Below, piece after piece: positions 1 through 64,000 of a DNA stretch of 64,000 nt. A program made the translations under genes and the position numbers. The stretch comes from Phototrophicus methaneseepsis (GTDB taxonomy: Bacteria; Chloroflexota; Anaerolineae; Aggregatilineales; Phototrophicaceae). The notes beneath the pieces were generated by a model, which saw only the letters and a list, made by a program, of their open reading frames with translations, searched no databases and was not told the origin of the DNA. Positions within the stretch are counted from its first letter, which is position 1; every line of letters starts with the position of its first letter. Location: assembly GCF_015500095.1 (NCBI RefSeq), contig NZ_CP062983.1, positions 1,612,001 to 1,676,000 of the forward strand, in the 5' to 3' direction.

Positions 1-59
1 ATCTGGTGCAACGCGGCTTTATCTCATCGCTGCCTGCACGGACAGAAGCGCTGGCATAG
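1..59 (+). CDS. C-terminal tail of a gene cut by the window edge
   Basis: Reading frame 3 is open from the left edge for 18 codons (ending in SSLPARTEALA) and stops at TAG 57-59. It lies 45 bases before the siroheme gene on the same strand, so it may be the last codons of an upstream operon member. The tail is too short to assign a family, and the open frame could be chance. Confidence 0.35.
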   Translation, partial: LVQRGFISSLPARTEALA

Positions 60-104
60 GGCTGTAAGCTGGGTGTACGCTATATATAAGGAACCTGTCA
101 TCTC

Positions 105-785
105 GTGAATTCGCTCCCCCTGTCTCAGGCGTCACCCTATCTGGTGGCCCTCAATATGGTGCATAAGGCTGTCGTCATCGTCGGCGGTGGTGTCGTTGCC
201 AGCCGCAAAATAGGCGCGCTGCTGGCGAGCGGTGCACGCGTGACGGTCATCAGCCCGATGGTAACGGAAGCGATTCGCACACAGGCGGCACAGTCGAACT
301 TGCAATGGATCGCGGCCACCTATGAGCCGGGGTTGCTTGCAGCCTATCAGCCTGTGCTGGTGATCGCTGCGACGGACGACAGCGCTATCAATCAACAGGT
401 GCGTGACGAAGCGCGCCAACTCGGCGCATGGGTGAATGATGTCTCAGCGCCGGATGAAGCCGACTTCGCCAATATGGCCGTCATCGACCGGGCACCGCTC
501 CAGATTGGCATTAGCAGCGGCGGCGCATCGCCCGCGCTGCTGCGCTGGCTCAAGCAGCAGTTAACACATATTGTCGACGTGCCTCTGGGCCAGCTTGCAA
601 GCTGGATGCAGGCATTACGTGGCGTCACCGCCAATTCCGTCACGGAACAGGCCGAGCGCCAACGCCTCTATGATGAGATTCTCGCTTCGGATGTATTGTC
701 GCTGCTGCGTGACGATCAGCCAGAAGCGGCCCGGCAGCGTTTTGAGCAGATCGTGCAGGCGCATTTGCCACGGGAGCGCTCATGA
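105..785 (+). CDS. Precorrin-2 dehydrogenase / sirohydrochlorin ferrochelatase-like (CysG N-terminal, Met8 type)
   Basis: This 226-aa protein matches the NAD-dependent bifunctional domain that oxidises precorrin-2 to sirohydrochlorin in siroheme synthesis. The Rossmann fold begins with a GGG motif at residues 27-29 (VVIVGGGVVASRKIGALL), and the segment WVNDVSAPDEADF near 110-122 corresponds to the catalytic Asp region of CysG/Met8. ISSGGASPALLRWLKQQL is the usual C-terminal helix. It starts with GTG at 105 behind an AAGGA at 88-92. Its stop overlaps the next gene in an ATGA. A separate CbiX-type chelatase follows, so this protein may supply mainly the dehydrogenase step; that division of labour is inferred. 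Confidence 0.9.
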   Translation: MNSLPLSQASPYLVALNMVHKAVVIVGGGVVASRKIGALLASGARVTVISPMVTEAIRTQAAQSNLQWIAATYEPGLLAAYQPVLVIAATDDSAINQQVRDEARQLGAWVNDVSAPDEADFANMAVIDRAPLQIGISSGGASPALLRWLKQQLTHIVDVPLGQLASWMQALRGVTANSVTEQAERQRLYDEILASDVLSLLRDDQPEAARQRFEQIVQAHLPRERS

Positions 786-2128
786 GTACGGCTTTGGTCC
801 TGGCAGGGCATGGCTCACATATCAGCCCGGAGACGGCTGGCATTGTCTGGGGCTATGTGGATGCGCTGCGCCGTATGGGCGTCGCGGAAGAAGTCACGGC
901 TGCTTTCTGGAAGGAACAACCAGAGTTTGCCCAGGTATTGGGCACTCTCATGGCGGAGACTATCGTCGTGGTGCCGCTGTTCACAGCGACAGGCTTTTAT
1001 ACCAACAAAGTCATTCCAGCCGCGATGGGGCTGGATGGCCCTGTGACGCAGCGTGGCAATCGTACCATTCACTATACGCCTGCTCTGGGGACGCATCCTA
1101 TGCTGGATGATATTGTGACGCGGCGTGTCAAAGACGCCATGCAGGCATATGACCTGCTGCCCCAGCAGACCGCCGTCGCTATCATCGGGCATGGGACCCG
1201 CCGCAGCGAAACCACGCGCTTGACCACACAAAATCAAGCTGAGACGGTCCGGCGAGCAGGGTTAGCGGCTCAAGTCGTGGATGCTTACCTGGATGATGAC
1301 CCCGATATTCCTTCCATTTACCAGCGTACAGAAGCCCAGAATCTGGTTGTCGTGCCTTATTTCCTGGCATCTGGCTCTCATGTAACATATGATGTGCCAC
1401 GTGCTCTGGGCTTGCCAGATGACGAGATGACAGCCCAGGTCCAGGGACGCCATGTGTATTACACGGCACCCATTGGCACAGCGGATGTCATCCTGCAAGT
1501 GATTCTCGAACTTGCACGTGCCACAGGCGTCTCTTTTGAGATCAATGAAGCGCCTTTATGGTATGGTATGCCCCGCGTTGGGGCAGCAGCATTGGTCCAG
1601 GCGGTGCTGCTGAAGAACGCGCAGCAGCGAGGTGCAGTCCAATTCGGGCAATTACGCCTGACGCCCAATGTGGTGCATCCGGTTGGGAGCAGTGATGCGT
1701 ATGTTTTCATCACGCCCAACCAATTGCGAAGCCATATCCGGGAAAATCCTTTCCGGCCCCTGGCAACATCTGACGATTTGCCGCGCGATTGGGTCGTACC
1801 TATTGACGATGTGCAGCAGATCCCGGCTATTGTGGAAACCGTCTATCCTGGTGCACTGGCGGAGTGGGCCAATCATTATGCTCAAGCGGCAACGATCACA
1901 CCGCTGACAGAGGTTGTCAGCCGTCATGAGGGCATGTTTCATCATCTGACGCAGGCTACGGAATCCATGGTGAATCAACTCGTAGCAACCATGTGTGGGC
2001 GATGTGTCAAAGTGCCTTTGTGGCACGCAACAACAGACTTAACAGCAAATTCCGGCAGCTTACCCTGCCTTTCACCCTGTAACACATTCCTTTCACGCTC
2101 CAAGGAGGCACTCATCAATGAAGGGTAA
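782..2128 (+). CDS. CbiX-type sirohydrochlorin chelatase with C-terminal DR2241-like 4Fe-4S domain
   Basis: This 448-aa protein should insert Fe or Co into sirohydrochlorin. Two CbiX half-domains are visible: the first has the metal-binding motif AGHGSH (His10), the second IIGHGT (His137) and later VVPYFLASGSHVTYDV. After about residue 270 comes a region resembling the DR_2241 stabilising domain. It ends in a cysteine set C405-x2-C408-x20-C429-x3-C433 that could hold a 4Fe-4S cluster. The start overlaps the previous stop by four bases, and the 3' end overlaps SUMT by 11 bases, so translation is probably coupled. Which metal is inserted cannot be read from sequence; the siroheme context favours iron. 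Confidence 0.85.
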   Translation: MSTALVLAGHGSHISPETAGIVWGYVDALRRMGVAEEVTAAFWKEQPEFAQVLGTLMAETIVVVPLFTATGFYTNKVIPAAMGLDGPVTQRGNRTIHYTPALGTHPMLDDIVTRRVKDAMQAYDLLPQQTAVAIIGHGTRRSETTRLTTQNQAETVRRAGLAAQVVDAYLDDDPDIPSIYQRTEAQNLVVVPYFLASGSHVTYDVPRALGLPDDEMTAQVQGRHVYYTAPIGTADVILQVILELARATGVSFEINEAPLWYGMPRVGAAALVQAVLLKNAQQRGAVQFGQLRLTPNVVHPVGSSDAYVFITPNQLRSHIRENPFRPLATSDDLPRDWVVPIDDVQQIPAIVETVYPGALAEWANHYAQAATITPLTEVVSRHEGMFHHLTQATESMVNQLVATMCGRCVKVPLWHATTDLTANSGSLPCLSPCNTFLSRSKEALINEG

Positions 2129-2885
2129 CGTTTTTTTGGTCGGCGCGGGTCCAGGTGATCCGGACCTCATCACGCGCAAAGGGCTTCGCCTCATTCAAGA
2201 GGCAGATGTCATCATTTATGACCGCTTGATTCCGCAGGAACTCCTGAGCGAAGCACGCCCCGGCGCGGAACTCATCAATGCGGGCAAGGCCCCGACCAAG
2301 CACCGTCTCAGCCAGGATGAGATCAACCAGGAAATTGTCAAGAAGGCCCAGCAAGGCAAGCAGGTTGTACGTCTGAAAGGCGGCGATCCGCTGGTCTTCG
2401 GGCGTGGCAGCGAAGAAGCGCTCGTCTGTGTGGAACATGGCATCCCGTTTGAAGTCGTGCCGGGTATTTCTAGCGCGTTTGCTGTCCCGGCTTATGCGGG
2501 TGTGCCGCTGACGCACCGTGAACTCAGCCGCTCCTTTACGGTCATTACTGCTCATACGGCTGATGGCATCAATTATGAGGCACTGGCGGGCCTGGGGGGC
2601 ACGCTGGTTGTGTTGATGGGGGCTAAATCGCTGCCTGTATGGAGCGAACGGCTCATCCAGGCGGGCATGGACCCTGAGACGCCTGCCGCTGGCATCGAAT
2701 GGGGAGCGACACCCCAGCAGCGCGTGGTCGAAGGGACGCTGCAACAGCTTTCGGAACTGACCGCTGAAGCCGATTTACAGGCCCCGGTGACGTTCGTCGT
2801 GGGTGAGGTGGTGCGCTTACGTGCGGAAGGTGTGCGCTGGTTCGACTTGCTGCCGGATTACGTCTTACGGGAGCGTGCAGTTTGA
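2118..2885 (+). CDS. cobA: Uroporphyrinogen-III C-methyltransferase (SUMT)
   Basis: This 255-aa SAM-dependent enzyme methylates uroporphyrinogen III at C2 and C7 to give precorrin-2, the first committed step to siroheme. It has the family signatures VGAGPGDPDLIT at the N-terminus, VVRLKGGDPLVFGRG near residue 90, PGISSAFAVPAYAGVPLTHR near 120, and a later VLMGAKSL. Length is normal for a stand-alone SUMT. ATG 2118 lies inside the 3' end of the chelatase gene with AAGGAGG at 2102-2108 as ribosome-binding site. The stop overlaps the TTG start of the next gene. Confidence 0.95.
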   Translation: MKGNVFLVGAGPGDPDLITRKGLRLIQEADVIIYDRLIPQELLSEARPGAELINAGKAPTKHRLSQDEINQEIVKKAQQGKQVVRLKGGDPLVFGRGSEEALVCVEHGIPFEVVPGISSAFAVPAYAGVPLTHRELSRSFTVITAHTADGINYEALAGLGGTLVVLMGAKSLPVWSERLIQAGMDPETPAAGIEWGATPQQRVVEGTLQQLSELTAEADLQAPVTFVVGEVVRLRAEGVRWFDLLPDYVLRERAV

Positions 2886-3928
2886 CAATCGACCCTAGAG
2901 AGAAGAAATCCGTCGCTTTCCGCGATTTGCTGCGCATTATTGGGCGTGGGCGCAAATTGCAGCGCGATATGACGTACCAAGAAGCTCGTGAGGCTATGCA
3001 GCTTATGCTGGGTGATCAAGTCAGCGATGCACAGATTGGCGGCCTGCTGGTGACGATGCGCGTCAAAGAAGAAACCGCAGAAGAGATCAGCGGCTTTGTG
3101 CAAGGCGTCCGCGATGTGATGCTGCCATTCCCGAAGCCGGATGTGCCTAATCTAGTCGATATGGCCCTGCCTTATAATGGCAAAACCCGCAATTTGCAGA
3201 CGGGCGTGGCGGCTGCGCTGGTCCTGGCTGCGGCGGGTGTCCCTGTGTTGCTGCACGGTGCCGATAACATCCCGACCAAAGCCGGCATTGCTGTGCTGAA
3301 TGTCTTGCGCACGCTCGGCTATCCGGCGGACCTGCCCCCGGAGCAGGTCGCACGTTCGATTGAAGCGACGAACTTTGGCGTGCTCAATATCGAGCACATT
3401 TTGCCTGCATGGACTGCGATTACGCCGCTGCGGCATCACTTCGGCGTGCGGACGCTAATGAATACAGTCGAAAAGCTGGTTAATCCGGCTGATGCGCCTT
3501 GCCACATCAGCGGCTTTTATCACAGTTCATACCTGGCGCGCATGGCGACCTGCCTGCCTGCGCCAACGAGCTGGATCATGCAGGGCGACGAGGGCAGCGT
3601 GGATATTCGCCCTGGTAAAAAGACGCGCATCTATAAAGCCGTCGATGAAGATATGGTCGAGACGATGATTGATGCCGCCGATTATGGTTATCCTGATGAA
3701 GTGGATTTAGCCACACCCGTGGACCCACATGCCCATGCGGATAGACTGCTGCCCGCTTTGCAGGGTGAACCGGGCCCTGTGTATGACCAGATCGCGCTGA
3801 CATCAGCGGTCTTATTGTGGATGGTCGGCCGTGTGCCGGATATTTGTGCAGGCCTGGAAGTGGCCAAAGAACAGTTAAATCGTCAATATGCATTCGACGT
3901 GCTGCGTTCAGCACATAAAATGGCTTGA
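2882..3928 (+). CDS. TrpD2-like (YbiB-type) glycosyltransferase-fold protein in siroheme operon
   Basis: This 348-aa protein has the anthranilate phosphoribosyltransferase fold: an N-terminal helical domain (YQEAREAMQLMLGDQVSDAQIGGLLVTMRVKEETAEEI is split here only for description) and an alpha/beta domain. The canonical TrpD PRPP-binding GTGGD motif is replaced by LPYNGKTR, as in the TrpD2/YbiB group, whose E. coli member is known as a nucleic-acid-binding protein rather than a tryptophan enzyme. VPVLLHGADN matches the KHG-type loop. No trp genes are near. It starts with TTG overlapping the SUMT stop. The role in sulfite/nitrite reduction is unknown; annotation as TrpD would be wrong. Confidence 0.8.
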   Translation: MTIDPREKKSVAFRDLLRIIGRGRKLQRDMTYQEAREAMQLMLGDQVSDAQIGGLLVTMRVKEETAEEISGFVQGVRDVMLPFPKPDVPNLVDMALPYNGKTRNLQTGVAAALVLAAAGVPVLLHGADNIPTKAGIAVLNVLRTLGYPADLPPEQVARSIEATNFGVLNIEHILPAWTAITPLRHHFGVRTLMNTVEKLVNPADAPCHISGFYHSSYLARMATCLPAPTSWIMQGDEGSVDIRPGKKTRIYKAVDEDMVETMIDAADYGYPDEVDLATPVDPHAHADRLLPALQGEPGPVYDQIALTSAVLLWMVGRVPDICAGLEVAKEQLNRQYAFDVLRSAHKMA

Positions 3929-3947
3929 TAAGTGAGGGGATTTTAAG

Positions 3948-6197
3948 ATGACGACGACATGGAAAGAACGATTATTGGAGCAGATGCCGCCGGATCTGGC
4001 CCGCGAGATTGACGTCTTCGAGGGGCAGATGGAGCTGCGCAAGCAGGGCAGCCTGGACGAGCGCGTCTTTGCAGAATCGCGCTTGCGCCGCGGTGTCTAT
4101 GGGCAGCGTTACGACAATGGCAAGCGCCATGATGGCATTGAAACGCGCGAACTTGAATTTCCGTCGGCTGATCTGGTCAAGGGGCCGGATACGCGATGGG
4201 ATGCGCCGGGTATGATGCGCGTTAAGCTGCCCTTTGGTGGCCTGACGGTGGATCAGCTTAATTTGCTGGCGGATGTGGCAGAAGAATACTCCGATGGTAT
4301 CCTGCACATTACCACCCGCCAGGATATTCAACTGCACTATATCCATATTGATGACACGCCGGACCTGATGCGCCGCCTAGCATCCGTCGATGTAACCACG
4401 CGCGAAGCCTGCGGTAACTCTATCCGCAACGTCACCGCCTGCCAGATTTCCGGCGTTTGCCATGATGAAGCCTTCGATGTGACGCCGTATTCCCAGGCGA
4501 TGGCGCGCTTCTTGCTCGGCCATGATGATGTGCAGGACTTTGGCCGCAAGGTGAAAATCGCCTTCTCTGGCTGCGAACAGCATGCCTGTGGCCTCGTGAA
4601 GATGCACGATGTGGGCTTCCTGGCACGCACCGTTGAAAAAGACGGCCAGTTGGTGAAGGGCTTTATGGTCTTCGTCGGTGGCGGCCTGGGTACGGTGCCG
4701 CATCAGGCCAAGGTCCTTGCAGATTTCGTCGCTGAAGACAAAATTCTGCCCCTGACGCAAGCTATCTCACGCGTGTTTGCCCGCCTTGGCGAAAAGCAGA
4801 ACCGCAACCGCGCCCGCCTCAAGTTCTTAGTCGCCAAGCTCGGCATTGAAGAATTCCGCCGCCTGGTGCAGGAAGAACTCGAAACACTGCCCGCTGATGA
4901 GCGCCACACGGCTTACATCGATGAGCTGGATAGCTACCGCGAAGAACCGGCCCGCCAGGGGATGATCCTCAATGGCGAACCTGTGCCTGAAGCTTTCTAT
5001 GATTGGTATCGCACCAACGTCTATAAGCAGCGCCAGCCCGGTTACAGCGTCGTGACGGTCAAGCTGCCGCTGGGCGACCTGACGAGCTGGCAGACGCGCC
5101 AATTGGCCGATATTGCGGCGGAATACGTGGGCGATAATATCCGTACCACTGTTGAGCAGAATATTGTGCTGCGTTGGGCCCCGGATAAGGATTTGCCACA
5201 GATCTACCAGCGACTGGCTGAGATTGGTCTGGCGGATGCGGGCGCTAATACCATCGTGGATATTACATCCTGCCCTGGTACGGATACCTGTAAGCTGGGT
5301 ATCGCCTCCTCGCGCGGCCTGACGGCTGAACTCAGCCGCCGTCTCGTCGCCAAGCGTGCGGAACTGCCGCCTGCGATTGAGGACCTCAAGATCAAGGTCA
5401 GCGGGTGTTTTAACTCCTGCGGCCAGCACCACATTGCGGATATTGGCTTCTTCGGCAACAGTCGACGCAGTGGTAACCATAAGGTGCCGCACTTCCAGGT
5501 CGTGCTGGGTGGTGAATGGGAGAATAACGCCGGGAGCTTCGGCCTGGCAATGGGTGCTGTCCCCGCCAAGCTGGTGCCGGATGTGTTAGAGACGATCACT
5601 AATGCTTATGTATCTGAGCGTGGCGCAGATGAGTTATTCCAATCCTGGGTAGAGCGCAAAGGCCGCCGCGAGATGAAAGCCTTGCTAGAGCCTTATATGG
5701 GCCTGCCCACCATTGATGAACAGCCGCAGATGTTCACGGACTGGGGCGACAGCCGTATCTATAGCATTGCCGACATCGGCGTTGGCGAATGTGCTGGCGA
5801 AGTCGTTTCGCTCTTCTCGATGGAAATTGCCCGTGCGGAATCGGTTCATTTTGATGCGCTGATCGCATTGGATGAAGGCCAGTACGAAGTGGCTGAGCAA
5901 AAAGCTTATCGGGCCATGTTGCTGGCGGCCCGCGCCCTGGTACGTACTCGCTTCCTGGATGTTGGTGACGACCCGGATAATATCGTTAGTGAGTTCAAAG
6001 CGCGCTTCTACGATACCGAACTCTTCTTTGATCCCTTTGCGAAGGGTAAATTCGGGCGTTATTTGCTTGAACGCCATGACGAGCCGCCGACAGTCGTCGA
6101 CAAAGACCGCGCTCATCAGACCGTTGAAGAAGCGCAGCTCTTTATCGAGGCTACCCACGCCGCAGAAGCACGCATCAATGGCGTGATTACCAGCTAA
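3948..6197 (+). CDS. Ferredoxin-type nitrite/sulfite reductase (siroheme, 4Fe-4S) with C-terminal extension
   Basis: This 749-aa enzyme reduces sulfite to sulfide or nitrite to ammonia with six electrons, using siroheme bridged to a 4Fe-4S cluster. It has the duplicated ferredoxin-like and catalytic halves of the NirA/CysI family. The C-terminal half has the cluster ligands C442-x5-C448 and C487-x3-C491; the last Cys normally bridges to siroheme. The N-terminal half has a similar set (C165-x5-C171, C209-x4-C214). About 150 residues after 595 form a helical, HEPN-like extension not needed in minimal enzymes. ATG 3948 follows GAGGGGA. The upstream siroheme genes support the assignment; sequence alone does not separate sulfite from nitrite as substrate. 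Confidence 0.9.
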   Translation: MTTTWKERLLEQMPPDLAREIDVFEGQMELRKQGSLDERVFAESRLRRGVYGQRYDNGKRHDGIETRELEFPSADLVKGPDTRWDAPGMMRVKLPFGGLTVDQLNLLADVAEEYSDGILHITTRQDIQLHYIHIDDTPDLMRRLASVDVTTREACGNSIRNVTACQISGVCHDEAFDVTPYSQAMARFLLGHDDVQDFGRKVKIAFSGCEQHACGLVKMHDVGFLARTVEKDGQLVKGFMVFVGGGLGTVPHQAKVLADFVAEDKILPLTQAISRVFARLGEKQNRNRARLKFLVAKLGIEEFRRLVQEELETLPADERHTAYIDELDSYREEPARQGMILNGEPVPEAFYDWYRTNVYKQRQPGYSVVTVKLPLGDLTSWQTRQLADIAAEYVGDNIRTTVEQNIVLRWAPDKDLPQIYQRLAEIGLADAGANTIVDITSCPGTDTCKLGIASSRGLTAELSRRLVAKRAELPPAIEDLKIKVSGCFNSCGQHHIADIGFFGNSRRSGNHKVPHFQVVLGGEWENNAGSFGLAMGAVPAKLVPDVLETITNAYVSERGADELFQSWVERKGRREMKALLEPYMGLPTIDEQPQMFTDWGDSRIYSIADIGVGECAGEVVSLFSMEIARAESVHFDALIALDEGQYEVAEQKAYRAMLLAARALVRTRFLDVGDDPDNIVSEFKARFYDTELFFDPFAKGKFGRYLLERHDEPPTVVDKDRAHQTVEEAQLFIEATHAAEARINGVITS

Positions 6198-6211
6198 AGC
6201 GAGAGAGAACT

Positions 6212-6799
6212 ATGCAAGCACCCAAACGATTGAGCGTGAAGCTCTTTGCAGAAAATCCAGAAGTCGCCCCGGTCGCTGACCTTGTGCCCGTCTTCCAGCA
6301 CTGGATCCAGCTAAAGGCTGTTGCAGGTTTGCTGATTGATGTGGCTGATTACAAGCATGTGCATCATGGGCCGGGGGTGATCTTGATCGGCCATGAAGCC
6401 GATTATGCCTATGATCTGTCCACAGGCCGCCCTGGCATTCAATATACGATCAAACGCACGCAGTTGCCTTCTCTGACGGATGCGATCAACCTTGCTTTGA
6501 CGCGTGCCCTGGATGCTGCTCGCATCTTACAAACAGAAGAGGGCCTGAACGGCCTGCGCATTGGTGCCGATGAGATCGAAATCACCATTGCTGATCGCCT
6601 CGGCTTCCCGAATGAACCGGATGTCGTCGCACAGGTGATTGATGTCATCAAGGTGATTGCTGTGCAGGCTTATGGGGATGCGGCTTCTATTGCTGTTGCC
6701 GATGGCGATGAACGCGACCCCATCCGCGTCACCCTCAAATCAGAAGGGCCGACGTTGTTAGAAACGGTACAGGATAACATCCCTGCAACCGTTTCTTAG
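6212..6799 (+). CDS. Conserved protein of unknown function, last gene of the sulfite/nitrite reductase operon
   Basis: This 195-aa soluble protein starts 14 bases after the reductase with a GAGAGA ribosome-binding site and ends before a clear terminator, so it belongs to the operon. It lacks a signal peptide, membrane segments and cysteines. Visible features are GPGVILIGHEADYAYDL (residues 52-68), a stretch rich in aliphatic residues typical of an alpha/beta fold, and a C-terminal ITIADRLGFPNEPDVVAQV. I do not recognise a characterised family. Position suggests a role in maturation or regulation of the reductase, which is inference only. Confidence 0.75.
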   Translation: MQAPKRLSVKLFAENPEVAPVADLVPVFQHWIQLKAVAGLLIDVADYKHVHHGPGVILIGHEADYAYDLSTGRPGIQYTIKRTQLPSLTDAINLALTRALDAARILQTEEGLNGLRIGADEIEITIADRLGFPNEPDVVAQVIDVIKVIAVQAYGDAASIAVADGDERDPIRVTLKSEGPTLLETVQDNIPATVS

Positions 6800-6844
6800 G
6801 TGTGTTGTAACCTGCATCGTGTGAAAAACGAACGAAACAAAAAA

Positions 6845-6876
6845 AGTCGCTCTCTATAAAAGAGCGGCTTTTTTAT
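6845..6876. terminator. Rho-independent terminator after the siroheme operon
   Basis: AGTCGCTCT and AGAGCGGCT pair across a short loop and are followed by seven T on the + strand and preceded by A-rich sequence. It sits between the convergent reductase operon and the propeller gene and could serve both strands. Confidence 0.8.
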
Positions 6877-6902
6877 TATCTGTGTGCTAAAGCTGTCGTT
6901 TG

Positions 6903-7994
6903 TTAGGCGTCTGTCTCGATGAACTTCACAGAGTAGACCAGGGAGAGGTTTTGCTCCAGGGAGCGCCATGTTTCGCCGCGATCATCGGAAATATAGACAT
7001 TCCCGGAAGTCGTGCCAAAGGCGAGCGTATCGCCGTGTTTATCCAATGCATGGCGGAAGGCAATGTCATAACAATTGCTCTGTGGCAACCCCACCCGGTA
7101 ATCTTGCCAGGTCTGGCCGCCATCATCGGTGCGGGCTACACATAATGACCGTTCCACAGGCAGGCGATATTCCGCGCTGACTGCTGGCACCACCCAGGCG
7201 ACATTCGCGTCCGCTTCGTCCACGGCGAGGGCAAAGCCAAAGTAAACTGGCCCCCCTTCCTGGGAGATATTCTGCCAGGTCTGGCCTGCGTTGGCACTGC
7301 GGAAGACGCCACAGTGATTTTGCTGCCAGAGCACATCCGGGTTGCTGTGGCTGGCAAGCATATAATGTGGGTCGTGGCCGTATGCAGCGTAGGGGTCCGG
7401 TAAATAATCCGCATAGAGGCCCTTGTTACGTGCCTCCCACGTTTTACCGCCATCTTTGCTTTCATACACGCCGCCCACGCTAATACCAATGTGGATATGA
7501 TCGCTGTCGCGTGGATCTACGAGAATAGAGCACACCCCGGCGTGATCGCGTCCGCCGCCCATCCAATGGCCGCGCGTTGGATGGTTCCACAAAGATTCCA
7601 CCAGATGGAAGCTGTCTCCGCCATCGTCGCTCTGGAACAGGCCACCCGGTTCGGTGCCCATGTAAACGCGCTCTGGCTGGTCGTCCCCCCCAGGCATGAT
7701 GATCCATCCATAGCTTGCATTGGCAGGCTCGCCATCGTCAGGGCGGGTCGCTCCGTCAGGATATTTAGGTGCGATGATCTCTTCCCATGTCTGGCCCATA
7801 TCTTTAGAACGCTGGATTTTGATGCCCCAATGCCCATGATCCAGGCAGGCCCAAAGCGTGCCATTGCGCGGGTCGTACATCGCATGTGAGATAGCGACCC
7901 CGGCGAAGTCTTCTCGCTCGCAGGCCCACGTCCCTTGATGCTCGCGGAACGTCAGCAGCCCTTTACGGGTGCCCAATAATAATTTTCTTGCCAT
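6903..7994 (-). CDS. Asp-box (BNR) repeat beta-propeller protein, sialidase/sortilin-like
   Basis: This 363-aa protein carries six Asp-box motifs of the S-x-D-x-G-x-T-W type: RSKDMGQTW, QSDDGGDSF, ESKDGGKTW, RSANAGQTW, RTDDGGQTW and ISDDRGETW, spaced as in a six-bladed propeller. It starts MARKLLLGTRKGLL without a signal peptide, so it is probably cytoplasmic, unlike secreted sialidases. The Arg triad and catalytic Tyr/Glu of true sialidases are not evident. ATG 7994 is 22 bases after the stop of the ThiS/MoaD-like gene, with GAGAGGG as ribosome-binding site. Database names such as exo-alpha-sialidase for this family are not supported by function. The substrate or partner is unknown. Confidence 0.8.
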   Translation of the reverse strand: MARKLLLGTRKGLLTFREHQGTWACEREDFAGVAISHAMYDPRNGTLWACLDHGHWGIKIQRSKDMGQTWEEIIAPKYPDGATRPDDGEPANASYGWIIMPGGDDQPERVYMGTEPGGLFQSDDGGDSFHLVESLWNHPTRGHWMGGGRDHAGVCSILVDPRDSDHIHIGISVGGVYESKDGGKTWEARNKGLYADYLPDPYAAYGHDPHYMLASHSNPDVLWQQNHCGVFRSANAGQTWQNISQEGGPVYFGFALAVDEADANVAWVVPAVSAEYRLPVERSLCVARTDDGGQTWQDYRVGLPQSNCYDIAFRHALDKHGDTLAFGTTSGNVYISDDRGETWRSLEQNLSLVYSVKFIETDA

Positions 7995-8016
7995 AGGTCC
8001 CTCTCATCAATCTCGT

Positions 8017-8289
8017 TTATCCGCCAGAAAGTGCCTGCATGATATAAATTTGTGTTTCCGGGGTGACTGCATCTGAAAGCATCTCTTTATCGTGGATAAG
8101 CTCGTCACCAATGAAGATATTGACGTGCTTGCGCAAACGCCCACGTTCGTCGATGATGTAATCCGCAAGTCCTTGCCAGTGGGCATCCACGCCCTGGATG
8201 ATCTCGGCAACCGTTGCGCCTTCGATCTCAGTAGGGGCTAAATCGGGGAAGAAACGTTTGAGGTTGGGGGTAAATTTGACGCGCGCCAT
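8017..8289 (-). CDS. ThiS/MoaD-like ubiquitin-fold sulfur carrier protein
   Basis: This 90-aa protein has the MoaD/ThiS pattern: a short beta-grasp domain, an internal VNIFIGDELI strand region, and the C-terminus ALSGG whose Gly-Gly end is the residue pair that is adenylated and thiocarboxylated in the family. It is first in a two-gene operon with the Asp-box propeller protein. No E1-like ThiF/MoeB, MoaE or ThiG gene occurs in the window, so neither thiamine nor molybdopterin synthesis is indicated. It may act as sulfur donor or protein tag, but that is inference. Confidence 0.85.
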   Translation of the reverse strand: MARVKFTPNLKRFFPDLAPTEIEGATVAEIIQGVDAHWQGLADYIIDERGRLRKHVNIFIGDELIHDKEMLSDAVTPETQIYIMQALSGG

Positions 8290-8470
8290 ACTACCTACCT
8301 ATCACCCATTTGCTTACAGATTAGAACAAATGGTCGCATTCGTCAAGTGATTATTTGCAAATGTTTATTTTTGTGGGTTCTTCAGGGGCAAGTGATAAGC
8401 TGTTGCAGCGATTTCTGCAACCATGAGATGCACTGTTGAGAGAGCCGGGTATGGCAAGCTGTACGATAAG

Positions 8471-8499
8471 GGCCAACAGCCTGCTACGGGCTGTTGGCC
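8471..8499. terminator. Strong hairpin downstream of the Gfo/Idh operon
   Basis: GGCCAACAGCC at 8471-8481 pairs perfectly with GGCTGTTGGCC at 8489-8499 over a seven-base loop. It is just beyond the 3' end of the minus-strand oxidoreductase gene. The following minus-strand sequence is only moderately T-rich, so it may act as terminator or as 3' stabiliser. Confidence 0.65.
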
Positions 8500-8542
8500 T
8501 CTGTTATGAAGTGACTCCCACTAAGTGACTTCGATGAAGGGG

Positions 8543-9568
8543 TTATTTCCCGCCATATTCCGGCGTCAGGTTGAAAGCCATTTCTTCCGCGCGCAGTGCC
8601 AATTCCGAGGCCAGGAAGCCGTGCGCCTGTGGCATTGCCGTTTGCGTCCGGTTCACGATGTCTGCAAGATACTGCTCGCCAAAGGGCAGTTTGACATCAC
8701 TGCAATCAATGTACTGCGTGCCTTCCTGGTTCACCATAAATAGGTGATCGGTCCCTGTATGGCCTGCAATATCGATATTCTTGCGCAGCTCGATGTAGCC
8801 TTCTGTCCCCAGGATGAACAGGCGGACATCGCCCCAGGTATCAAGGCCTTTGGGCGTCATCCAATCGACACGCACATAGCCTGTCGCGTGGTCGCTGCGT
8901 ACGATGACATCGCCGAAGTCATGGATACGCGGGAACTGGTTGTGTTTGAAGTTGCCCACATTAGAGGCGATAACCTCAGCGCTGGTACTGCCCGTAAAAT
9001 AGAGGAACTGGTCCATCTGATGGCTGGCAAGGTCGTTGATAATGCCGCCGAAGGCTTCTCTCTGGAACGTCCAATCAGGCCGTTCGATATGGCCTAGCAA
9101 ACGATGTGGCCCGAAGCCGACCGTCTGCACAACCTGACCAATCGCCCCACTGTGGACGAGTTCCCCGGCTTTTGTCGTCGCTTTATTGTGATAATGCTCG
9201 CTGAAGAAGACAGTATAAAAGCGGCCTGTCTTTTTGTGGAGCTGGCGAACTTCTTCTAGCTGGGCCATCGTTGCAAAGCCCGGTTTATCGCTGAAGAAGT
9301 CTTTGCCATGGTTCATGGCGCGGATGCCGAGTGGTGCGCGTTTATGGGGAATATCTGCGCTGGCGATGACGTCGATGCTCTCATCTTCCAGGATTTGTTC
9401 GATAGACTCTGCACGCTGAGCCTGAGGGAACTTTCCCTGGAATTCGGCGATGCGGTGTTCTTCATCGTCGTAAAAAGAAACAAGCTCAGCGCCAGCTTCT
9501 AGTAACGTGCTGACCTGCCCATAGATGTGGCTATGGGCAAAACCAATAGCTGAAAAACGAACTGTCAT
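8543..9568 (-). CDS. Gfo/Idh/MocA family oxidoreductase
   Basis: This 341-aa protein has an N-terminal Rossmann domain and a C-terminal alpha/beta domain typical of NAD(P)-dependent sugar or inositol dehydrogenases. The N-terminus has GFAHSHIYG rather than a classic GxGxxG, and the usual EKP motif is SDKPG (FFSDKPGFATMAQ), marking a distinct subfamily. GGIINDLASHQMDQFLYF holds the usual Asp and His positions of the second domain. It is the last gene of a four-gene minus-strand operon, 18 bases after the next Gfo/Idh gene. The substrate is not readable; the neighbouring uronate genes suggest a sugar acid or related polyol. Confidence 0.85.
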   Translation of the reverse strand: MTVRFSAIGFAHSHIYGQVSTLLEAGAELVSFYDDEEHRIAEFQGKFPQAQRAESIEQILEDESIDVIASADIPHKRAPLGIRAMNHGKDFFSDKPGFATMAQLEEVRQLHKKTGRFYTVFFSEHYHNKATTKAGELVHSGAIGQVVQTVGFGPHRLLGHIERPDWTFQREAFGGIINDLASHQMDQFLYFTGSTSAEVIASNVGNFKHNQFPRIHDFGDVIVRSDHATGYVRVDWMTPKGLDTWGDVRLFILGTEGYIELRKNIDIAGHTGTDHLFMVNQEGTQYIDCSDVKLPFGEQYLADIVNRTQTAMPQAHGFLASELALRAEEMAFNLTPEYGGK

Positions 9569-9586
9569 AAGAATTTTTCATTTCTG

Positions 9587-10681
9587 TTAGGCTGTTTCGG
9601 TCGAGCCATTCATCGCGTAATAAAAAGGATCATCTGGTGTGATATCCCCTTTGTGAACGGGTTGACCAGTAAAAGCGGATTTATAAAGACTTGCAGCAAA
9701 TTCTAAGATGCGGCGTGCTTCGTCCCCGCTGACGAGGGGACGTTCGTTCGCTTCCATGCTGTCGAGCAGTTCGCTCAACTGCATATCATGGGAACCCAGG
9801 TTATTTTCCGTCAGAGCGCTCCAATGGGCTAAGGTCTCCGGGTCATCGGCTCTATCCGGCAGGCTCATGGACCAGTTATCGTTATTATGGCGATACATCG
9901 CCTTGCACTCTAACGTCGCTTTCTGGAAGTCCAGGCGCATATATGACTCCTGCCGGGGGGAGAGCGTGCTATTGACAATGCTGCCCATGCTGCCATTGGC
10001 AAAACGGACCAGCGCCATGGAAACATCTTCAACTTCAATCTGATGGTCCAATGTCGCAGCCATGGCGCGGACTTCTTCCCACTCACCAATGAGCCATAGG
10101 AACAGGTCCATCAGGTGAATGCCCAGCGTCATGGTCGGCCCGCCGACTTCCGTTTCATATTTGCCACGCCATGCCACGTCATAATAAGCCTGTGTACGGT
10201 ACCACATCGTATTACACAGCATGACCATGGGTTTGCCGAGTGCGTCTGTCTCGACCAGCTTTTTGATATGTTTGGCGACAGACGCAAAGCGCCATTGAAA
10301 CACGGTGCTGACGTAGCGCCCGGTGCGGTTTTCTGCTTCTGTGATGGCATCAAACTCCGCCAGGGAGCGGCACAGCGGTTTTTCACAGTAGACCCATGCC
10401 CCGGCTTCCAGGCATTCCGTGATGATGGCGAGATGGGTGGCCGGGGGCGTCAGAATACAGACGAGATCCGGTTTTTGCTCAGCCAGCATTGTCGTCACGG
10501 AGGTATACCAGTGTGGGATATGGTATTGCTCACAGACCTGGCAGACGCGCTCTTCGTTCAGGTCAACGGCTGCGACCAGTTCCAGACGCTCGGCTGAAGT
10601 TTGTAGGGCCCGCATATGCGAGGTGATGATGTTGCCCGTCCCGACGATGGCAACCCGATGCTTGTTCCCTGGCGCACTCAT
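9587..10681 (-). CDS. Gfo/Idh/MocA family oxidoreductase
   Basis: This 364-aa protein has the nucleotide-binding motif VAIVGTGNIITSHM near residue 10, ILTPPATHLAII near 76, and the family motif VYCEKPLCRS near 96. The second domain contains GGPTMTLGIHLMDLFLWLIG with the conserved Asp and His. It lies in the same operon as a second, divergent Gfo/Idh gene downstream and an OYE homologue upstream (28-base gap). Paired dehydrogenases in such operons often carry out oxidation and reduction steps on one sugar, but this is only a contextual inference. Confidence 0.9.
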   Translation of the reverse strand: MSAPGNKHRVAIVGTGNIITSHMRALQTSAERLELVAAVDLNEERVCQVCEQYHIPHWYTSVTTMLAEQKPDLVCILTPPATHLAIITECLEAGAWVYCEKPLCRSLAEFDAITEAENRTGRYVSTVFQWRFASVAKHIKKLVETDALGKPMVMLCNTMWYRTQAYYDVAWRGKYETEVGGPTMTLGIHLMDLFLWLIGEWEEVRAMAATLDHQIEVEDVSMALVRFANGSMGSIVNSTLSPRQESYMRLDFQKATLECKAMYRHNNDNWSMSLPDRADDPETLAHWSALTENNLGSHDMQLSELLDSMEANERPLVSGDEARRILEFAASLYKSAFTGQPVHKGDITPDDPFYYAMNGSTETA

Positions 10682-10709
10682 GCTTGGCGCACTCCTTCAG
10701 TGAATAAAA

Positions 10710-12149
10710 CTAACTCGTTACCTTCAGCGATTTTTTGGCTTCCATAAGCGCATCGTACTCTGGCTTCTCTTTGTAGAATGGGTCGAGCGGGTAGCAGCCC
10801 GATACCATGCCATTACGTGGCGCGGTGGTGCAATCGCTGAAGGTCCGGCAGATGCGCTTGCGCTGTAACGGCTTACCGGCAAGGGTATCTGCGGCGATCT
10901 CAGGATACGTTAGTATCATACGACCCAGGCCCACAAAATCAACCATATTTTGCCTGACAACGGCCTGTGCCACGTTCGGCAGCCAATCTTGCAGGTAAGA
11001 ATATCCCGATCCGACAATGAGCAGGTCCGGGCGATGCCTCTTTAGCTCTGCCGTCACAGCGATTTGCCGTGCAACGCCTACAAGGGGGTCTTCCGGGGGG
11101 AAGTAGCCATCGGAAGGTGGGAAGATGGCGGGCCGTTGAATATGTGGATTGTAATAAGGGCTGCCGACTGTGATGCATGTCAACCGAATGTTTAATTCTG
11201 CCAGTAGATCGAGAAAGCGCTTTGGCTCTGTAAAATCAATGCCTAAGCCGGTGCCATCCCCGCCGAATGCGTACTTATAGCCCTCCCTGGGGATATAGTC
11301 TGGCTCCCCGGTGTTATCCGCATCTGGCTTAAATGGGACGAAATCAATCGCGCTCAGCCGGACGCCAATATCCAGCCCCGGGGCTTCTCTACGGACCGTC
11401 TCAACGAGATGACGCAAGAATCTCGTCCGGTTTTCGAAGCTGCCCCCATATTTGCCTTCACGGTCAATCGCGCTCAGGAATTCATGGCCCAGATAGCCAT
11501 GACAATGCTTGAGGTCCACAAAGTCGAATCCTGCTTGCTGTGCCAGCTTGGCTGCCTTGCCAAAGTCCGCAATCAATTCGTCGATTTCATCATCGCTGAA
11601 TACGAGTTTCTCGTCTGTGATGTTGAACTTTTTATCCAGCAGGGGGTGTCTGTAAGCAATACGCGGCTCCAGGGCATGCGTATTAGGCCGGCAAAAACGC
11701 CCGGAGTGCGTCAGTTGCAGCCCGATGAGCACGTTCTCGCTGCTGCCGTGATGGGCAGCATGGGTATCCAGCAGCAGTTGACGCATGGCTGCAATCTCGC
11801 CGACTGTTTCCGGCTTGATGATCAACTGGCGGGCATTGGCGCGCCCATCATGGCGCACAGCAACGGCTTCACCGCCCCAGATGAGATCGGCCCCACTCAG
11901 GCCGAATCGCTCCCAGCGCCGCCGAGTGAGGTCACTGGGATGACCATCAGGCGTTCCATCCCAACCTTCCATAGGCAGCACGGCGAAGCGGTTCGATAAT
12001 GTTTTATTGCCATACGTGACGTGCTGCGCTAACGGGGCATCTGGCCCGGTTGCGATTGTCTCGTCTACGGGCATTTCCGCGCCGATAGATTGGCAATATT
12101 CAAGGAATTGTTCCAGGGTGCGTAATTGTGCGACGCGCTTGTAATTCAT
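10710..12149 (-). CDS. NADH:flavin oxidoreductase, old yellow enzyme family
   Basis: This 479-aa FMN-dependent TIM-barrel protein matches the OYE family: [11 protein letters not shown] near residue 56, [10 protein letters not shown] near 145, and [19 protein letters not shown] with the two substrate-binding His positions near 210. The segment [15 protein letters not shown] near 405 binds the FMN phosphate. A Cys-containing tail (RICRTFSDC) recalls the Fe-S region of the 2,4-dienoyl-CoA reductase branch, but the usual CxxC cluster and the extra FAD/NAD domains are absent. It overlaps the DHDPS-family gene by four bases (ATGA). Likely substrate is an unsaturated keto sugar or acid, inferred from context. 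Confidence 0.85.
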
Positions 12150-13111
12150 GCGGCACCGCCTTCCAGCACGCCCAGGCGTTGGGCGATGTCCTGTAAAATG
12201 GCGATGTCACTCTCTGGGCGCGCCGGGGAATTGGGGTGCGTCCGGTTTGTTTTGATCCAGCCGCGCAGCTTGAGGAATTGGGCCGCGCTGTGTTTATAGG
12301 CCGGGACTGGTGGCCGGAAGGCCAGAAAACCCAGGTATTGCAGCACATCATTGAGTTCGTAGAAAGCCGGGTCGCCTTCTGCCCACATGGCATCCCGCTT
12401 GGCGAAGAGATCCGGCGCGAAGGTGCTCAGCCCCAGGAGATAATCGCTGCCATACATCACCATATCAATTGCCAGGTCGTTACCCGTCATCACCATGAAA
12501 TCTGGGCGGTGTTCATTGCGTAGTTGCAGCCGCTCCCACTCCAGCACACGGCTGAGCGAGGAATGCTTGGCCCCAATGCACTGTGGCACATCTAGCAGGC
12601 CACGATAAACATCCAGGTCGTAGATTTTGCCGAATGGTGCAAACATGGTTCCCAGCTCAAACGCAATGAAGCGCGGCGCATGTTTGCCGATCTGCTCATA
12701 CGATGCGACGATGGCCTCTGGCGTTTGCGAAGTCAGCCCATAATTCTGGAAGATAATCGGCGTGCCGCCATATTGTTGGATCTGCTCGATGCGCTGACGA
12801 TAAGCATCCAGGTTCCAGGCTGCACCGGGCTGGTCCGCGACGAAGGCACCAGCCACAAAATGGCCGCCCACTGTAGCGTGCGTCTGCTGCAAGACCTCGC
12901 TGCGGGTAGCATCATCCAACAAATTGACGTAGCCGGTATCCATATTTACAGCGGGCGTTAGTCCGGCTTCTGTCGTCCGTGCTAGATGGGCCGCAAAGCT
13001 CGCCCAATCGACGCTGCCATCTTCCAGGAAGGGCAGCAAAATCGCGGACATCCCCGTAATTTTCCGTCTTGGCTGGATGAGTTCAGCCGGATTAAAAGCA
13101 CTCTTTATCAT
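12146..13111 (-). CDS. DHDPS/NAL-family class I aldolase or lyase
   Basis: This 321-aa TIM-barrel protein has the layout of the dihydrodipicolinate synthase / N-acetylneuraminate lyase family. [10 protein letters not shown] near residue 180 contains the expected Schiff-base Lys, and [11 protein letters not shown] near 55 replaces the usual GTTGE loop, so it is not a true DapA. It is first in the operon with OYE and two Gfo/Idh genes, preceded by a GAGGAG ribosome-binding site. The hexuronate genes 1 kb away would produce 2-keto-3-deoxygluconate, and this family contains KDG aldolases; that match is a hypothesis. Confidence 0.8.
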
Positions 13112-13146
13112 GAAAATCTCCTCTGTCTAAATCAATAAGTCGAATG

Positions 13147-13174
13147 AAAAGGCATCTCCTCAAAAAGCGATGCC
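13147..13174 (-). terminator. Terminator of the GntR gene
   Basis: GGCATC and GATGCC pair with a 12-base loop; on the minus strand the stem is followed by TTTTC. It separates gntR from the downstream lyase gene, which would then need its own promoter or read-through. Confidence 0.6.
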
Positions 13175-13197
13175 GCAAAGTGGTGTCCGTAGATTGC

Positions 13198-13860
13198 TTA
13201 AACCAAGTGCCCCTGTGTTTGCAGATGCTCAATATAGCTTGCCAGGGCACGTTGATTATGTTCCCGGATGAGGTGCTCAACAGCGTCTGCGTCACGTTGT
13301 TTGAGTGCTGCCAGCAGCGTCTGATGCTCGGCCTGGGCCGCTTCTATGCGATGACTGGAAACATCCCGCAGGAATTGCAGCCTCAGCCGATCCCAATGAT
13401 CGAGCACTTTCGTCAACATTTTCAGGACCAGTTCTGTATGGGCGCACTGGCAAATAAACAGGTGCAGAGCCTTATTTTGTTGCGACCATTCCGCCGGGTT
13501 GGTCATGGTGGCAGCCATAGCGTCAATCATCTGGCTGAGGGTGGCCCAATCATCATGGGTCATTGTTTCGCAGGCTGCTCGCCCACAGATGACTTCCATG
13601 GATTCCAGCAGGGCGAAGACCTCAAAGATAAAGGTCGCGTCGATTTCCGTCACTGTGGCCCCGACATAAGGCTCTGTGGTGACGAAGCCGTCAGCTTCTA
13701 ATTGTCGGATGGCCTCGCGGATGGGTATCTGGCTGACGTTGAGCTTGCTCGCCAGGTCGTCGATGACTAACCGGGACCCTGGCTCGATGTTGCCTTGCAG
13801 GATGTCGTCCTTGAGGCGTTCATAAATCACTTCTTTTTTACTGCGGTATGCGATGCCCAT
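13198..13860 (-). CDS. GntR-family regulator, FadR/FCD subfamily
   Basis: This 220-aa regulator has an N-terminal winged helix (residues about 8-75; LNVSQIPIREAIRQLEADGFV is the recognition region) and an all-helical C-terminal FCD ligand domain with the metal-binding pattern of scattered Asp/His residues (CETMTHDD, HLFICQCAH, RIEAAQAEH). FCD regulators commonly respond to sugar acids such as hexuronates (UxuR, ExuR). It is divergent from the uronate operon and upstream of the Gfo/Idh-OYE-lyase operon. The intergenic palindromes at 13902-13926 are the obvious operator. Regulation of both flanking operons is inferred. Confidence 0.9.
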   Translation of the reverse strand: MGIAYRSKKEVIYERLKDDILQGNIEPGSRLVIDDLASKLNVSQIPIREAIRQLEADGFVTTEPYVGATVTEIDATFIFEVFALLESMEVICGRAACETMTHDDWATLSQMIDAMAATMTNPAEWSQQNKALHLFICQCAHTELVLKMLTKVLDHWDRLRLQFLRDVSSHRIEAAQAEHQTLLAALKQRDADAVEHLIREHNQRALASYIEHLQTQGHLV

Positions 13861-14235
13861 AACTGCCCTGTGCGAAGCTCCATTTTGCCAGATAGTTCTA
13901 AATCATATATCCTATATGATATAGGAAAATAGCGCAAAATTGCCTTTTATACAAATAAAATCGAAAGAGAATGAAAGTATGCGGAAGAAATCGTTATTGG
14001 CGTTACTGGTTGGTTGCTTATGTTTACAATAAAGATTAGTATCAACTTGTGATGAATGAAGCGGCTAAAAATCGCTGGATTTGTCACTATGTGCCTGTCC
14101 TGATGTGCTTGCTGGTTGCTGTGCTTTCAGGATGATAGAGTGGCACAGGCTTTGGAGTAAGTTTCTAAATTTCGATAAATCTTTTAAAGATGAAGACCCT
14201 CAGCGACCTTGCTTGAGAATTATGAAGGACTATTT
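13861..14235. promoter_or_regulatory. Divergent intergenic region between gntR and the hexuronate operon
   Basis: About 375 bases hold no convincing ORF. The gntR-proximal part contains the nested palindromes described separately and is AT-rich. A GAAGGA at 14224-14229 is the ribosome-binding site for the gene at 14236. No clear promoter hexamers could be assigned with confidence. Confidence 0.5.
13902..13926. promoter_or_regulatory. Nested palindromes, probable GntR operator
   Basis: Two perfect inverted repeats overlap: ATCATATA-tcc-TATATGAT (13902-13920) and TCCTATA-tga-TATAGGA (13910-13926). They lie 42 bases upstream of the gntR start. Length, AT-richness and dyad symmetry fit FadR/FCD-type operators. 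Binding is inferred. Confidence 0.65.
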
Positions 14236-15579
14236 ATGAGCGAAAAGAAGCGTTATGCACTGGTGGGGACGGGTTCCCGGGCCAGCATGTTTATTGACGC
14301 CATCACACTGACCTACACCGATGTGGCCGAGCTGGTTGCTTTTAGCGACCTCAGCCAGACGCGCATGGATTGGTACAATGAGAATGTCATGGTCAAGCGC
14401 GGCTTTGCCCCGCTGCCGACGTATCCTTCGGCTGATTTTGATCGCATGATCGAAGAGACCAAGCCCGATGTCGTCATTGTGACGACCATGGATGCGACCC
14501 ATCACATCTATATCACCCGTGCAATGGAATTGGGCTGTGATGTCATCACGGAAAAGCCCATGACGACCGATATTGATAAGCTGCATGCCATCTACGATAC
14601 CATCGAGCGCACAGGCCGTTCTCTGCGTGTGACGTTTAATTATCGCTATGCGCCGGCTTATACGCGCTATCGTGAACTCATCATGCAGGGCGTGATTGGC
14701 AAGCCGCTTGCAGTCGATTTCTCCTGGATTTTGGATACCAGCCACGGCGCGGATTACTTCCGTCGTTGGCACCGCGAAAAGCAGAACAGCGGCGGTTTGC
14801 TGGTACACAAAGCCACTCATCACTTCGATCTGGTCAACTGGTGGATTGATTCTTACCCGGTACAGGTTTTTGCTATGGGCGGCCTGCAATTCTATGGGCA
14901 GGAAAATGCCGAGGAGCGCGGCGAGCATTATAGCTATAAACGCTATACGGGCGAGCCGGAAGCGAAAGACGATCCTTTTGCGCTCTTCCTGGATGAAAAA
15001 GAAGTCTTCCGCGGCCTGTATATGAATGCGGAAAAAGAAACCGGGTATCTGCGTGATCGTAATGTATTTGGTGAGCCGATCACAGCAGAGGACACGATGA
15101 ACGTCACGGTACGCTATCAAAATGGTGTGCTCATGTCCTATTGCCTGATCGCTTATGCGCCCTGGGAAGGCCTCAAAATTGCGATTACGGGCACCAAGGG
15201 CCGCATTGAGATGGAAATTGTCGAGAATATCAATCATCTCAACGGCGATGGCGCTGCTAAGGCCAGCAAAGGTGCCTTTAAGACAGCGACAATCCGCGTT
15301 TACCCCATGTTCGGCGAGAGCTACGAAGTCGATGTGCCGATGGGTGACGGCGGCCATGGTGGGGCGGACCCCATCATGCTGGAACAAATCTTCTCGCCCA
15401 ATCCGCCGGATGATCCCTTCACACGGGCTGCAACGCATATTGATGGCGCTGCGTCCATCTTAGTTGGCATCTCTGGCAATATCGCCATGCAGACCGGGCA
15501 ACTCGTCAATATCCCAGACCTGTTCGAACTGCCCCAGCGCCAAGCAAGCTCAACCTCAGCGACACCGCAGGGAAAATAA
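14236..15579 (+). CDS. Gfo/Idh/MocA family oxidoreductase, first gene of hexuronate operon
   Basis: This 447-aa protein begins [19 protein letters not shown] with a Rossmann GTGSRA motif, followed by [14 protein letters not shown] and the family motif [28 protein letters not shown] holds the Lys/His/Asp residues of the second domain. A longer frame starts at TTG 14209, but GAAGGA seven bases before ATG 14236 decides for the shorter start. It ends one base before uxaC. It is longer than typical members (about 350 aa) because of insertions after residue 210. Its place with UxaC/UxaB/UxaA suggests a uronate-linked dehydrogenase, which is inferred. Confidence 0.85.
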
Positions 15580-15580
15580 A

Positions 15581-16981
15581 ATGATGGAAGATCGTTATTT
15601 TTCACCGGACCCGGCTCAACGCCAGGTAGCGCGTACATTGTATGAGACGGTTCAGTCACTGCCGCTGATTTGCCCGCATGGTCATGTGGAACCGCGTCTA
15701 TTGGCAGACCCGAATTATCAGTTTGGCTCGCCTGTCGATCTACTCATCATCCCGGATCACTACATCTTCCGCATGTTGTACTCGCAGGGCATCTCTCTGG
15801 AAGCGTTAGGCATTCCTCGCCAGGATGGAGCCGCTGTTGAAAGCGATCACCGTGCGATCTGGCAGAGCGTCTGTGACCATTGGTACCTGTTCCGTGCCAC
15901 GCCGACGGGTATCTGGGTGCGTGATGAATTGAGCGATGTCTTCGGCATTGACCTGAAGATGAACACGGCCAATGCGCAGGCGATTTATGATGCCATTGAA
16001 GAAAAACTGGCACAGCCGGAATTCCGCCCGCGTGCGATGTTCGAACGCTTCAATATTGAGGTGCTGGCAACAACGGATGCTGCGACAGATACATTGCAAT
16101 ATCATCAAGTCATCAAGGAATCTGGCTGGGGCGGGCGTGTGGTGCCGACCTTCCGCCCGGACGCTGTCGTGAACATAGATACGCTGAACTGGGGCAATCA
16201 TATCGAAAAGCTGAGCACTGTCTCCGGCATTGATGTGACTGACTATGCCAGCTACATCCAGGCGTTGGAACAGCGCCGCGCTTTCTTCAAGACGATGGGA
16301 GCGACGGCGACGGACCATGCCGCGACGTCAGCTTATACGGCTGTGCTGACCGATGTCGAAGCCGAAACGATCTTCCAGCGGGCACTGGCTGGCAAAGCCA
16401 CTGCGGAAGATGCGAAGCGCTTTACAGGCCATATGCTGATTGAAATGGCGCGCATGAGCAGCGAGGACGGCCTCGTTATGCAATTGCACGTCGGTGCTTA
16501 TCGTGATCATAATCAGCGTATTATGGATGGCTTCGGCCAGAATATGGGCGCAGACATCCCCATGACGGCGGAATTCACGCGCAGCTTGAAGCCGCTGCTG
16601 GACCGTTACGGCAATCATCCTGATATGACGGTAGTCCTGTTTAACTTAGATGAGACCAATTACAGCCGCGAACTGGCCCCGCTTGCGGGTCACTATCCGA
16701 TCCTTAAATTAGGGCCGCCCTGGTGGTTCTTCGACAGCTTGTTGGGGATGCACCGCTACTTCGATGGCGTCATCGAGACAGCAGGACTGTATAACACAGC
16801 AGGCTTCAATGATGATACGCGTGCCTATCCTTCCATCCCGGCACGGCATGACGTCTGGCGGCGTGCCAGTGCCGATTGGCTGGCGGATAAGGTGGTGCGG
16901 CAGATCATTGATGAAGAGGACGCGGCAGCGATGATCGCGGCGATGGCTTATAAACTGGCGAAGTCAACCTATAAGTTATAA
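15581..16981 (+). CDS. uxaC: Uronate isomerase (glucuronate/galacturonate isomerase)
   Basis: This 466-aa enzyme of the amidohydrolase superfamily converts D-glucuronate to fructuronate and D-galacturonate to tagaturonate. The metal-binding motif ICPHGHVEP near residue 29, the QLHVGAYRDHNQ segment near 305, and LGPPWWFFDSLLGM near 380 are UxaC hallmarks. A longer in-frame ORF reaches upstream into the previous gene, but ATG 15581 is the sensible start, preceded by CAGGGAAAA. The next two genes encode the following pathway steps, which strongly supports the assignment. Confidence 0.95.
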   Translation: MMEDRYFSPDPAQRQVARTLYETVQSLPLICPHGHVEPRLLADPNYQFGSPVDLLIIPDHYIFRMLYSQGISLEALGIPRQDGAAVESDHRAIWQSVCDHWYLFRATPTGIWVRDELSDVFGIDLKMNTANAQAIYDAIEEKLAQPEFRPRAMFERFNIEVLATTDAATDTLQYHQVIKESGWGGRVVPTFRPDAVVNIDTLNWGNHIEKLSTVSGIDVTDYASYIQALEQRRAFFKTMGATATDHAATSAYTAVLTDVEAETIFQRALAGKATAEDAKRFTGHMLIEMARMSSEDGLVMQLHVGAYRDHNQRIMDGFGQNMGADIPMTAEFTRSLKPLLDRYGNHPDMTVVLFNLDETNYSRELAPLAGHYPILKLGPPWWFFDSLLGMHRYFDGVIETAGLYNTAGFNDDTRAYPSIPARHDVWRRASADWLADKVVRQIIDEEDAAAMIAAMAYKLAKSTYKL

Positions 16982-16991
16982 CGTACAAGTT

Positions 16992-18446
16992 GTGAAGACA
17001 AGCATGCTAAAAAAACTGAATCGAAGCAACATAGAGAGCGTCCCTGCCTACCCGGAGCGGATTGTGCAGTTTGGCGCGGGTAATTTTTTGCGCGCCTTTG
17101 CTGATTGGGCGATACAAGAACTCAATGAACAGACCGATTTCGATAGTAGCGTCGTCGTCGTCAAAGTGACGCCGGGCACCTATACAGAACTTGACGAGCA
17201 GGACGGCCTTTATCACGTTTATTTGCAGGGCATCCAGGATGGGCAGGAAGTCACCAGGACACAGCTCATCACCTGCATCAGCCGGACTGTTTACCCTTAT
17301 GATGATTGGGCCGCTTATTTAGACCTGGCGGCCCAGCCTGAAATCCGCTTTTTGATCTCTAACACCACAGAAGCAGGCATCAGCTATGACGAGAGCGACC
17401 GCGCCGATGCGACGCCACCGTCGTCTTTCCCGGCGAAGCTGGCCCTATTTTTGTGCCATCGCTACCAGCGTTTTAACGGTGGTGCGGATAAAGGCTGCAT
17501 CATCATCCCGACAGAGCTTGTCGAAGATAATGGGACACAATTGCAGACGATGATCTTGCGCTATGCTGAGCAATGGGGCCTTGAAGCTGGCTTTATGGAA
17601 TGGGTCCAGACGGCCAATATATTCTGTAATACCCTGGTCGACCGTATTGTGCCCGGTTACCCCAAAGCCCAGAGTGAAGCTATCCTGGCAGAGGCAGGCT
17701 ATGAAGATGACCTGCTTGTCATGGGCGAGCTTTATCATAGCTGGATCATCGAAGCGCCCGACCAGATCAAACAAGAATTCCCTGTCGATCAGACCGATCT
17801 CAACATCAAGGTTGTGGCGGATGCCGCCCCTTACCGCGAGACGAAAGTACGCATCCTCAATGGGGCGCATAGCTCCATGGTGCCGATTGGTTACCTGCTC
17901 GGCCTGGAAAGCGTGCGCGAAAGTATGGAGCATCCGGTATTGGGGCCATTTTTGCAGGCCCTCATCCGGCAAGAAGTCATCCCGTCTATGGATTTACCTG
18001 CCGATGAACTGGAACCCTTCGCGGCGGATGTCTTCGACCGATTCCGCAATCCTGGCATTCATCATCGTCTGCTGAGCATTGCCGTGAATTCCAGCGCCAA
18101 AGTGAAGACGCGCCTCGTGCCTTCGATCAAAGCCTATGCCAGTAAATACGGTGAAGTACCGCCGCGTCTCGTCATAGCGATGGCGGCTTTCATCCGCATG
18201 TACAAAGGCCAATGGCAGGGCGAAACAGTCCCGCTCAATGATGACCCGGCAGTGATTGATTGGTTCCGGCAGCAATGGCAAACTCAACCATCGATGCCAG
18301 ACTTAGCGCGTGCCGTGCTACAATATAAGCCGCTCTGGGATGAAGATTTATCACAAATCCCTGGCTTACAGGACCAGCTCAGCACCTATTTACAACAAAT
18401 TGATGAGGTGGGCTTGCTGCCACTCCTTGAAAAACTGAAAAATTAA
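16992..18446 (+). CDS. uxaB: Tagaturonate reductase-like, mannitol dehydrogenase family
   Basis: This 484-aa NAD-dependent polyol dehydrogenase has an N-terminal Rossmann domain (IVQFGAGNFLRAFADW near residue 24) and the mannitol dehydrogenase C-terminal domain. KVRILNGAHSSMVPIGYLLG near residue 285 contains the catalytic Lys and the N-x2-H motif. Length and the IIIPTELVEDNG segment favour UxaB (tagaturonate to altronate) over UxuB. The start is GTG 16992, although ATG 17004 is possible. It lies 10 bases after uxaC and 23 before the UxaA-like gene. Confidence 0.9.
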   Translation: MKTSMLKKLNRSNIESVPAYPERIVQFGAGNFLRAFADWAIQELNEQTDFDSSVVVVKVTPGTYTELDEQDGLYHVYLQGIQDGQEVTRTQLITCISRTVYPYDDWAAYLDLAAQPEIRFLISNTTEAGISYDESDRADATPPSSFPAKLALFLCHRYQRFNGGADKGCIIIPTELVEDNGTQLQTMILRYAEQWGLEAGFMEWVQTANIFCNTLVDRIVPGYPKAQSEAILAEAGYEDDLLVMGELYHSWIIEAPDQIKQEFPVDQTDLNIKVVADAAPYRETKVRILNGAHSSMVPIGYLLGLESVRESMEHPVLGPFLQALIRQEVIPSMDLPADELEPFAADVFDRFRNPGIHHRLLSIAVNSSAKVKTRLVPSIKAYASKYGEVPPRLVIAMAAFIRMYKGQWQGETVPLNDDPAVIDWFRQQWQTQPSMPDLARAVLQYKPLWDEDLSQIPGLQDQLSTYLQQIDEVGLLPLLEKLKN

Positions 18447-18469
18447 AATGCTGTTTAGCGGAAAAAACA

Positions 18470-21148
18470 ATGACTGTGCCTTTAACAATCCCTTTTGATG
18501 ATGTGGGACGCTTGCCCGCCCCGGATGATAATGTCGCCATTGCCACGCGCCGCCTGGAGGCGGGGACCCATATCACGCACAATGGCGATCAGGTGACGCT
18601 GTCGCATACCGTGCTGGTCGGCCATCGCTTTGCGGTTAAGCCCATTGATGTGGGGCAATCGCTGCTCTCCTGGGGGCAGACCTTCGGCATTGCGATCCGC
18701 CCTATTGCCCCTGGGGATTATGTTTGTAACGATGTGGTGCTGACGGAACTGCACCGTCGAGAGTTGGATTTCGAGCTGCCTGCTCAGCCCAACTTCCAAA
18801 ACGAACTGGAGCCATATACTTTCAATGAGGCTTCTTTCCAGCCAGCTCAGCAGCTGCCGCGCTATACGGATGTGAAGACCTTTATGGGCTATCAGCGTGC
18901 GGGTGGGCGTGGCGTTGGCACGCGCAATATGATCGTCCTGCTTGGTACAACCTCGCTCGTTTCCGGCTTCGTCAATGCGCTGGAGCAGCAGCTTCGTCCT
19001 CTGCTGGCGGATTATCCGAACATTGACCAGATCGTTGCTGTCGCTCATACGGAAGGCGGGCACGGCGCAGCCAATAACCGTGACTTGCTGCTGCGCACGC
19101 TCTCCGGCTTTATGGTGCATCCCAACGTTGGGGCGGTGCTGGCCGTCGATTACGGTCATGAAGTCATCAATAACGCCGCCCTGCAAGGCTATATTCAAGC
19201 CAATGGCTATGCATTGGATGCGGTGCCACATCACTTTATGAGTTTGAGCGCCGCCTTTGAAGAGGACCTGAATACGGCGGAACAGGTCGTGCTCCGCTGG
19301 ATGCCCCAGGTGAATGCGGCTGAACGTACGCCCCAGCCGCTGAGTGAGCTTAAAATCGCGCTGCAATGTGGTGGCTCCGATGCTTTCTCCGGTGTGAGTG
19401 GTAACCCACTGGCGGCATGGGTCGCCAAAGAGGTGATTCAATATGGTGGCGCGGCCAACCTGGCGGAGACGGATGAACTCATCGGCGCGGAAACATACGT
19501 GCTCGATAAGGTCCGCGACAGCGCGACAGTGCGCAAGTTCCTATCATTCATCGCGCGCTTTAAGGAGCGCGTCGCGTGGCATGGCCACTCAGCCGATGGC
19601 AACCCCTCTGGGGGTAACAAATATCGCGGCCTCTATAACATCTACCTCAAGTCGCTGGGGGCCGCGACCAAACGGCACCCAGATGTGCCGCTTGATGCGG
19701 TCATCGACTATGGCGAGCCTATGCGCGAAGGTGGTTTCTACTTCATGGATAGCCCCGGTAACGACCTGGAAAGCATCGCCGGGCAGGTGGCATCTGGCTG
19801 CAATATGATCTTTTTCGTGACGGGCAACGGCTCAATCACGAATTTCCCCTTCGTCCCCACCATCAAGATCATCACGACAACTGAGCGTTATCACTTGCTG
19901 CCTAATGAGATGGACGTCAATGCCGGGGCTTACCTCGATGGCACACCGCTAGATGAATTAGGCGCACAGACCTTGCAGCTCACGATGGATGTGGCGTCGG
20001 GCCAGCTTTCAGTTGGCGAAGCCGCAGGTCATGCCCAGGTGCAGATCTGGCGCGATTGGCAGCAAACACACGCCATTGACCTGCATCCGATCAAGGCGCG
20101 TCACTTCGATGGCACGCCGCTGCCTGTATCCGTTGATGTGCCTGTGCCAGATGCCCGTATTCCCGTATTCCTCAATCAACAGGGGGAGATGACCACGGAC
20201 CAGGTCGGGCTTGTCCTGCCAACGAGCCTGTGTTCCGGGCAGATTGCGCGTATGTGCGTGGACCAGCTCAATAAGCATGAGCTAGGCCGTGAGGAGGGAC
20301 TGTCGCAGTTCGTCACGCTGGTGCATACGGAAGGCTGCGGCGGCTCGGTCAACCTGGAATTCCGCGATACACTGCTGGGTTATCTGGCGCATCCATTTGT
20401 GAAGCATGCGCTGCTGCTGGAACACGGCTGTGAATCGACACATAATGCTTTCTTCCGGCAGGCGATGCAGGACCGAGGTTATCACCCTGATGATTACGGT
20501 TGGGCCAGCATCCAGCTTGATGGGGGCATCCAGAATGTGCTGCACAAAATCGCGGGATACTTTCAAACGAAGCTGGAAAATGACGGGCCTGTTCAGCGCG
20601 CATTCGCTGGCCTGGAAGCAGTACGACTGGCTTTGCTCACACAGGGTGAAGTCTCGCCGGAAACGGCTCGTGCGATGGCTTACCTCAGCCAGATGATTGT
20701 GGCTGGTGGCGGCACGGTCTTGCTCCATGAGCAAGATAGCTTGCTGCACAGCGCGTTTATGGAGGTGTTTGGCCTTGCTGAAGTGCAGCCCACGCTGGAT
20801 TATGGTCAGGTCATTGAACAGGCCGGGTTGCATATCATGGCGATGCCCACCCGTGATTGGGGCGAAATCCTCACCGGGATGGGCGCGGCAGGCGTGGAAA
20901 TTATGCTGGCGCATGTCGGTGCGCAGCCCATGCCCGGTCATCCCATGATCCCAATGCTGCAGGTAGCCGCTGCAAATAGCCAGAATCCCTCTGTAGATAT
21001 GTCGCTCGACGGTGACAGCAAAGGGGATGCTCAGCGGATGCTTGATGACATCGTGCGCACGCTCTCCCATGAGTACACGCCTTCTGTGGTGCGTTCCGGC
21101 AATGTCTACTTCCAGATTACGCGCGGCCTACTGGGTGTATCGCTATAA
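18470..21148 (+). CDS. uxaA: UxaA-like altronate dehydratase with a second, degenerate UxaA-like copy fused at the C-terminus
   Basis: The 892-aa protein is nearly twice the usual UxaA length (about 495 aa). Residues 10-95 form the SAF domain, and 130-530 a UxaA catalytic region. This first copy keeps QCGGSD (299-304), SPGND (428-432), SGCN (C444) and FVPTIKI (461-467), but the cysteines expected after HT-x-G and in GCE are gone: it reads HTEGGHG (193-199) and DYGHE (227-231). Residues about 577-892 are a second copy with HTEGCG (C623) and HGCE (C654), but it lacks CGGSD and SPGND, and has GVEIML where the first has GCNMIF. The expected reaction is altronate to 2-keto-3-deoxygluconate. The complementary losses suggest a split active site in a fused dimer. 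Confidence 0.85.
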   Translation: MTVPLTIPFDDVGRLPAPDDNVAIATRRLEAGTHITHNGDQVTLSHTVLVGHRFAVKPIDVGQSLLSWGQTFGIAIRPIAPGDYVCNDVVLTELHRRELDFELPAQPNFQNELEPYTFNEASFQPAQQLPRYTDVKTFMGYQRAGGRGVGTRNMIVLLGTTSLVSGFVNALEQQLRPLLADYPNIDQIVAVAHTEGGHGAANNRDLLLRTLSGFMVHPNVGAVLAVDYGHEVINNAALQGYIQANGYALDAVPHHFMSLSAAFEEDLNTAEQVVLRWMPQVNAAERTPQPLSELKIALQCGGSDAFSGVSGNPLAAWVAKEVIQYGGAANLAETDELIGAETYVLDKVRDSATVRKFLSFIARFKERVAWHGHSADGNPSGGNKYRGLYNIYLKSLGAATKRHPDVPLDAVIDYGEPMREGGFYFMDSPGNDLESIAGQVASGCNMIFFVTGNGSITNFPFVPTIKIITTTERYHLLPNEMDVNAGAYLDGTPLDELGAQTLQLTMDVASGQLSVGEAAGHAQVQIWRDWQQTHAIDLHPIKARHFDGTPLPVSVDVPVPDARIPVFLNQQGEMTTDQVGLVLPTSLCSGQIARMCVDQLNKHELGREEGLSQFVTLVHTEGCGGSVNLEFRDTLLGYLAHPFVKHALLLEHGCESTHNAFFRQAMQDRGYHPDDYGWASIQLDGGIQNVLHKIAGYFQTKLENDGPVQRAFAGLEAVRLALLTQGEVSPETARAMAYLSQMIVAGGGTVLLHEQDSLLHSAFMEVFGLAEVQPTLDYGQVIEQAGLHIMAMPTRDWGEILTGMGAAGVEIMLAHVGAQPMPGHPMIPMLQVAAANSQNPSVDMSLDGDSKGDAQRMLDDIVRTLSHEYTPSVVRSGNVYFQITRGLLGVSL

Positions 21149-22155
21149 TGTTCCGCCTACAGCCCCACCTCGATGATCTTTATCAGGGGACGCGTCGCCA
21201 GTTCGCGTTTGATGTTGAGCACGCAACGGAGATGGGGTCCTGGCAGGCGGATTTTCGCGCTGCGCTGATGGATTTGCTGCATCTTTCTGGCCGGGATTTG
21301 CCCCTGGCTCCGGCTGTGCAGTTACTCTCTGCGGCGGATAAAGGCCGTTACATAGAGGAAAAATACGCCCTGGAAGCGGATGAAGGCGTCTTCATCCCGA
21401 TGTATCTCCTCGTGCCAAAGACGCCACCACCGCATCGGCCTATTTTCGCCCTGCATGGTCATGGTCCCGGTGTCAGTACCATCTTAGGCAATCATACCGA
21501 TGCAGCCACGGCTCAGGCACGTGCTGCCAACGATGATAACTTCGCCCAACAGTTGGCCCAGGAAGGCTATTTCGTCTGTGCGATTGAGCAGCGCGGCTTT
21601 GGCGAACGCATCACGCGTCAGGTTGGTGAGAGTGGCAATGCCTGCCGTCATCTGGCCTTTGAATACATGATGGAAGGTCGGTCACTGCTAGGGGAGCGTG
21701 TGCGAGATGCGATGATCGCAATCAGCTATCTGCAAAATCGCCATGACCTGACGAGCAAGCTGGGTTGTGTGGGTTTTTCCGGCGGCGGGACGACGGCGCT
21801 ATTCCTGGCGGCGTTGGATGAGCGTATCACCACCAGCGTGATCGGCGGCTATTTTTGCACCTATAAACGCTCTATATTGGGCGTGCCGCATTGTGAATGT
21901 AATTATGTCCCTGGCTTGCTGCAATTGGGCGAAGCAGGTGACATTGGCGCGCTGATTGCCCCGCGTCCGGTGCGCATTATCTCCGGTGAGCAAGACCCGA
22001 TTTTCCCCATAGAAGGCGTCTACGAACAGTACGCCACCCTGGAACGCGCTTATGCCATCCTGGATGCTGAAGATAAGTGCTCCCTGGCGATCCATGAAGA
22101 GGGGCATCGCTATCAGCATAGCCTGGGTGTTGAGTGGTTCGCGCAGTGGTTATAA
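21148..22155 (+). CDS. Alpha/beta-hydrolase, acetyl-xylan-esterase / dienelactone-hydrolase-like
   Basis: This 335-aa hydrolase has the oxyanion motif HGHG (103-106), the nucleophile elbow GFSGGG (Ser211), an acid in EQDP (Asp283) and His320 in EGHRY, a complete Ser-Asp-His triad. It has no signal peptide, so it acts in the cytoplasm. Its ATG shares one base with the UxaA stop (TAATG), so it is translationally coupled to the uronate operon. An esterase removing acetyl, methyl or aryl groups from imported uronate oligomers would fit, but the substrate is inferred. Confidence 0.8.
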   Translation: MFRLQPHLDDLYQGTRRQFAFDVEHATEMGSWQADFRAALMDLLHLSGRDLPLAPAVQLLSAADKGRYIEEKYALEADEGVFIPMYLLVPKTPPPHRPIFALHGHGPGVSTILGNHTDAATAQARAANDDNFAQQLAQEGYFVCAIEQRGFGERITRQVGESGNACRHLAFEYMMEGRSLLGERVRDAMIAISYLQNRHDLTSKLGCVGFSGGGTTALFLAALDERITTSVIGGYFCTYKRSILGVPHCECNYVPGLLQLGEAGDIGALIAPRPVRIISGEQDPIFPIEGVYEQYATLERAYAILDAEDKCSLAIHEEGHRYQHSLGVEWFAQWL

Positions 22156-22190
22156 GGTGCTGCATGCTGTGGACTGAGTGTTGAGTCTGT

Positions 22191-22233
22191 GATATGAGCG
22201 ACTTTGAGCATAGCAGACAAAGTCGCTCATATC
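22191..22233. terminator. Sixteen-base-pair perfect hairpin between convergent operons
   Basis: The arm at 22191-22206 (GATATGAGCGACTTTG) is exactly complementary to 22218-22233, with an 11-base loop. It lies between the uronate operon and the convergent arabinan operon and probably ends transcription on both strands. There is no long T tract on either side. Confidence 0.7.
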
Positions 22234-22349
22234 GTCTATCTCATGCTCGTTCACGCGCTTTTTGCTACGCTCCCAATCGAATCGCGCTACCATCCTGCGA
22301 TATTTTGTTGATTGAACAGCATGACCTCAGCGCTCAGCACTTTTTGTCT

Positions 22350-23429
22350 TTATTCCATACTTTCCAGATAAGGCCAGCCGTCTTCATCCCAGGAGAGCGG
22401 ATTAATTCGTAGGGTCGGCACGCCCTGATTTTCCGCATCATAGGAGTGGTAGACCATGTAATACACATCATCTTCGATGTAGATGCCATTATGCCCTGGC
22501 CCAACCCATCGCTCAGTTGGGAAAGTGACCTGCGTGCCGCCATCGTCCATCATATCGACACCTTCTTTATCGACATATGGCCCTGTGACGCTCTCGGAGC
22601 GGCCTACCATGACGCGATAGGTGCTGTCGACACCGCTGCAGCACTGGTCCCAGGAGACGAACAGGTAGTAATAACCATCGCGGTAGACGATGAAGGGGGC
22701 TTCTATAGCGCGTGGGTGAATGGCTCTTTGGGCGATTTCATAGACTGTGTCGTCTTCCGCCGAAGGCAAGCCTGTTTCATAATCCAACCGGACCATTTTT
22801 ATACCGGACCAATGGCTGCCGAAGGATAACCACGGCACGCCATCCTCATCAAGGACGAGGTTGGGGTCAATACAATTGTAATTCTGTGTCCCTGTTGATT
22901 CCACAACCAGCCCTTCATCGACCCATTCGTAATCGTCTGATGTGTGGTCCAGGGTGGCGTTGGTGAGCAGGCCGATCACAGAGGTATCGCTGCCAAAGGT
23001 GGAGACGGAATAATACAGATGAAATTTGTCGTTGTAGTAAGAAATATCCGGCGCCCAGACGTCATTCTGGTTCGGGATTTTCTCCTGTACCCAATCTGGC
23101 AAATTACCGAAGATGCGCACAGGGAAGGATTGCGTCCAATGCAGCATATCGTCAGATTTGCGCAGGGACATACCCGGGCCGGTGCAGAATAGATAGTATT
23201 TGTCGTTCTCTTTAATCATCACCGGGTCGTGCACGGGCCGGATGTTGCCTGTGAGTGGCAGCGGCCCCGTCATTTCAGCCATCGTATCTTCCTCCTGCGC
23301 CTGTGTCGTGTGCGCCAAGCGGGATGCCCCCAGCCCCAGGCCAGCGCCTAAGATCATGCTCGTTTTCAAAAAATGCCGTCGTGTGATGGGCTTGATTGTG
23401 TGCTTCTTCATCAAATGTCGCTTCGTCAT
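22350..23429 (-). CDS. GH43 arabinanase-like glycoside hydrolase with Tat signal
   Basis: This 359-aa protein starts with a twin-arginine signal ([21 protein letters not shown]), so it is exported folded. The five-bladed GH43 propeller has the three catalytic acids: Asp68 in VHDPVM, Asp188 in CIDPNL and Glu243 in IEAPF. The family context (endo-1,5-alpha-L-arabinanase group) fits [17 protein letters not shown] and [13 protein letters not shown] 23429 follows AAAGG by eight bases; a TTG three bases earlier is less likely. It is the last gene of the arabinan operon and should cut arabinan outside the cell. Confidence 0.88.
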
Positions 23430-23459
23430 CAAGAATACCTTTTCGCTAAATAGAATCGT

Positions 23460-25349
23460 CTAAGTGCTTGTTGTTCGTGTGCGCTTGTACCAGACGGCCA
23501 TAGTCGTATTGCCGCGGTGCCCCCAGGCATAGTAGGGAATGGCCGTGATGCCCTCGCCAGTAATCATGGTGATGCCGCCCAGGAAGACCGGATGATGCTC
23601 TGCTGAAAGATGTGTGCTGTCATCTAAGAAGATGCTGAGCGCATTGCCACCGTTATCAATGCCTTCCGCTGCATAGACCAGCGGCCCACGTTCTAGGGCG
23701 ACTTTACCGCGTGTATCCGCGATGTTGGCATGTGCGACAACACGCCTGATCGGCATCGGCAGCACCAATTCCACCACATCGCCCGCTTGCCATGTGCGCT
23801 CCAGGTGAATATAGCCCCCTTCCTGGTGTACAGGCTGCGACACGCTGTTGACTGTTAGCGCAATCCTACCCGGTTGGTCGTTTACATAACGATACAGATC
23901 ACTCGTTGGCACAGGCTGGCCGTTGACCCAACCGGGTACCCGCAGCGAGAGTGTGAAGTGGGCCGGCTCTGATGAATCAATCGCAAGCTGGATTGTGCCA
24001 TCCCATGGGTAAGTTGTCGTCTGTATCAGCCGGACATCCTGGTTGGCGATGCTGACAACCATGCTGCTGCCTGTATACAGGTTGACATAGAGATGATCGT
24101 CACGCGTGGCATAGATATAACCGGGCAAGGAAGGCAGAAGGCGCACCACATTGGTGGGGCAGCAGGAGCAGTTAAACCAGGCCTGCCGCGTGAGTGTGTG
24201 CTCTGCGTTGAAGGCGTATTCATTATCGGATTCCAGCGGGTTGACGTAGAAAAACTCATTGCCGCTCAGCGATATGCCCGACAGGAAACCATTGTAAAGC
24301 GTGCGCTCCAGCAGGTCGTAATATTTGGGGTCGCCATCCAGCAGGAACATGCGGTGGCTCCAGTAGATGCTGCCGATAGCGGCGCAGGTTTCGTTATAGG
24401 CGGCCTGATTTGGCAGATCATACGCTTCTGAGAAGGTCTCGCCTGTATGCCGCGCACCGATACCGCCCGTCAGGGAGAGTTTTTTCTGTACGACGTTATC
24501 CCACAGCGCACGTACGGCTGTTTTGTAGGCTTCATCATCTTTGAGGGCGGCCACATCGACCATGGCGGCGTACATATAGGTCGCACGTACAGCGTGGCCC
24601 ACAGCTTCGCGTTGTTCTGTGACGGGGAGATGATCCTGCATATAGCCAGGGTTATCGAATGCGGATTGCAGGCTGTGACCTGCTGCATTGCCGCGCTCAT
24701 CCAGGAAGAACTTCGCTAGATTGAGATATTTTTCATCGCCTGTTGCGCGGTACAGTTTGACGAGTCCCAGTTCAATTTCTTGATGGCCGGGGACGTCTCG
24801 CAGGCCATCAGGGCGGAATACATCATTGATCAGGTTTGCGCTCTTCAGGGCGACATCCAGGAAGGCCCGCTTCCCCGTCGCCTGGTAGTATGCGACGGCG
24901 GCCTCATACATATGGCCGAGATTATAGAGCTCGTGGCTCGTCTTCAACTGGGACCAGCGCTCTGTGCCGCTCATCTCGTGGGGATGGGCCGGGTCAATTG
25001 TCCGGGCTGTATAGAGGTAGCCATCTGGCTCCTGCGCGGCGGCAATTTTATCAATGACATCATCAATATAAAGTTCAAGCTCCGGGTTTGGGTGCCGCTG
25101 GAGGTCATAAGCGGCCCCTTCGATAACTTTAAAGACGTCACTGTCATTGAATTGAATACCGATATGTGGGCCATCCATCAGGCGTGCCGCTTTGACGAAG
25201 TTATCAATGCGGCCTGTTTCTTCGCATTTCCTGAAGTCATAGGGGATGGTGATATCGTGGTTTGTCTTGAGGCGAGGCTGCCAGAAGCTGTCTTGGATGG
25301 TGACGTTTGTAAAAGGAATCGGTTGAAAAGGATAATCTTTGCTAACCAT
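23460..25349 (-). CDS. GH127 beta-L-arabinofuranosidase
   Basis: This 629-aa enzyme belongs to the HypBA1 group, whose nucleophile is a cysteine next to a zinc site. The signature CSCCPTN is present at 394-400, giving nucleophile Cys396 and zinc ligand Cys397, with further ligands Glu320 and Cys322 in NETC and the acid/base Glu304 in HTGET. No signal peptide is seen, so it acts on imported oligosaccharides. ATG 25349 is preferred over ATG 25364 because GGAG lies nine bases before it. It follows the GH43-AbfB gene. Together with GH51 it would handle both alpha and beta arabinofuranosides. Confidence 0.92.
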   Translation of the reverse strand: MVSKDYPFQPIPFTNVTIQDSFWQPRLKTNHDITIPYDFRKCEETGRIDNFVKAARLMDGPHIGIQFNDSDVFKVIEGAAYDLQRHPNPELELYIDDVIDKIAAAQEPDGYLYTARTIDPAHPHEMSGTERWSQLKTSHELYNLGHMYEAAVAYYQATGKRAFLDVALKSANLINDVFRPDGLRDVPGHQEIELGLVKLYRATGDEKYLNLAKFFLDERGNAAGHSLQSAFDNPGYMQDHLPVTEQREAVGHAVRATYMYAAMVDVAALKDDEAYKTAVRALWDNVVQKKLSLTGGIGARHTGETFSEAYDLPNQAAYNETCAAIGSIYWSHRMFLLDGDPKYYDLLERTLYNGFLSGISLSGNEFFYVNPLESDNEYAFNAEHTLTRQAWFNCSCCPTNVVRLLPSLPGYIYATRDDHLYVNLYTGSSMVVSIANQDVRLIQTTTYPWDGTIQLAIDSSEPAHFTLSLRVPGWVNGQPVPTSDLYRYVNDQPGRIALTVNSVSQPVHQEGGYIHLERTWQAGDVVELVLPMPIRRVVAHANIADTRGKVALERGPLVYAAEGIDNGGNALSIFLDDSTHLSAEHHPVFLGGITMITGEGITAIPYYAWGHRGNTTMAVWYKRTRTTST

Positions 25350-25455
25350 CAACAAAAACTCCATAACTATTTTATGAGGATTAAGTTTTTTGTTACTTTA
25401 TTCTAGCCGCTTTAGGATCTGATTTCGCTTGATTTCGAGATTTCCTCGTGGACTC

Positions 25456-27015
25456 TTAATCCTCTGCTGTGCTCTCTGTTGCATGGTTGATGGGCTCAAT
25501 GTAAAAAGTCGCGTCTTCGCGCTCGGTTTCGCTGGCTTCATCCGTGAGGGGCGTCAAGGCGATCAACCCCATGCGCCTGCCAATGAATAAGCCAGGCTGG
25601 CTGTAAGACTCAAACGAGATGCCGCTGTCGTCGGCGAGGCCTGGTTGCAGCCACCATGTAGAATCTGCCTCGTAGGTATCCGAGCCGTCATAAGCGCTGA
25701 GGACGACGGCGTTATTTTGCTGATGCAAATAGAAGCCGGGGAAGTTCACAGATTCAATAGAAACGGCCTCTTCGTCTGCCAGCCCTGGCACTATCCTGAA
25801 CTCGGAATCTGGCGAGTTCGCCCCACTAAAGCCCACTTCAATATAGAAGTTGCTGTGGCTCAGGTAAGCGCCCTCCATGGCTGCTGCGGCAAAGCGCACG
25901 CTTGGGACTGTAGTTGGCATGGGGTCAATGCCCATATCACCTGCTGGTGCCGCAATGGCCTCTGCTGTGCTGACAGGCACGCCAAAGTTCGGGGTGCCAT
26001 CTTCGTTCCAGGTAAAAGGCTGAGCGCGGGTGCTGCGTCGGCCATCACATCCATAGCTGGTTGCGTCGTTCGCATGATAGACAAGCCAGTATTCGCTGCC
26101 ATCTGGCGACATGAAGAACCCATTATGCCCTGGCCCATACACGCCATTTGCCTCAGACTGCTGGAAGACAGGCTCAGGGTGCTTTTCCCAGGCTGCGGCA
26201 TCCAATGGGTCATCCCCTGACAATTCTAACAGGCCCAGTTTGTAATCGGGCGTGCCGCAAAAACTGGCTGAATAGACGATGAAGGTATCATCGTCATGCT
26301 GTAGGGCGACGGGCGCTTCGTTGACGCGTAAGCCCCTTGTCTCCCAATCGTACTCTGGCTGAGAGATGATGGTGCCCGGCCCGGATAGCGTCCAGGGATT
26401 GCTCATCGGGGCGATGGCGATGCTCTGGTCTGGGCCATCCCAGATCGAATACAGGAAGTACAGCGCATCGTCGTATTGCAGGACGCTGCCATCAATAGCC
26501 CAGACGTCATGGCTCGCATCATAGAGGCGGCCCTTATAGGTATAAGGCCCCAACGGGTCTGTGCCTTCGCTTTCCAGCACATGCGTATGCTGGCTGTCCT
26601 GGTTCGCTGCGACGCCTGCTGTGTAATAGAAATACCAGCGCGGCCCATCCGGACCATCAAGCAGGTAGAACTCCGGTGCCCAGAAGTTGCAGCAGCGCGA
26701 AGGGTCTGTTTCATGATAAATAATGATGGGTTCCGCTGTTTTGAGGCCAGCTAACGTCGGGGATTTGCGCATGGCCCAATAGGAGGCCCATGTCGTTGTT
26801 GCCAGGTAGTAGTTGCCATCATAATAAGTGAGCCAGGGGTCCGCACCCCCATAGTCATTGAGCGGGTTACGGAACGTGCCTGCTTCCAGGTCGGTTTGGC
26901 CCGTTTCAGGGGGTGTATCCTGCGCTTGTATGGCTATGCCAATCAGCAGCGCAACGAGCGTCCATAGGGTCATCATGGCTTTGGGAAGATGCCTGATTGT
27001 TCTGCACGGTATCAT
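25456..27015 (-). CDS. Secreted GH43 arabinofuranosidase with C-terminal AbfB (CBM42-like) domain
   Basis: This 519-aa protein has a Sec signal peptide (hydrophobic stretch about 14-30, cleavage near IQAQD). The GH43 propeller carries Asp59 in GGADPW, Asp175 in WAIDGS and Glu233 in NEAPV as the catalytic acids. From about 371 to 515 there is an arabinose-binding AbfB beta-trefoil with the repeated pattern YLSHSNF, FYLHQQNN and LFIGRRM. It is preceded by a GAGGGGA ribosome-binding site and comes 114 bases after GH51, separated by a hairpin. It probably removes arabinose side chains outside the cell. Confidence 0.88.
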   Translation of the reverse strand: MIPCRTIRHLPKAMMTLWTLVALLIGIAIQAQDTPPETGQTDLEAGTFRNPLNDYGGADPWLTYYDGNYYLATTTWASYWAMRKSPTLAGLKTAEPIIIYHETDPSRCCNFWAPEFYLLDGPDGPRWYFYYTAGVAANQDSQHTHVLESEGTDPLGPYTYKGRLYDASHDVWAIDGSVLQYDDALYFLYSIWDGPDQSIAIAPMSNPWTLSGPGTIISQPEYDWETRGLRVNEAPVALQHDDDTFIVYSASFCGTPDYKLGLLELSGDDPLDAAAWEKHPEPVFQQSEANGVYGPGHNGFFMSPDGSEYWLVYHANDATSYGCDGRRSTRAQPFTWNEDGTPNFGVPVSTAEAIAAPAGDMGIDPMPTTVPSVRFAAAAMEGAYLSHSNFYIEVGFSGANSPDSEFRIVPGLADEEAVSIESVNFPGFYLHQQNNAVVLSAYDGSDTYEADSTWWLQPGLADDSGISFESYSQPGLFIGRRMGLIALTPLTDEASETEREDATFYIEPINHATESTAED

Positions 27016-27082
27016 GTGCGTTCCCCTCTATTTACTTGTTTGCTGGCTGGTCAACCGCTGTTGGTGATGGTGGCTGCTGATG

Positions 27083-27117
27083 GAAAGAGAAGCCCCTTTA
27101 ATAGGGGCCTCTCTTTC
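27083..27117 (-). terminator. Hairpin between GH51 and GH43-AbfB genes
   Basis: GAAAGAGAAGCCCCT pairs with AGGGGCCTCTCTTTC with one mismatch over a five-base loop. No T tract follows on the minus strand, so it may attenuate or stabilise the GH51 message rather than fully terminate. Confidence 0.6.
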
Positions 27118-27128
27118 AGGTCACGTGC

Positions 27129-28637
27129 TTAAAGCTGCACGTCAATGGCTGTGAAGGAGAGCGGCGGCAGGACCAGGGTGGTGCTGCTTTCGTCGAAGCT
27201 CGGTGCATCGACTTTCTTGGCGACGACCTGGTCCGGATTGTCGAAGCTGTTTGCAGCTTTGGGGTCCGTCCCAGCAACCTGATAGATGCTGTTGATGCTC
27301 TTCGGCGCGCGGTCTTGCCAGTGAATTTCAACGGGCAGGCTGTCTGTCTGGCTGCGATTGACGATGAAGATGGCGTTGCTGTCGGTTTCTTCGTTGTAGG
27401 AGCTAGAAACATCCAGCAGCGGCATATCGCCAAACTCAGATGTGTTATAGAGCGGTGAACGTGTCGTCACATCCAGCGATTTACCGCTTGCCAATTGGCT
27501 GAACAGCATGAACGGATAGTAGATGCTCTGCTTGAGCATGCTATCGCGAGTCGTCAGGATCGGAGCAATGACATTGACGATCTGTGCAAGGCAGGCGACT
27601 TTGATGACGTCGGCTTTACGCAGGAAGACGTTCATCCATTGGGCGACGACGAGCGCGTCTTCCAGGTTATAAACTTCTTCGATCAGGTGCGGGGCTTCTT
27701 CCCAATTACCCTGTGTATGCTCTGAGCCATGCGCCTTGTACCAGACGTTCCACTCGTCCCATTGCAGGTAAACGTCTTTCTTGGAGCGGTTCTTGGCCTT
27801 CACATAACGCAGCACGCCAGAGAGCGTATCGACAAAGTACTCAAATTCAGCGCTCTTTGCTAGGTAGCTGGCGGTGTCGTTGGCGTGATTATTGGCATAA
27901 TGATGCATCGAATGGTAATCCACATAGTCATAGCAGATTTCCAGCGCGACGCGGTCCCATTCCGGGAAGGTGGGCATGCTGGAATTGGAAGAACCACATA
28001 GCACAAGTTTGATGTCGTTGTCGTGCCAGCGCATCATCTTGGCGGCTTCACGGGCTTTTTTACCGTAATCTTCCGCTTCCAGGTGGCCGATCTGCCACGG
28101 GCCATCCATCTCATTGCCAATGCACCAATGCTTGACGTTATAGGGTGCTTCGTGGCCGTTTTCCGCGCGCATATTGGCGTACTTTGTGCCGACGGGACCG
28201 TTGCAGTATTCCACGAGGTTCGCTGCATCCTGGATGCTGCCCGTCCCCATGTTGACGGCCATCATCGGATCAGTGCCGATTTCCTGGCAAAAATGCATGA
28301 ACTCATCGGTGCCGAACTGGTTGGTCTCAATAGACTGCCATGCGAGGTCGCGGCGGGTGGGGCGCTGGTCTTTGGGGCCAATGCCATCTTCCCAACGATA
28401 ACCACTCAGGAAGTTGCCGCCAGGATAGCGCATCGACCGGAAATTGAGTTCGCGCAGGGCAGCAAGTACGTCTTTACGCAGACCATTCTCATCTGCATGG
28501 GGGGAAGCCGGGTCGTAAATGCCTTCGTAGATCGCGCGACCCATATGCTCTGCAAACCCACTAAAGAGCAGCGGCGAAATATCGCTGACCGCTCGTTGGG
28601 TATCGATGTAAAGCTTCGCTTTAGGTGAATCGGTCAT
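27129..28637 (-). CDS. GH51 alpha-L-arabinofuranosidase
   Basis: This 502-aa intracellular enzyme releases arabinose from arabino-oligosaccharides with retention. The acid/base is Glu176 in CIGNEMDGPW and the nucleophile Glu295 in QWDEWNVWY; MRYPGGNFLSGYRWEDGIGP is the conserved N-terminal segment. There is no signal peptide. A TTG 18 bases upstream extends the frame but lies within the GAAGGAA ribosome-binding site, so ATG 28637 is the start. It is downstream of the sugar ABC permeases, with a perfect palindrome at 28711-28726 in its leader. Confidence 0.95.
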   Translation of the reverse strand: MTDSPKAKLYIDTQRAVSDISPLLFSGFAEHMGRAIYEGIYDPASPHADENGLRKDVLAALRELNFRSMRYPGGNFLSGYRWEDGIGPKDQRPTRRDLAWQSIETNQFGTDEFMHFCQEIGTDPMMAVNMGTGSIQDAANLVEYCNGPVGTKYANMRAENGHEAPYNVKHWCIGNEMDGPWQIGHLEAEDYGKKAREAAKMMRWHDNDIKLVLCGSSNSSMPTFPEWDRVALEICYDYVDYHSMHHYANNHANDTASYLAKSAEFEYFVDTLSGVLRYVKAKNRSKKDVYLQWDEWNVWYKAHGSEHTQGNWEEAPHLIEEVYNLEDALVVAQWMNVFLRKADVIKVACLAQIVNVIAPILTTRDSMLKQSIYYPFMLFSQLASGKSLDVTTRSPLYNTSEFGDMPLLDVSSSYNEETDSNAIFIVNRSQTDSLPVEIHWQDRAPKSINSIYQVAGTDPKAANSFDNPDQVVAKKVDAPSFDESSTTLVLPPLSFTAIDVQL

Positions 28638-28710
28638 GATGTGTATTTCCTTCAAAGTTGATTAAATTTACCACTATAGCGGGCCAAAATTGAACAACAT
28701 AAAACCTACT

Positions 28711-28726
28711 GACACGGATCCGTGTC
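28711..28726. promoter_or_regulatory. Perfect 16-base palindrome upstream of GH51
   Basis: GACACGGATCCGTGTC is fully self-complementary and lies 74 bases upstream of the GH51 start. It may be an operator for an arabinose-responsive regulator. It could also form a short stem with a GATC loop followed by TTTT on the + strand, but no + strand gene ends there, which favours an operator. Confidence 0.55.
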
Positions 28727-28825
28727 TTTTTGCAGCAACTGTTTTAATGATCGTATAGAGCCTATGAGCGGTGGCCCTCAGGCAAAAACCTTGTGACCCT
28801 CTTAGTGGCTTAGCGTCAAAATGAT

Positions 28826-28842
28826 GGGGGCGCAAGGCCCCC
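28826..28842 (-). terminator. Hairpin after the permease genes
   Basis: GGGGGC and GCCCCC pair over a five-base loop just beyond the stop of the second permease; the minus strand then reads into TCATTTT. It probably ends or weakens the transporter transcript before GH51. Confidence 0.6.
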
Positions 28843-28851
28843 TTGTTGTCG

Positions 28852-29688
28852 TTAGCGACCGGCCAGGCCTGTCAGCATGACGCCCTGGATAATACGGCGT
28901 TGGAAGATGGCATAGACGATCAGAATCGGCACAGTAGACAGTACTGCACCTGCCAACACCATCGGACGATATTGCCCCGCATAGGAGGAGTTCAAAATCG
29001 TCAGGCCGACGGGCAGTGTGCGTGTTTCCAGACTGTTGGTCACAATGAGCGGCCAGAACAAGTCGTTGTAATGCCCAAGGAAGACGAAGATGCCCAGTGC
29101 TGTCAGCGCATTGGTGGAAAGGGGCAGGACCACATGCCGGAATCGGCCCCAATAGCCCGCGCCATCAAGCACGGCTGCTTCTTCCAGGTCATCTGGTATC
29201 TGCGAGAAGAACTGGCGTAGCAAGAAGACCCCGAACACATTGGCCGCCCCCGGCCATATCAATGCGTTAAAGGTATCGAGCCAGCCAAAATCTCGCATCA
29301 GTAAGTAGTTTGGTATGAGGGTCACCTGGGGTGGAATCATGATGGTGACCAATAGAATCGCAAATAAGATCTTATTGCCAGGGAACTTCAACCGGGCAAA
29401 GGCATAGGCTGCTGGCGCACAGATTAACAGCACGGCGGCTGTATAACCGGACGCTGCAAAAACACTATTCCTCAGCCACAGGTCCAAACGTAAGTCTTGT
29501 TGGCTGAGTACTGTGCCATAGCTGTCTAGGGTTGGGTCTGACGGAATAATCTGCGGTGGCCAGCGATTGACTTCCTGGTTTGTCATGAGCGACTGCGAGA
29601 ATGCGTATAGCAGCGGCAAAACCACAAACGCGCTCATCAAACCAAGGAATATATAAGTCCAAAAATTATCAAATCTGCTCTTTACCAT
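28852..29688 (-). CDS. Carbohydrate ABC transporter permease, MalG type
   Basis: This 278-aa inner-membrane protein has six hydrophobic segments and the EAA loop for ATPase contact (EEAAVLDGAGYWGRFRHVVLP, around residues 178-198). It is the second of two permeases of a CUT1 importer, starting 9 bases after the first. The complex has no ATPase gene in this cluster, so a shared MsmK/UgpC-type ATPase encoded elsewhere is expected. The neighbouring arabinan hydrolases suggest arabino-oligosaccharides as substrate. Confidence 0.92.
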   Translation of the reverse strand: MVKSRFDNFWTYIFLGLMSAFVVLPLLYAFSQSLMTNQEVNRWPPQIIPSDPTLDSYGTVLSQQDLRLDLWLRNSVFAASGYTAAVLLICAPAAYAFARLKFPGNKILFAILLVTIMIPPQVTLIPNYLLMRDFGWLDTFNALIWPGAANVFGVFLLRQFFSQIPDDLEEAAVLDGAGYWGRFRHVVLPLSTNALTALGIFVFLGHYNDLFWPLIVTNSLETRTLPVGLTILNSSYAGQYRPMVLAGAVLSTVPILIVYAIFQRRIIQGVMLTGLAGR

Positions 29689-29697
29689 GATTATTCC

Positions 29698-30618
29698 CTA
29701 ATACTCGACGTCGCGGCCAATGAACAAGAACTGACCGAGCGTAAACACGGCGATGATGCCAGCCAGTACGATAGCGACAGCGGAGCCATACCCCATGCGG
29801 AAGGCGCGCCACGCAATCTGATACAAGTAGAAGATGACGGTGTAGGATGAACGGCCTGGGCCACCGTTGGACATGATGAGCGGCTGACCATAGACCTGGA
29901 AGTGCGAGATAAACCCTGTCACGGTGACGAACAGCATTGTCGGGCGCAACAGCGGTAGCGTAATTCTTAAGAAGGATTGCCGGGCATTTGCACCGTCAAT
30001 TTTTGCAGCTTCATAAAGCGATTCTGGTATGCCTTGCAACCCCGCTATGAATATCAGCATCGGGAACCCGAAGGTCCACCAGATCGTTGTAAAGCTCAAG
30101 GCAGGTATGACGAGGTTTGGATCGCCTAGCCAGTTAATCGGACTGACACCGAAGAAGCTTAGAATGTAGTTGATGATGCCGAATTGTGAGTTCAGCAACC
30201 ACACCCAGATCAAACCAACAGCACCAACGGAAAGCAACTGTGGCATATAGAGCAAGACCCTGAAGAGTCCCTGCCCTTTAATCGGACGTGTGACAGCAAT
30301 TGCAGCAGCCAGACCGACGATCGTTGTGCCGACTACCGTCAGCAGTGCAAAGATAACTGTATTTTTGAGGGCTTCCCACCAGACAGCGTCGCTGAGTAAT
30401 TCCTGGTAGTTCGCTAAACCGACGTAGGGACGAGCCGGCCTCAGAATTTCCCATTGAAAGAAGCTCATCTGCACCGCAGAAGCAACAGCTCTGACAACGA
30501 AAACCGCAAAGAATATCAGAAAAGGTGCGAGGAAGAGATAAGCAGCAATAATTTCTCGGGTTTTTAGGTTAATACCTAGTCTGCCAGATTTTTCTGTCTT
30601 AACTTTTTGCACAGACAT
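29698..30618 (-). CDS. Carbohydrate ABC transporter permease, MalF type
   Basis: This 306-aa integral membrane protein has a cytoplasmic N-terminus, six or so membrane segments and the EAA loop ESLYEAAKIDGANARQSF near residue 218. It pairs with the MalG-type permease that follows after 9 bases. It starts about 206 bases after the solute-binding protein gene, with a stable hairpin in between. Confidence 0.92.
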   Translation of the reverse strand: MSVQKVKTEKSGRLGINLKTREIIAAYLFLAPFLIFFAVFVVRAVASAVQMSFFQWEILRPARPYVGLANYQELLSDAVWWEALKNTVIFALLTVVGTTIVGLAAAIAVTRPIKGQGLFRVLLYMPQLLSVGAVGLIWVWLLNSQFGIINYILSFFGVSPINWLGDPNLVIPALSFTTIWWTFGFPMLIFIAGLQGIPESLYEAAKIDGANARQSFLRITLPLLRPTMLFVTVTGFISHFQVYGQPLIMSNGGPGRSSYTVIFYLYQIAWRAFRMGYGSAVAIVLAGIIAVFTLGQFLFIGRDVEY

Positions 30619-30749
30619 AAAGTTATTCGCCTTCTTTTATACCAGCCTGACAATGCATTGTTGTAGAATCCTGACTCAATGCCAAACAACAGTTTTTATA
30701 GTTATCTGCCACGAAAAACGGGCTCTTGTATGAATTATTTTTGAGGTTC

Positions 30750-30773
30750 GGAGCAGGCCGATTGGCCTGCTCC
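30750..30773 (-). ncRNA. Intergenic mRNA hairpin between binding protein and permease genes
   Basis: GGAGCAGGCC and GGCCTGCTCC pair perfectly around a GATT loop. No T tract follows on the minus strand, so it looks like a 3' stabiliser or partial attenuator that allows more binding protein than permease. This is a structural element of the mRNA, not a separate RNA gene. Confidence 0.6.
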
Positions 30774-30824
30774 TGCTATAAGCTTTGTTAAGCCTAAGCT
30801 TGACTTCCCGACGTAACAACTGCC

Positions 30825-32189
30825 TTAGCAGCTGGTACGATCCAGAACCTGCTGCATACGGGCAGCGGCGTCGTCAAGAGCCTGCTGCGGGGTCTTCAGG
30901 TCGTTCAGAGCAGCATCCAGTTCAGGACCAATTGCGTCTTCCAGTTCCAGGATGACCTGGCACTGCGGCGACATGCGACCATATTCGGTGAAGGTCTGGC
31001 CGATAAGGATGTTGCTGGGATAGTTTTCAGGATCAAGCTGTTGCTGAGCGCTGAGGCGTGCCGGAACCTGGCCGGAGGCGGCCCACATAACCTGATTTTC
31101 GGTGACCCATTCAATCAGTGTACGGACGGCATCCAGTTTTTCGCCAGTGGTTGTGTTCGGGACCAGGAAGATGTGTGAACCGAACCATGAAACACGCTGG
31201 TCACCAATCGGGAGGACTGGCCACGGCTGTGAATTGATGTCTGTCTGGTCTTCAGCGAAGTTACGGAACCAGGTACCAGTCGGCAGGATGGAGATAGCAC
31301 CCGTGGAGAATGCCTGCCAGGTGTCGAAGCCAGCCGGAACTGGTGCAACATGATAGGTGTAGATCAGGTCATACATACGTTGCAGAGCTTCAACAGCTTC
31401 TGGTGAGTTAATCGTCGCTGTGGTCTTGTCTTCGCTGAGCAGATCGCCACCCATGCCCCACATGTACTGCAGGAATTGGACGTAAATCCATTCGCTCACG
31501 GTCGTGCCGTACTGAACGATATTTTCAGGATCGAAATCTTCCGAAGCGGCGTTGTTGCCATTGGCATCCAGCGTCAGCTGCTGCAGCATAGCAACAGTTT
31601 CTTCGTAATTTTCGGGGTAGGTGTTCGGGTCCAGGCCAGCAGCTTCGAAGTGGTCTACATTGACCCAGGCACCACGACCATGGTTGTCAAGTTCAACGCC
31701 GTAGACTGTACCGTTGTAGAAAGCACCATCGAAACCAGGTTGAGCGAAGTCGTCTGCCGGGATTGTGCCACCACCGGTGTCATACCAGCCAGAAAGGTCC
31801 GTCAGAACGCCGTAGCTGGCGAACTGCGGGACTTCATTCGCATGCACCAGGAACATGTCCGGGCCTTCGCCTGCGATGAAGGCAGTTTGCAGCTTGGTGT
31901 AAAGGGTTCCCCATTCCACGATTTCAGTCGTCACGCTGATTTCAGGATGCTCAGCAACGAAATCTGCCAGCATAGCATTCAGGGTCACACCGTCGGACCC
32001 AGTCAGGCCGTTCCAGAATGAAATTTCCAGGCCACCGCTACCGATTGATTCAACAGCCGGTGTTGCTGTGGGTAGGGTTTCCAGAGTTGCGGTCGGTTCT
32101 TCATCCTGTGCGGAGACGCTCATGAATGACATCATGCTCAGCATAACGAGCAGAATCATCGTCGAAACTAATGCGTTTCTTTTAGACAT
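30825..32189 (-). CDS. Extracellular solute-binding protein, family 1 (sugar ABC importer)
   Basis: This 454-aa protein has a Sec signal peptide with cleavage near MSVSAQ, then a Thr/Pro-rich linker (EEPTATLETLPTATPAVES) and a type-I SBP fold: ISFWNGLTGSDG at the start and GEGPDMFLVHANEV near residue 117. The linker style is common in Chloroflexota. No lipobox Cys is present, so retention at the cell surface is by another means or the signal anchor. Ribosome-binding site AGGAG follows a run of ten T on the minus strand. It is first in the importer operon; arabino-oligosaccharide binding is inferred. Confidence 0.92.
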   Translation of the reverse strand: MSKRNALVSTMILLVMLSMMSFMSVSAQDEEPTATLETLPTATPAVESIGSGGLEISFWNGLTGSDGVTLNAMLADFVAEHPEISVTTEIVEWGTLYTKLQTAFIAGEGPDMFLVHANEVPQFASYGVLTDLSGWYDTGGGTIPADDFAQPGFDGAFYNGTVYGVELDNHGRGAWVNVDHFEAAGLDPNTYPENYEETVAMLQQLTLDANGNNAASEDFDPENIVQYGTTVSEWIYVQFLQYMWGMGGDLLSEDKTTATINSPEAVEALQRMYDLIYTYHVAPVPAGFDTWQAFSTGAISILPTGTWFRNFAEDQTDINSQPWPVLPIGDQRVSWFGSHIFLVPNTTTGEKLDAVRTLIEWVTENQVMWAASGQVPARLSAQQQLDPENYPSNILIGQTFTEYGRMSPQCQVILELEDAIGPELDAALNDLKTPQQALDDAAARMQQVLDRTSC

Positions 32190-32894
32190 TTCAAACTCCT
32201 AAAAAAAAAATGTTGGAATACCGTGTTGATCTTAAGCAGTTTCTACAGTGGTACGTCATTCTTTTGTCGCTATACAGCCTCCTTCTGCTTTACAGGTGCA
32301 AAGCTAATGATGCTGATTTAAAAACATGCATGTTGGCTTGACCGCGCCATTGTGGCATTGGCTTCTGTCGTTATGACCTCACCGGGTAGTCCAGCTGATG
32401 CTGGCATACTTAGGTGCTGCATAACGACCAGATGACATGCATCGGGATGTACAAAGGTATGCTAGATAGGGTATGCATCGAGGGAATAAAAGAAGATTCC
32501 CCTGGCCGCTAAAGGGGCAGGGACTTGGAGAATTAACAAAGCATGCGCCAATATAATCAGAAAAAACTTTAATGGCCCACATGCTAAAATCTACCAAAAA
32601 CATCTTTCATTACCCACAAAAGTTCATAATTTCACTTATGCATACGAATGCACAGCACGTTACGAATATTAGAGCACAGGTAAATGGCGTTGTCAAGCAA
32701 ATTGCCTCAATTTTTGTTCAATATGCCTGATAGCAATGGATGGTTTTATGGATGGCGACACAGAACAGATTATTCGTGTATGATGTTAGTGTATAATGAT
32801 CGGCAAACTAAAAGTGAATCTTATTCTTAAGCAAGGTAACTTGTAACAAATCCATCTCCTTGTTACAGCCTACTTTAAACTAGATGGTGAGCTT
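32190..32894. promoter_or_regulatory. 700-base divergent control region between sugar importer and LacI gene
   Basis: No credible gene is seen. The hexamer ATGCAT occurs four times within 320 bases (32326, 32437, 32473, 32638), twice extended to ATGCATCG and once inside the palindrome AACATGCATGTT (32323-32334) and once in TGCAT-acga-ATGCA (32639-32652). Nearer the LacI gene are GTAAC/GTTAC elements. The region should contain both divergent promoters and operators. Confidence 0.6.
32842..32867. promoter_or_regulatory. Inverted repeat upstream of LacI gene
   Basis: TGTAACAA (32842-32849) and TTGTTACA (32860-32867) are perfect complements ten bases apart, with another GTAAC at 32836-32840. It lies 28 bases upstream of the start codon and could be an autoregulatory operator or a leader hairpin. 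Confidence 0.5.
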
Positions 32895-33947
32895 GTGGTC
32901 AGAAAGCCAAATATAAAAAATAAACGCCCGACCATGAATGATGTCGCTAAATTGGCTGGCGTTTCTCAACCGACTGTTTCCCGCGTGTTAAATAGCGATA
33001 GCATCTCTGTCCACATCAGCGACGAGACCAAAGAGCGTGTGATGGATGCCGTTAAAACACTCGGCTATCGCACCAACGTGATGGCGCGGGGGCTGCGCAC
33101 GCAGCGTTCTCAGTTGATCGCCATTATGATTGCGGATATCTCCAATGGTTTTTATCACCTCATCGTGCGGGCTGTACAGGATGTGGCGCGGGAGCACAAT
33201 TATGAAGTGCTCATCTCGAACAGTGATCATGTCTACGAAAATGAAAAGCATTTTTGTGAGGTCGTCTTAGATCGTGGGGTTGATGGCGTTATCATGGTGC
33301 CAATCCACCTCATCTCTTACGATGATCTGGACCCCTACCTCTCTCAGACGGACATCCCCTTTGTCGTCTTAGGCCAGCATGTCGACCACCCGGAAGTCGA
33401 TAAAATCTTCGTTGATGATGAAAAGGCCATCTATGAGGCGACCCTCTGGTTGATTCACAAAGGGGGACATCAAAATATTGGTTACGTCGGCGTGCCGGAT
33501 TTCCAGCCTGCGGGGCCACGGCGTTTTCGGGGGTATCGGCGCGCTTTGGAAGAATCCGGTTTGCCCTTCAACCCCGCCTGGTGTTATAGCGAAGGGGATT
33601 TTACCCGTGAGGGTGGTGCTAAAGCGATCAAGCGATTGCACGAGACGGGGACCATGCCAGAAGCGCTCATCGTCCTGAACGATTTAATGGCTATTGGGGC
33701 CATTTTAGCCTTGCAAGAATTGGGCTACAACGTGCCGGAAGATGTCGCCGTTATTGGCTTTGATGACATCCCGGAAGCGACAATCGTTCGCCCGAAGTTG
33801 ACGACAATCGCCCAAAACCCACGTGAAATTGGCACGAATCTGGCAAATGCCCTGTTCCAGCGCATTGAGCACCCCAGGACGACGCGCCGCAATATCGAAA
33901 GCTCTTATAAACTCATCGAGCGAGATTCAACCCGACGTAAAACCTAG
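32895..33947 (+). CDS. LacI-family transcriptional regulator
   Basis: This 350-aa repressor has the N-terminal helix-turn-helix MNDVAKLAGVSQPTVSRVLN followed by a hinge helix and a periplasmic-binding-protein-like sensor domain with the usual VIGFDDIPEATIVRPKLTTI near residue 285. The chosen start is GTG 32895; ATG 32934 immediately before the HTH is possible because no strong ribosome-binding site marks either. It is divergent from the arabinan importer and hydrolases and most likely controls them in response to an arabinose-containing sugar. Confidence 0.9.
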   Translation: MVRKPNIKNKRPTMNDVAKLAGVSQPTVSRVLNSDSISVHISDETKERVMDAVKTLGYRTNVMARGLRTQRSQLIAIMIADISNGFYHLIVRAVQDVAREHNYEVLISNSDHVYENEKHFCEVVLDRGVDGVIMVPIHLISYDDLDPYLSQTDIPFVVLGQHVDHPEVDKIFVDDEKAIYEATLWLIHKGGHQNIGYVGVPDFQPAGPRRFRGYRRALEESGLPFNPAWCYSEGDFTREGGAKAIKRLHETGTMPEALIVLNDLMAIGAILALQELGYNVPEDVAVIGFDDIPEATIVRPKLTTIAQNPREIGTNLANALFQRIEHPRTTRRNIESSYKLIERDSTRRKT

Positions 33948-33980
33948 TGGCTTGCATGTTGCGTGCACATAGCCCTGCGC

Positions 33981-34424
33981 TCAGGAATCGGCGAGCCCTT
34001 TTTTGGCAATGACCTTATCCGGGACGATGCGAATCAGCCATTCGCCATCGACCGCATTGCGTTTACCGTAAGCCTCAGCCAATTCTTCGCCCATATAACG
34101 CCGCGCAATCTGGGTTGCCCAGTGCAGCAGCTTCGCTTTGCCGGGTTCGTGTTCGATATTCGCCACACCTTCGACGATAACATACGCAAACGGCGGGCGT
34201 TCATCATCAACACATAGGGCGACACGTCCATTATTCGTCAGATTGGACGCTTTAACCGATTCATGCCACGTTGTGAAGATCACATCATCGCCGTCAAGAT
34301 CAAACCAGACGGGTGACACATGGGGCCGCCCATCATCCCGTACGCTTGCGATTTTACCTGTGCGCGCCTGACCCTCATTACCAAGCAAAAATTGGCGATA
34401 TTCTTCTGGCGTCATATCTTTCAT
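33981..34424 (-). CDS. PPOX-class F420-dependent or FMN-binding protein
   Basis: This 147-aa split-barrel protein resembles the pyridoxamine-phosphate-oxidase-like F420-dependent enzymes: GKIASVRDDGRPHVSPVWFDLDGDDVIFTT, followed by KASNLTNNGRVALCVDDE. AGGAG eight bases before ATG 34424 decides the start; the frame extends 18 codons further without support. Whether it uses F420, FMN or binds haem cannot be told. It faces the LacI gene tail to tail and stands alone. Confidence 0.85.
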   Translation of the reverse strand: MKDMTPEEYRQFLLGNEGQARTGKIASVRDDGRPHVSPVWFDLDGDDVIFTTWHESVKASNLTNNGRVALCVDDERPPFAYVIVEGVANIEHEPGKAKLLHWATQIARRYMGEELAEAYGKRNAVDGEWLIRIVPDKVIAKKGLADS

Positions 34425-34529
34425 AAACGCAGTCTCCTGAAAGTTTGCTGATTCAGCGTGCAGCATGTGAATAAGCATGTGAGTAAAGCTTGTGTTTATA
34501 CAGACAACTTTACTGTATGGTGCTGAAAA

Positions 34530-34550
34530 AGCGAGGGGATTGGCCTCGCT
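34530..34550 (-). terminator. Terminator of the 203-aa unknown gene
   Basis: AGCGAGG and CCTCGCT pair over seven bases; on the minus strand the stem runs into TTTTTC. It is 62 bases beyond the stop at 34612. Confidence 0.75.
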
Positions 34551-34611
34551 TCGAAGGTGTTATGACCGAATTTTAAAGTCGTACGTCTGATGTTGTATCC
34601 ACGTCACCTTA

Positions 34612-35223
34612 TTAAAAGCTTGCGGATTCTGTTACCAGCGGCTTGTGATACAACCACCAATATTCCTTTTCCCCATAGACGTTTTTGAGTTGGTTATCCC
34701 ATAGGAAAGGGGCTGGCTCCAAGATTTCTTCCAACTGCCCGTCGACATGCTCAATATCCGTGATGAGCTTTTCATCGCTTTCATTCATGCGTTGCATCTG
34801 CTGCACCAGCGCGTGGATGATGGTACGATGCGTCGTTTCAGGGCCATATTGAGATACAGCAGCCGCAGCGTCTTCATGGTAATCATTCAGGAAAGCCGCG
34901 ATGAGTGAGAGCCGCGAATGGGCTTCTTTGCGCATCTTCTGGGCATAATGTTCGTGCCACTCGCTGGCGACACGGTCATGCTCGTGGATAGCATTTGCCA
35001 GCCGCTCGCGTTGTTCCGGCGTGAGCTGATCAATTAAGCTGTTGATGCGGTGCAAACTGGCAAGCACACCGCCAACCGTCGTTGTCGGGCCGCCGGAATA
35101 AGTCATTGTCAGCCCAAGCATGGGCGTACTATAGACATCATCACTCCGCACGTGTGTTTCCAGGTCATTGACCATATCGATAAGATCATCAAGATCATCT
35201 GAAATGCGATAATTTGTGAGCAT
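34612..35223 (-). CDS. Helical protein of unknown function
   Basis: This 203-aa protein begins MLTNYRISDDLDDLIDMVND and is rich in helix-forming residues, with HEHDRVASEWHEHYAQKMRKEAHSR in the middle and ILEPAPFLWDNQLKNVYGEKEYWWLYHKPL at the end (each shown here only to locate regions). Several His, Glu and Asp residues could bind metal, but no family pattern is clear. AAAGGAG eight bases before ATG 35223 sets the start. It has its own terminator and sits among stress genes; function unknown. Confidence 0.7.
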   Translation of the reverse strand: MLTNYRISDDLDDLIDMVNDLETHVRSDDVYSTPMLGLTMTYSGGPTTTVGGVLASLHRINSLIDQLTPEQRERLANAIHEHDRVASEWHEHYAQKMRKEAHSRLSLIAAFLNDYHEDAAAAVSQYGPETTHRTIIHALVQQMQRMNESDEKLITDIEHVDGQLEEILEPAPFLWDNQLKNVYGEKEYWWLYHKPLVTESASF

Positions 35224-35287
35224 GTTACGAACTCCTTTGATTGCAAAATCCTCCTGAGCATGATCCATGCTCAATGGGGTTAAAGAC

Positions 35288-35316
35288 CCAAAAAAGCCGA
35301 TACATTGATCGGCTTC
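35288..35316 (-). terminator. Terminator of the DUF1328 gene
   Basis: AAGCCGAT and ATCGGCTT pair over six bases, followed by TTTTTT on the minus strand. A textbook intrinsic terminator, 26 bases after the small gene's stop. Confidence 0.85.
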
Positions 35317-35341
35317 CTTGATGTCTATCTATAGAGCTGTT

Positions 35342-35506
35342 TTAAGCGCGGCGGAATAGGGAGACCACGCCGCCAATGATTAGCAGGGCGATGAAAGCGA
35401 CAAACAGGAGTTGCGCACCATCAGCCAGGACGCCTGCTGTACCACCAAAACCAAATAGTGCTGCAACAATCGCCAGAACAAACAGAATCACTGCCCACCT
35501 AAACAT
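35342..35506 (-). CDS. Small membrane protein, DUF1328 (YtjA) family
   Basis: This 54-aa ORF is below usual ORF length cut-offs. It begins MFRWAVILFVLAIVAALFGF, continues GGTAGVLADGAQ and ends FIALLIIGGVVSLFRRA. Two hydrophobic helices separated by a Gly-rich turn, and the Ala/Gly pattern, match the DUF1328 membrane proteins found with stress genes in many bacteria. AAAGGAA lies seven bases before the ATG, and a strong terminator follows. The function of the family is unknown, though a role in envelope or osmotic stress is often suspected. Confidence 0.88.
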   Translation of the reverse strand: MFRWAVILFVLAIVAALFGFGGTAGVLADGAQLLFVAFIALLIIGGVVSLFRRA

Positions 35507-35828
35507 CGAATTGTTCCTTTCACTTTATCTTGTCACTTGTCGTTACCAAATCTTGAACATAGTATGCACCCCCGACCTGAGGAGAAAATGCACGGCTCGG
35601 TAAACGTCACGCAAGAACACATGAGTAGCCGTTAAATAGGCGAGCCACCATGGGGTTAATAGCAGGCCTAGGATGTGTGATCTATGAGTTCCTAGCCTGA
35701 GTAGGCTATTTATGCATGGGCCAGTAGATGTGGGCGCGACACAGGGATATAAAGGCAAAAGAGCCGGCAAAGCTGCCGACTCTTGTATCTAGCTATCTAT
35801 GATAACGAAGGTGAAGGTTTAGACTGCC
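35507..35828. other. Intergenic region between dps and the DUF1328 gene
   Basis: About 320 bases without a convincing gene. It holds the dps terminator at 35757-35784 and should hold the promoter of the DUF1328 gene near 35510-35580. No repeats or operator-like palindromes stand out. Confidence 0.5.
35757..35784 (-). terminator. Terminator of dps
   Basis: AAGAGTCGGCA and TGCCGGCTCTT on the minus strand pair with one mismatch around a short loop and run into TTTTGCC. It is 45 bases beyond the dps stop. Confidence 0.8.
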
Positions 35829-36347
35829 TTAGGAGAGCCCATCCGTCTGTAAGAACGAACGCAGCATCCAGGCCATTTCCTGATGAACCTGTAACTGCCC
35901 TGACAGGAAATCCGCTAGGCCCACATCTTCCAGTTCTTCTTCCGCTGTCTTGATGTCTTCCCGGAAGTAACGCACCAGGGATTCGTGATCCTGCACCAGA
36001 TTCGTCACCATATCATCCACACTCGGGATTTCACCCGGGTTTTCCTCCAGACGGGTCATATCCAGGAATTCCTGCATGGTGCCTGGTGAGAGTTTGCCAT
36101 AGGAACGCAGGCGTTCAGCTACTTCATCAATGAATTCTGCCAGAGCGGTATACTGCTCTTCAAACAGTTCATGCAATCCACGGAACTGATGTCCTGTTAC
36201 ATTCCAATGATATTTCCTTAGTTTCAGGCGCAGCGTGAATTCATCAGCCAGGGTCGTTTTGAGGATGTCTGCCACCTGATCGACTGTTTTTTCATCAAGC
36301 CCAAGGTCAGGCGTTATATGGAGTTTTGTTTTTGTTGCGGTTGCCAT
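35829..36347 (-). CDS. dps: Dps-family ferritin-like DNA-protection protein
   Basis: This 172-aa protein has the four-helix Dps fold. The inter-subunit ferroxidase site is visible as His47 in KYHWNVTG, His59 in GLHELFEEQY, Glu63 and the Asp/Glu pair in FIDEVAERLR. The Dps dodecamer stores iron using peroxide and protects DNA in stress. The C-terminal QVHQEMAWMLRSFL is typical of the long group found in Actinobacteria and Chloroflexota. Single-gene unit with its own terminator. Confidence 0.93.
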   Translation of the reverse strand: MATATKTKLHITPDLGLDEKTVDQVADILKTTLADEFTLRLKLRKYHWNVTGHQFRGLHELFEEQYTALAEFIDEVAERLRSYGKLSPGTMQEFLDMTRLEENPGEIPSVDDMVTNLVQDHESLVRYFREDIKTAEEELEDVGLADFLSGQLQVHQEMAWMLRSFLQTDGLS

Positions 36348-36532
36348 TCTTTACTCCTCCTGCATAAAACTGATACGAATGAATATGTCATCAGAGTAGC
36401 CTATGGCCGTGAACAGGGCCTGATATGCCTGTTGGCAGGGTGTTTGATTTATGCATATATGCTTATGCAGTATTTATGTGCAGTATTTATGTGGGGCAAA
36501 GTGGCGTTTTAGGGGAGCTAAGTGAATATAAA

Positions 36533-36557
36533 AAGTAGTGCCCAACGGGCACTACTT
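36533..36557 (-). terminator. Terminator of the PRC-barrel-like gene
   Basis: AAGTAGTGCCC and GGGCACTACTT pair perfectly over a three-base loop and are followed by TTTTAT on the minus strand, 26 bases after the stop. Confidence 0.85.
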
Positions 36558-36582
36558 CTGATAATCCAATTATAGGGGAAGG

Positions 36583-36951
36583 TTACCCGCCGATGAGTGC
36601 GTCGCTGTCGATGGACAGGTGAACGTGATCATCGTGAACATGGTCGACCGCATCCAGGGTGGCGTAGCGATTGCCCTTAAAGAGCCCTGTGTTGCCGATC
36701 TTCATGTAACCAAGGCGCAGCAGGTTCTGGCGCACTTCCTGTGGAATATCTGGCCCACCCACAATCGCGCGGGCGATATCATCAAAGAAGTTTGGCGTTT
36801 CATCCGGTGCTGTGGACGGTTCGTTTACTTCCACACCCGGATCCTGTAGGTCTTCATCCCCAAATTTGATGAATTCCACATTGCCGACACGGTTGCCATT
36901 GACATCAATAACAGTCATACCTTCAGTAATCTGTTCTTGTTGCTTTAACAT
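36583..36951 (-). CDS. PRC-barrel-like (DUF2171-type) stress protein
   Basis: This 122-aa protein opens with ITEGMTVIDVNGNRVGNVEFIKFGDED, the PRC-barrel-like pattern of DUF2171 proteins, and closes with NRYATLDAVDHVHDDHVHLSID. The middle (about 40-85) is acidic and helical. Such proteins occur next to dps, CsbD and YccF genes and are thought to be general stress proteins; molecular role unknown. It is transcribed alone. Confidence 0.75.
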   Translation of the reverse strand: MLKQQEQITEGMTVIDVNGNRVGNVEFIKFGDEDLQDPGVEVNEPSTAPDETPNFFDDIARAIVGGPDIPQEVRQNLLRLGYMKIGNTGLFKGNRYATLDAVDHVHDDHVHLSIDSDALIGG

Positions 36952-37285
36952 GTCTAACTCCTTTTCCGGTTGCCCGGCTTTCTTTCTTTGCTAGCCAGTA
37001 CAACATAGCTGGATAAGCGCGTACTGAGGTATATCAAGACGTTATGTTGGAATCCCTGCTGATGTCGTTAAGGTGCTTCTCATAACGGTTGCCAGGGCTG
37101 GATGGGCTTCTCTTTCTCTCATATTGTCATACTGAAATCATATATTGATGATGGGGTGCTCTTACCCGGTATTCATATCCTCATAACAGAGCGTTATTTC
37201 TTTATCGACATAATAAGCGCTACGTCACCACAGCAACATCTAATCGATATATAAGGACATTAAATAGATAAGGAGGGAAGATTTT
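36952..37285. other. Divergent intergenic region before the YccF gene
   Basis: No gene is seen in about 330 bases. AAGGAGGGAAG at 37269-37279 is a strong ribosome-binding site for the next gene. A short inverted repeat ATAAC-agagc-GTTAT near 37186 is the only dyad noted; significance is doubtful. Confidence 0.45.
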
Positions 37286-37666
37286 ATGTCCGCAGTTGGT
37301 AATATCCTCTGGCTGGTTTTTGGGGGCTTCTTCACAGGACTGGGCTATATTCTGGGTGGTTTGATTATCTGCTTGAGCATCATTGGTATCCCCTTTGGTC
37401 TAAAAGCCATACAATTTGGTGCCTCTTTGATGACACCCTTTGGCAAATCAACTGTCCCGCGCGAAGGCGGACAAGGTTGCCTTGCTCTATTCTTCAATAT
37501 TGCGTGGCTGGTGCTCTTTGGGTGGGAAATTGCTGCACTTCATATCGCCTTCGGCCTGGTCCTGGCTGTGACAATTGTGGGCTTACCCTTTGCCCAACAG
37601 CATTTTAAGCTCGTGCCAGTGGCCTTGCTTCCTTTCAGCTATAAGCTGGAGCGCCTCGCCGAATAA
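37286..37666 (+). CDS. YccF-domain membrane protein
   Basis: This 126-aa protein consists of two similar hydrophobic halves. The YccF signature GNILWLVFGGFFTGLGYILGG is followed by IGIPFGLKAIQFGASLMTPFGK, and the second half repeats the pattern with VGLPFAQQHFKLVPVALLPF. Four membrane segments are likely. Function is unknown; it is preceded by an unusually strong ribosome-binding site (AAGGAGG). Confidence 0.9.
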   Translation: MSAVGNILWLVFGGFFTGLGYILGGLIICLSIIGIPFGLKAIQFGASLMTPFGKSTVPREGGQGCLALFFNIAWLVLFGWEIAALHIAFGLVLAVTIVGLPFAQQHFKLVPVALLPFSYKLERLAE

Positions 37667-37805
37667 AAGACAGCACAAAGTGACAGCATAAAAAGGCAGA
37701 ATGCGGAATAATAAAGCAAGCTGTGCTGTATGAGGTGATCTCAGATGCACGGCTGAGACGGTTTCACCTAAATAACAATCGTCAATGAAGTGGACGGGAT
37801 GATGG

Positions 37806-38948
37806 ATGACCATCGATGGTGGGTCTAAACTGGTGCGCTGGGTTGTCAGCGCGATTATTGGCTTAATATTTTTTGCACTGTTTGTCATTTTCCAGCAGGT
37901 TATCTTGCTATTGCTCACCGCAGTTCTGGTGGCGCTTATCCTCGATCTGCCTATCCAGGCTCTGAATCGTATGGGGCTTTCTCGTAGGGTTGGCACGCCG
38001 CTTGTGCTGGGCGTGGTGATTCTGGCCCTGGTAGGGATTAATATTATCGCTGCGCCGATTTTGGTCCGTCAGGGAGAAGTGCTCGTTTCAGATACTATCC
38101 CGCGCAGTTTACGACAGTTCGATAGCTGGTGGCGGCGTCAGAGTTTTACCCTCAACGAAACGCTTGAAGATATGCCGCTTGTGAACGATATGAACGCGAA
38201 TGATCTGACGGACGGCCTATCCGTGCGGTTTGATGATGCGGTGGCATCTGTTGTTAATGGCATCTCGCCTGTGATTAGTGGCGCGCTCAGCACCGTTTTT
38301 AGCCTGCTTGTGATTTTGTTTGCGGTGATCTTCCTGTTGGCGGAGCCACACGTATATATGAACGGCTTCCTCAATCTTGTACCACCCTTTTACCGAGAAC
38401 GCGCAGAAAACATTATATTCAAGCTGGATAGTATGCTGCGTTATTGGATATCGGCCATGGCTGTCTCCATGGTGTTGCTGGGTGTCGGCGTATGGATTGG
38501 CTTACAGGCTCTGAATGTGCCGCAGGCATTTACATTATCGATTATTGCTGGCGCGACATCATTCATCCCGAACTTTGGTCCGATCATTGCCGTTATTCCG
38601 GCGGCTGCTGTGGCCTTCGCGACGGAAGGCGTTAATCCGCTGGTGGTGATCGTCGTGATCTACTTTGTGACATTCCTCCAGAACCAGATTCTCTTGCCCA
38701 TCCTGATGTCCAATGCGGTGAATATTCCCCCTCTGGCGATCTTGTTTGGTCAGATTATCTTCGGATTACTATTTGGTTTTATGGGCTTACTGCTGGCTGT
38801 GCCGCTGACTGTGATTGTGGGCGTCCTGATAAATGAGGTCTATGTTCAGGACTTGCTGGGTTATAAGCCCCAGCAGGTCAAACAGGAGGTCGTTGAGGAA
38901 GATCTTGACGACAATCTGGATGCAGAGACTGTATCAGGCACCGCATAA
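37806..38948 (+). CDS. AI-2E family transporter-like permease
   Basis: This 380-aa membrane protein has the family layout: two N-terminal membrane helices, a soluble helical segment (about 85-150) and a C-terminal bundle of five to six helices with ATSFIPNFGPIIAVIPAAAVA near 250 and LLAVPLTVIVGVLINEVY near 335. Despite the name, members export or exchange diverse solutes including Na+ and quorum signals; substrate is unknown. An acidic C-terminal tail follows. A bidirectional terminator separates it from the convergent SDR gene. Confidence 0.9.
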   Translation: MTIDGGSKLVRWVVSAIIGLIFFALFVIFQQVILLLLTAVLVALILDLPIQALNRMGLSRRVGTPLVLGVVILALVGINIIAAPILVRQGEVLVSDTIPRSLRQFDSWWRRQSFTLNETLEDMPLVNDMNANDLTDGLSVRFDDAVASVVNGISPVISGALSTVFSLLVILFAVIFLLAEPHVYMNGFLNLVPPFYRERAENIIFKLDSMLRYWISAMAVSMVLLGVGVWIGLQALNVPQAFTLSIIAGATSFIPNFGPIIAVIPAAAVAFATEGVNPLVVIVVIYFVTFLQNQILLPILMSNAVNIPPLAILFGQIIFGLLFGFMGLLLAVPLTVIVGVLINEVYVQDLLGYKPQQVKQEVVEEDLDDNLDAETVSGTA

Positions 38949-38984
38949 TACCCACCCTATAAAGGTTTCTCTATAAACAAACTA

Positions 38985-39010
38985 AAAAGGACAGCGCGTG
39001 CTGTCCTTTT
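38985..39010. terminator. Bidirectional terminator
   Basis: AAAAGGACAGC and GCTGTCCTTTT pair perfectly around a four-base loop, giving T runs on both strands between the convergent permease and SDR genes. Confidence 0.88.
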
Positions 39011-39040
39011 TTGATACGTGTTGCGATGAGACGATAGCTA

Positions 39041-39835
39041 TTACCCTTGCAGCAGGGATTGCGCCCCGTCGATCCATATTTCTGTGCCGCTGATATGGCT
39101 GGATGCATCGCTGCCCAGGAATGCCACCAGCTCAGCCACTTGCTCTGAGCTGCCCGGCTCGCCACCCGTCAGTGGGATTTGCCCTTCCGGGTAATCGACT
39201 TTGACGCCAGCGCCTTTTAAGTCCGCGCGTTCTGTATTGTCGTCGATATTGGTTTCAATCGCGCCAGGGCAAATGACGTTTGCGCGGATATGATAATCAC
39301 CCAGTTCCACAGCGATCATCTTGACGAAGGCCACCTGTGCCGCTTTAGAGCAGGCGTAGGCTGTCGCGCCTGTGTTGCTGAACATGCGCGTCCCATTGAC
39401 GGATGCCGTCACAATGATGGAACCCCCTTTTTTCTTGAGGTAAGGCAGGGCATATTTCACGGTCATGAAAGTGCCTTTGAGGTTGATTTCAATGGTTTTG
39501 TCCCAATCTTCGACGCTGAGGTCTTCAAGAGGGGCCCATGTGCCATTGATACCCGCATTTGCAAAGACAATGTCGATTGTATCCCATTTATCTGTGGTTT
39601 CTTTGATCGCACTCTGAATATCTCTGGCTTTGGAGATGTCTGCTGTGATGGCGATTGCCTCGCCACCTTCTTTTGTGATCTCATCACGGACACTTTCGAT
39701 CTCGTCGGCGGTGCGGCTTAGCAGGGCAACCTTAGCCCCTTCTTTGGCAAAGTGGCGGGCTGTTGCTGCGCCGATGCCAGAGCCGGCCCCTGTAATGAAT
39801 GCGACTTTGTTTTTAAGCGTCATTGTCATGCTCAC
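39041..39835 (-). CDS. Short-chain dehydrogenase/reductase (SDR)
   Basis: This 264-aa classical SDR has the cofactor motif TGAGSGIG near residue 15, NAG at about 98, catalytic Ser in TASVNGT, and the Y-x3-K pair in AYACSKAAQVAF near 160. The absence of an acidic residue at the end of beta-2 (LLSRTADE has Arg) favours NADP. The C-terminal GTEIWIDGAQSLLQG is standard. Substrate cannot be predicted; it is a single gene in the stress-gene region. Confidence 0.92.
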   Translation of the reverse strand: MSMTMTLKNKVAFITGAGSGIGAATARHFAKEGAKVALLSRTADEIESVRDEITKEGGEAIAITADISKARDIQSAIKETTDKWDTIDIVFANAGINGTWAPLEDLSVEDWDKTIEINLKGTFMTVKYALPYLKKKGGSIIVTASVNGTRMFSNTGATAYACSKAAQVAFVKMIAVELGDYHIRANVICPGAIETNIDDNTERADLKGAGVKVDYPEGQIPLTGGEPGSSEQVAELVAFLGSDASSHISGTEIWIDGAQSLLQG

Positions 39836-40019
39836 TTTTCATCTGTGCTTGTGTGCTTGATTATGAAATAACGATGCTGGAGTTTGATTGACACGGACGT
39901 TTGCTTTGCATAAGCAAGATGTATTAAAAGATGAGTATCCCCTTAAATGTGGTGAGCCTATTGTGAGTAAAGTTAAATTGGCTTCTCTCATCAGCTACAA
40001 TAAGGGGTACGTGTCGTCA

Positions 40020-40053
40020 CATAGATCGACTCATATAGATCTACTCATAAGGG
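40020..40053 (+). repeat. Short imperfect tandem repeat upstream of the hybrid kinase start
   Basis: CATAGATCGACT (40020-40031) is followed directly by CATATAGATCTACT (40032-40045) and the start of a third unit, CATAAGGGG (40046-40054). ATAAGGGG also occurs about 47 bases upstream. It lies 20-50 bases before the preferred start codon and might be a regulator site or chance. Confidence 0.4.
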
Positions 40054-40070
40054 GAAACAAACAGCCAACT

Positions 40071-42326
40071 ATGCCGTCCGTCCAAGAATTGCAAGCCAAA
40101 ATCGATTCACTCCTGGAGGAGAATGAACGCCTCATCCTGGAGAACGCAACGTTGGAAGCGATCGGCGATGGCATCCTCGTGATTAATCGTGAGGGGAAGG
40201 TCATTAAGTATAATGATCGCTTCTGGCAAATGTGGTGGGATTCGTCCGAAGACCTGGAATGCTGTGAAACACATGACGAAGTCCTGGAACTGATGCGGTC
40301 CCAAATTCATCCCAACAGCCCACGCCATGTCATCAAGAATCTTTTGAAACCAGCTAACAGCCCTCAGCAGCTCATTGATATTGAGCTATCCGATGGGCGC
40401 GTTTTTGAGCAGTATTCAGGTACAAAGTACGTTCGTAACAGCGTCGTCGGCTACGTCTGGTCATTCCGCGATGTGACCGAGCGCCGCCATGCAGAACGAG
40501 AACTGCATCGCTACCAGCAGTATATTGAACGCGTGATTACCTCTGCGCCGATTGTCCTCTTTGCAGTGGATGCCGACGGGACAGTGACCTTTGCCCAGGG
40601 CAAGGCGCTCGCGCGCATGGATCTTGATCAGGATGAATTGGTCGGCGCGAATATCTTTAGCGGCTCTATCGACCATCCCATGCTGAATGATCTCCGTGGG
40701 GCCTTTAATGGGGAATCCACACGCAAAATTCACGAATTACAGGGCCTGTTCTTCGATATTAGTGCGCGGCCCTTTTATGATGAGAACGATCAGATATTAG
40801 GCATCGTTGGCCTGATGGTCGATGTGACTGACCAGATGCGCGCCCGCGAAGCTTTGCAGTATACCGTCACGTTGCGTGCTGCCAAAGAGGCGGAAGAGCG
40901 CGCTCGTAAAGCAGCGGAAGATGCTAACCTCGCCAAGAGTACGTTCCTGGCGAATATGAGCCACGAACTGCGGACACCCCTTAACTCGGTGATTGGCTTT
41001 TCGCAGTTCCTGGTACATGATCCCAAGCTGTCATCGTCACAGCGAGAATATGTTCAGTTGATCATGCGCAGCAGCGAGCATCTGCTGACGCTTATTAATG
41101 ACATTCTGGAAATGTCGCGGATTGAATCGGGCCGGGTGCAGCTTAACCCGATTGACTTCGACCTGCGAGAAATTCTGGAAGGGTTGGATTCGGTTTATCA
41201 TGCCCAGGCCAGCACGCAGAATCTGTACTTTGATACAGATTTTGCTGAGGATTTGCCACGTTACCTCTGTGGTGATCGCAATAAGCTGCGTCAAATCCTT
41301 GTGAACTTACTGAGCAATGCGATTAAGTTTACGGATGAGGGCGGTATTACGCTGCGCGCCTGGATTGAGCCGGATGCAAATCAACAGCGTAACCATCTTT
41401 TCTTTGAAGTGCGCGATACGGGCATCGGTATTGGCCTGGAAGAATTGAACGTCCTGTTTGAGCCATTCGTCCAGACTGACAGCGGTAGGCAGGCGCAGAC
41501 GGGTAGTGGCTTGGGCCTCGCGATTAGCCGTGAATTTGCCCAGATGCTCGGCGGGAACATCATCGTTAATAGTGAGGTGGGCAAGGGCAGCATCTTCACT
41601 GTCGATGTTTATATGGATAATGCCACTGTCGTGCCCACCGCAGAATCTAACAATGAAGCGCACGTCATCGGCATTGCATCCGATGAGCCTAAGTACCGCG
41701 CCTTGGTGGTAGATGATAAGTGGGAAAATCGCCTCATGCTGCTGAAGATGCTGGAACGCGTTGGCTTCGAAGTGTTAGAAGCTGCCAATGGCCGTGAAGC
41801 CCTCCAGATGTGGCAAGTCAATCATCCTCAAATCGTCTTCATGGACATGCGCATGCCGGAGATGAATGGCTATGAAGCGACGCGGCGCATCCGTGCCCAG
41901 GCGATAGAAACAGAGGAGCAGCCTGTGATTATCGCCGTCACGGCCAGCGCCTTTGAACAGGACCGTGAGCGGGTGATGGCGGTGGGCTGTGATGATTATG
42001 TCTCCAAGCCCTTTAAAGAGTCCGTTCTCTTTGACCGCATCGCGCATCATCTGGACCTGGAATTTATCTATGAAGACCCTGAAGAAGAGGGCGAAACGGA
42101 TACCCATGTGCCAGAAGTCCCCGAAACATTGGAGCTACCGGCAGAAATGATTGGCCGGTTAAAGCTGGCGATTAAAAATCTGAGCGTGTCTGAAATCGAG
42201 CGTCTGGCCCCGCATGTTCGTGAGATTGATGCGCAATTCGCAAAACACTTACTCACTTTTGCGCGGAACTTCGACTTCCGCTCAATTGCGGAGCTTATAG
42301 ACAAGGCGGAGGGACGCCATGACTGA
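40071..42326 (+). CDS. Hybrid sensor histidine kinase (PAS-PAS-HisKA-HATPase-REC)
   Basis: From ATG 40071 the protein has 751 aa and starts with a coiled coil (ELQAKIDSLLEENERL). Two PAS domains follow (about 25-140 and 145-260), then HisKA with the phosphorylated His298 in MSHELRTPLN, an ATPase domain with NLLSNAIKF, DTGIGIG and GSGLGLAI, and a receiver domain with Asp592 in FMDMRMPEMNG. The last 100 residues are helical. No membrane segment is present, so it senses a cytoplasmic signal. The frame stays open 61 codons upstream from a TTG; that stretch looks less like protein. It overlaps the next kinase by eight bases. Confidence 0.88.
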   Translation: MPSVQELQAKIDSLLEENERLILENATLEAIGDGILVINREGKVIKYNDRFWQMWWDSSEDLECCETHDEVLELMRSQIHPNSPRHVIKNLLKPANSPQQLIDIELSDGRVFEQYSGTKYVRNSVVGYVWSFRDVTERRHAERELHRYQQYIERVITSAPIVLFAVDADGTVTFAQGKALARMDLDQDELVGANIFSGSIDHPMLNDLRGAFNGESTRKIHELQGLFFDISARPFYDENDQILGIVGLMVDVTDQMRAREALQYTVTLRAAKEAEERARKAAEDANLAKSTFLANMSHELRTPLNSVIGFSQFLVHDPKLSSSQREYVQLIMRSSEHLLTLINDILEMSRIESGRVQLNPIDFDLREILEGLDSVYHAQASTQNLYFDTDFAEDLPRYLCGDRNKLRQILVNLLSNAIKFTDEGGITLRAWIEPDANQQRNHLFFEVRDTGIGIGLEELNVLFEPFVQTDSGRQAQTGSGLGLAISREFAQMLGGNIIVNSEVGKGSIFTVDVYMDNATVVPTAESNNEAHVIGIASDEPKYRALVVDDKWENRLMLLKMLERVGFEVLEAANGREALQMWQVNHPQIVFMDMRMPEMNGYEATRRIRAQAIETEEQPVIIAVTASAFEQDRERVMAVGCDDYVSKPFKESVLFDRIAHHLDLEFIYEDPEEEGETDTHVPEVPETLELPAEMIGRLKLAIKNLSVSEIERLAPHVREIDAQFAKHLLTFARNFDFRSIAELIDKAEGRHD

Positions 42327-43500
42327 TGTATATTCACCTGTTGATACGGTTGCGGATGGCTATCGCGACAATGTCGAGACGATTTTGATCGTCGATGATG
42401 AGCCAAACAACCTCAAAGTCTTATATGATCTTTTATCGCAGCACAGCTACGAAGTGCGTGCCGCCCGCGATGGGCAAATGGCCCTGGATACCGTCCAGGC
42501 AGCCACACCGGACTTGATCTTGCTCGATATTAAAATGCCGGGTATGACTGGCTACGACGTCTGCCAGAGGCTAAAAGCCAACCCGGAAACGCGCGATGTC
42601 CCTGTCATCTTCATCAGTGCCCTGAATCAGGTCGAAGATATTGTGAAGGCTTTCGATGTGGGCGGGGTGGATTACATCACCAAGCCCTTCCAACATGCAG
42701 AAGTGATGGCGCGCGTTCGGACGCATCTCACCATCATTCAACAGCAGCGCCAACTTACCTTCCAGCAAGAGCAGATCGCTGCGATGCGCCGCCGCGACCG
42801 TGACCGCTTCGACCATCTCACGGCAATGCGGGAGCAGTTCGTTCGGTCGGCTGCCCATGATCTGAAGAACCCACTGGCCCTGGTAACAGGTTATGCCAGT
42901 ATGCTGCGCCGTTTTGATGAAGTCCGTACCAGCCCTAAAATCCTGGAATGTGTGGAACAGATTGAATACAGCGGCGAGCAAATGCTCTCTTTGATCACCA
43001 GTATGCTCGATTATGTGCGTATGCAGAGTGGCCTGAACCTTGATCTGGAACAGGTTTCTTTGCCGGATTTCCTGGCGAATATCATTGATGGGCATCGTGC
43101 CAATGCACAGGAAAAGGGCATCAATCTGGTTTTCAAAGCGCCAGATGAAGACCTGCACGTTAAGATTGACCGCCAGTTGATGAAGCGCGTCTTCGATAAT
43201 TTGCTCTCTAATGCCATTAAATACAGCCCTGCGGATACCACCACAGAAGTCGAATTGGTTATAGATCGTAACCGTGCGGCGACACATATACGTGACCAGG
43301 GGTATGGCATCCAGCAGGATGAAATTCCTCATCTCTTTGAGCCATTTTACCGGGCTGCGCAGAAGGGCCAGGATATTGAAGGCTCCGGTTTGGGCCTTTC
43401 TGTCGTACGAGAGATTTTGCAGCAGCACATTGGCAGTATTGAGGTCAAGAGTACCCCCGGTAAAGGCAGCACCTTCAGCGTTTACCTGCCACTACGCTAA
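42319..43500 (+). CDS. Response-regulator/histidine-kinase hybrid (REC-HisKA-HATPase)
   Basis: This 393-aa protein has its receiver domain first (phospho-acceptor Asp70 in LLDIKMPGMTG, Lys in YITKPF) and then a coiled coil, HisKA (His180 in SAAHDLKNPLAL) and ATPase domain (LLSNAIKYS, IRDQGYGI, GSGLGLSV). It is cotranscribed and translationally coupled with the preceding hybrid kinase, so the two probably form a phosphorelay in which the REC of one talks to the HisKA of the other. There is no DNA-binding output gene nearby. A terminator follows at 43520. Confidence 0.92.
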   Translation: MTDVYSPVDTVADGYRDNVETILIVDDEPNNLKVLYDLLSQHSYEVRAARDGQMALDTVQAATPDLILLDIKMPGMTGYDVCQRLKANPETRDVPVIFISALNQVEDIVKAFDVGGVDYITKPFQHAEVMARVRTHLTIIQQQRQLTFQQEQIAAMRRRDRDRFDHLTAMREQFVRSAAHDLKNPLALVTGYASMLRRFDEVRTSPKILECVEQIEYSGEQMLSLITSMLDYVRMQSGLNLDLEQVSLPDFLANIIDGHRANAQEKGINLVFKAPDEDLHVKIDRQLMKRVFDNLLSNAIKYSPADTTTEVELVIDRNRAATHIRDQGYGIQQDEIPHLFEPFYRAAQKGQDIEGSGLGLSVVREILQQHIGSIEVKSTPGKGSTFSVYLPLR

Positions 43501-43519
43501 AAATCCCGCAGTTTTAAGG

Positions 43520-43547
43520 AGCGTTCATCAGAAGATGAGCGCTTTTT
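43520..43547 (+). terminator. Terminator of the kinase pair
   Basis: AGCGTTCATC and GATGAGCGCT pair (one G-U) over an AGAA loop and are followed by TTTTT. Confidence 0.85.
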
Positions 43548-43646
43548 AATCTGATCTCATCGAATTTATATACGGATTTCAGCACTTTATGGGCTGGTCT
43601 TCTTAGAATTCACTTAAATCGCTAACAGCGGAAGACAGGCTATATC

Positions 43647-44096
43647 ATGGCACGGTTTGAACAATCCATTGATGTAAACGTTCCTTTGAGTGTTGCTTAT
43701 AACCAGTGGACACAATTTGAAGACTTTCCACGTTTTATGGAAGGTGTGGAGGAAGTTCGTCAAATTACAGATGAAATGATTTTCTGGCATGCTGAAATCG
43801 CCGGTGTAGAGCAAAAATGGCATGCCAAAATTACAGAGCAAACCCCTGACCAGCGTATCGCCTGGACCAGTACCAGTGGTGCGCGTAATGCAGGTGTCGT
43901 CACCTTCCATTACATTGATGAAGATACCACGCGTGTCATGTTCCAGATTGAATATGATCCATCTGGCTTTATTGAGAATGTTGGCGCAGCCCTGGGTATG
44001 GTTGAGCGTCGTATGGCTGGCGATCTGGAGCGCTTTAAAGAATTCCTGGAAAAGCGCAAGATGCCAACAGGCGGCTGGCGTGGCAAAATTGACTGA
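43647..44096 (+). CDS. SRPBCC (polyketide cyclase/START-like) protein
   Basis: This 149-aa protein has the helix-grip fold pattern: FEQSIDVNVPLSVAYNQWTQFEDFPRFMEGVEEVRQI at the start is the classic beta-helix-helix entry (shown to locate it), and DPSGFIENVGAALGMVERRMAGDLERFKEFLE forms the long C-terminal helix. Such proteins bind a hydrophobic ligand; many are encoded with stress and membrane genes. Ligand unknown. It is flanked by terminators on both sides. Confidence 0.88.
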   Translation: MARFEQSIDVNVPLSVAYNQWTQFEDFPRFMEGVEEVRQITDEMIFWHAEIAGVEQKWHAKITEQTPDQRIAWTSTSGARNAGVVTFHYIDEDTTRVMFQIEYDPSGFIENVGAALGMVERRMAGDLERFKEFLEKRKMPTGGWRGKID

Positions 44097-44118
44097 CAAC
44101 GACGCCATGACAATTTAG

Positions 44119-44145
44119 AACGGGCCACTCAAAGCGGCCCGTTTT
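44119..44145 (+). terminator. Terminator of the SRPBCC gene
   Basis: AACGGGCC and GGCCCGTT pair perfectly over nine bases, followed by TTTT. Confidence 0.85.
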
Positions 44146-44282
44146 CGTATCCCATCACAGTAGTGATCTAACTAAGCGAAACGACATCGAAGCCCACATC
44201 ATAGCAACCTAAAAGCGCCAAAGCGCATCATCAAAACGAGCTAAAAACGCCAAAATGAACCACCAAGGAGATAAGTAATCTG

Positions 44283-45236
44283 ATGTTAAAAGAGTTCTGG
44301 ACGATCCTGAAGCAAACTTTTACGGAGTGGAATCAGGATGAGGTCCCGCGTTACGCGGCAGCCTTGGCCTTTTACACGGCCTTATCTGTCGCGCCTTTGC
44401 TGGTCGTCATTGTGGCGATTGTAGGTGCCGTTTATGGTCAGGCGGCTGCACAGGGCCAGATTGTCGGGCAGATTCAGTCTGTTGTTGGTGAAGAAGGTGC
44501 CTCCGTTGTCCAGGATATGATCGCCAATGCTTATAAGGCTGGCGACAATTGGATTTCCACAATTATCAGCATTGTGGTGTTGCTGTTTGGTGCTACCGGG
44601 TTGTTTGGTCAGCTCCAGAAGACGCTTAACGACATCTGGAATGTGGAGCCACCTAAAAATAATCCTATTCTTTCTGTCGTTCGTCAGAAGCTGCTTTCCT
44701 TCGGCATGATCCTGATTATTGGCTTTTTGCTGCTGGTATCGCTCGTCCTGAGTGCGGTGATCTCTTCATTACACTTATGGCTGACGAACCTTTTCCCGGC
44801 GGCACAGGTCTTCTTCCAGGTGCTGAGCTTCCTGGTAAACTTCGGCGTGACGACCCTGCTATTTGCTCTGATCTATAAATTCTTGCCAGAAGCGCAAATT
44901 GAATGGCGAGACGTTGGTGTTGGGGCTGTGGTCACGTCCCTGTTATTCTCGATTGGCCGTACCGTATTGGGTTTGTACCTGGGTGGCGGCAGTACGACGT
45001 CCGTTTATGGGGCAGCGGGCAGCCTGATGGTCATTTTGCTGTGGGTCTACTATTCGGCGCAGATTATCCTGTTTGGTGCTGAGTTTACACAGGTCTATGC
45101 ACGCCGATATGGGTCTCGCATCTTAAGCCAGGGCATTGACCGCAAAGCACTGGAAAAAGAAGAGAAAATCGCGGAGCACAGCCAGCACGAGACGCTCAAC
45201 ACGCCAGAAGGTTTGAGTGCGACACCGCCCACCTAG
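44283..45236 (+). CDS. YihY/BrkB-family membrane protein
   Basis: This 317-aa inner-membrane protein shows the YihY/BrkB pattern: AAALAFYTALSVAPLLVVIVAI near residue 25, an amphipathic region, FGATGLFGQLQKTLNDIWNVEP near 100, and YGAAGSLMVILLWVYYSAQIILFGAEFTQVYARRYG at 240-275, with six membrane helices. The family was once proposed as RNase BN, which is not supported; it is a probable transporter or envelope protein. The hydrophilic tail is rich in Glu. AAGGAG lies before the ATG. Confidence 0.9.
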   Translation: MLKEFWTILKQTFTEWNQDEVPRYAAALAFYTALSVAPLLVVIVAIVGAVYGQAAAQGQIVGQIQSVVGEEGASVVQDMIANAYKAGDNWISTIISIVVLLFGATGLFGQLQKTLNDIWNVEPPKNNPILSVVRQKLLSFGMILIIGFLLLVSLVLSAVISSLHLWLTNLFPAAQVFFQVLSFLVNFGVTTLLFALIYKFLPEAQIEWRDVGVGAVVTSLLFSIGRTVLGLYLGGGSTTSVYGAAGSLMVILLWVYYSAQIILFGAEFTQVYARRYGSRILSQGIDRKALEKEEKIAEHSQHETLNTPEGLSATPPT

Positions 45237-45278
45237 CCAGTAGGTTGATACGGTGTTCGCAGCATCATATGACAGCAA

Positions 45279-45306
45279 AACCGGGCTTTTACGGCTCGGT
45301 TTTTTC
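45279..45306 (+). terminator. Terminator overlapping the end of the opposite gene
   Basis: AACCGGGC and GCTCGGTT pair with one mismatch and run into TTTTTT on the + strand. The stem overlaps the last codons of the convergent membrane-protein gene (TEKTEP-stop), an economical arrangement. Confidence 0.7.
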
Positions 45307-45813
45307 TGTGGGTGTCACCATATCAATCAGGCCCATAATCATCTGATAAAGCGCCACGATGACGGAGATCGTCGCCCCGGTGATGAAAGACGAAGCAAAC
45401 ACCACGATGTAGTATGCAATGCCGAACCACGTCTGCAACTGCTGGTTTTCCGTTAATGGGATCGATAAGAATAGCAGCAGCAAAGCGGCGATGCTCAGCG
45501 TCATGCCACCAATTGTCGTGATCAATCGCAGAAAAATATAAAATTCCTGATCAAATTCATGGTCCCAACGCCGCGACAGACCAATCAGCGTTAACAGCAG
45601 CGATACAATCGTACTCATGGATGTAATAATCGCGAAACACAATGTGCGCACAGTCGGTGCCATCGCTTCCAACAGAGCACGCGCATGAATATCGCTGTAA
45701 ATTTGACCCACGCCAATAAAGCCCAACAAAGAGCCGACAGTTACGATGACAGCGCTGAAAAATGCGAGCTTGGCGTGAGGAATATAGAGGATGAGTTGTT
45801 TGATGGGATTCAT
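45289..45813 (-). CDS. Membrane protein of unknown function, four predicted helices
   Basis: This 174-aa protein has hydrophobic stretches at about 16-36, 58-80, 95-117 and 128-155 and begins MNPIKQLILYIPHAKLA. A charged segment RRWDHEFDQEFYIF separates helices two and three. I do not recognise a family. It is a single gene, convergent with the BrkB-like gene. Confidence 0.7.
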   Translation of the reverse strand: MNPIKQLILYIPHAKLAFFSAVIVTVGSLLGFIGVGQIYSDIHARALLEAMAPTVRTLCFAIITSMSTIVSLLLTLIGLSRRWDHEFDQEFYIFLRLITTIGGMTLSIAALLLLFLSIPLTENQQLQTWFGIAYYIVVFASSFITGATISVIVALYQMIMGLIDMVTPTEKTEP

Positions 45814-45935
45814 AACGGTGGGATGGGTCCTTTTAATGCGTTACAGGCATACAGATAGCGAGTCTTCGGAGGCCATCAGGCAATGGCCTGGGTCGTATAG
45901 TCATTGAGCCATAGGGCTGCGGCTAGCGGACAACA

Positions 45936-45958
45936 AACCACCCTGTAGCAGGGTGGTT
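45936..45958 (-). terminator. Terminator of the CsbD gene
   Basis: AACCACCCTG and CAGGGTGGTT pair perfectly around a three-base loop; the minus strand continues TGTTGTCC. It lies 70 bases after the CsbD stop. Confidence 0.75.
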
Positions 45959-46028
45959 GTGTTGTTTAGCCTTATGAAGCAGTTGTGTCTTACGCGCTAT
46001 GATGAGAAAGCCACTTGTTAGCGGCTAA

Positions 46029-46238
46029 CTAAGCTTCGTCAAGCCATTCGTTGATCTGCTTGCGGGCTTCTTCACGGGCGATGCCATAGCGTTCCTGAAT
46101 TTTGCCTTCAAGCTGTTCCAGCTCACCATTCACTTCTGCGACATCGTCATCGGTCAATTCGCCCCAGCGCTCACGAACGCTACCGGTGAATTGCTTCCAT
46201 TGTCCCTTGATCTGTTCCCATTTATCACTGATTGCCAT
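46029..46238 (-). CDS. CsbD-family general stress protein
   Basis: This 69-aa protein matches the CsbD/YjbJ pattern: WEQIKGQWKQFTGSVRERWGELTDDD, then VNGELEQLEGKIQERYGIAREEARKQI (regions named, not full sequence). Members are small, abundant, hydrophilic proteins induced by general stress. ATG 46238 has AGGAGGCCAT as ribosome-binding site. It is transcribed alone. Confidence 0.93.
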   Translation of the reverse strand: MAISDKWEQIKGQWKQFTGSVRERWGELTDDDVAEVNGELEQLEGKIQERYGIAREEARKQINEWLDEA

Positions 46239-46508
46239 GATATGGCCTCCTATTTATCCCACTAACCTATTTGATGAGATTACTTTATCTAAGCTATATG
46301 AGACGCATCCCTTGCTTATATAGAACTCTCGTAAGAGTCCGTTAAGGCAGGACTTATATTGTCTGGGGTCATCATCGTTAGTTGAGCGACTTATGAGCGC
46401 GTTATAACGAATTATGTTGATGCTCCTACACAGCCCTCAGATGTTATGTATTCAACCCGGTTTAAATGGGTATGCATGATTCAATTTATTGTGGAATGGA
46501 GCGCCCCT

Positions 46509-47192
46509 ATGAAGCGTTTATCACATTTAAAAATAACGAGTTTGATCGTTATGGTTGCGATGGCCTTTTTTGTGTTGATTGGCTGTACGCCGGAAGAAAC
46601 TGTTTCTGAGGATATACCGCCGGTCGATAACATCCCTGCTGAAGGGGCCGATGTCACGGTTGATGAATCCGAGATGACAGATGCGAGCCTTGGCATTGAT
46701 GAAAATGCTCAGCCGGATACGATGAGCGAACAGAGCGCGATGTCCTCTACAGATGATGACCGCGGTATTACGATGGTCGTCAATAATGTGTATGTCGATG
46801 AAGAAAATTCATTACGCATTGTCGTTTACTTCCAGAGTGCGGATGGCGAAGACCACGATGTGACGTTCTCCTCTGACGACTTCGTCTTGCTGTCGCCGGA
46901 TGGCGTCCAGAATAGCCCTGTTATGGCAGATGGCTCGCTGGAAGACATAACCATCTCAGTAGATTCATCTGACGCAGTTGAATTAGAGTATGCTGCCCTG
47001 GATCCTTCGGAAACATATGTCTTGCAGGTCCCCGGCTTTGACGATATGACCATTGATGCTTCAGCATCACAGGATGTCAATGTTGACGTCCCACAGCCCA
47101 ACCCACCAGAAGCGAATCCCAACGTCGATGTTGATACGCGTGAAGACAACGACACCAATTCAGAGACAAATACATCCACGACAGGGGATTAA
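46509..47192 (+). CDS. Predicted lipoprotein of unknown function
   Basis: From ATG 46509 the protein has 227 aa. It has a type-II signal peptide with lipobox FVLIGC (Cys26), then a very acidic, Asp/Glu/Ser-rich linker (about 27-85), a beta-rich domain (ITMVVNNVYVDEENSLRIVVYF onward) and a disordered Pro/Asp/Asn/Thr tail. GGAG eight bases before the ATG favours this start over an upstream in-frame ATG 46446. The middle region resembles an extracellular immunoglobulin-like or DUF4352-type fold, which is only a guess. It precedes the ATP-grasp operon by 324 bases. Confidence 0.75.
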   Translation: MKRLSHLKITSLIVMVAMAFFVLIGCTPEETVSEDIPPVDNIPAEGADVTVDESEMTDASLGIDENAQPDTMSEQSAMSSTDDDRGITMVVNNVYVDEENSLRIVVYFQSADGEDHDVTFSSDDFVLLSPDGVQNSPVMADGSLEDITISVDSSDAVELEYAALDPSETYVLQVPGFDDMTIDASASQDVNVDVPQPNPPEANPNVDVDTREDNDTNSETNTSTTGD

Positions 47193-47516
47193 CTCAAAAA
47201 GCGATAGCAGAGCATAGCCGTGGGGGCTATCAACAGACATTCCTATAATACAGAGCATAAGGCTGGTGAAATGCCAGTCTTATGTCTGTAAGGAAGCCAT
47301 ATTAGAGAGTTTACTCAACTGCAATTGCATAATTTAGTGTGTTTTGATGAGGCGAGATGGTTTAAGACTTGTCACAATCTACCATGAGATGACAGCCTGA
47401 GCCCTAAAATAAGCAACCCCAACACCTAGCAGGTATCACGACAGGTATCAGACGATGTACGTTGGCACGTCATATCATCTCATCCCAGAATTATCGTCAC
47501 ATCCGGGGAAGTTCAT
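47193..47516. other. Intergenic region with a hairpin before the ATP-grasp operon
   Basis: A hairpin of CATAAGGCTGG and CCAGTCTTATG (47256-47284, one G-U pair) probably ends the lipoprotein transcript, and a smaller dyad ATAGCC/GGCTAT lies near 47213. The rest should hold the promoter of the ATP-grasp operon. No gene is seen. Confidence 0.55.
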
Positions 47517-48965
47517 ATGTCGGTTTTAGCCACCTTACTAGAACGCTACAACATTCACGAATACGCCTTTGATGAGACGTTCGATATTGATGGGCGACCA
47601 CGGCCTCAATACCGAGCACTGGTGGAAAAGCTCGCTGAACTCAGCGCTGATGAATTGTCTTACCGCCAGCAAGCCTCTGACGCAACATTCCTCAACCAGG
47701 GGATTACGTTCACGGTTTACAGCGATTCCCAAGGGACAGAGCGCACATTCCCATTTGATTTGCTGCCGCGCATCCTCACCGGGCACGAATGGGAACTCAT
47801 CGAGACGGGTTTAACGCAGCGTATTTATGCGCTGAACATGTTTTTGCATGATATTTACCACGAAGGGCACATCTTTAAGGAAAAAGTCATTCCTTATGAC
47901 CTCGTGGCTTCCAGCCGTCACTATCGCCGCGAAATGCGTGATGTGGATGTGCCGTTGCAGACGTATGTCTCTATCTGCGGCACCGACCTCATCCGCTTAC
48001 CGGATGGTGAATTTGCTGTGCTGGAAGATAACCTGCGCGTACCTAGCGGCGTTTCGTATATGCTGGCAAACCGCCAGGTTACCAAAAACGTCTTCCCGAC
48101 GTTGTTTAATAATTATGGCGTGCGCCCTGTGGACCAATACGCTCAGGCGCTTTTGAGTACGCTGGAATCGCTGACACCGCATCTTGAAAATCCAACTGTC
48201 GTCTTGCTGACGCCAGGTGTGTTCAACTCAGCTTATTATGAGCACACTTTCCTTGCTCGCCAGATGGGGATTGAACTTGTCGAAGGCCGTGATTTGCTCG
48301 TGCACGATAACGTCGTTTATATGCGCACGACCAGCGGCTTAAAGCGCGTTGATATTATTTATCGCCGTATTGATGATGATTTTCTGGATGCGCTCATCTT
48401 CCGGCCAGATTCTACACTGGGGGTAAACGGCCTCTTTAATGCCTATCGCTCTGGCAATGTCGTTCTGGCGAATGCGGTTGGTACAGGTATCGCCGATGAC
48501 AAAGCGGTCTATGCTTATGTGCCGGATATCATCCGTTTTTACTTGGATGAAGAGCCGATTTTGCAAAATGTCGAGACGTATGTGCTCAACGATGAAAAGC
48601 ATCGAGAGCACGTCATCGCCAATATTGATAAGATGGTCGTCAAGGCTGTGGGCGAGGCCGGCGGTTATGGCATGTTAATCGGGCCACACAGCACCCGGCA
48701 GGAACAACACGATTTTGTCGAGCGCATCAACGCTAACCCGCGTAATTACATCGCACAGCCGACGCTGGCACTTTCTGTTGCGCCTTGTTTTGTCGATATG
48801 CAGGTCGAAGCGCGTCATATCGACCTCAGGCCGTTTATCCTCAGCGGGCAGCGTACGACCATTGTACCCGGCGGCCTGACGCGCGTTGCATTGCGGCGCG
48901 GTTCCCTGGTCGTCAATTCATCACAGGGCGGCGGTAGTAAAGATACGTGGGTGCTCTATGAGTAA
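47517..48965 (+). CDS. Circularly permuted ATP-grasp protein (type 2, DUF404/DUF407)
   Basis: This 482-aa protein has the conserved order of COG2308: [27 protein letters not shown] near residue 75, FLHDIYHEG near 108, [34 protein letters not shown] near 152, [25 protein letters not shown] near 260, and [15 protein letters not shown] near 375 (segments given as locators). ATP-grasp ligases join a carboxylate to an amine, and genome analyses link this family to peptide or amide formation. Its stop overlaps the alpha-E gene (ATGAGTAA). No substrate is known. Confidence 0.92.
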
Positions 48966-49920
48966 TCAACAAACGATGCTCTCTCGTGTGGCGGATAGCC
49001 TCTATTGGATGAGCCGCTACCTGGAACGTGCTGAACACACCGGGCGTCTGTTGGATGTGCATCTGAATTCCACGTTGGACGCCCCTAAAAAAGAAGAACT
49101 GGCGCGTATTCACCGCTTACAACAGTGCCTTTCTGTGGCCCCCAATGGTATTGATACGACTGAGGGCCTGTTGGAGCACTTCACATTTGCGGCAGATGAC
49201 ACGACGACGATCATCACCAACGTGACGCTCGCTCGTGAAAACGCCCGCCAGATCCGTGAACAACTCAGTTCTGAGATGTGGACGCAGTTGAATACGCTTT
49301 ACCTGAGTGTATTAGCGGCGCGGTCCAGCGGGCTGTGGCGCTCTGCACCGCATGATTTCTATATTATGGTCAAAGAAGGGGCGCATCTGTTCCAGGGGAT
49401 TACGGATGCTACCATGAATCACGGGCAGGGTTGGCACTTCATCCAGATTGGGCGCTACCTGGAACGCGCGCTCAATTTGCTGAACCTGCTTTATGTCCAT
49501 TTCCAGGATGAAACCTGGTTAGAACGTGGCGATGTCGGTACGCAGCGCTATTTTGAACTCGTCGCGATTCTGAAATCCGTCACAGCTTTTGAAGCGTACT
49601 GTAAAGTCTATAATCCGAACTTGCAGTCGCGCTGGATTGCGGAATTCTTGCTCTTTAACGAGGCATTCCCCCGTTCGCTGCGCTTTTGTGTGGATACAAT
49701 CCAGGCTTCTTTGCTGACCCTGGCAGATGCGACTCAGCGCAATCGTGGGACGCGCCTATATCGTGCTTCTGGCAGGTTGCAGTCCAGCCTCAGTTATGAT
49801 GAGATCAGTGACATTACGGATTTACGCGCTTATATCAGCAGTGTTAAAGAACAACTACTGGATATTCACGTCATGCTATACGGTACTTTTGTCAACTATC
49901 CCATTGAAACAGCACTCTAA
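48958..49920 (+). CDS. Alpha-E domain protein (DUF403)
   Basis: This 320-aa all-helical protein begins [34 protein letters not shown], the highly conserved alpha-E signature [16 protein letters not shown] 48958 overlaps the ATP-grasp stop by eight bases; the frame runs 24 codons further upstream inside that gene but without a start signal. [16 protein letters not shown] repeats the motif around residue 170. It always travels with the ATP-grasp and transglutaminase genes and is thought to be a partner of the ligase; no activity is established. Confidence 0.92.
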
Positions 49921-49932
49921 GAATCTCAGCCT

Positions 49933-50871
49933 ATGTATTATGCCGTCTCTCACCTCACTATCTACAAATACAGCGCGCCCGTTACGGATAGCGTAATGGA
50001 ATTACGCGTGCAGCCGCGCACAGATGATATTCAGCGGTGCGTGCGTTTTAACCTGGATGTACGCCCTAAGGCGACATCTTCTATGCATCGCGATTACCTG
50101 GGGAACATCATTCATAACTTTGATGTCCCCTCAGCGCATGAGCGGCTGGCCCTTAAAGCGGAATCCGTCGTCGAGATTGGCATCGTGCCAGAGGTTCCCG
50201 ATTCGATGGATGAAAGCGCCTGGGAAGCGCTTGATGCTGCAACAGCGAGTGATCGCGATTTGTATGACATGCTCCTGCCAGGGCAATTTACAAAATCGAC
50301 AGCGCTGTTAGAACAATTCGCCAAAGAGATTGACTGGCGGCGACGTGGTGATCCTCTCTCGCTCGTTCGGGAGCTGACGGCGGCGATTTATAATGCCTTC
50401 GACTATGAATCCCATGTGACGCGGGTTGATTCCCCTATTGATGTGGCACTGGCGGCACGCGGTGGCGTTTGCCAGGATTTCACCCATATCATGCTCACGC
50501 TGACGCGCCAATTGGGTATTCCGAGCCGCTATGTGAGCGGCTACCTGTTTCACCGGGATGATCGCTCCGACGAGGATGCTTCTCATGCTTGGGTAGAGTG
50601 TTGGCTGCCCGGCCTGGGATGGATTGGCTTGGACCCGACGAATAACCTCATTGTTGGCGACCGCCACATCCGCGTCACTGTCGCGCAGGATTATGCGACA
50701 GCAGCACCTTCTAAGGGTGTGTTTAAAGGCGGTGCTGAAACAGAACTAGAGGTGCGCGTGATGGTTGCCAAGCTCGATACGGTCCCTGTTGAGGAGAGCA
50801 CACTTGCGCCGGATATGATCTTGCCTCAGTTTGGTTACGCCACAGAATCTCAGCAACAGCAGCAGCAATAG
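49933..50871 (+). CDS. Transglutaminase-like cysteine protease family protein
   Basis: This 312-aa protein has an N-terminal bacterial transglutaminase-associated beta domain (residues 1-90, YYAVSHLTIYKYSAPVTDSV) and a transglutaminase core with the catalytic triad Cys180 (GGVCQDFTH), His218 (ASHAWVECW) and Asp234 (GLDPTNN). No signal peptide is present, so it works in the cytoplasm, probably as a peptidase or amidase for the product of the ATP-grasp partner. A glutamine-rich tail ends the protein. A terminator follows. Confidence 0.92.
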   Translation: MYYAVSHLTIYKYSAPVTDSVMELRVQPRTDDIQRCVRFNLDVRPKATSSMHRDYLGNIIHNFDVPSAHERLALKAESVVEIGIVPEVPDSMDESAWEALDAATASDRDLYDMLLPGQFTKSTALLEQFAKEIDWRRRGDPLSLVRELTAAIYNAFDYESHVTRVDSPIDVALAARGGVCQDFTHIMLTLTRQLGIPSRYVSGYLFHRDDRSDEDASHAWVECWLPGLGWIGLDPTNNLIVGDRHIRVTVAQDYATAAPSKGVFKGGAETELEVRVMVAKLDTVPVEESTLAPDMILPQFGYATESQQQQQQ

Positions 50872-50900
50872 CCCCAGCACATCGTTGAATCGCAACTCTT

Positions 50901-50931
50901 GCCCGCTATCCATGTGATGAGCGGGCTTTTT
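50901..50931 (+). terminator. Terminator of the ATP-grasp operon
   Basis: GCCCGCT and AGCGGGC pair over a 12-base loop and are followed by TTTTTG. Confidence 0.8.
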
Positions 50932-51069
50932 GTTTAGGCTAGTTGACGCTTCGTCGTCGGCCTTTTTAAGAGGCCAATATATCGCCGCAACCACAGCATT
51001 CCTGGCGATTTGTTCGTTATTGTTCGGATTAACTTGACAGCCCACTTATCTGACGTTAAGATAAGCACA

Positions 51070-51103
51070 GTTACGGTAACGTTTCATCCCGTTACTTTGT
51101 AAC
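51070..51103. promoter_or_regulatory. Tandem GTTAC-n-GTAAC operator-like sites
   Basis: GTTAC-g-GTAAC at 51070-51080 and GTTAC-ttt-GTAAC at 51091-51103 are two neighbouring dyads. The sequence GTTACGGTAACGTT (51070-51083) recurs exactly, inverted, at 60282-60295. They lie about 150-180 bases upstream of the LacI gene and are probable LacI-family operators. Confidence 0.65.
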
Positions 51104-51178
51104 GGTCCTTGCGATGAAGTTCAGCATTTTATATATAATTTTGTAGCACAAACCGGGTTTACTCGTTACAATAAAATT

Positions 51179-51202
51179 GTTCATGGAACCTGTTCCATGA
51201 AC
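51179..51202. promoter_or_regulatory. 24-base palindromic operator before the LacI gene
   Basis: GTTCATGGAAC (51179-51189) and GTTCCATGAAC (51192-51202) are perfect 11-base complements with two bases between. It lies 48 bases upstream of the TTG start, a position suited to autoregulation. The sequence differs from the GTTAC-type sites nearby, so a second regulator is possible. Confidence 0.7.
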
Positions 51203-51249
51203 GTTGCGATAAAGATAAACTAGTACACTTATTTTTGTTAGGAAAACTC

Positions 51250-52317
51250 TTGTCTAAAGTGCCGACTTTGCGCGATGTAGCAGAATATGCGGACGTCTCC
51301 TTAGGGACGGCATCACGCGCACTCAATAACAAGAATAACGTCCTCCCGGAAACGCGTTCTCGTGTGTTACGCGCGGCTTCAGACCTCGGTTATAAGCTCC
51401 AAATTCGTGTTCCTTCTGCGGTGACTAGCAAGCTAAATACCATCGGCGTGATCGTCAAACGCGATCCGCGTGACATCCTTGAAGTAGATCAATTTAGTTA
51501 TGGCGTCCTTTCCGGCATTGAAGATGAATGCCGCCGATTGGGGCTGAATGCGATGTTTTCCACAGTGCCGGTTGATATTTACAGCCATGCACTGGATACA
51601 TCTCCCATCCTCAACGAGCCTTCAGTTGATGGGCTGGTCATTGTTGGGGCTGTCTTTGACGATGCCGAATTGTGCGACCAGCTACCCCGCAAGATGCCTA
51701 TTGTCTTTGTGGATGGGGCTGCTTGCTGCAAACAATTTGATTCTGTACTTGTTGATAACTACACCAGCGCTTATGACATGGTGTCCTATCTCATCTCAAA
51801 AGGCCACCAGAAGATCGCCCTCATCGGTAGTGCCCTGCAAGACAATGAGCATCCCAGCATTCGCGCACGTCGCCTTGGGTATCAGCAGGCCCTGCGCGAT
51901 CACGATCTATACAATCCCGCCTATATGGTGAAGAGCTCACTTTTAAAGCATATTGCTCGTGAGAGCACGCGCGACCTCCTCAATGAATACCCGGACGTCA
52001 CGGCCATCTTTGCCTGTATCGACCTGATTGCTTTTGAAATCATGGAAGAAATTAAGGATATGGGCTTATCTGTACCGGATGATATTTCCGTGGTGGGCTT
52101 TGATGATGTCGCCTCCGCCGCCAAGACGATTCCTTCATTGACGACGGTCCACGTGGATCGTGCCCTGATGGGCGTATTAGCGGTGCGGCGTTTATATGAC
52201 CGAGCGACCAGTATGGACGGTGTGTCCGTCAAGACGGTCATCGGCACGCGCATGATCTTGCGCGATAGTGTGAAATCTCGCGTCCTGTCGAAGAAGCAGC
52301 ATATCGACAGGTGTTAA
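51250..52317 (+). CDS. LacI-family transcriptional regulator
   Basis: This 355-aa repressor starts with the HTH TLRDVAEYADVSLGTASRALN and the hinge helix region RVLRAASDLGYKL, followed by a sugar-sensor domain with VVGFDDVASAAKTIPSLTTVHV near residue 280. TTG 51250 is the likely start because AGGA lies six bases before it; a TTG five codons upstream is weaker. It is directly upstream of the oligosaccharide-type importer, which it probably controls. Confidence 0.9.
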   Translation: MSKVPTLRDVAEYADVSLGTASRALNNKNNVLPETRSRVLRAASDLGYKLQIRVPSAVTSKLNTIGVIVKRDPRDILEVDQFSYGVLSGIEDECRRLGLNAMFSTVPVDIYSHALDTSPILNEPSVDGLVIVGAVFDDAELCDQLPRKMPIVFVDGAACCKQFDSVLVDNYTSAYDMVSYLISKGHQKIALIGSALQDNEHPSIRARRLGYQQALRDHDLYNPAYMVKSSLLKHIARESTRDLLNEYPDVTAIFACIDLIAFEIMEEIKDMGLSVPDDISVVGFDDVASAAKTIPSLTTVHVDRALMGVLAVRRLYDRATSMDGVSVKTVIGTRMILRDSVKSRVLSKKQHIDRC

Positions 52318-52553
52318 ATCCTTGTATCAATGACAGGTGATGACTGGGGAACTGCAACGCGGATGAAGCGACCAAACTTACACCCCGCGCAGACAGTCCC
52401 CGGCAGCCATCGTTAAAGGAGGTGCATCGCCGAACAGTACGTCTCTACATCCGGTTTCGATGAACACGCCCGTTGCTACTTTAACAAACGCAATATGTAG
52501 TAACAAGTGTTCGCAAACAATGGCCCTATATTAATTTCTTGGAGGTCTTTTAA

Positions 52554-54494
52554 ATGAGAAAGTTTTCTTTTGTTTTCCTACTGACACTGTTACTTGCCCT
52601 GATGGGAACAACTGTCCTGTCACAGGATATGATGTATAACGAGTCGCCTATGTTGGCCGCACAGGTCGAAGCTGGCGAACTCCCCGCCGTTGAAGAACGT
52701 CTGCCGTCCAATCCCACTGTCGTCACGCCGCTTAATGAAGTTGGGCAATATGGTGGTGCGATGCGGGTTGGCTTTGTAGGGGATAACCCGGGTTGGGGCG
52801 GCATGTGGTATGTCGCAGGCTGGGAAAACCTGGTTTCCTGGGCGCCGGATTTCTCCGGTATTGTGCCGAACATCGCTGAAAGTTGGGAAATTAGTGACGA
52901 TGTTCGCGAATATACCTTCCACCTGCGCGAAGGTATGAAGTGGTCCGATGGTGAACCCTTCACCGCAGACGACATCATGTTCTACATTGAAGATGTCCTT
53001 TTCAATGAAGAACTGACCATTGGCGGGCCTACTGCGGACTGGCTGCCGCGTGAAGGTGCGGATGAGTTCACCGCTGAAAAGATTGATGACTACACCGTGA
53101 AGTTCACCTTCGCGAACCCTTACGGCACTTTCCTGTTCACGCTGGCACAGTGGAACGGTCGCCATATGACCTGGTTCCCCAAGCACTGGCTCTCACAGTA
53201 TCATGCAGATTATAACGAAAATGTGGATGAACTGGTCGCACAGGAAGATGGTGTTGAGAACTGGGTCGGCCTGTTTAACAAGATGGCTTCTGGCCCGACG
53301 GATGACACCAATAACTACTTTAACATCATTGGCCGTCCGCTCCTCTTCCCCTGGATTCCGAGCACTGTGCTGGGCGGCAACACCCAGATGAACATGGTTC
53401 GCAATCCGTACTACTTCAAGGTCGATACAGAGGGCAACCAACTGCCGTATATTGATGAACTCGTCGGTGTTTCTTACCAGGATAACGAAGCACGTACCCT
53501 GGCGATGATCAATGGCGACCTCGATTACGTCAAGGACCCCGGTGATAATCGTATTCTCTACTTCGACGCCATGGATAGCGGCGCACCGATTAACATCAGT
53601 GCTGCCATCTCCGATGGTGGTAACACCAACTCGATTCAATTCAATCGTAATACAGAAGACCCGGCGATTGCTGAGATGTTCCAGGACATCAACTTCCGCA
53701 TTGGTATGTCTTACGCCATCAACCGAGAAGAAATTATAGAAATTGTGCATCTCGGCCAGGGCACGCCGGCCCAGGTTGCCCCGCTAGAAAGTTCCCCGCT
53801 TTACAACGAACAGCTTGCGACACAATACGTCGAATATGATGTCGACAGCGCAAATGAATACCTGGATATGGTCATTCCAGACCGTGGTGATGATGGGTAT
53901 CGCCTCAGCCCGGATGGTGAGCCGATGACGCTCATCTTCACCGTGCCGAATAACCTGTCTTATGGCTCGAACTGGGTACAGGTCGCGGAACTGCTCATTG
54001 GTTACTGGGATGCTGTTGGCGTTCGCGTTCAGTTGAACTCCATCGCTGATGACCAGTTCACAGAGCAGTACGAATCCAACAATATCCAGATCACCATGTA
54101 TACGGGTGAAGGTGGCGCAGGCCTGACGGGTATGCTCGACCCACGTTACTACGTCCCCGGCGAATTGTTCGGCCTGTATGGTAACGGCTGGTACTTCTGG
54201 TATGTGAATTCCCAGGAAGCAACCCAGGTGGAACCCCCTGAAGAAATTCAGGCGATCCGTCGCCAGTTCGAAGAAGTTGGCCGTCAGCCCAGCCAGGAAG
54301 CACAGGTTGAGGCCATGAAAGAGATCCTCCAGATTGCCGCAGATAACTTCTGGGTCATTGGTATCTCTCGTCCTGGTCCTGGCTTCCAGCCATATAACAC
54401 GCGCATCGGCAACCAGCCATCAGAATGGATTGCTGGCTGGATCGAAGGCGTACAGAAGATTAAGTACCCAGAACAATGGTACATCATCGAATAA
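52554..54494 (+). CDS. ABC importer substrate-binding protein, family 5 (Opp/Dpp class)
   Basis: This 646-aa periplasmic-type protein has a signal peptide (FVFLLTLLLALMGTTVLSQ) and the SBP_bac_5 layout: IVPNIAESWEISDDVREYTFHLREGMKWSDGEPFTADDI near residue 102 is the family hallmark (locator). Ribosome-binding site GGAGG precedes the ATG. Genes for two permeases and two ATPases follow, making a complete importer. Opp/Dpp-class importers often carry oligosaccharides in polysaccharide-degrading bacteria; the GH8 gene and LacI regulators here point to xylo-oligosaccharides rather than peptides. Confidence 0.93.
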   Translation: MRKFSFVFLLTLLLALMGTTVLSQDMMYNESPMLAAQVEAGELPAVEERLPSNPTVVTPLNEVGQYGGAMRVGFVGDNPGWGGMWYVAGWENLVSWAPDFSGIVPNIAESWEISDDVREYTFHLREGMKWSDGEPFTADDIMFYIEDVLFNEELTIGGPTADWLPREGADEFTAEKIDDYTVKFTFANPYGTFLFTLAQWNGRHMTWFPKHWLSQYHADYNENVDELVAQEDGVENWVGLFNKMASGPTDDTNNYFNIIGRPLLFPWIPSTVLGGNTQMNMVRNPYYFKVDTEGNQLPYIDELVGVSYQDNEARTLAMINGDLDYVKDPGDNRILYFDAMDSGAPINISAAISDGGNTNSIQFNRNTEDPAIAEMFQDINFRIGMSYAINREEIIEIVHLGQGTPAQVAPLESSPLYNEQLATQYVEYDVDSANEYLDMVIPDRGDDGYRLSPDGEPMTLIFTVPNNLSYGSNWVQVAELLIGYWDAVGVRVQLNSIADDQFTEQYESNNIQITMYTGEGGAGLTGMLDPRYYVPGELFGLYGNGWYFWYVNSQEATQVEPPEEIQAIRRQFEEVGRQPSQEAQVEAMKEILQIAADNFWVIGISRPGPGFQPYNTRIGNQPSEWIAGWIEGVQKIKYPEQWYIIE

Positions 54495-54604
54495 TCGAAT
54501 TGAGCAGTTTCTTGAGCAATCTCTAACGATTTGATTGGGCGGGGTAGGTCTGGCTACGTCGGGCCTGCTCCGCCGTCCACAAAATAGATTTAAGGAAAAC
54601 AATC

Positions 54605-55594
54605 GTGATCAGATTCCTTGGCCGTCGCACCCTTTACATGTTGCTGACAGTGTGGGTCATTTCGATTATTTCGTTTGTGCTGATTCAACTGCCCCCTGGC
54701 GACTATGTGACCAATCTCGTCTCTGAAATGATGGCGCAGGGAGCGGATAAAATCTCGCCAGAAGTTGTTAGCGCTTTGCGAGAGCAGTACGGCTTAAATG
54801 ACCCTGTTTACGTTCAATATTTTAAATGGATTCGCAATATCGTCCTGGAAGGCGACTTTGGCTATTCGCTGACATTTAAGCGAGATGCCGTAGAAATTAT
54901 TATGGAGCGCCTCCCGATGACGTTTATTCTGACAAGTGCATCTGTGATTTTTATATGGGCTGTGGCGCTGCCTGTGGGTATCTTCTCAGCTGTCAAACAA
55001 TATTCCATCGCAGACTATGTCGCCACGTTTGTTGGTTTCATCGGCCTCGCTGTGCCGAACTTCTTATTTGCGTTGATCTTGATGTACCTCAGTTATAAAT
55101 ATGGTGGCAAAGCCTTAATTGGCCTCTTTTCTGAGCAGTATGCAAATGCCCCCTGGAGCTGGGATAAGTTCCTGGATTTGCTCAATCACCTCTGGATACC
55201 TGTCATCATCATTGGTACCGCGGGTACGGCTGGCCTCATCCGGACGATGCGTGCCAATTTGCTGGATGAGTTGAACCGCCCTTATGTGGATGCCGCCCGC
55301 GCCAAAGGCCTACCGGAGACGCGCCTCATCTGGAAGTACCCGGTTCGTTATGCCCTGAACCCCTTCGTCAGCACGATTGGTTGGGTGCTGCCGCAGCTCG
55401 TCGCGGGGGAGGTGATCGTATCCATTGTATTGAACTTGCCAACTTCTGGCCCGGTGCTCTTTAACGCGCTGATGGACCAGGATATGTTCGTTGCAGCCGG
55501 GTTTATCCTCGTGCTGAGTGCATTAACCGTCGTGGGTACCTTCATTTCCGACGTTTTGTTGGCTGTGCTTGATCCCAGAATTCGATTAGCGTAA
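54605..55594 (+). CDS. ABC transporter permease, DppB/OppB type
   Basis: This 329-aa inner-membrane protein starts with GTG behind AAGGAAAA and begins MIRFLGRRTLYMLLTVWVISIISF, the standard first helix of the family. The ATPase-contact loop is at LNRPYVDAARAKGLPETRLIWKYPVRYALNP near residue 220 (locator). GDYVTNLV near 35 and a periplasmic loop precede the six-helix core. Second gene of the five-gene importer. Confidence 0.93.
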   Translation: MIRFLGRRTLYMLLTVWVISIISFVLIQLPPGDYVTNLVSEMMAQGADKISPEVVSALREQYGLNDPVYVQYFKWIRNIVLEGDFGYSLTFKRDAVEIIMERLPMTFILTSASVIFIWAVALPVGIFSAVKQYSIADYVATFVGFIGLAVPNFLFALILMYLSYKYGGKALIGLFSEQYANAPWSWDKFLDLLNHLWIPVIIIGTAGTAGLIRTMRANLLDELNRPYVDAARAKGLPETRLIWKYPVRYALNPFVSTIGWVLPQLVAGEVIVSIVLNLPTSGPVLFNALMDQDMFVAAGFILVLSALTVVGTFISDVLLAVLDPRIRLA

Positions 55595-55605
55595 GGACGA
55601 CAAAG

Positions 55606-56760
55606 ATGCAGTCTGTTACCCAGCCAGAAAATATGGAAAACGCCGTGAATCCGGTGCCAGAGCGAGGCCCATACCCCCAAGAAGAACTCTCGATTGAGGT
55701 TGCTTCTCAATGGCAGTTGATGTGGTGGGCTTTCCGCAAGCATCATATGGCTGTCATTGGCGGCATTGTGGTACTCATTTTCTACTTTGTCGCTATCTTT
55801 GCGGATTTCTTCGCGCCGCAGTCGCCAACGACCTATCTGGCGGATTACGTCTATGCCCCACCCCAGACGATCTATCTGTTTAAAGATGGGCAATTTGCGC
55901 CACATGTGAACGGCTATACCTTTGAACGTGACCCCGTTTCTTTCAAAAAAATGTGGGCAGTCGATGAAGAGACGACGATCCCGATTGGGCTTTTTGTCAG
56001 GGGCGAGACTTATAAACTCTGGGGCGTGTTTGAGTCGAACATTCACCTGATTGGCCCCACAGAACCCGGCCAGCCGTTTTATATCTTTGGCGCGGATAAC
56101 ACCGGGCGTGACGTCTTCAGCCGGACGATTTTCAGCAGCCGTATTTCGCTCAGTATCAGCCTTGTGGGCGTGGTGCTGAGTATGTTTATCGGCATCGTTC
56201 TGGGGGGTATCTCCGGGTTGATGGGTGGCCTTGTCGATAACCTCATCCAGCGCCTGATCGAAATTGCGCTGTCGATCCCGATGCTGCCAGTCATCATCGC
56301 TGTGGCGGCCCTGCTGCCTGTCTCCTGGGGCATCCTCAAGATTTACTTCGTCATTACGCTGCTGCTGGCCTTGACGGGATGGGCAGGGTTGGCCCGTGTT
56401 GTCCGCAGTAAATTCCTGGCCTTACGAGAAGAAGATTTTGTGCTGGCTGCCAAGCTTGATGGTTCACCACCGCGCCGCCTGATCTTGCGCCATATGCTGC
56501 CTTCGTTTTACAGCCATCTGATTGCATCCCTGACGCTGGCGCTGCCCGGCATGATTTTGGGCGAAACAGCGCTCAGCTTCCTGGGTGTGGGCCTGCGCCC
56601 GCCTGTCGTCAGTTGGGGTGTACAGCTCCAGGAAGCGCAGAAGATCAACGTCATTGCCTCTTATCCCTGGTTATTGATCCCGGCATTCTTCGTCATCGTG
56701 ATTGTGCTGGCTTTCAGCTTCCTGGGTGATGGCCTGCGCGATGCCGCTGATCCCTACTAA
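55606..56760 (+). CDS. ABC transporter permease, DppC/OppC type
   Basis: This 384-aa permease has a long N-terminal cytoplasmic segment, one early membrane helix (about 50-72) and a large extracytoplasmic loop of about 100 residues before the core, ending IFGADNTGRDVFSRTIFSSRISL near residue 165, the OppC hallmark. The EAA loop is LREEDFVLAAKLDGSPPRRLILRHMLP near 275. The loop is longer than in peptide-type DppC, a feature seen in oligosaccharide-type systems. It lies 11 bases after its partner. Confidence 0.92.
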   Translation: MQSVTQPENMENAVNPVPERGPYPQEELSIEVASQWQLMWWAFRKHHMAVIGGIVVLIFYFVAIFADFFAPQSPTTYLADYVYAPPQTIYLFKDGQFAPHVNGYTFERDPVSFKKMWAVDEETTIPIGLFVRGETYKLWGVFESNIHLIGPTEPGQPFYIFGADNTGRDVFSRTIFSSRISLSISLVGVVLSMFIGIVLGGISGLMGGLVDNLIQRLIEIALSIPMLPVIIAVAALLPVSWGILKIYFVITLLLALTGWAGLARVVRSKFLALREEDFVLAAKLDGSPPRRLILRHMLPSFYSHLIASLTLALPGMILGETALSFLGVGLRPPVVSWGVQLQEAQKINVIASYPWLLIPAFFVIVIVLAFSFLGDGLRDAADPY

Positions 56761-56809
56761 ATAATCTCTGGCTAATAATCTCTGACGACCATTGAAGACA
56801 TGAAATGAG

Positions 56810-57868
56810 ATGCTCATGGCGGAAAAATTACTCGAAGTTAAAGATTTAAAAATTCACTTTTTTACGGATGAAGGCGTTGTTAAAGCCGTCGATGGTGTGG
56901 ATATCAACCTGGAGCGCGGTAAGACGCTTTGCCTCGTTGGCGAAAGTGGTTGTGGCAAGAGCGTGACCAGCCGCGCCTTTCTGAAGATTATCCATAAACC
57001 GGGCCAGATCGTCAGCGGTGAGATGCTGTATCATCGCCCGCTGCCCAATGGCGGTTATCAAACTGTCGATATTGCCCAGATGGACCCTAAAGGCGAGGAA
57101 ATCCGCAAGATACGCGGCAAAGAGATTTCTATGATCTTCCAGGAGCCGATGTCCAGCCTCAGCGTGCTGCACACGGTCGGCAACCAGATTACGGAGACGA
57201 TCTTACTGCACGAAGATGTTTCCAAAAAAGAAGCGCGTGACCGGGCGATTGAACTGCTGCGGCTGGTGGAAATCCCCAAGCCGGAGCGCCTCATTGATGA
57301 GTATCCTTTCCGGCTCAGTGGTGGGATGCGGCAGCGCGTCATGATTGCGATGGCGCTCTCCTGCAACCCGACCCTGCTCATCGCGGATGAACCAACCACA
57401 GCCCTGGATGTGACCACACAGGCGCAAATCCTCGCGCTGATGAAGTCTCTGCAAGAACAATATGGCATGGCGTTGCTCTTCATCACGCATGATTTAGGCG
57501 TCGTGGCAGAAATTGCCGATGATGTGGCCGTTATGTACCTGGGGCGCATCATAGAACATACTGATGTCGATACCGTGTTCCATAATCCCAAGCACCCCTA
57601 TACACAGGCTTTGTTGGAATCTATCCCTAAGATTGCCGTAGAAACGAACGATCTGAATCCCATCAAAGGTATGGTGCCCAGCCCCTTCCGGCGGCCATCC
57701 GGGTGCACATTCCACCCGCGCTGTCGGGCGCGCTTCGGCCCATGTGATACGGTGGTGCCTTCCGTGACGCACCTTGACGAGAATCACCAGGTGCGATGCC
57801 TCTTATATGAAAACGAATATGCCAGAGATAAAGTCGCTGAGATAGAAGTGGAGAGCACCCATGGTTAA
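56810..57868 (+). CDS. ABC transporter ATP-binding protein, DppD/OppD type
   Basis: This 352-aa ATPase has Walker A GESGCGKS near residue 44, the ABC signature LSGGMRQRV near 167, Walker [13 protein letters not shown] near 187 and the H-loop ITHDLG. The C-terminal oligopeptide/dipeptide domain with [15 protein letters not shown] has the cysteine pattern that may bind an Fe-S cluster. Starts ATG 56810 and ATG 56816 are both possible. It overlaps the next gene by eight bases. Confidence 0.93.
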
Positions 57869-58949
57869 CGTCGTTGCAGACCAACCGCTTGCCGCACAGG
57901 ATGCTGTCATGGAGGATGAACGCAATATCCTTGAGGTGCGCAACCTGAAGATGCATTTCCCCTTGCGGACGGGCTTCTTTTCCAAGCCGACAGCTTTTGT
58001 GAAAGCCGTTGATGACGTCAGCTTTGATGTGATCGAAGGCGAGACGCTCGGCTTGGTTGGCGAAAGTGGCTGTGGTAAGACCACAATCGGGCGGTGTATC
58101 GTGCGCGCTTATGATGTGACTGCCGGGCAGATGCGTTATCAGCATCACGATGGCACCGTCAGCAATCTGGCGACCCTGAGCGGCCCCGAACTGCGGCCTT
58201 TGCGCAAGGACATTCGCCTCATCTTCCAGGACCCTTATTCCTCGCTGAACCCACGTATGACGGTCTTTGAAAATATTAGCGAGGCCCTGCGCGTTAGTGG
58301 GGCAGCTCGGAAGGAGATTAAAGACCGCGTGGCATATCTCTTGCAACGAGTTGGCTTGCGCCCGGAGTATATGTCGCGTTATCCACATGCTTTCAGCGGT
58401 GGTGAGCGTCAGCGTATCGTGATTGCGCGCGCCCTCATCACCAATCCGCGCCTGATTGTGGCCGATGAAGCTGTCTCTGCATTGGATGTCTCCGTCCGTG
58501 CCCAGATTTTGAACTTGTTGAAGGAGCTCCAGGAAGAGTTCCAATTAACGTATCTGTTCATCTCGCATGACCTGAGCGTGATACGTCATATTTGTGATCG
58601 CGTTAATGTGATGTATGTGGGTAAGCTTGTGGAAACAGCTTCCATCGGTGAATTGTTCCGTAAGCCGAAGCATCCTTACACAGAGGCGTTGCTCTCCGCA
58701 GTGCCCATTACGGACCCGCGCGAACGTGGTAAGCGTAATCGCATTCATTTGCGTGGCGAAGTCGCTGATCCTTCCAACCCGCCGAGTGGCTGTTACTTCC
58801 ACCCGCGTTGCCAGTATGCAGAAGACCGCTGTATCACCCAGGAGCCGTTGGTGCGGCCTGTGGGCAGCACAACAAATCCACATCGTGCAGCTTGCCACTT
58901 CGCAGAAGAGCTAGACTTGCGCGGTGTGATCATCGATGAGCCGACTTGA
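57861..58949 (+). CDS. ABC transporter ATP-binding protein, DppF/OppF type
   Basis: This 362-aa ATPase has Walker [10 protein letters not shown] near residue 72, signature FSGGERQRI near 178, Walker [13 protein letters not shown] near 197 and H-loop ISHDLS. The C-terminal [14 protein letters not shown] is the family cysteine motif. With the preceding ATPase it forms the heterodimeric motor. Last gene of the importer operon, followed by a bidirectional terminator. Confidence 0.93.
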
Positions 58950-58966
58950 GAAAGTTGAGGGGGGAT

Positions 58967-58987
58967 AGGGCAGGCCTCGCCTGCCCT
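58967..58987. terminator. Hairpin between importer operon and GH8 gene
   Basis: AGGGCAGGC and GCCTGCCCT pair perfectly around three bases. It lies 17 bases after the ATPase stop and 5 bases past the GH8 stop, between convergent genes. Confidence 0.75.
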
Positions 58988-58992
58988 GTAGC

Positions 58993-60195
58993 TTATCGTG
59001 TTGGGTCATAGATGCGGAAGTTGCCGCTGAGCTGGAGCAGCGCCATCATATACAGCAAGCCATCGTAATAACGATGGCGCTCGCTGGGAATGGGTGTCTT
59101 TAAAAAGGCGTCGATGAAATCCCAGGCGCGCTCGTGGCTGGCGGCAAGGCTGGCAACAGCATTGGTAGCGATGAGCCCGGCGGGTTGGCGCTGATCGCCT
59201 GTGCCGACGCCATCTGGTGTGCCATCATGCTGGTAACGGCTGGTGTACTGGTCCATGCCGATGTTGTGGAAGAATGCCTGATAGCGGTTACTTTGCTCAA
59301 TCTGCCATGGGTCTCGTGCGAACCACGCATAATCCATGGCGACCATCATGCCGATCCGCCATGCATCTGCGTAATAGACGCCGCCATAATCGCGCATAGG
59401 GCGTGGGCGACCATCGAACTCAGAGTAATTGGTCATCAGGCCGGTTGTTGGATGGGCTGCATCGTGCCAGTGTTGGCGTGCCGCCGCTGCTGCTTCTTCC
59501 CAAAAGGTATGATCTTCCTTTGCCCAGCGCGCCCAGAGTTCATAATAGTGAGGTGCCTGATAGGATGGGTCTGTAAATTCACTGACGACGCCTTTTTCAG
59601 GCACAAAGACGACGAGCTTGGTCTGCGGGTCAAAGAGGTTCGTTGCGACAGGGCTATCACCTTCATCAGTGTGCAGCATCGTATGAAGGATGATGTTGGC
59701 TTGTTCTTCATAGTTGAAGATGCCTTCGCCGTTACCCCATCGGGCGGCTGCGAAGAAGAGCGCCGTCACAAACCACACTTCGCCATCGGATGCGGGATTT
59801 TCGGAGACGCATTTGCCATCACGCCAGGCATGCCAGCAAAAGTACCCGGCCCAGGGACCCTCTTCATGGTACATATAGGTGCGGGCCCACTTCCAGATGC
59901 GGTCAAACTCGGCCTTTTTATTCATCTGGACGGCGATCATCATGCCGTAGGACATGCCTTCTGTGCGGATGTCTGCGTTGTTGATGTCTTCCAGATAGGC
60001 CATATCATCGCCGACGGGATAATAAACCCGTTCTGTATCGTCATCGCCATAAAATAGTTGCTGGAAAGCTGTCTCGATGCGTTCCTGGATCTCAGCATCG
60101 GATAAGCCAAATTCGGCCAGCATGTTGCGATAATGGCCCGTAAAAAAAGCGCCTTCTGCGGGTGGCTGTGGGGCAGGTAAATCTCTTGTCATCAT
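58993..60195 (-). CDS. GH8 reducing-end-xylose-releasing exo-oligoxylanase (Rex-like)
   Basis: This 400-aa (alpha/alpha)6-barrel enzyme has the GH8 acid Glu79 in RTEGMSYGM, Asp137 in SDGEVWF and Asp277 in YADAWRIGM, matching the residues of the Bacillus Rex enzyme, which removes xylose from the reducing end of xylo-oligosaccharides. No signal peptide is seen, consistent with action on imported oligomers. It is convergent with the importer and divergent from a LacI gene. ATG 60195 or 60192 follows AGGAG. Chitosanase or cellulase activity, also found in GH8, is less likely given the context. Confidence 0.88.
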   Translation of the reverse strand: MMTRDLPAPQPPAEGAFFTGHYRNMLAEFGLSDAEIQERIETAFQQLFYGDDDTERVYYPVGDDMAYLEDINNADIRTEGMSYGMMIAVQMNKKAEFDRIWKWARTYMYHEEGPWAGYFCWHAWRDGKCVSENPASDGEVWFVTALFFAAARWGNGEGIFNYEEQANIILHTMLHTDEGDSPVATNLFDPQTKLVVFVPEKGVVSEFTDPSYQAPHYYELWARWAKEDHTFWEEAAAAARQHWHDAAHPTTGLMTNYSEFDGRPRPMRDYGGVYYADAWRIGMMVAMDYAWFARDPWQIEQSNRYQAFFHNIGMDQYTSRYQHDGTPDGVGTGDQRQPAGLIATNAVASLAASHERAWDFIDAFLKTPIPSERHRYYDGLLYMMALLQLSGNFRIYDPTR

Positions 60196-60205
60196 TTGGG
60201 GCTCC

Positions 60206-60220
60206 TGTCCTCGGAGGACA
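60206..60220 (-). promoter_or_regulatory. Small perfect hairpin at the GH8 ribosome-binding site
   Basis: TGTCCTC and GAGGACA (60206-60212 and 60214-60220) form a dyad whose proximal arm touches the AGGAG of the GH8 gene. It may modulate translation or be a small operator. Confidence 0.35.
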
Positions 60221-60274
60221 TAATAAGTAGTAAAAATAGGGCGAAATTTTGCTGTAAAATGATCGTAAGAGTTG

Positions 60275-60386
60275 CTATAGTAACGTTACCGTAACGATAC
60301 TTTGATCATATCTGTACCGATCAAGAGTGTCAACAAAAAAGACGCCTGATCGCCCGGATGGCTGGATGGGAGATCGTTACTATAAC
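60275..60386. promoter_or_regulatory. Pair of LacI-type operators in the GH8/LacI divergent region
   Basis: GTAACGTTAC (60280-60289) and GTTAC-c-GTAAC (60285-60295) overlap, and the 14 bases 60282-60295 equal the inverse of the site at 51070. A second element, CGTTACTATA (60375-60384), is the inverse of TATAGTAACG (60276-60285), about 100 bases away. Two sites facing each other across the divergent promoters would allow looping by a LacI-family repressor. Confidence 0.65.
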
Positions 60387-60491
60387 AATGGTGAAAGGAT
60401 ATGCGTCTGTAAACTGGCTTATAAGCGTGCAGTCATTATACTGATGGATACGCTGATGATTGTCAGTGCAGATGAATGAAGAGGATGACCC

Positions 60492-61499
60492 ATGCAAAGA
60501 AGCAGCGTCACGTTGGCGGATGTTGCTGCGGAAGCCCAAGTCTCCCGTATGAGTGTCTCTCGTGCACTCAACGGCCAGGCAGGCGTTTCTGAGGAAACAC
60601 GTCAGCGTATCCTGGACATCGCAAATCAACTGGGTTACACACAAGCCGCACGTAATGGGGATACGCCGCCTGCGATTGGGTTGCTCGTCCCGGCGATTGA
60701 TACCAGCTACATGGGGGAAATCCTCAGTGGGGTGTGCAGCGCTGCGGAACGGTTACATTATGGGCTGCTGCTTTCTGCCCAGGCGACGAGTACTGCTACC
60801 TGGCAGACCAGCCAAACGACCCTCAATAACAACCTGGTAGCGGGTGTGCTGATGGTCGTCCCGCACGATTATGAAACCATCGTCGGTGATCTTAAAGCGC
60901 GTGAACTGCCTTATGTCATCATTGATCATCACATGAATAACGATAATGAACCCAGCGTGACGGCCACCAACCGGCGCGGTATTCTGGATGCTATGCGTCA
61001 TCTGCTGGCACTGGGGCATCGTCGCATTGGCTTTATCACCGGGCGTATGGATATCGCCAGTTCGCATGATCGCTTGCAGGGCTACCGTGACGGTCTCGCG
61101 GAAGTGGGGCTGCCTTTTGAGGCGGAATTGGTATGCGAAGGCGATTTTACGCAGTCGGTGGGCTTCCATCATACGCAGACGCTGCTGGCCCTTGAGGAGC
61201 GACCGACAGCGATTGTCGCTTCTAACGATGTGATGGCCTTCGGTGCGATGGATGCTATCAAAGCTGCCGGATTGACGATTGGTCATGACGTGTCGATTGT
61301 GGGCTTTGATGATATTCACATGGCGTCTCAGGTCTATCCCCCGCTGACGACTGTTCGCCAACCCATGGCGGAAATGGGCGAAGTCGCTATGGAGATGCTC
61401 GTCAACCTGATTGAAGACCGCGTCACGCTCTCTTACCGTCGGGAACTGCCAACGGATTTAATCATCCGCAGTTCTACAGGGCGCGCTCCCTCAGTCTGA
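60492..61499 (+). CDS. LacI-family transcriptional regulator
   Basis: This 335-aa regulator has the HTH VTLADVAAEAQVSRMSVSRALN and a sensor domain with GFITGRMD near residue 178 and IVGFDDIHMASQVYPPLTTV near 270. It is divergent from the GH8 gene and separated from it by operator-like dyads shared with the LacI gene at 51 kb. It probably responds to a xylose-containing sugar. The start codon directly follows GAAGAGGATGACCC. Confidence 0.9.
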   Translation: MQRSSVTLADVAAEAQVSRMSVSRALNGQAGVSEETRQRILDIANQLGYTQAARNGDTPPAIGLLVPAIDTSYMGEILSGVCSAAERLHYGLLLSAQATSTATWQTSQTTLNNNLVAGVLMVVPHDYETIVGDLKARELPYVIIDHHMNNDNEPSVTATNRRGILDAMRHLLALGHRRIGFITGRMDIASSHDRLQGYRDGLAEVGLPFEAELVCEGDFTQSVGFHHTQTLLALEERPTAIVASNDVMAFGAMDAIKAAGLTIGHDVSIVGFDDIHMASQVYPPLTTVRQPMAEMGEVAMEMLVNLIEDRVTLSYRRELPTDLIIRSSTGRAPSV

Positions 61500-61532
61500 T
61501 ATACCCTCGTCACGATATAGGCTTGCGATGCC

Positions 61533-62177
61533 ATGATAAACGCGCTCGTCAGAGTGATGCTTGCCCTCATCGCCGTGCTGGCATTTTTGCTCATGGTCGT
61601 GGCGCTGTTGCCGCGTGAGGATCGTGAGGTTCAATTCATCACATCGGACGAGAATTGTGCTGGGCATTGTCTCATTGGTATCGTGCCCGGTACCACGACT
61701 GTGGGGCAGGTGTTAGCGCATTTGCGCGCGCATCCCTGGGTTGAGGAAGCCTATCTCCTGGCACCCGGCACAGGCTACAGTGAGATTCAATGGACGTGGA
61801 GTGGAGAGCAGCCTGCCGCTGTTGACGCTGACGAAATAGGGCGGCTGACATTTTACTGGCTTGCGGACCGGGCTAATTCCGCGTTTTTGAACGACGCGCC
61901 AATAGAAACGGTTGTCATCTATACGACCTTGCCGATGCCTGTTCTGATTGCCCGTTTGGGGCCACCGGATACAGGTACCGCCGATAGGCGCACCGATTTT
62001 GATCTAACCTATACAGCGGCTTATCGGCAGTCGGGCACGACATTGACCTTATCGAAGATATTGCCGTGCCCGGTTGCTCTCACGGCGTATATGCAGGGGC
62101 CGACGCGTATGGCTATGGTCGTTGGTTATGGGTCCAGCCCCTTTGTAGAATTGCCACAACTGCTCAAGCAGTGTTGA
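61533..62177 (+). CDS. Membrane-anchored protein of unknown function
   Basis: This 214-aa protein has one N-terminal membrane helix (about 5-26) and then an extracytoplasmic domain. Cysteines in DENCAGHCLIG and near the end (LPCPVAL, LLKQC) could form disulfides. CLIGIVPGTTTVGQVLAHLRAHPWVEEAYL recalls small repeats found in other Chloroflexota proteins, which is an impression only. No family is recognised. It follows the LacI gene by 33 bases and may be cotranscribed. Confidence 0.65.
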   Translation: MINALVRVMLALIAVLAFLLMVVALLPREDREVQFITSDENCAGHCLIGIVPGTTTVGQVLAHLRAHPWVEEAYLLAPGTGYSEIQWTWSGEQPAAVDADEIGRLTFYWLADRANSAFLNDAPIETVVIYTTLPMPVLIARLGPPDTGTADRRTDFDLTYTAAYRQSGTTLTLSKILPCPVALTAYMQGPTRMAMVVGYGSSPFVELPQLLKQC

Positions 62178-62183
62178 GTGCTT

Positions 62184-62933
62184 TTAGCGATTGCCGCGTG
62201 CCAGCCCATTGTGAATGAGGTATGTATAGCTCTTTTGCACGGCTTCCATCATATCCGTCGCGCAGCTATCCAACTCAACAATGAGCCAATCCGCCGCGTG
62301 ATTGTTGATAATCCCCGGTACATCCATGATCCCCTCGCCCAGGGCAAACTGCGGGTTGTCATGTGCGCCGCCGGGGCCATCTTTGATGTGCAGGAAGGGC
62401 ACGCGCTGGCCCAGGGTATCGAGCATCTCGTTGACGTCCTGCCCGCCGACCTGCGCCCAATAGGTATCCAATTCCAGGAAAATATCTTTGCTCATGCAAT
62501 CCAGCATGATTTGATACGGGGTGCTGCCATCCAACGGGGCAAATTCATGTTCATGATTATGATACCCAAGCTTGATTCCCGCAGATTTTGCATTTTCGTT
62601 GGCTTCATTCATTAAATCGCAGATTTTTTGGAGGCCATCACGCGACTGAAATAAATTGCGATCCAACCCTGGCACGACGATATGATCGACGCCATAGGTC
62701 CGGGCCATCTCCAATATTGCGTCTTTCTGGTCCCCAACAGGGGGCGAAGCGTGCGTCCCCATGATTTGTAGGCCTACAGCATCAGCGGCTTTTTTGACGG
62801 CGGCAGCATCCAACCCGCCGTAAGACTCCGCGCCGATATAGCCCATCTCCGCAATTTTGGTTATGGTGCCTTCGAGATCGGCCTTGAGTGCTTCTCGGAC
62901 TGTATAAAGTTGTAATGCGATTGGTGCAGGCAT
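62184..62933 (-). CDS. Sugar phosphate isomerase/epimerase, xylose-isomerase-like TIM barrel
   Basis: This 249-aa AP-endonuclease-2-type TIM barrel has the metal ligands visible in GYHNHEHEF, LELDTYWA, FLHIKDG and IVELD. The start is ATG 62933, preceded by AAAGGA; the frame extends upstream without support. Such proteins isomerise or epimerise sugars or inositol derivatives and often accompany Gfo/Idh/MocA dehydrogenases, one of which lies just upstream on the same strand. A terminator between them suggests separate or partly coupled transcription. Confidence 0.88.
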   Translation of the reverse strand: MPAPIALQLYTVREALKADLEGTITKIAEMGYIGAESYGGLDAAAVKKAADAVGLQIMGTHASPPVGDQKDAILEMARTYGVDHIVVPGLDRNLFQSRDGLQKICDLMNEANENAKSAGIKLGYHNHEHEFAPLDGSTPYQIMLDCMSKDIFLELDTYWAQVGGQDVNEMLDTLGQRVPFLHIKDGPGGAHDNPQFALGEGIMDVPGIINNHAADWLIVELDSCATDMMEAVQKSYTYLIHNGLARGNR

Positions 62934-63007
62934 CTTCAATAATCCTTTATATGATGTCGCTACGGAATCAAACTTGTGACCCCAGCGCGATGAACATTGA
63001 GACAAGA

Positions 63008-63030
63008 AGGGCACAGCCTAGCTGTGCCCT
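63008..63030 (-). terminator. Terminator after the Gfo/Idh gene at the right edge
   Basis: AGGGCACAGC and GCTGTGCCCT pair perfectly around three bases; the minus strand continues TTCTTGTC. It lies 45 bases after the stop at 63075. Confidence 0.75.
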
Positions 63031-63074
63031 GTATGCTTTGTTGATTTTACATGCGCAGAACGATGACAGGACGA

Positions 63075-64000
63075 CTATAGGTCTGCGATCAGTACTTCGC
63101 GGCCTGTTTTCTGGCTTTCATAGATCGCATTCAGGATTTGCGAGACAGCTAACGATTCTTCCGCCTGGACGGGCGAAGATGTGCAGCCATCGACAATTGC
63201 CTGTGCGAATTCCATGCATTCCTGGGCGTGGGCTTCGTTCTCGTCTTTGGTCAGTTGCAGGGCGCGATTGTAAAGCTGCTTGCTGGCATAGTTGGTCGTA
63301 TAGATTTCGTCCTTGGGCCAGTGTGCCCCACCCTTATTGCCATAGAGCCACATTTGCATATCTTCGCCGGGGGTATCATGATGCAGCATCCAGGAGACTT
63401 CAAGGATGAGCGTCGCGCCATTTTCAAAGCGTACGAAGGCCGCCGCCATTTCTTCCACGTCCATCACGTCAGATGGCACTTCGCGGTAATTATCCCAGGC
63501 GCTGAAAGCCCCCGGAATCTTGGCAATTTCTGTACGCGCCACGCCGGAGACTGAAACAGGCTTGGGGTTGCCCATCATCCACAGCGTCAGGTCCAGGATG
63601 TGCACGCCAATGTCGATGGTCGCGCCGCCGCTGCTGTGCTCTTTCATCAGGAAGCCAGGGCGTGCCGGGATGGCGATGCGGCGCAGCATCCAACTGCGAG
63701 CGTGGTAAATATCGCCAAGGACGCCCGTATCAATTTCAGCTTTCAGGGCTTTTGATGTGCCCCTGAAGCGGAAGTGCTGGGCGGTCATCAGCAGCTTACC
63801 GGATTTATCGCGCGCGGCGATCATGGCCTTGATTTCATCAGGTGTCGCGGCCAGCGGCTTTTCGCATATGACGTGTTTGCCCGCTTCTAACGCCGCGATT
63901 GCCAGCGGCGCATGATAGCTATTGGGCGTGCAGATGTCGATAATATCAATTGCGGGATCGTTAATCAGTTCGGCGCTGCTGGTTGTGCGGATGGGAACAC
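63075..64000 (-). CDS. Gfo/Idh/MocA family oxidoreductase, N-terminus beyond the window
   Basis: The frame is open to the right edge, so the start lies outside. The first visible residues read VPIRTTSSAELINDPAIDII, followed by DICTPNSYHAPLAIAALEAG and the family motif HVICEKPLA. The second domain has GATIDIGVHILDLTLWMMG with the conserved Asp and His. A Met at 63824 is internal and should not be used as start. About 308 residues are seen of a usual 340-390. It precedes the sugar isomerase on the same strand. Confidence 0.9.
   Translation of the reverse strand, partial: VPIRTTSSAELINDPAIDIIDICTPNSYHAPLAIAALEAGKHVICEKPLAATPDEIKAMIAARDKSGKLLMTAQHFRFRGTSKALKAEIDTGVLGDIYHARSWMLRRIAIPARPGFLMKEHSSGGATIDIGVHILDLTLWMMGNPKPVSVSGVARTEIAKIPGAFSAWDNYREVPSDVMDVEEMAAAFVRFENGATLILEVSWMLHHDTPGEDMQMWLYGNKGGAHWPKDEIYTTNYASKQLYNRALQLTKDENEAHAQECMEFAQAIVDGCTSSPVQAEESLAVSQILNAIYESQKTGREVLIADL

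Follow-up and report, generated by a model that had tools for sequence, protein, structure and literature searches.

A fused two-copy protein of the UxaA/GarD superfamily with the four conserved cysteines divided between its copies

When examining a 64,000-nucleotide stretch of the Phototrophicus methaneseepsis genome (contig NZ_CP062983.1, positions 1,612,001 to 1,676,000; the window, in which all positions below are counted), we observed an intact open reading frame of 892 codons on the forward strand (18470..21148, with the ATG at 18470 and the stop codon ending at 21148), the product of which is a fused, two-copy member of the UxaA/GarD superfamily: a SAF domain, a domain 2 and a domain 3 are followed by a second, degenerate pair of domains 2 and 3. 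The four-cysteine set of the iron-dependent UxaA/GarD branch is found in neither copy alone and is complete across both, with C588, C623 and C654 located in domain 2 of copy 2 and C300, the cysteine of the CGGSD motif, in domain 3 of copy 1. The original prediction of such an arrangement is confirmed and sharpened as an observation and partly supported in its interpretation. A single composite active site, to which both copies would contribute, appears to be the best explanation of the split.

The domain architecture is apparent from comparisons with Pfam, in which the SAF domain (PF08666, residues 20-85, 18527..18724, 28.6 bits against a cut-off of 21), GD_AH_second (residues 140-282) and GD_AH_C (residues 291-530) all score above the gathering thresholds and follow the order characteristic of UxaA/GarD (COG2721). 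With the boundaries refined, and all on the forward strand, domain 2 of copy 1 spans residues 134-284 (18869..19321) and keeps the GY-R-G-RN motif and none of the three domain-2 cysteines; domain 3 of copy 1 spans residues 286-531 (19325..20062) and keeps CGGSD, NPSGGN and SPGND; domain 2 of copy 2 extends over about residues 561-705 (20150..20584), limits that are based in part on a strand at 564-568 of the predicted model, and keeps the three cysteines along with E655 and Q682; and domain 3 of copy 2 (residues 706-892, 20585..21145) is degenerate, with about 70 residues deleted and the catalytic motifs lost. When the piece from 577 to 892 was compared with Pfam by itself, GD_AH_second was detected again (43.9 bits, cut-off 27.3), as was a part of GD_AH_C (28.0 bits, cut-off 26.8), and copy 2 aligned to copy 1 across domains 2 and 3 in hhalign with an E-value of 7.8e-16; about 70 residues of domain 3, including the NPSxGN segment, have no counterpart in copy 2. 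Thus, the two tandem copies that had been proposed are borne out by the domains occurring twice and by the alignment of the copies to each other. With TIGR03248, the GarD equivalog model, the complete protein reaches 203 bits, short of the cut-off of 731.

The order of SAF, domain 2 and domain 3 is that of Escherichia coli UxaA (D-altronate dehydratase, 495 aa), to which the window protein is 33% identical over about residues 20-526. The likeness extends to the motifs, with CGGSD, NPSxGN and PGND found in copy 1 and the cysteines of VGC, HTxGC and GCE in copy 2, whereas E. coli UxaA is a single copy that contains all four cysteines. Copy 1 also resembles E. coli GarD (galactarate dehydratase, PDB 6U7L) in fold and domain arrangement, and GarD, too, differs from the window protein in being a single copy with its four cysteines in one chain. 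In the full-length AlphaFold model (mean pLDDT 84.2, pTM 0.85), residues 6-534 superimpose on the GarD chain 6u7l_C over 441 residues with an rmsd of 2.8 and a Z-score of 43 (VIA-align), so copy 1 has the GarD arrangement; the loops 196-198, 370-389, 622-627 and 655-658, which lie near the motifs, are modelled below 50. Residues 10-113, which contain the SAF domain, match 3k3s_A with a Z-score of 13.3 (VIA-align). Lower-ranking VIA-align matches than those to GarD and to SAF fragments, all with Z under 9, were taken to reflect common alpha/beta folds only.

The four conserved cysteines, which in E. coli UxaA occupy positions 132, 166, 199 and 264 and in GarD positions 144, 179, 215 and 288 (both enzymes have additional, unconserved cysteines), can be traced individually. 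C588 in LPTSLC (20231..20233) corresponds to UxaA C132, C623 in HTEGC (20336..20338) to C166, C654 in HGCE (20429..20431) to C199, and C300 in CGGSD (19367..19369) to C264, all on the forward strand. As first proposed, the set consisted of C300, C444, C623 and C654; three of these stand, C588 had been missed, and C444 proved not to be a member, given that this position is C, A or S in 68, 16 and 13 of the 97 fused homologues, respectively, and that a cysteine is found there in just 37 of 91 four-cysteine single-copy enzymes. Similarly, of the two copy 2 segments that had been matched to lost motifs, PTRDW indeed aligns with SPGND, but GVEIML aligns with the region of C444, and the place of CGGSD is taken by LLTQGEV (hhalign). 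Within copy 1, residues 158-168 are free of cysteine in all 97 fused homologues, as are positions 197 and 230, which correspond to C166 and C199; cysteines a few residues away from 197 and 230 occur in 8 and 1 of the 97, respectively, and those inspected (5 and 1) are off the motif.

The alignment on which these counts are based contains 97 fused homologues from three phyla, some genes having been entered twice, with 94 sequences remaining at less than 98% identity. It combines 43 proteins, namely, the window protein and those of 42 loci, of which L029 and L037 stop short of the C-terminus, with 54 further homologues. In all 97 of these, C300, C588, C623 and C654 are invariant, and so are the remainder of CGGSD and SPGND and the positions of H619, E651, H652 and E655. 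Hence the split is not due to chance, and the possibility of a sequencing artefact was rejected because it recurs in 97 homologues. The co-occurrence of the losses in the two copies, which had been set beforehand as a test, likewise holds for all 97 aligned proteins; a homologue with one complete copy was not found among them, the 54 additional sequences having been detected with a copy 2 model, so that proteins lacking copy 2 could not enter by that route. In other words, one complete set is spread over two copies throughout, as had been suggested for the window protein. All 42 loci carry copy 2 as well, two of them being cut by contig ends. Outside the alignment, copy 2 matches were observed in two frames at contig ends, one of 449 aa that starts there (G813) and one of 243 aa (G750:C3). 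Among named relatives, those from Anaerolineaceae and other Chloroflexota assemblies are the closest (58-69% identical), and the four-cysteine split pattern is also present in a 43% identical plasmid protein of Pantoea soli. A Rubrobacter plasmid protein is probably the same as L202 and was left uncounted.

The single-copy relatives show that the cysteines fall into the same two units. This set of 111 proteins comprises the two from E. coli and those of 109 loci with a UxaA-matching open frame of 330-700 aa; 91 contain all four cysteines, 20 contain the CGGSD cysteine alone (in two of these 20, the third cysteine position is a gap), and none of the 111 has only one or two of the three domain-2 cysteines. 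The domain-2 cysteines, being all present or all absent, thus form a single unit and the CGGSD cysteine a separate one, and it is exactly these two units that the fused proteins place on separate copies. Copy 1 resembles the cysteine-poor group, which we take to be SuyB-like, in lacking the three cysteines and keeping that of CGGSD, but the members of this group have no second copy, and copy 1 does not group with them, in what is a weak test.

The partition is not limited to the cysteines. Among the 91 four-cysteine enzymes, 64 columns are at least 90% conserved, of which domain 2 contributes 16 and domain 3 the other 48, and a column was scored as kept in a copy at the same level of 90% or more. 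Of the domain 2 columns, 2 are kept in both copies, 6 in copy 1 only, 6 in copy 2 only and 2 in neither; for domain 3, the respective numbers are 8, 27, 0 and 13, such that copy 1 keeps 35 of the 48 columns and copy 2 keeps 8. All columns kept by copy 2 only (C132, C166, G198, C199, E200 and Q225 of UxaA) belong to domain 2; the probability that six random columns all fall in this domain is 1.1e-4 under an assumption of independence that is not quite true. Q682 is fully kept in copy 2; copy 1 retains G198 in 87% and E200 in 75% of the sequences but never the cysteines or Q225. The GY-R-G-RN motif at the start of the domain accounts for five of the six domain 2 columns kept by copy 1 only and therefore stays with domain 3. 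Neither copy keeps 15 of the 64 columns, R416, D284 and G421 of UxaA among them, which means that what is left of the site has been altered and that its specificity may have changed.

For the analysis of the origin of the copies, FastTree was run on 20 of the 97 fused proteins, hand-picked for spread, and 40 of the 111 single-copy proteins with less than 60% mutual identity. Copies 1 and 2 formed sister clades in the domain 2 tree (0.954) and in the two-domain tree (0.967) and did not do so in the domain 3 tree, in which copy 2 was remote from everything and copy 1 grouped with the four-cysteine UxaA/GarD-type proteins (0.901). The sister relationship in two of the three trees favours a tandem duplication of a four-cysteine gene and, together with the homology of the copies and the match of residues 6-534 to the GarD chain, backs the fused dimer of the original prediction. 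Descent of copy 1 from the cysteine-poor branch was rejected on these trees, a weak test given that they included five cysteine-poor proteins that did not form a clade.

Directly upstream of the fused gene, on the same strand, are the genes for the uronate isomerase UxaC (15578..16981; PF02614 and NF002794, 512 bits with a cut-off of 387) and for a tagaturonate reductase of the UxaB type (16992..18446; NF002969, 633 bits with a cut-off of 359); a uronate isomerase gene adjoins uxaA in E. coli as well. Downstream, the stop codon of the 892-aa frame overlaps by one base the start codon of the next open frame, which encodes an alpha/beta hydrolase. When the 5.6 Mb genome was searched with E. coli UxaA, both matches listed fell within the 18470..21148 frame. 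From this context, altronate is the best guess for the substrate of the window protein. Matches to both uxaC and uxaB of the window were obtained at only three of the 42 loci (L002, L004 and L005), several of the loci having little flanking sequence. The actinobacterial loci L036 and L027 contain an alpha-ketoglutaric-semialdehyde-dehydrogenase-like gene, which does not reach the equivalog cut-off, and a gene that gives weak matches of the fumarylacetoacetate-hydrolase type, and L036 also encodes KduD, above the TIGR01832 cut-off; the Pantoea locus contains a GntR regulator, a gene of the fumarylacetoacetate hydrolase family and a KDG permease; and at the other loci, the neighbours are mixed or could be assigned to no family. 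The differing sugar-acid contexts of the loci suggest that the substrates of the fused branch include more than one sugar acid. As for the new dehydratase specificity that had been entertained as an alternative, the context in the window points to altronate, yet with 15 of the 64 columns changed and with other loci in other contexts, it is possible.

Taken together, these comparisons make it probable, in our assessment, that the window protein is an altronate-type dehydratase organized as a one-chain pseudo-dimer with one composite site. The course of events, the roles of the motifs, the iron binding, the contact of the halves, the activity and the substrate that we infer are as follows. A UxaA/GarD-type gene would have undergone tandem duplication and fusion, yielding the pseudo-dimer, and the two copies would then have lost complementary halves of the active site. 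Domain 2 of copy 2 would supply the iron-binding set, that is, C588, C623 and C654 with E655 and Q682, and copy 1 would supply the substrate-binding and acid/base set, consisting of the RN motif before domain 2, C300 with the rest of CGGSD, NPSGGN and SPGND. These two parts would come together in one working site, and domain 2 of copy 1 and domain 3 of copy 2 would form a dead pair retained as a scaffold. The product would be a sugar-acid dehydratase, here most likely a D-altronate dehydratase (EC 4.2.1.7), which converts D-altronate to 2-keto-3-deoxygluconate. In practice, neither copy should be assumed to be an active enzyme by itself.

Two computational approaches bear on the predicted contact. 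Residues 286-706 folded alone (pTM 0.57, compared with 0.85 for the full chain; mean pLDDT 71.9) gave no support for the packing of the two putative partners, copy 1 domain 3 with copy 2 domain 2, by themselves, a result that leans against the contact, although domain 2 of copy 1 was absent from this fragment. Covariation was analysed in the 94 non-redundant fused sequences (top 300 pairs): pairs between domain 2 of copy 2 and domain 3 of copy 1 occurred at 0 to 0.68 times the expectation and pairs between domains 2 and 3 of copy 1 at 1.2 to 3.1 times, in the direction opposite to that predicted by a composite site, but the control of the method failed, with short sequence separations accounting for 1.7% and 1.0% of the top pairs versus 1.4% expected. 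In the absence of such enrichment, the covariation saw no contacts, and we use it neither way.

Among the rival explanations, the one that deserves most attention, although we consider it unlikely, is that copy 1 is a complete lyase of the SuyB-like kind that operates without the three domain-2 cysteines, with copy 2 serving as a structural or regulatory partner that has a cysteine metal site of its own. Twenty of the 111 single-copy members lack these cysteines and keep domain 3, so copy 1 might work alone; the cysteine-poor group keeps 35 of the 48 domain 3 columns, the same number as copy 1; and the sequence nearest to copy 1 by distance in the domain 3 tree is L086, a cysteine-poor single-copy protein. 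Furthermore, PMC6336799 describes sulfolactate sulfo-lyase as devoid of the conserved cysteines. Against this possibility, copy 1 joins the four-cysteine proteins in the domain 3 tree and copy 2 in the others (with the reservation, noted above, on the few cysteine-poor sequences included), copy 2 is present at all 42 loci, and a mere partner would hardly need the three invariant cysteines, E655 and the fully kept Q682. Rather less probable is a composite site formed between two chains of a fused-protein dimer, in which domain 2 from copy 2 of one chain would pair with domain 3 from copy 1 of its partner. Such a site accounts for the split in the sequences equally well and is compatible with the failure of the 286-706 fragment to pack confidently within the chain, but the pTM of the full single-chain model is that of a chain predicted to be one ordered assembly, and the fusion would seem to be of little benefit if the partner were on another chain. 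The least credible alternative, to which we assign a very low probability, is a degenerate protein or one that catalyses another, iron-free reaction, in which the conserved cysteines are structural; the columns kept by neither copy, including R416 and D284 of UxaA, would agree with such a loss, but it is at odds with the constancy over 97 sequences and with the fact that this protein is the sole UxaA relative found in the genome and is encoded next to uxaC and uxaB.

If the one-chain composite site is real, the implications extend to the entire superfamily because the site of the homodimeric UxaA/GarD enzymes should then lie between domain 2 from one subunit and domain 3 from its partner. With ancestral sites confined to single subunits, no functional site would be left after the split, and there would be no explanation for why both halves stay constant; domain exchange, or a copy 1 that works without the cysteines, would be exceptions to this argument. 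The second domain of GarD reportedly forms the dimer interface, an arrangement that would permit a site shared between the subunits. Heteromeric members of the superfamily, in which a small SAF subunit is split off, are also known. In the sections of PMC6336799 consulted, the heteromeric members described are of a different kind from the fused protein, and a fused double copy was not found among its UxaA/GarD enzymes, D-arabinonate dehydratase included, with which the window protein shares the superfamily. The same article gives Cys134, Cys173, Cys208 and Cys276 as the conserved set of D-arabinonate dehydratase, which, by spacing alone, fits the UxaA/GarD set. There, the four conserved cysteines are proposed as iron ligands of the superfamily, EPR signals at g about 2 and g 4.41 are described, the former of which on reduction behaves unlike that of a [3Fe-4S] ferredoxin, and rubredoxin-type iron is argued for, with a call for further analysis (PMC6336799). 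The iron site of these enzymes, accordingly, looks unsettled, and the fused proteins separate three of the cysteines from the fourth. Conceivably, although we would put this at somewhat below an even chance, the three domain-2 cysteines with the glutamate and the glutamine constitute one unit, perhaps an aconitase-like three-cysteine [4Fe-4S] cluster rather than four-cysteine rubredoxin-type iron, all homodimeric UxaA/GarD sites lie across the subunit interface, and the fused branch gave up one of two sites. In our reading, the EPR signals at g about 2 and g 4.41 described in PMC6336799 might also fit an oxidised three-cysteine iron-sulfur cluster. Should this arrangement be the case, the fused proteins would amount to a complementation experiment performed by nature, one that shows how the entire superfamily is designed; with the 3 + 1 split, both the iron site and its location in the dimer become open to direct tests.

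The present analysis marks out a family of proteins of about 900 aa in at least four phyla, for which two annotated records carry the database label 'UxaA family hydrolase'; a literature search covering titles, with subscription journals mostly outside its reach, yielded no description of a fused or duplicated UxaA or of the split. Strong copy 2 matches were detected in 4 of 400 genomes from the phylum of the window, in 39 of 104 from the family to which L030 (Paenibacillus) belongs and in 20 of 296 from the phylum that includes L027 (a Rubrobacteraceae assembly), frequencies that are inexact because the latter two samples include known carriers and, in large genomes, 5 to 21 candidates each were scored. 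Among 61 genomes related to that of the window, the latter included, the fused form is present in 8. Contig ends apart, a complete copy 2 encoded as a separate gene was not found in the three genome samples, and the strong copy 2 matches, with the exception of the contig-end cases G813 and G750:C3, reside in open frames of at least 865 aa. Short pieces of copy 2 were observed in small frames in G553 (model positions 2-52) and G490 (model positions 287-319), where the whole gene is also present.

In the single-copy, unfused members of the UxaA/GarD superfamily, the three domain-2 cysteines are either all present or all missing, never partially retained, and the cysteine of the CGGSD motif is found in every protein (111 of 111). 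Because the former come and go as a unit and the latter is constant, this distribution speaks against a plain four-cysteine rubredoxin site. All four cysteines are present in L051-L058, SAF-containing single-copy relatives from the same bacterial family or order as Phototrophicus methaneseepsis, with open frames of 520-539 aa and 37-39% identity to copy 1 of the fused protein, and these relatives are well suited as an experimental control for the latter. Among the 97 aligned fused members, the most divergent one (L170, from genome G218) retains the full cysteine pattern despite only 46% identity to the window protein.

The uronate genes are adjoined by minus-strand genes for a GH43 protein (22350-23432), a GH127 beta-L-arabinofuranosidase (23460-25364) and a protein with an alpha-L-arabinofuranosidase C-terminal domain (27129-28655); 22350-28655 is an arabinan/pectin-type sugar region. 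Elsewhere in the window, a 749-aa nitrite/sulfite reductase protein (3948-6197, plus strand) contains two NIR_SIR and two NIR_SIR_ferr domain matches; the adjoining open reading frames (105-2885) resemble, by eye, precorrin/siroheme genes.
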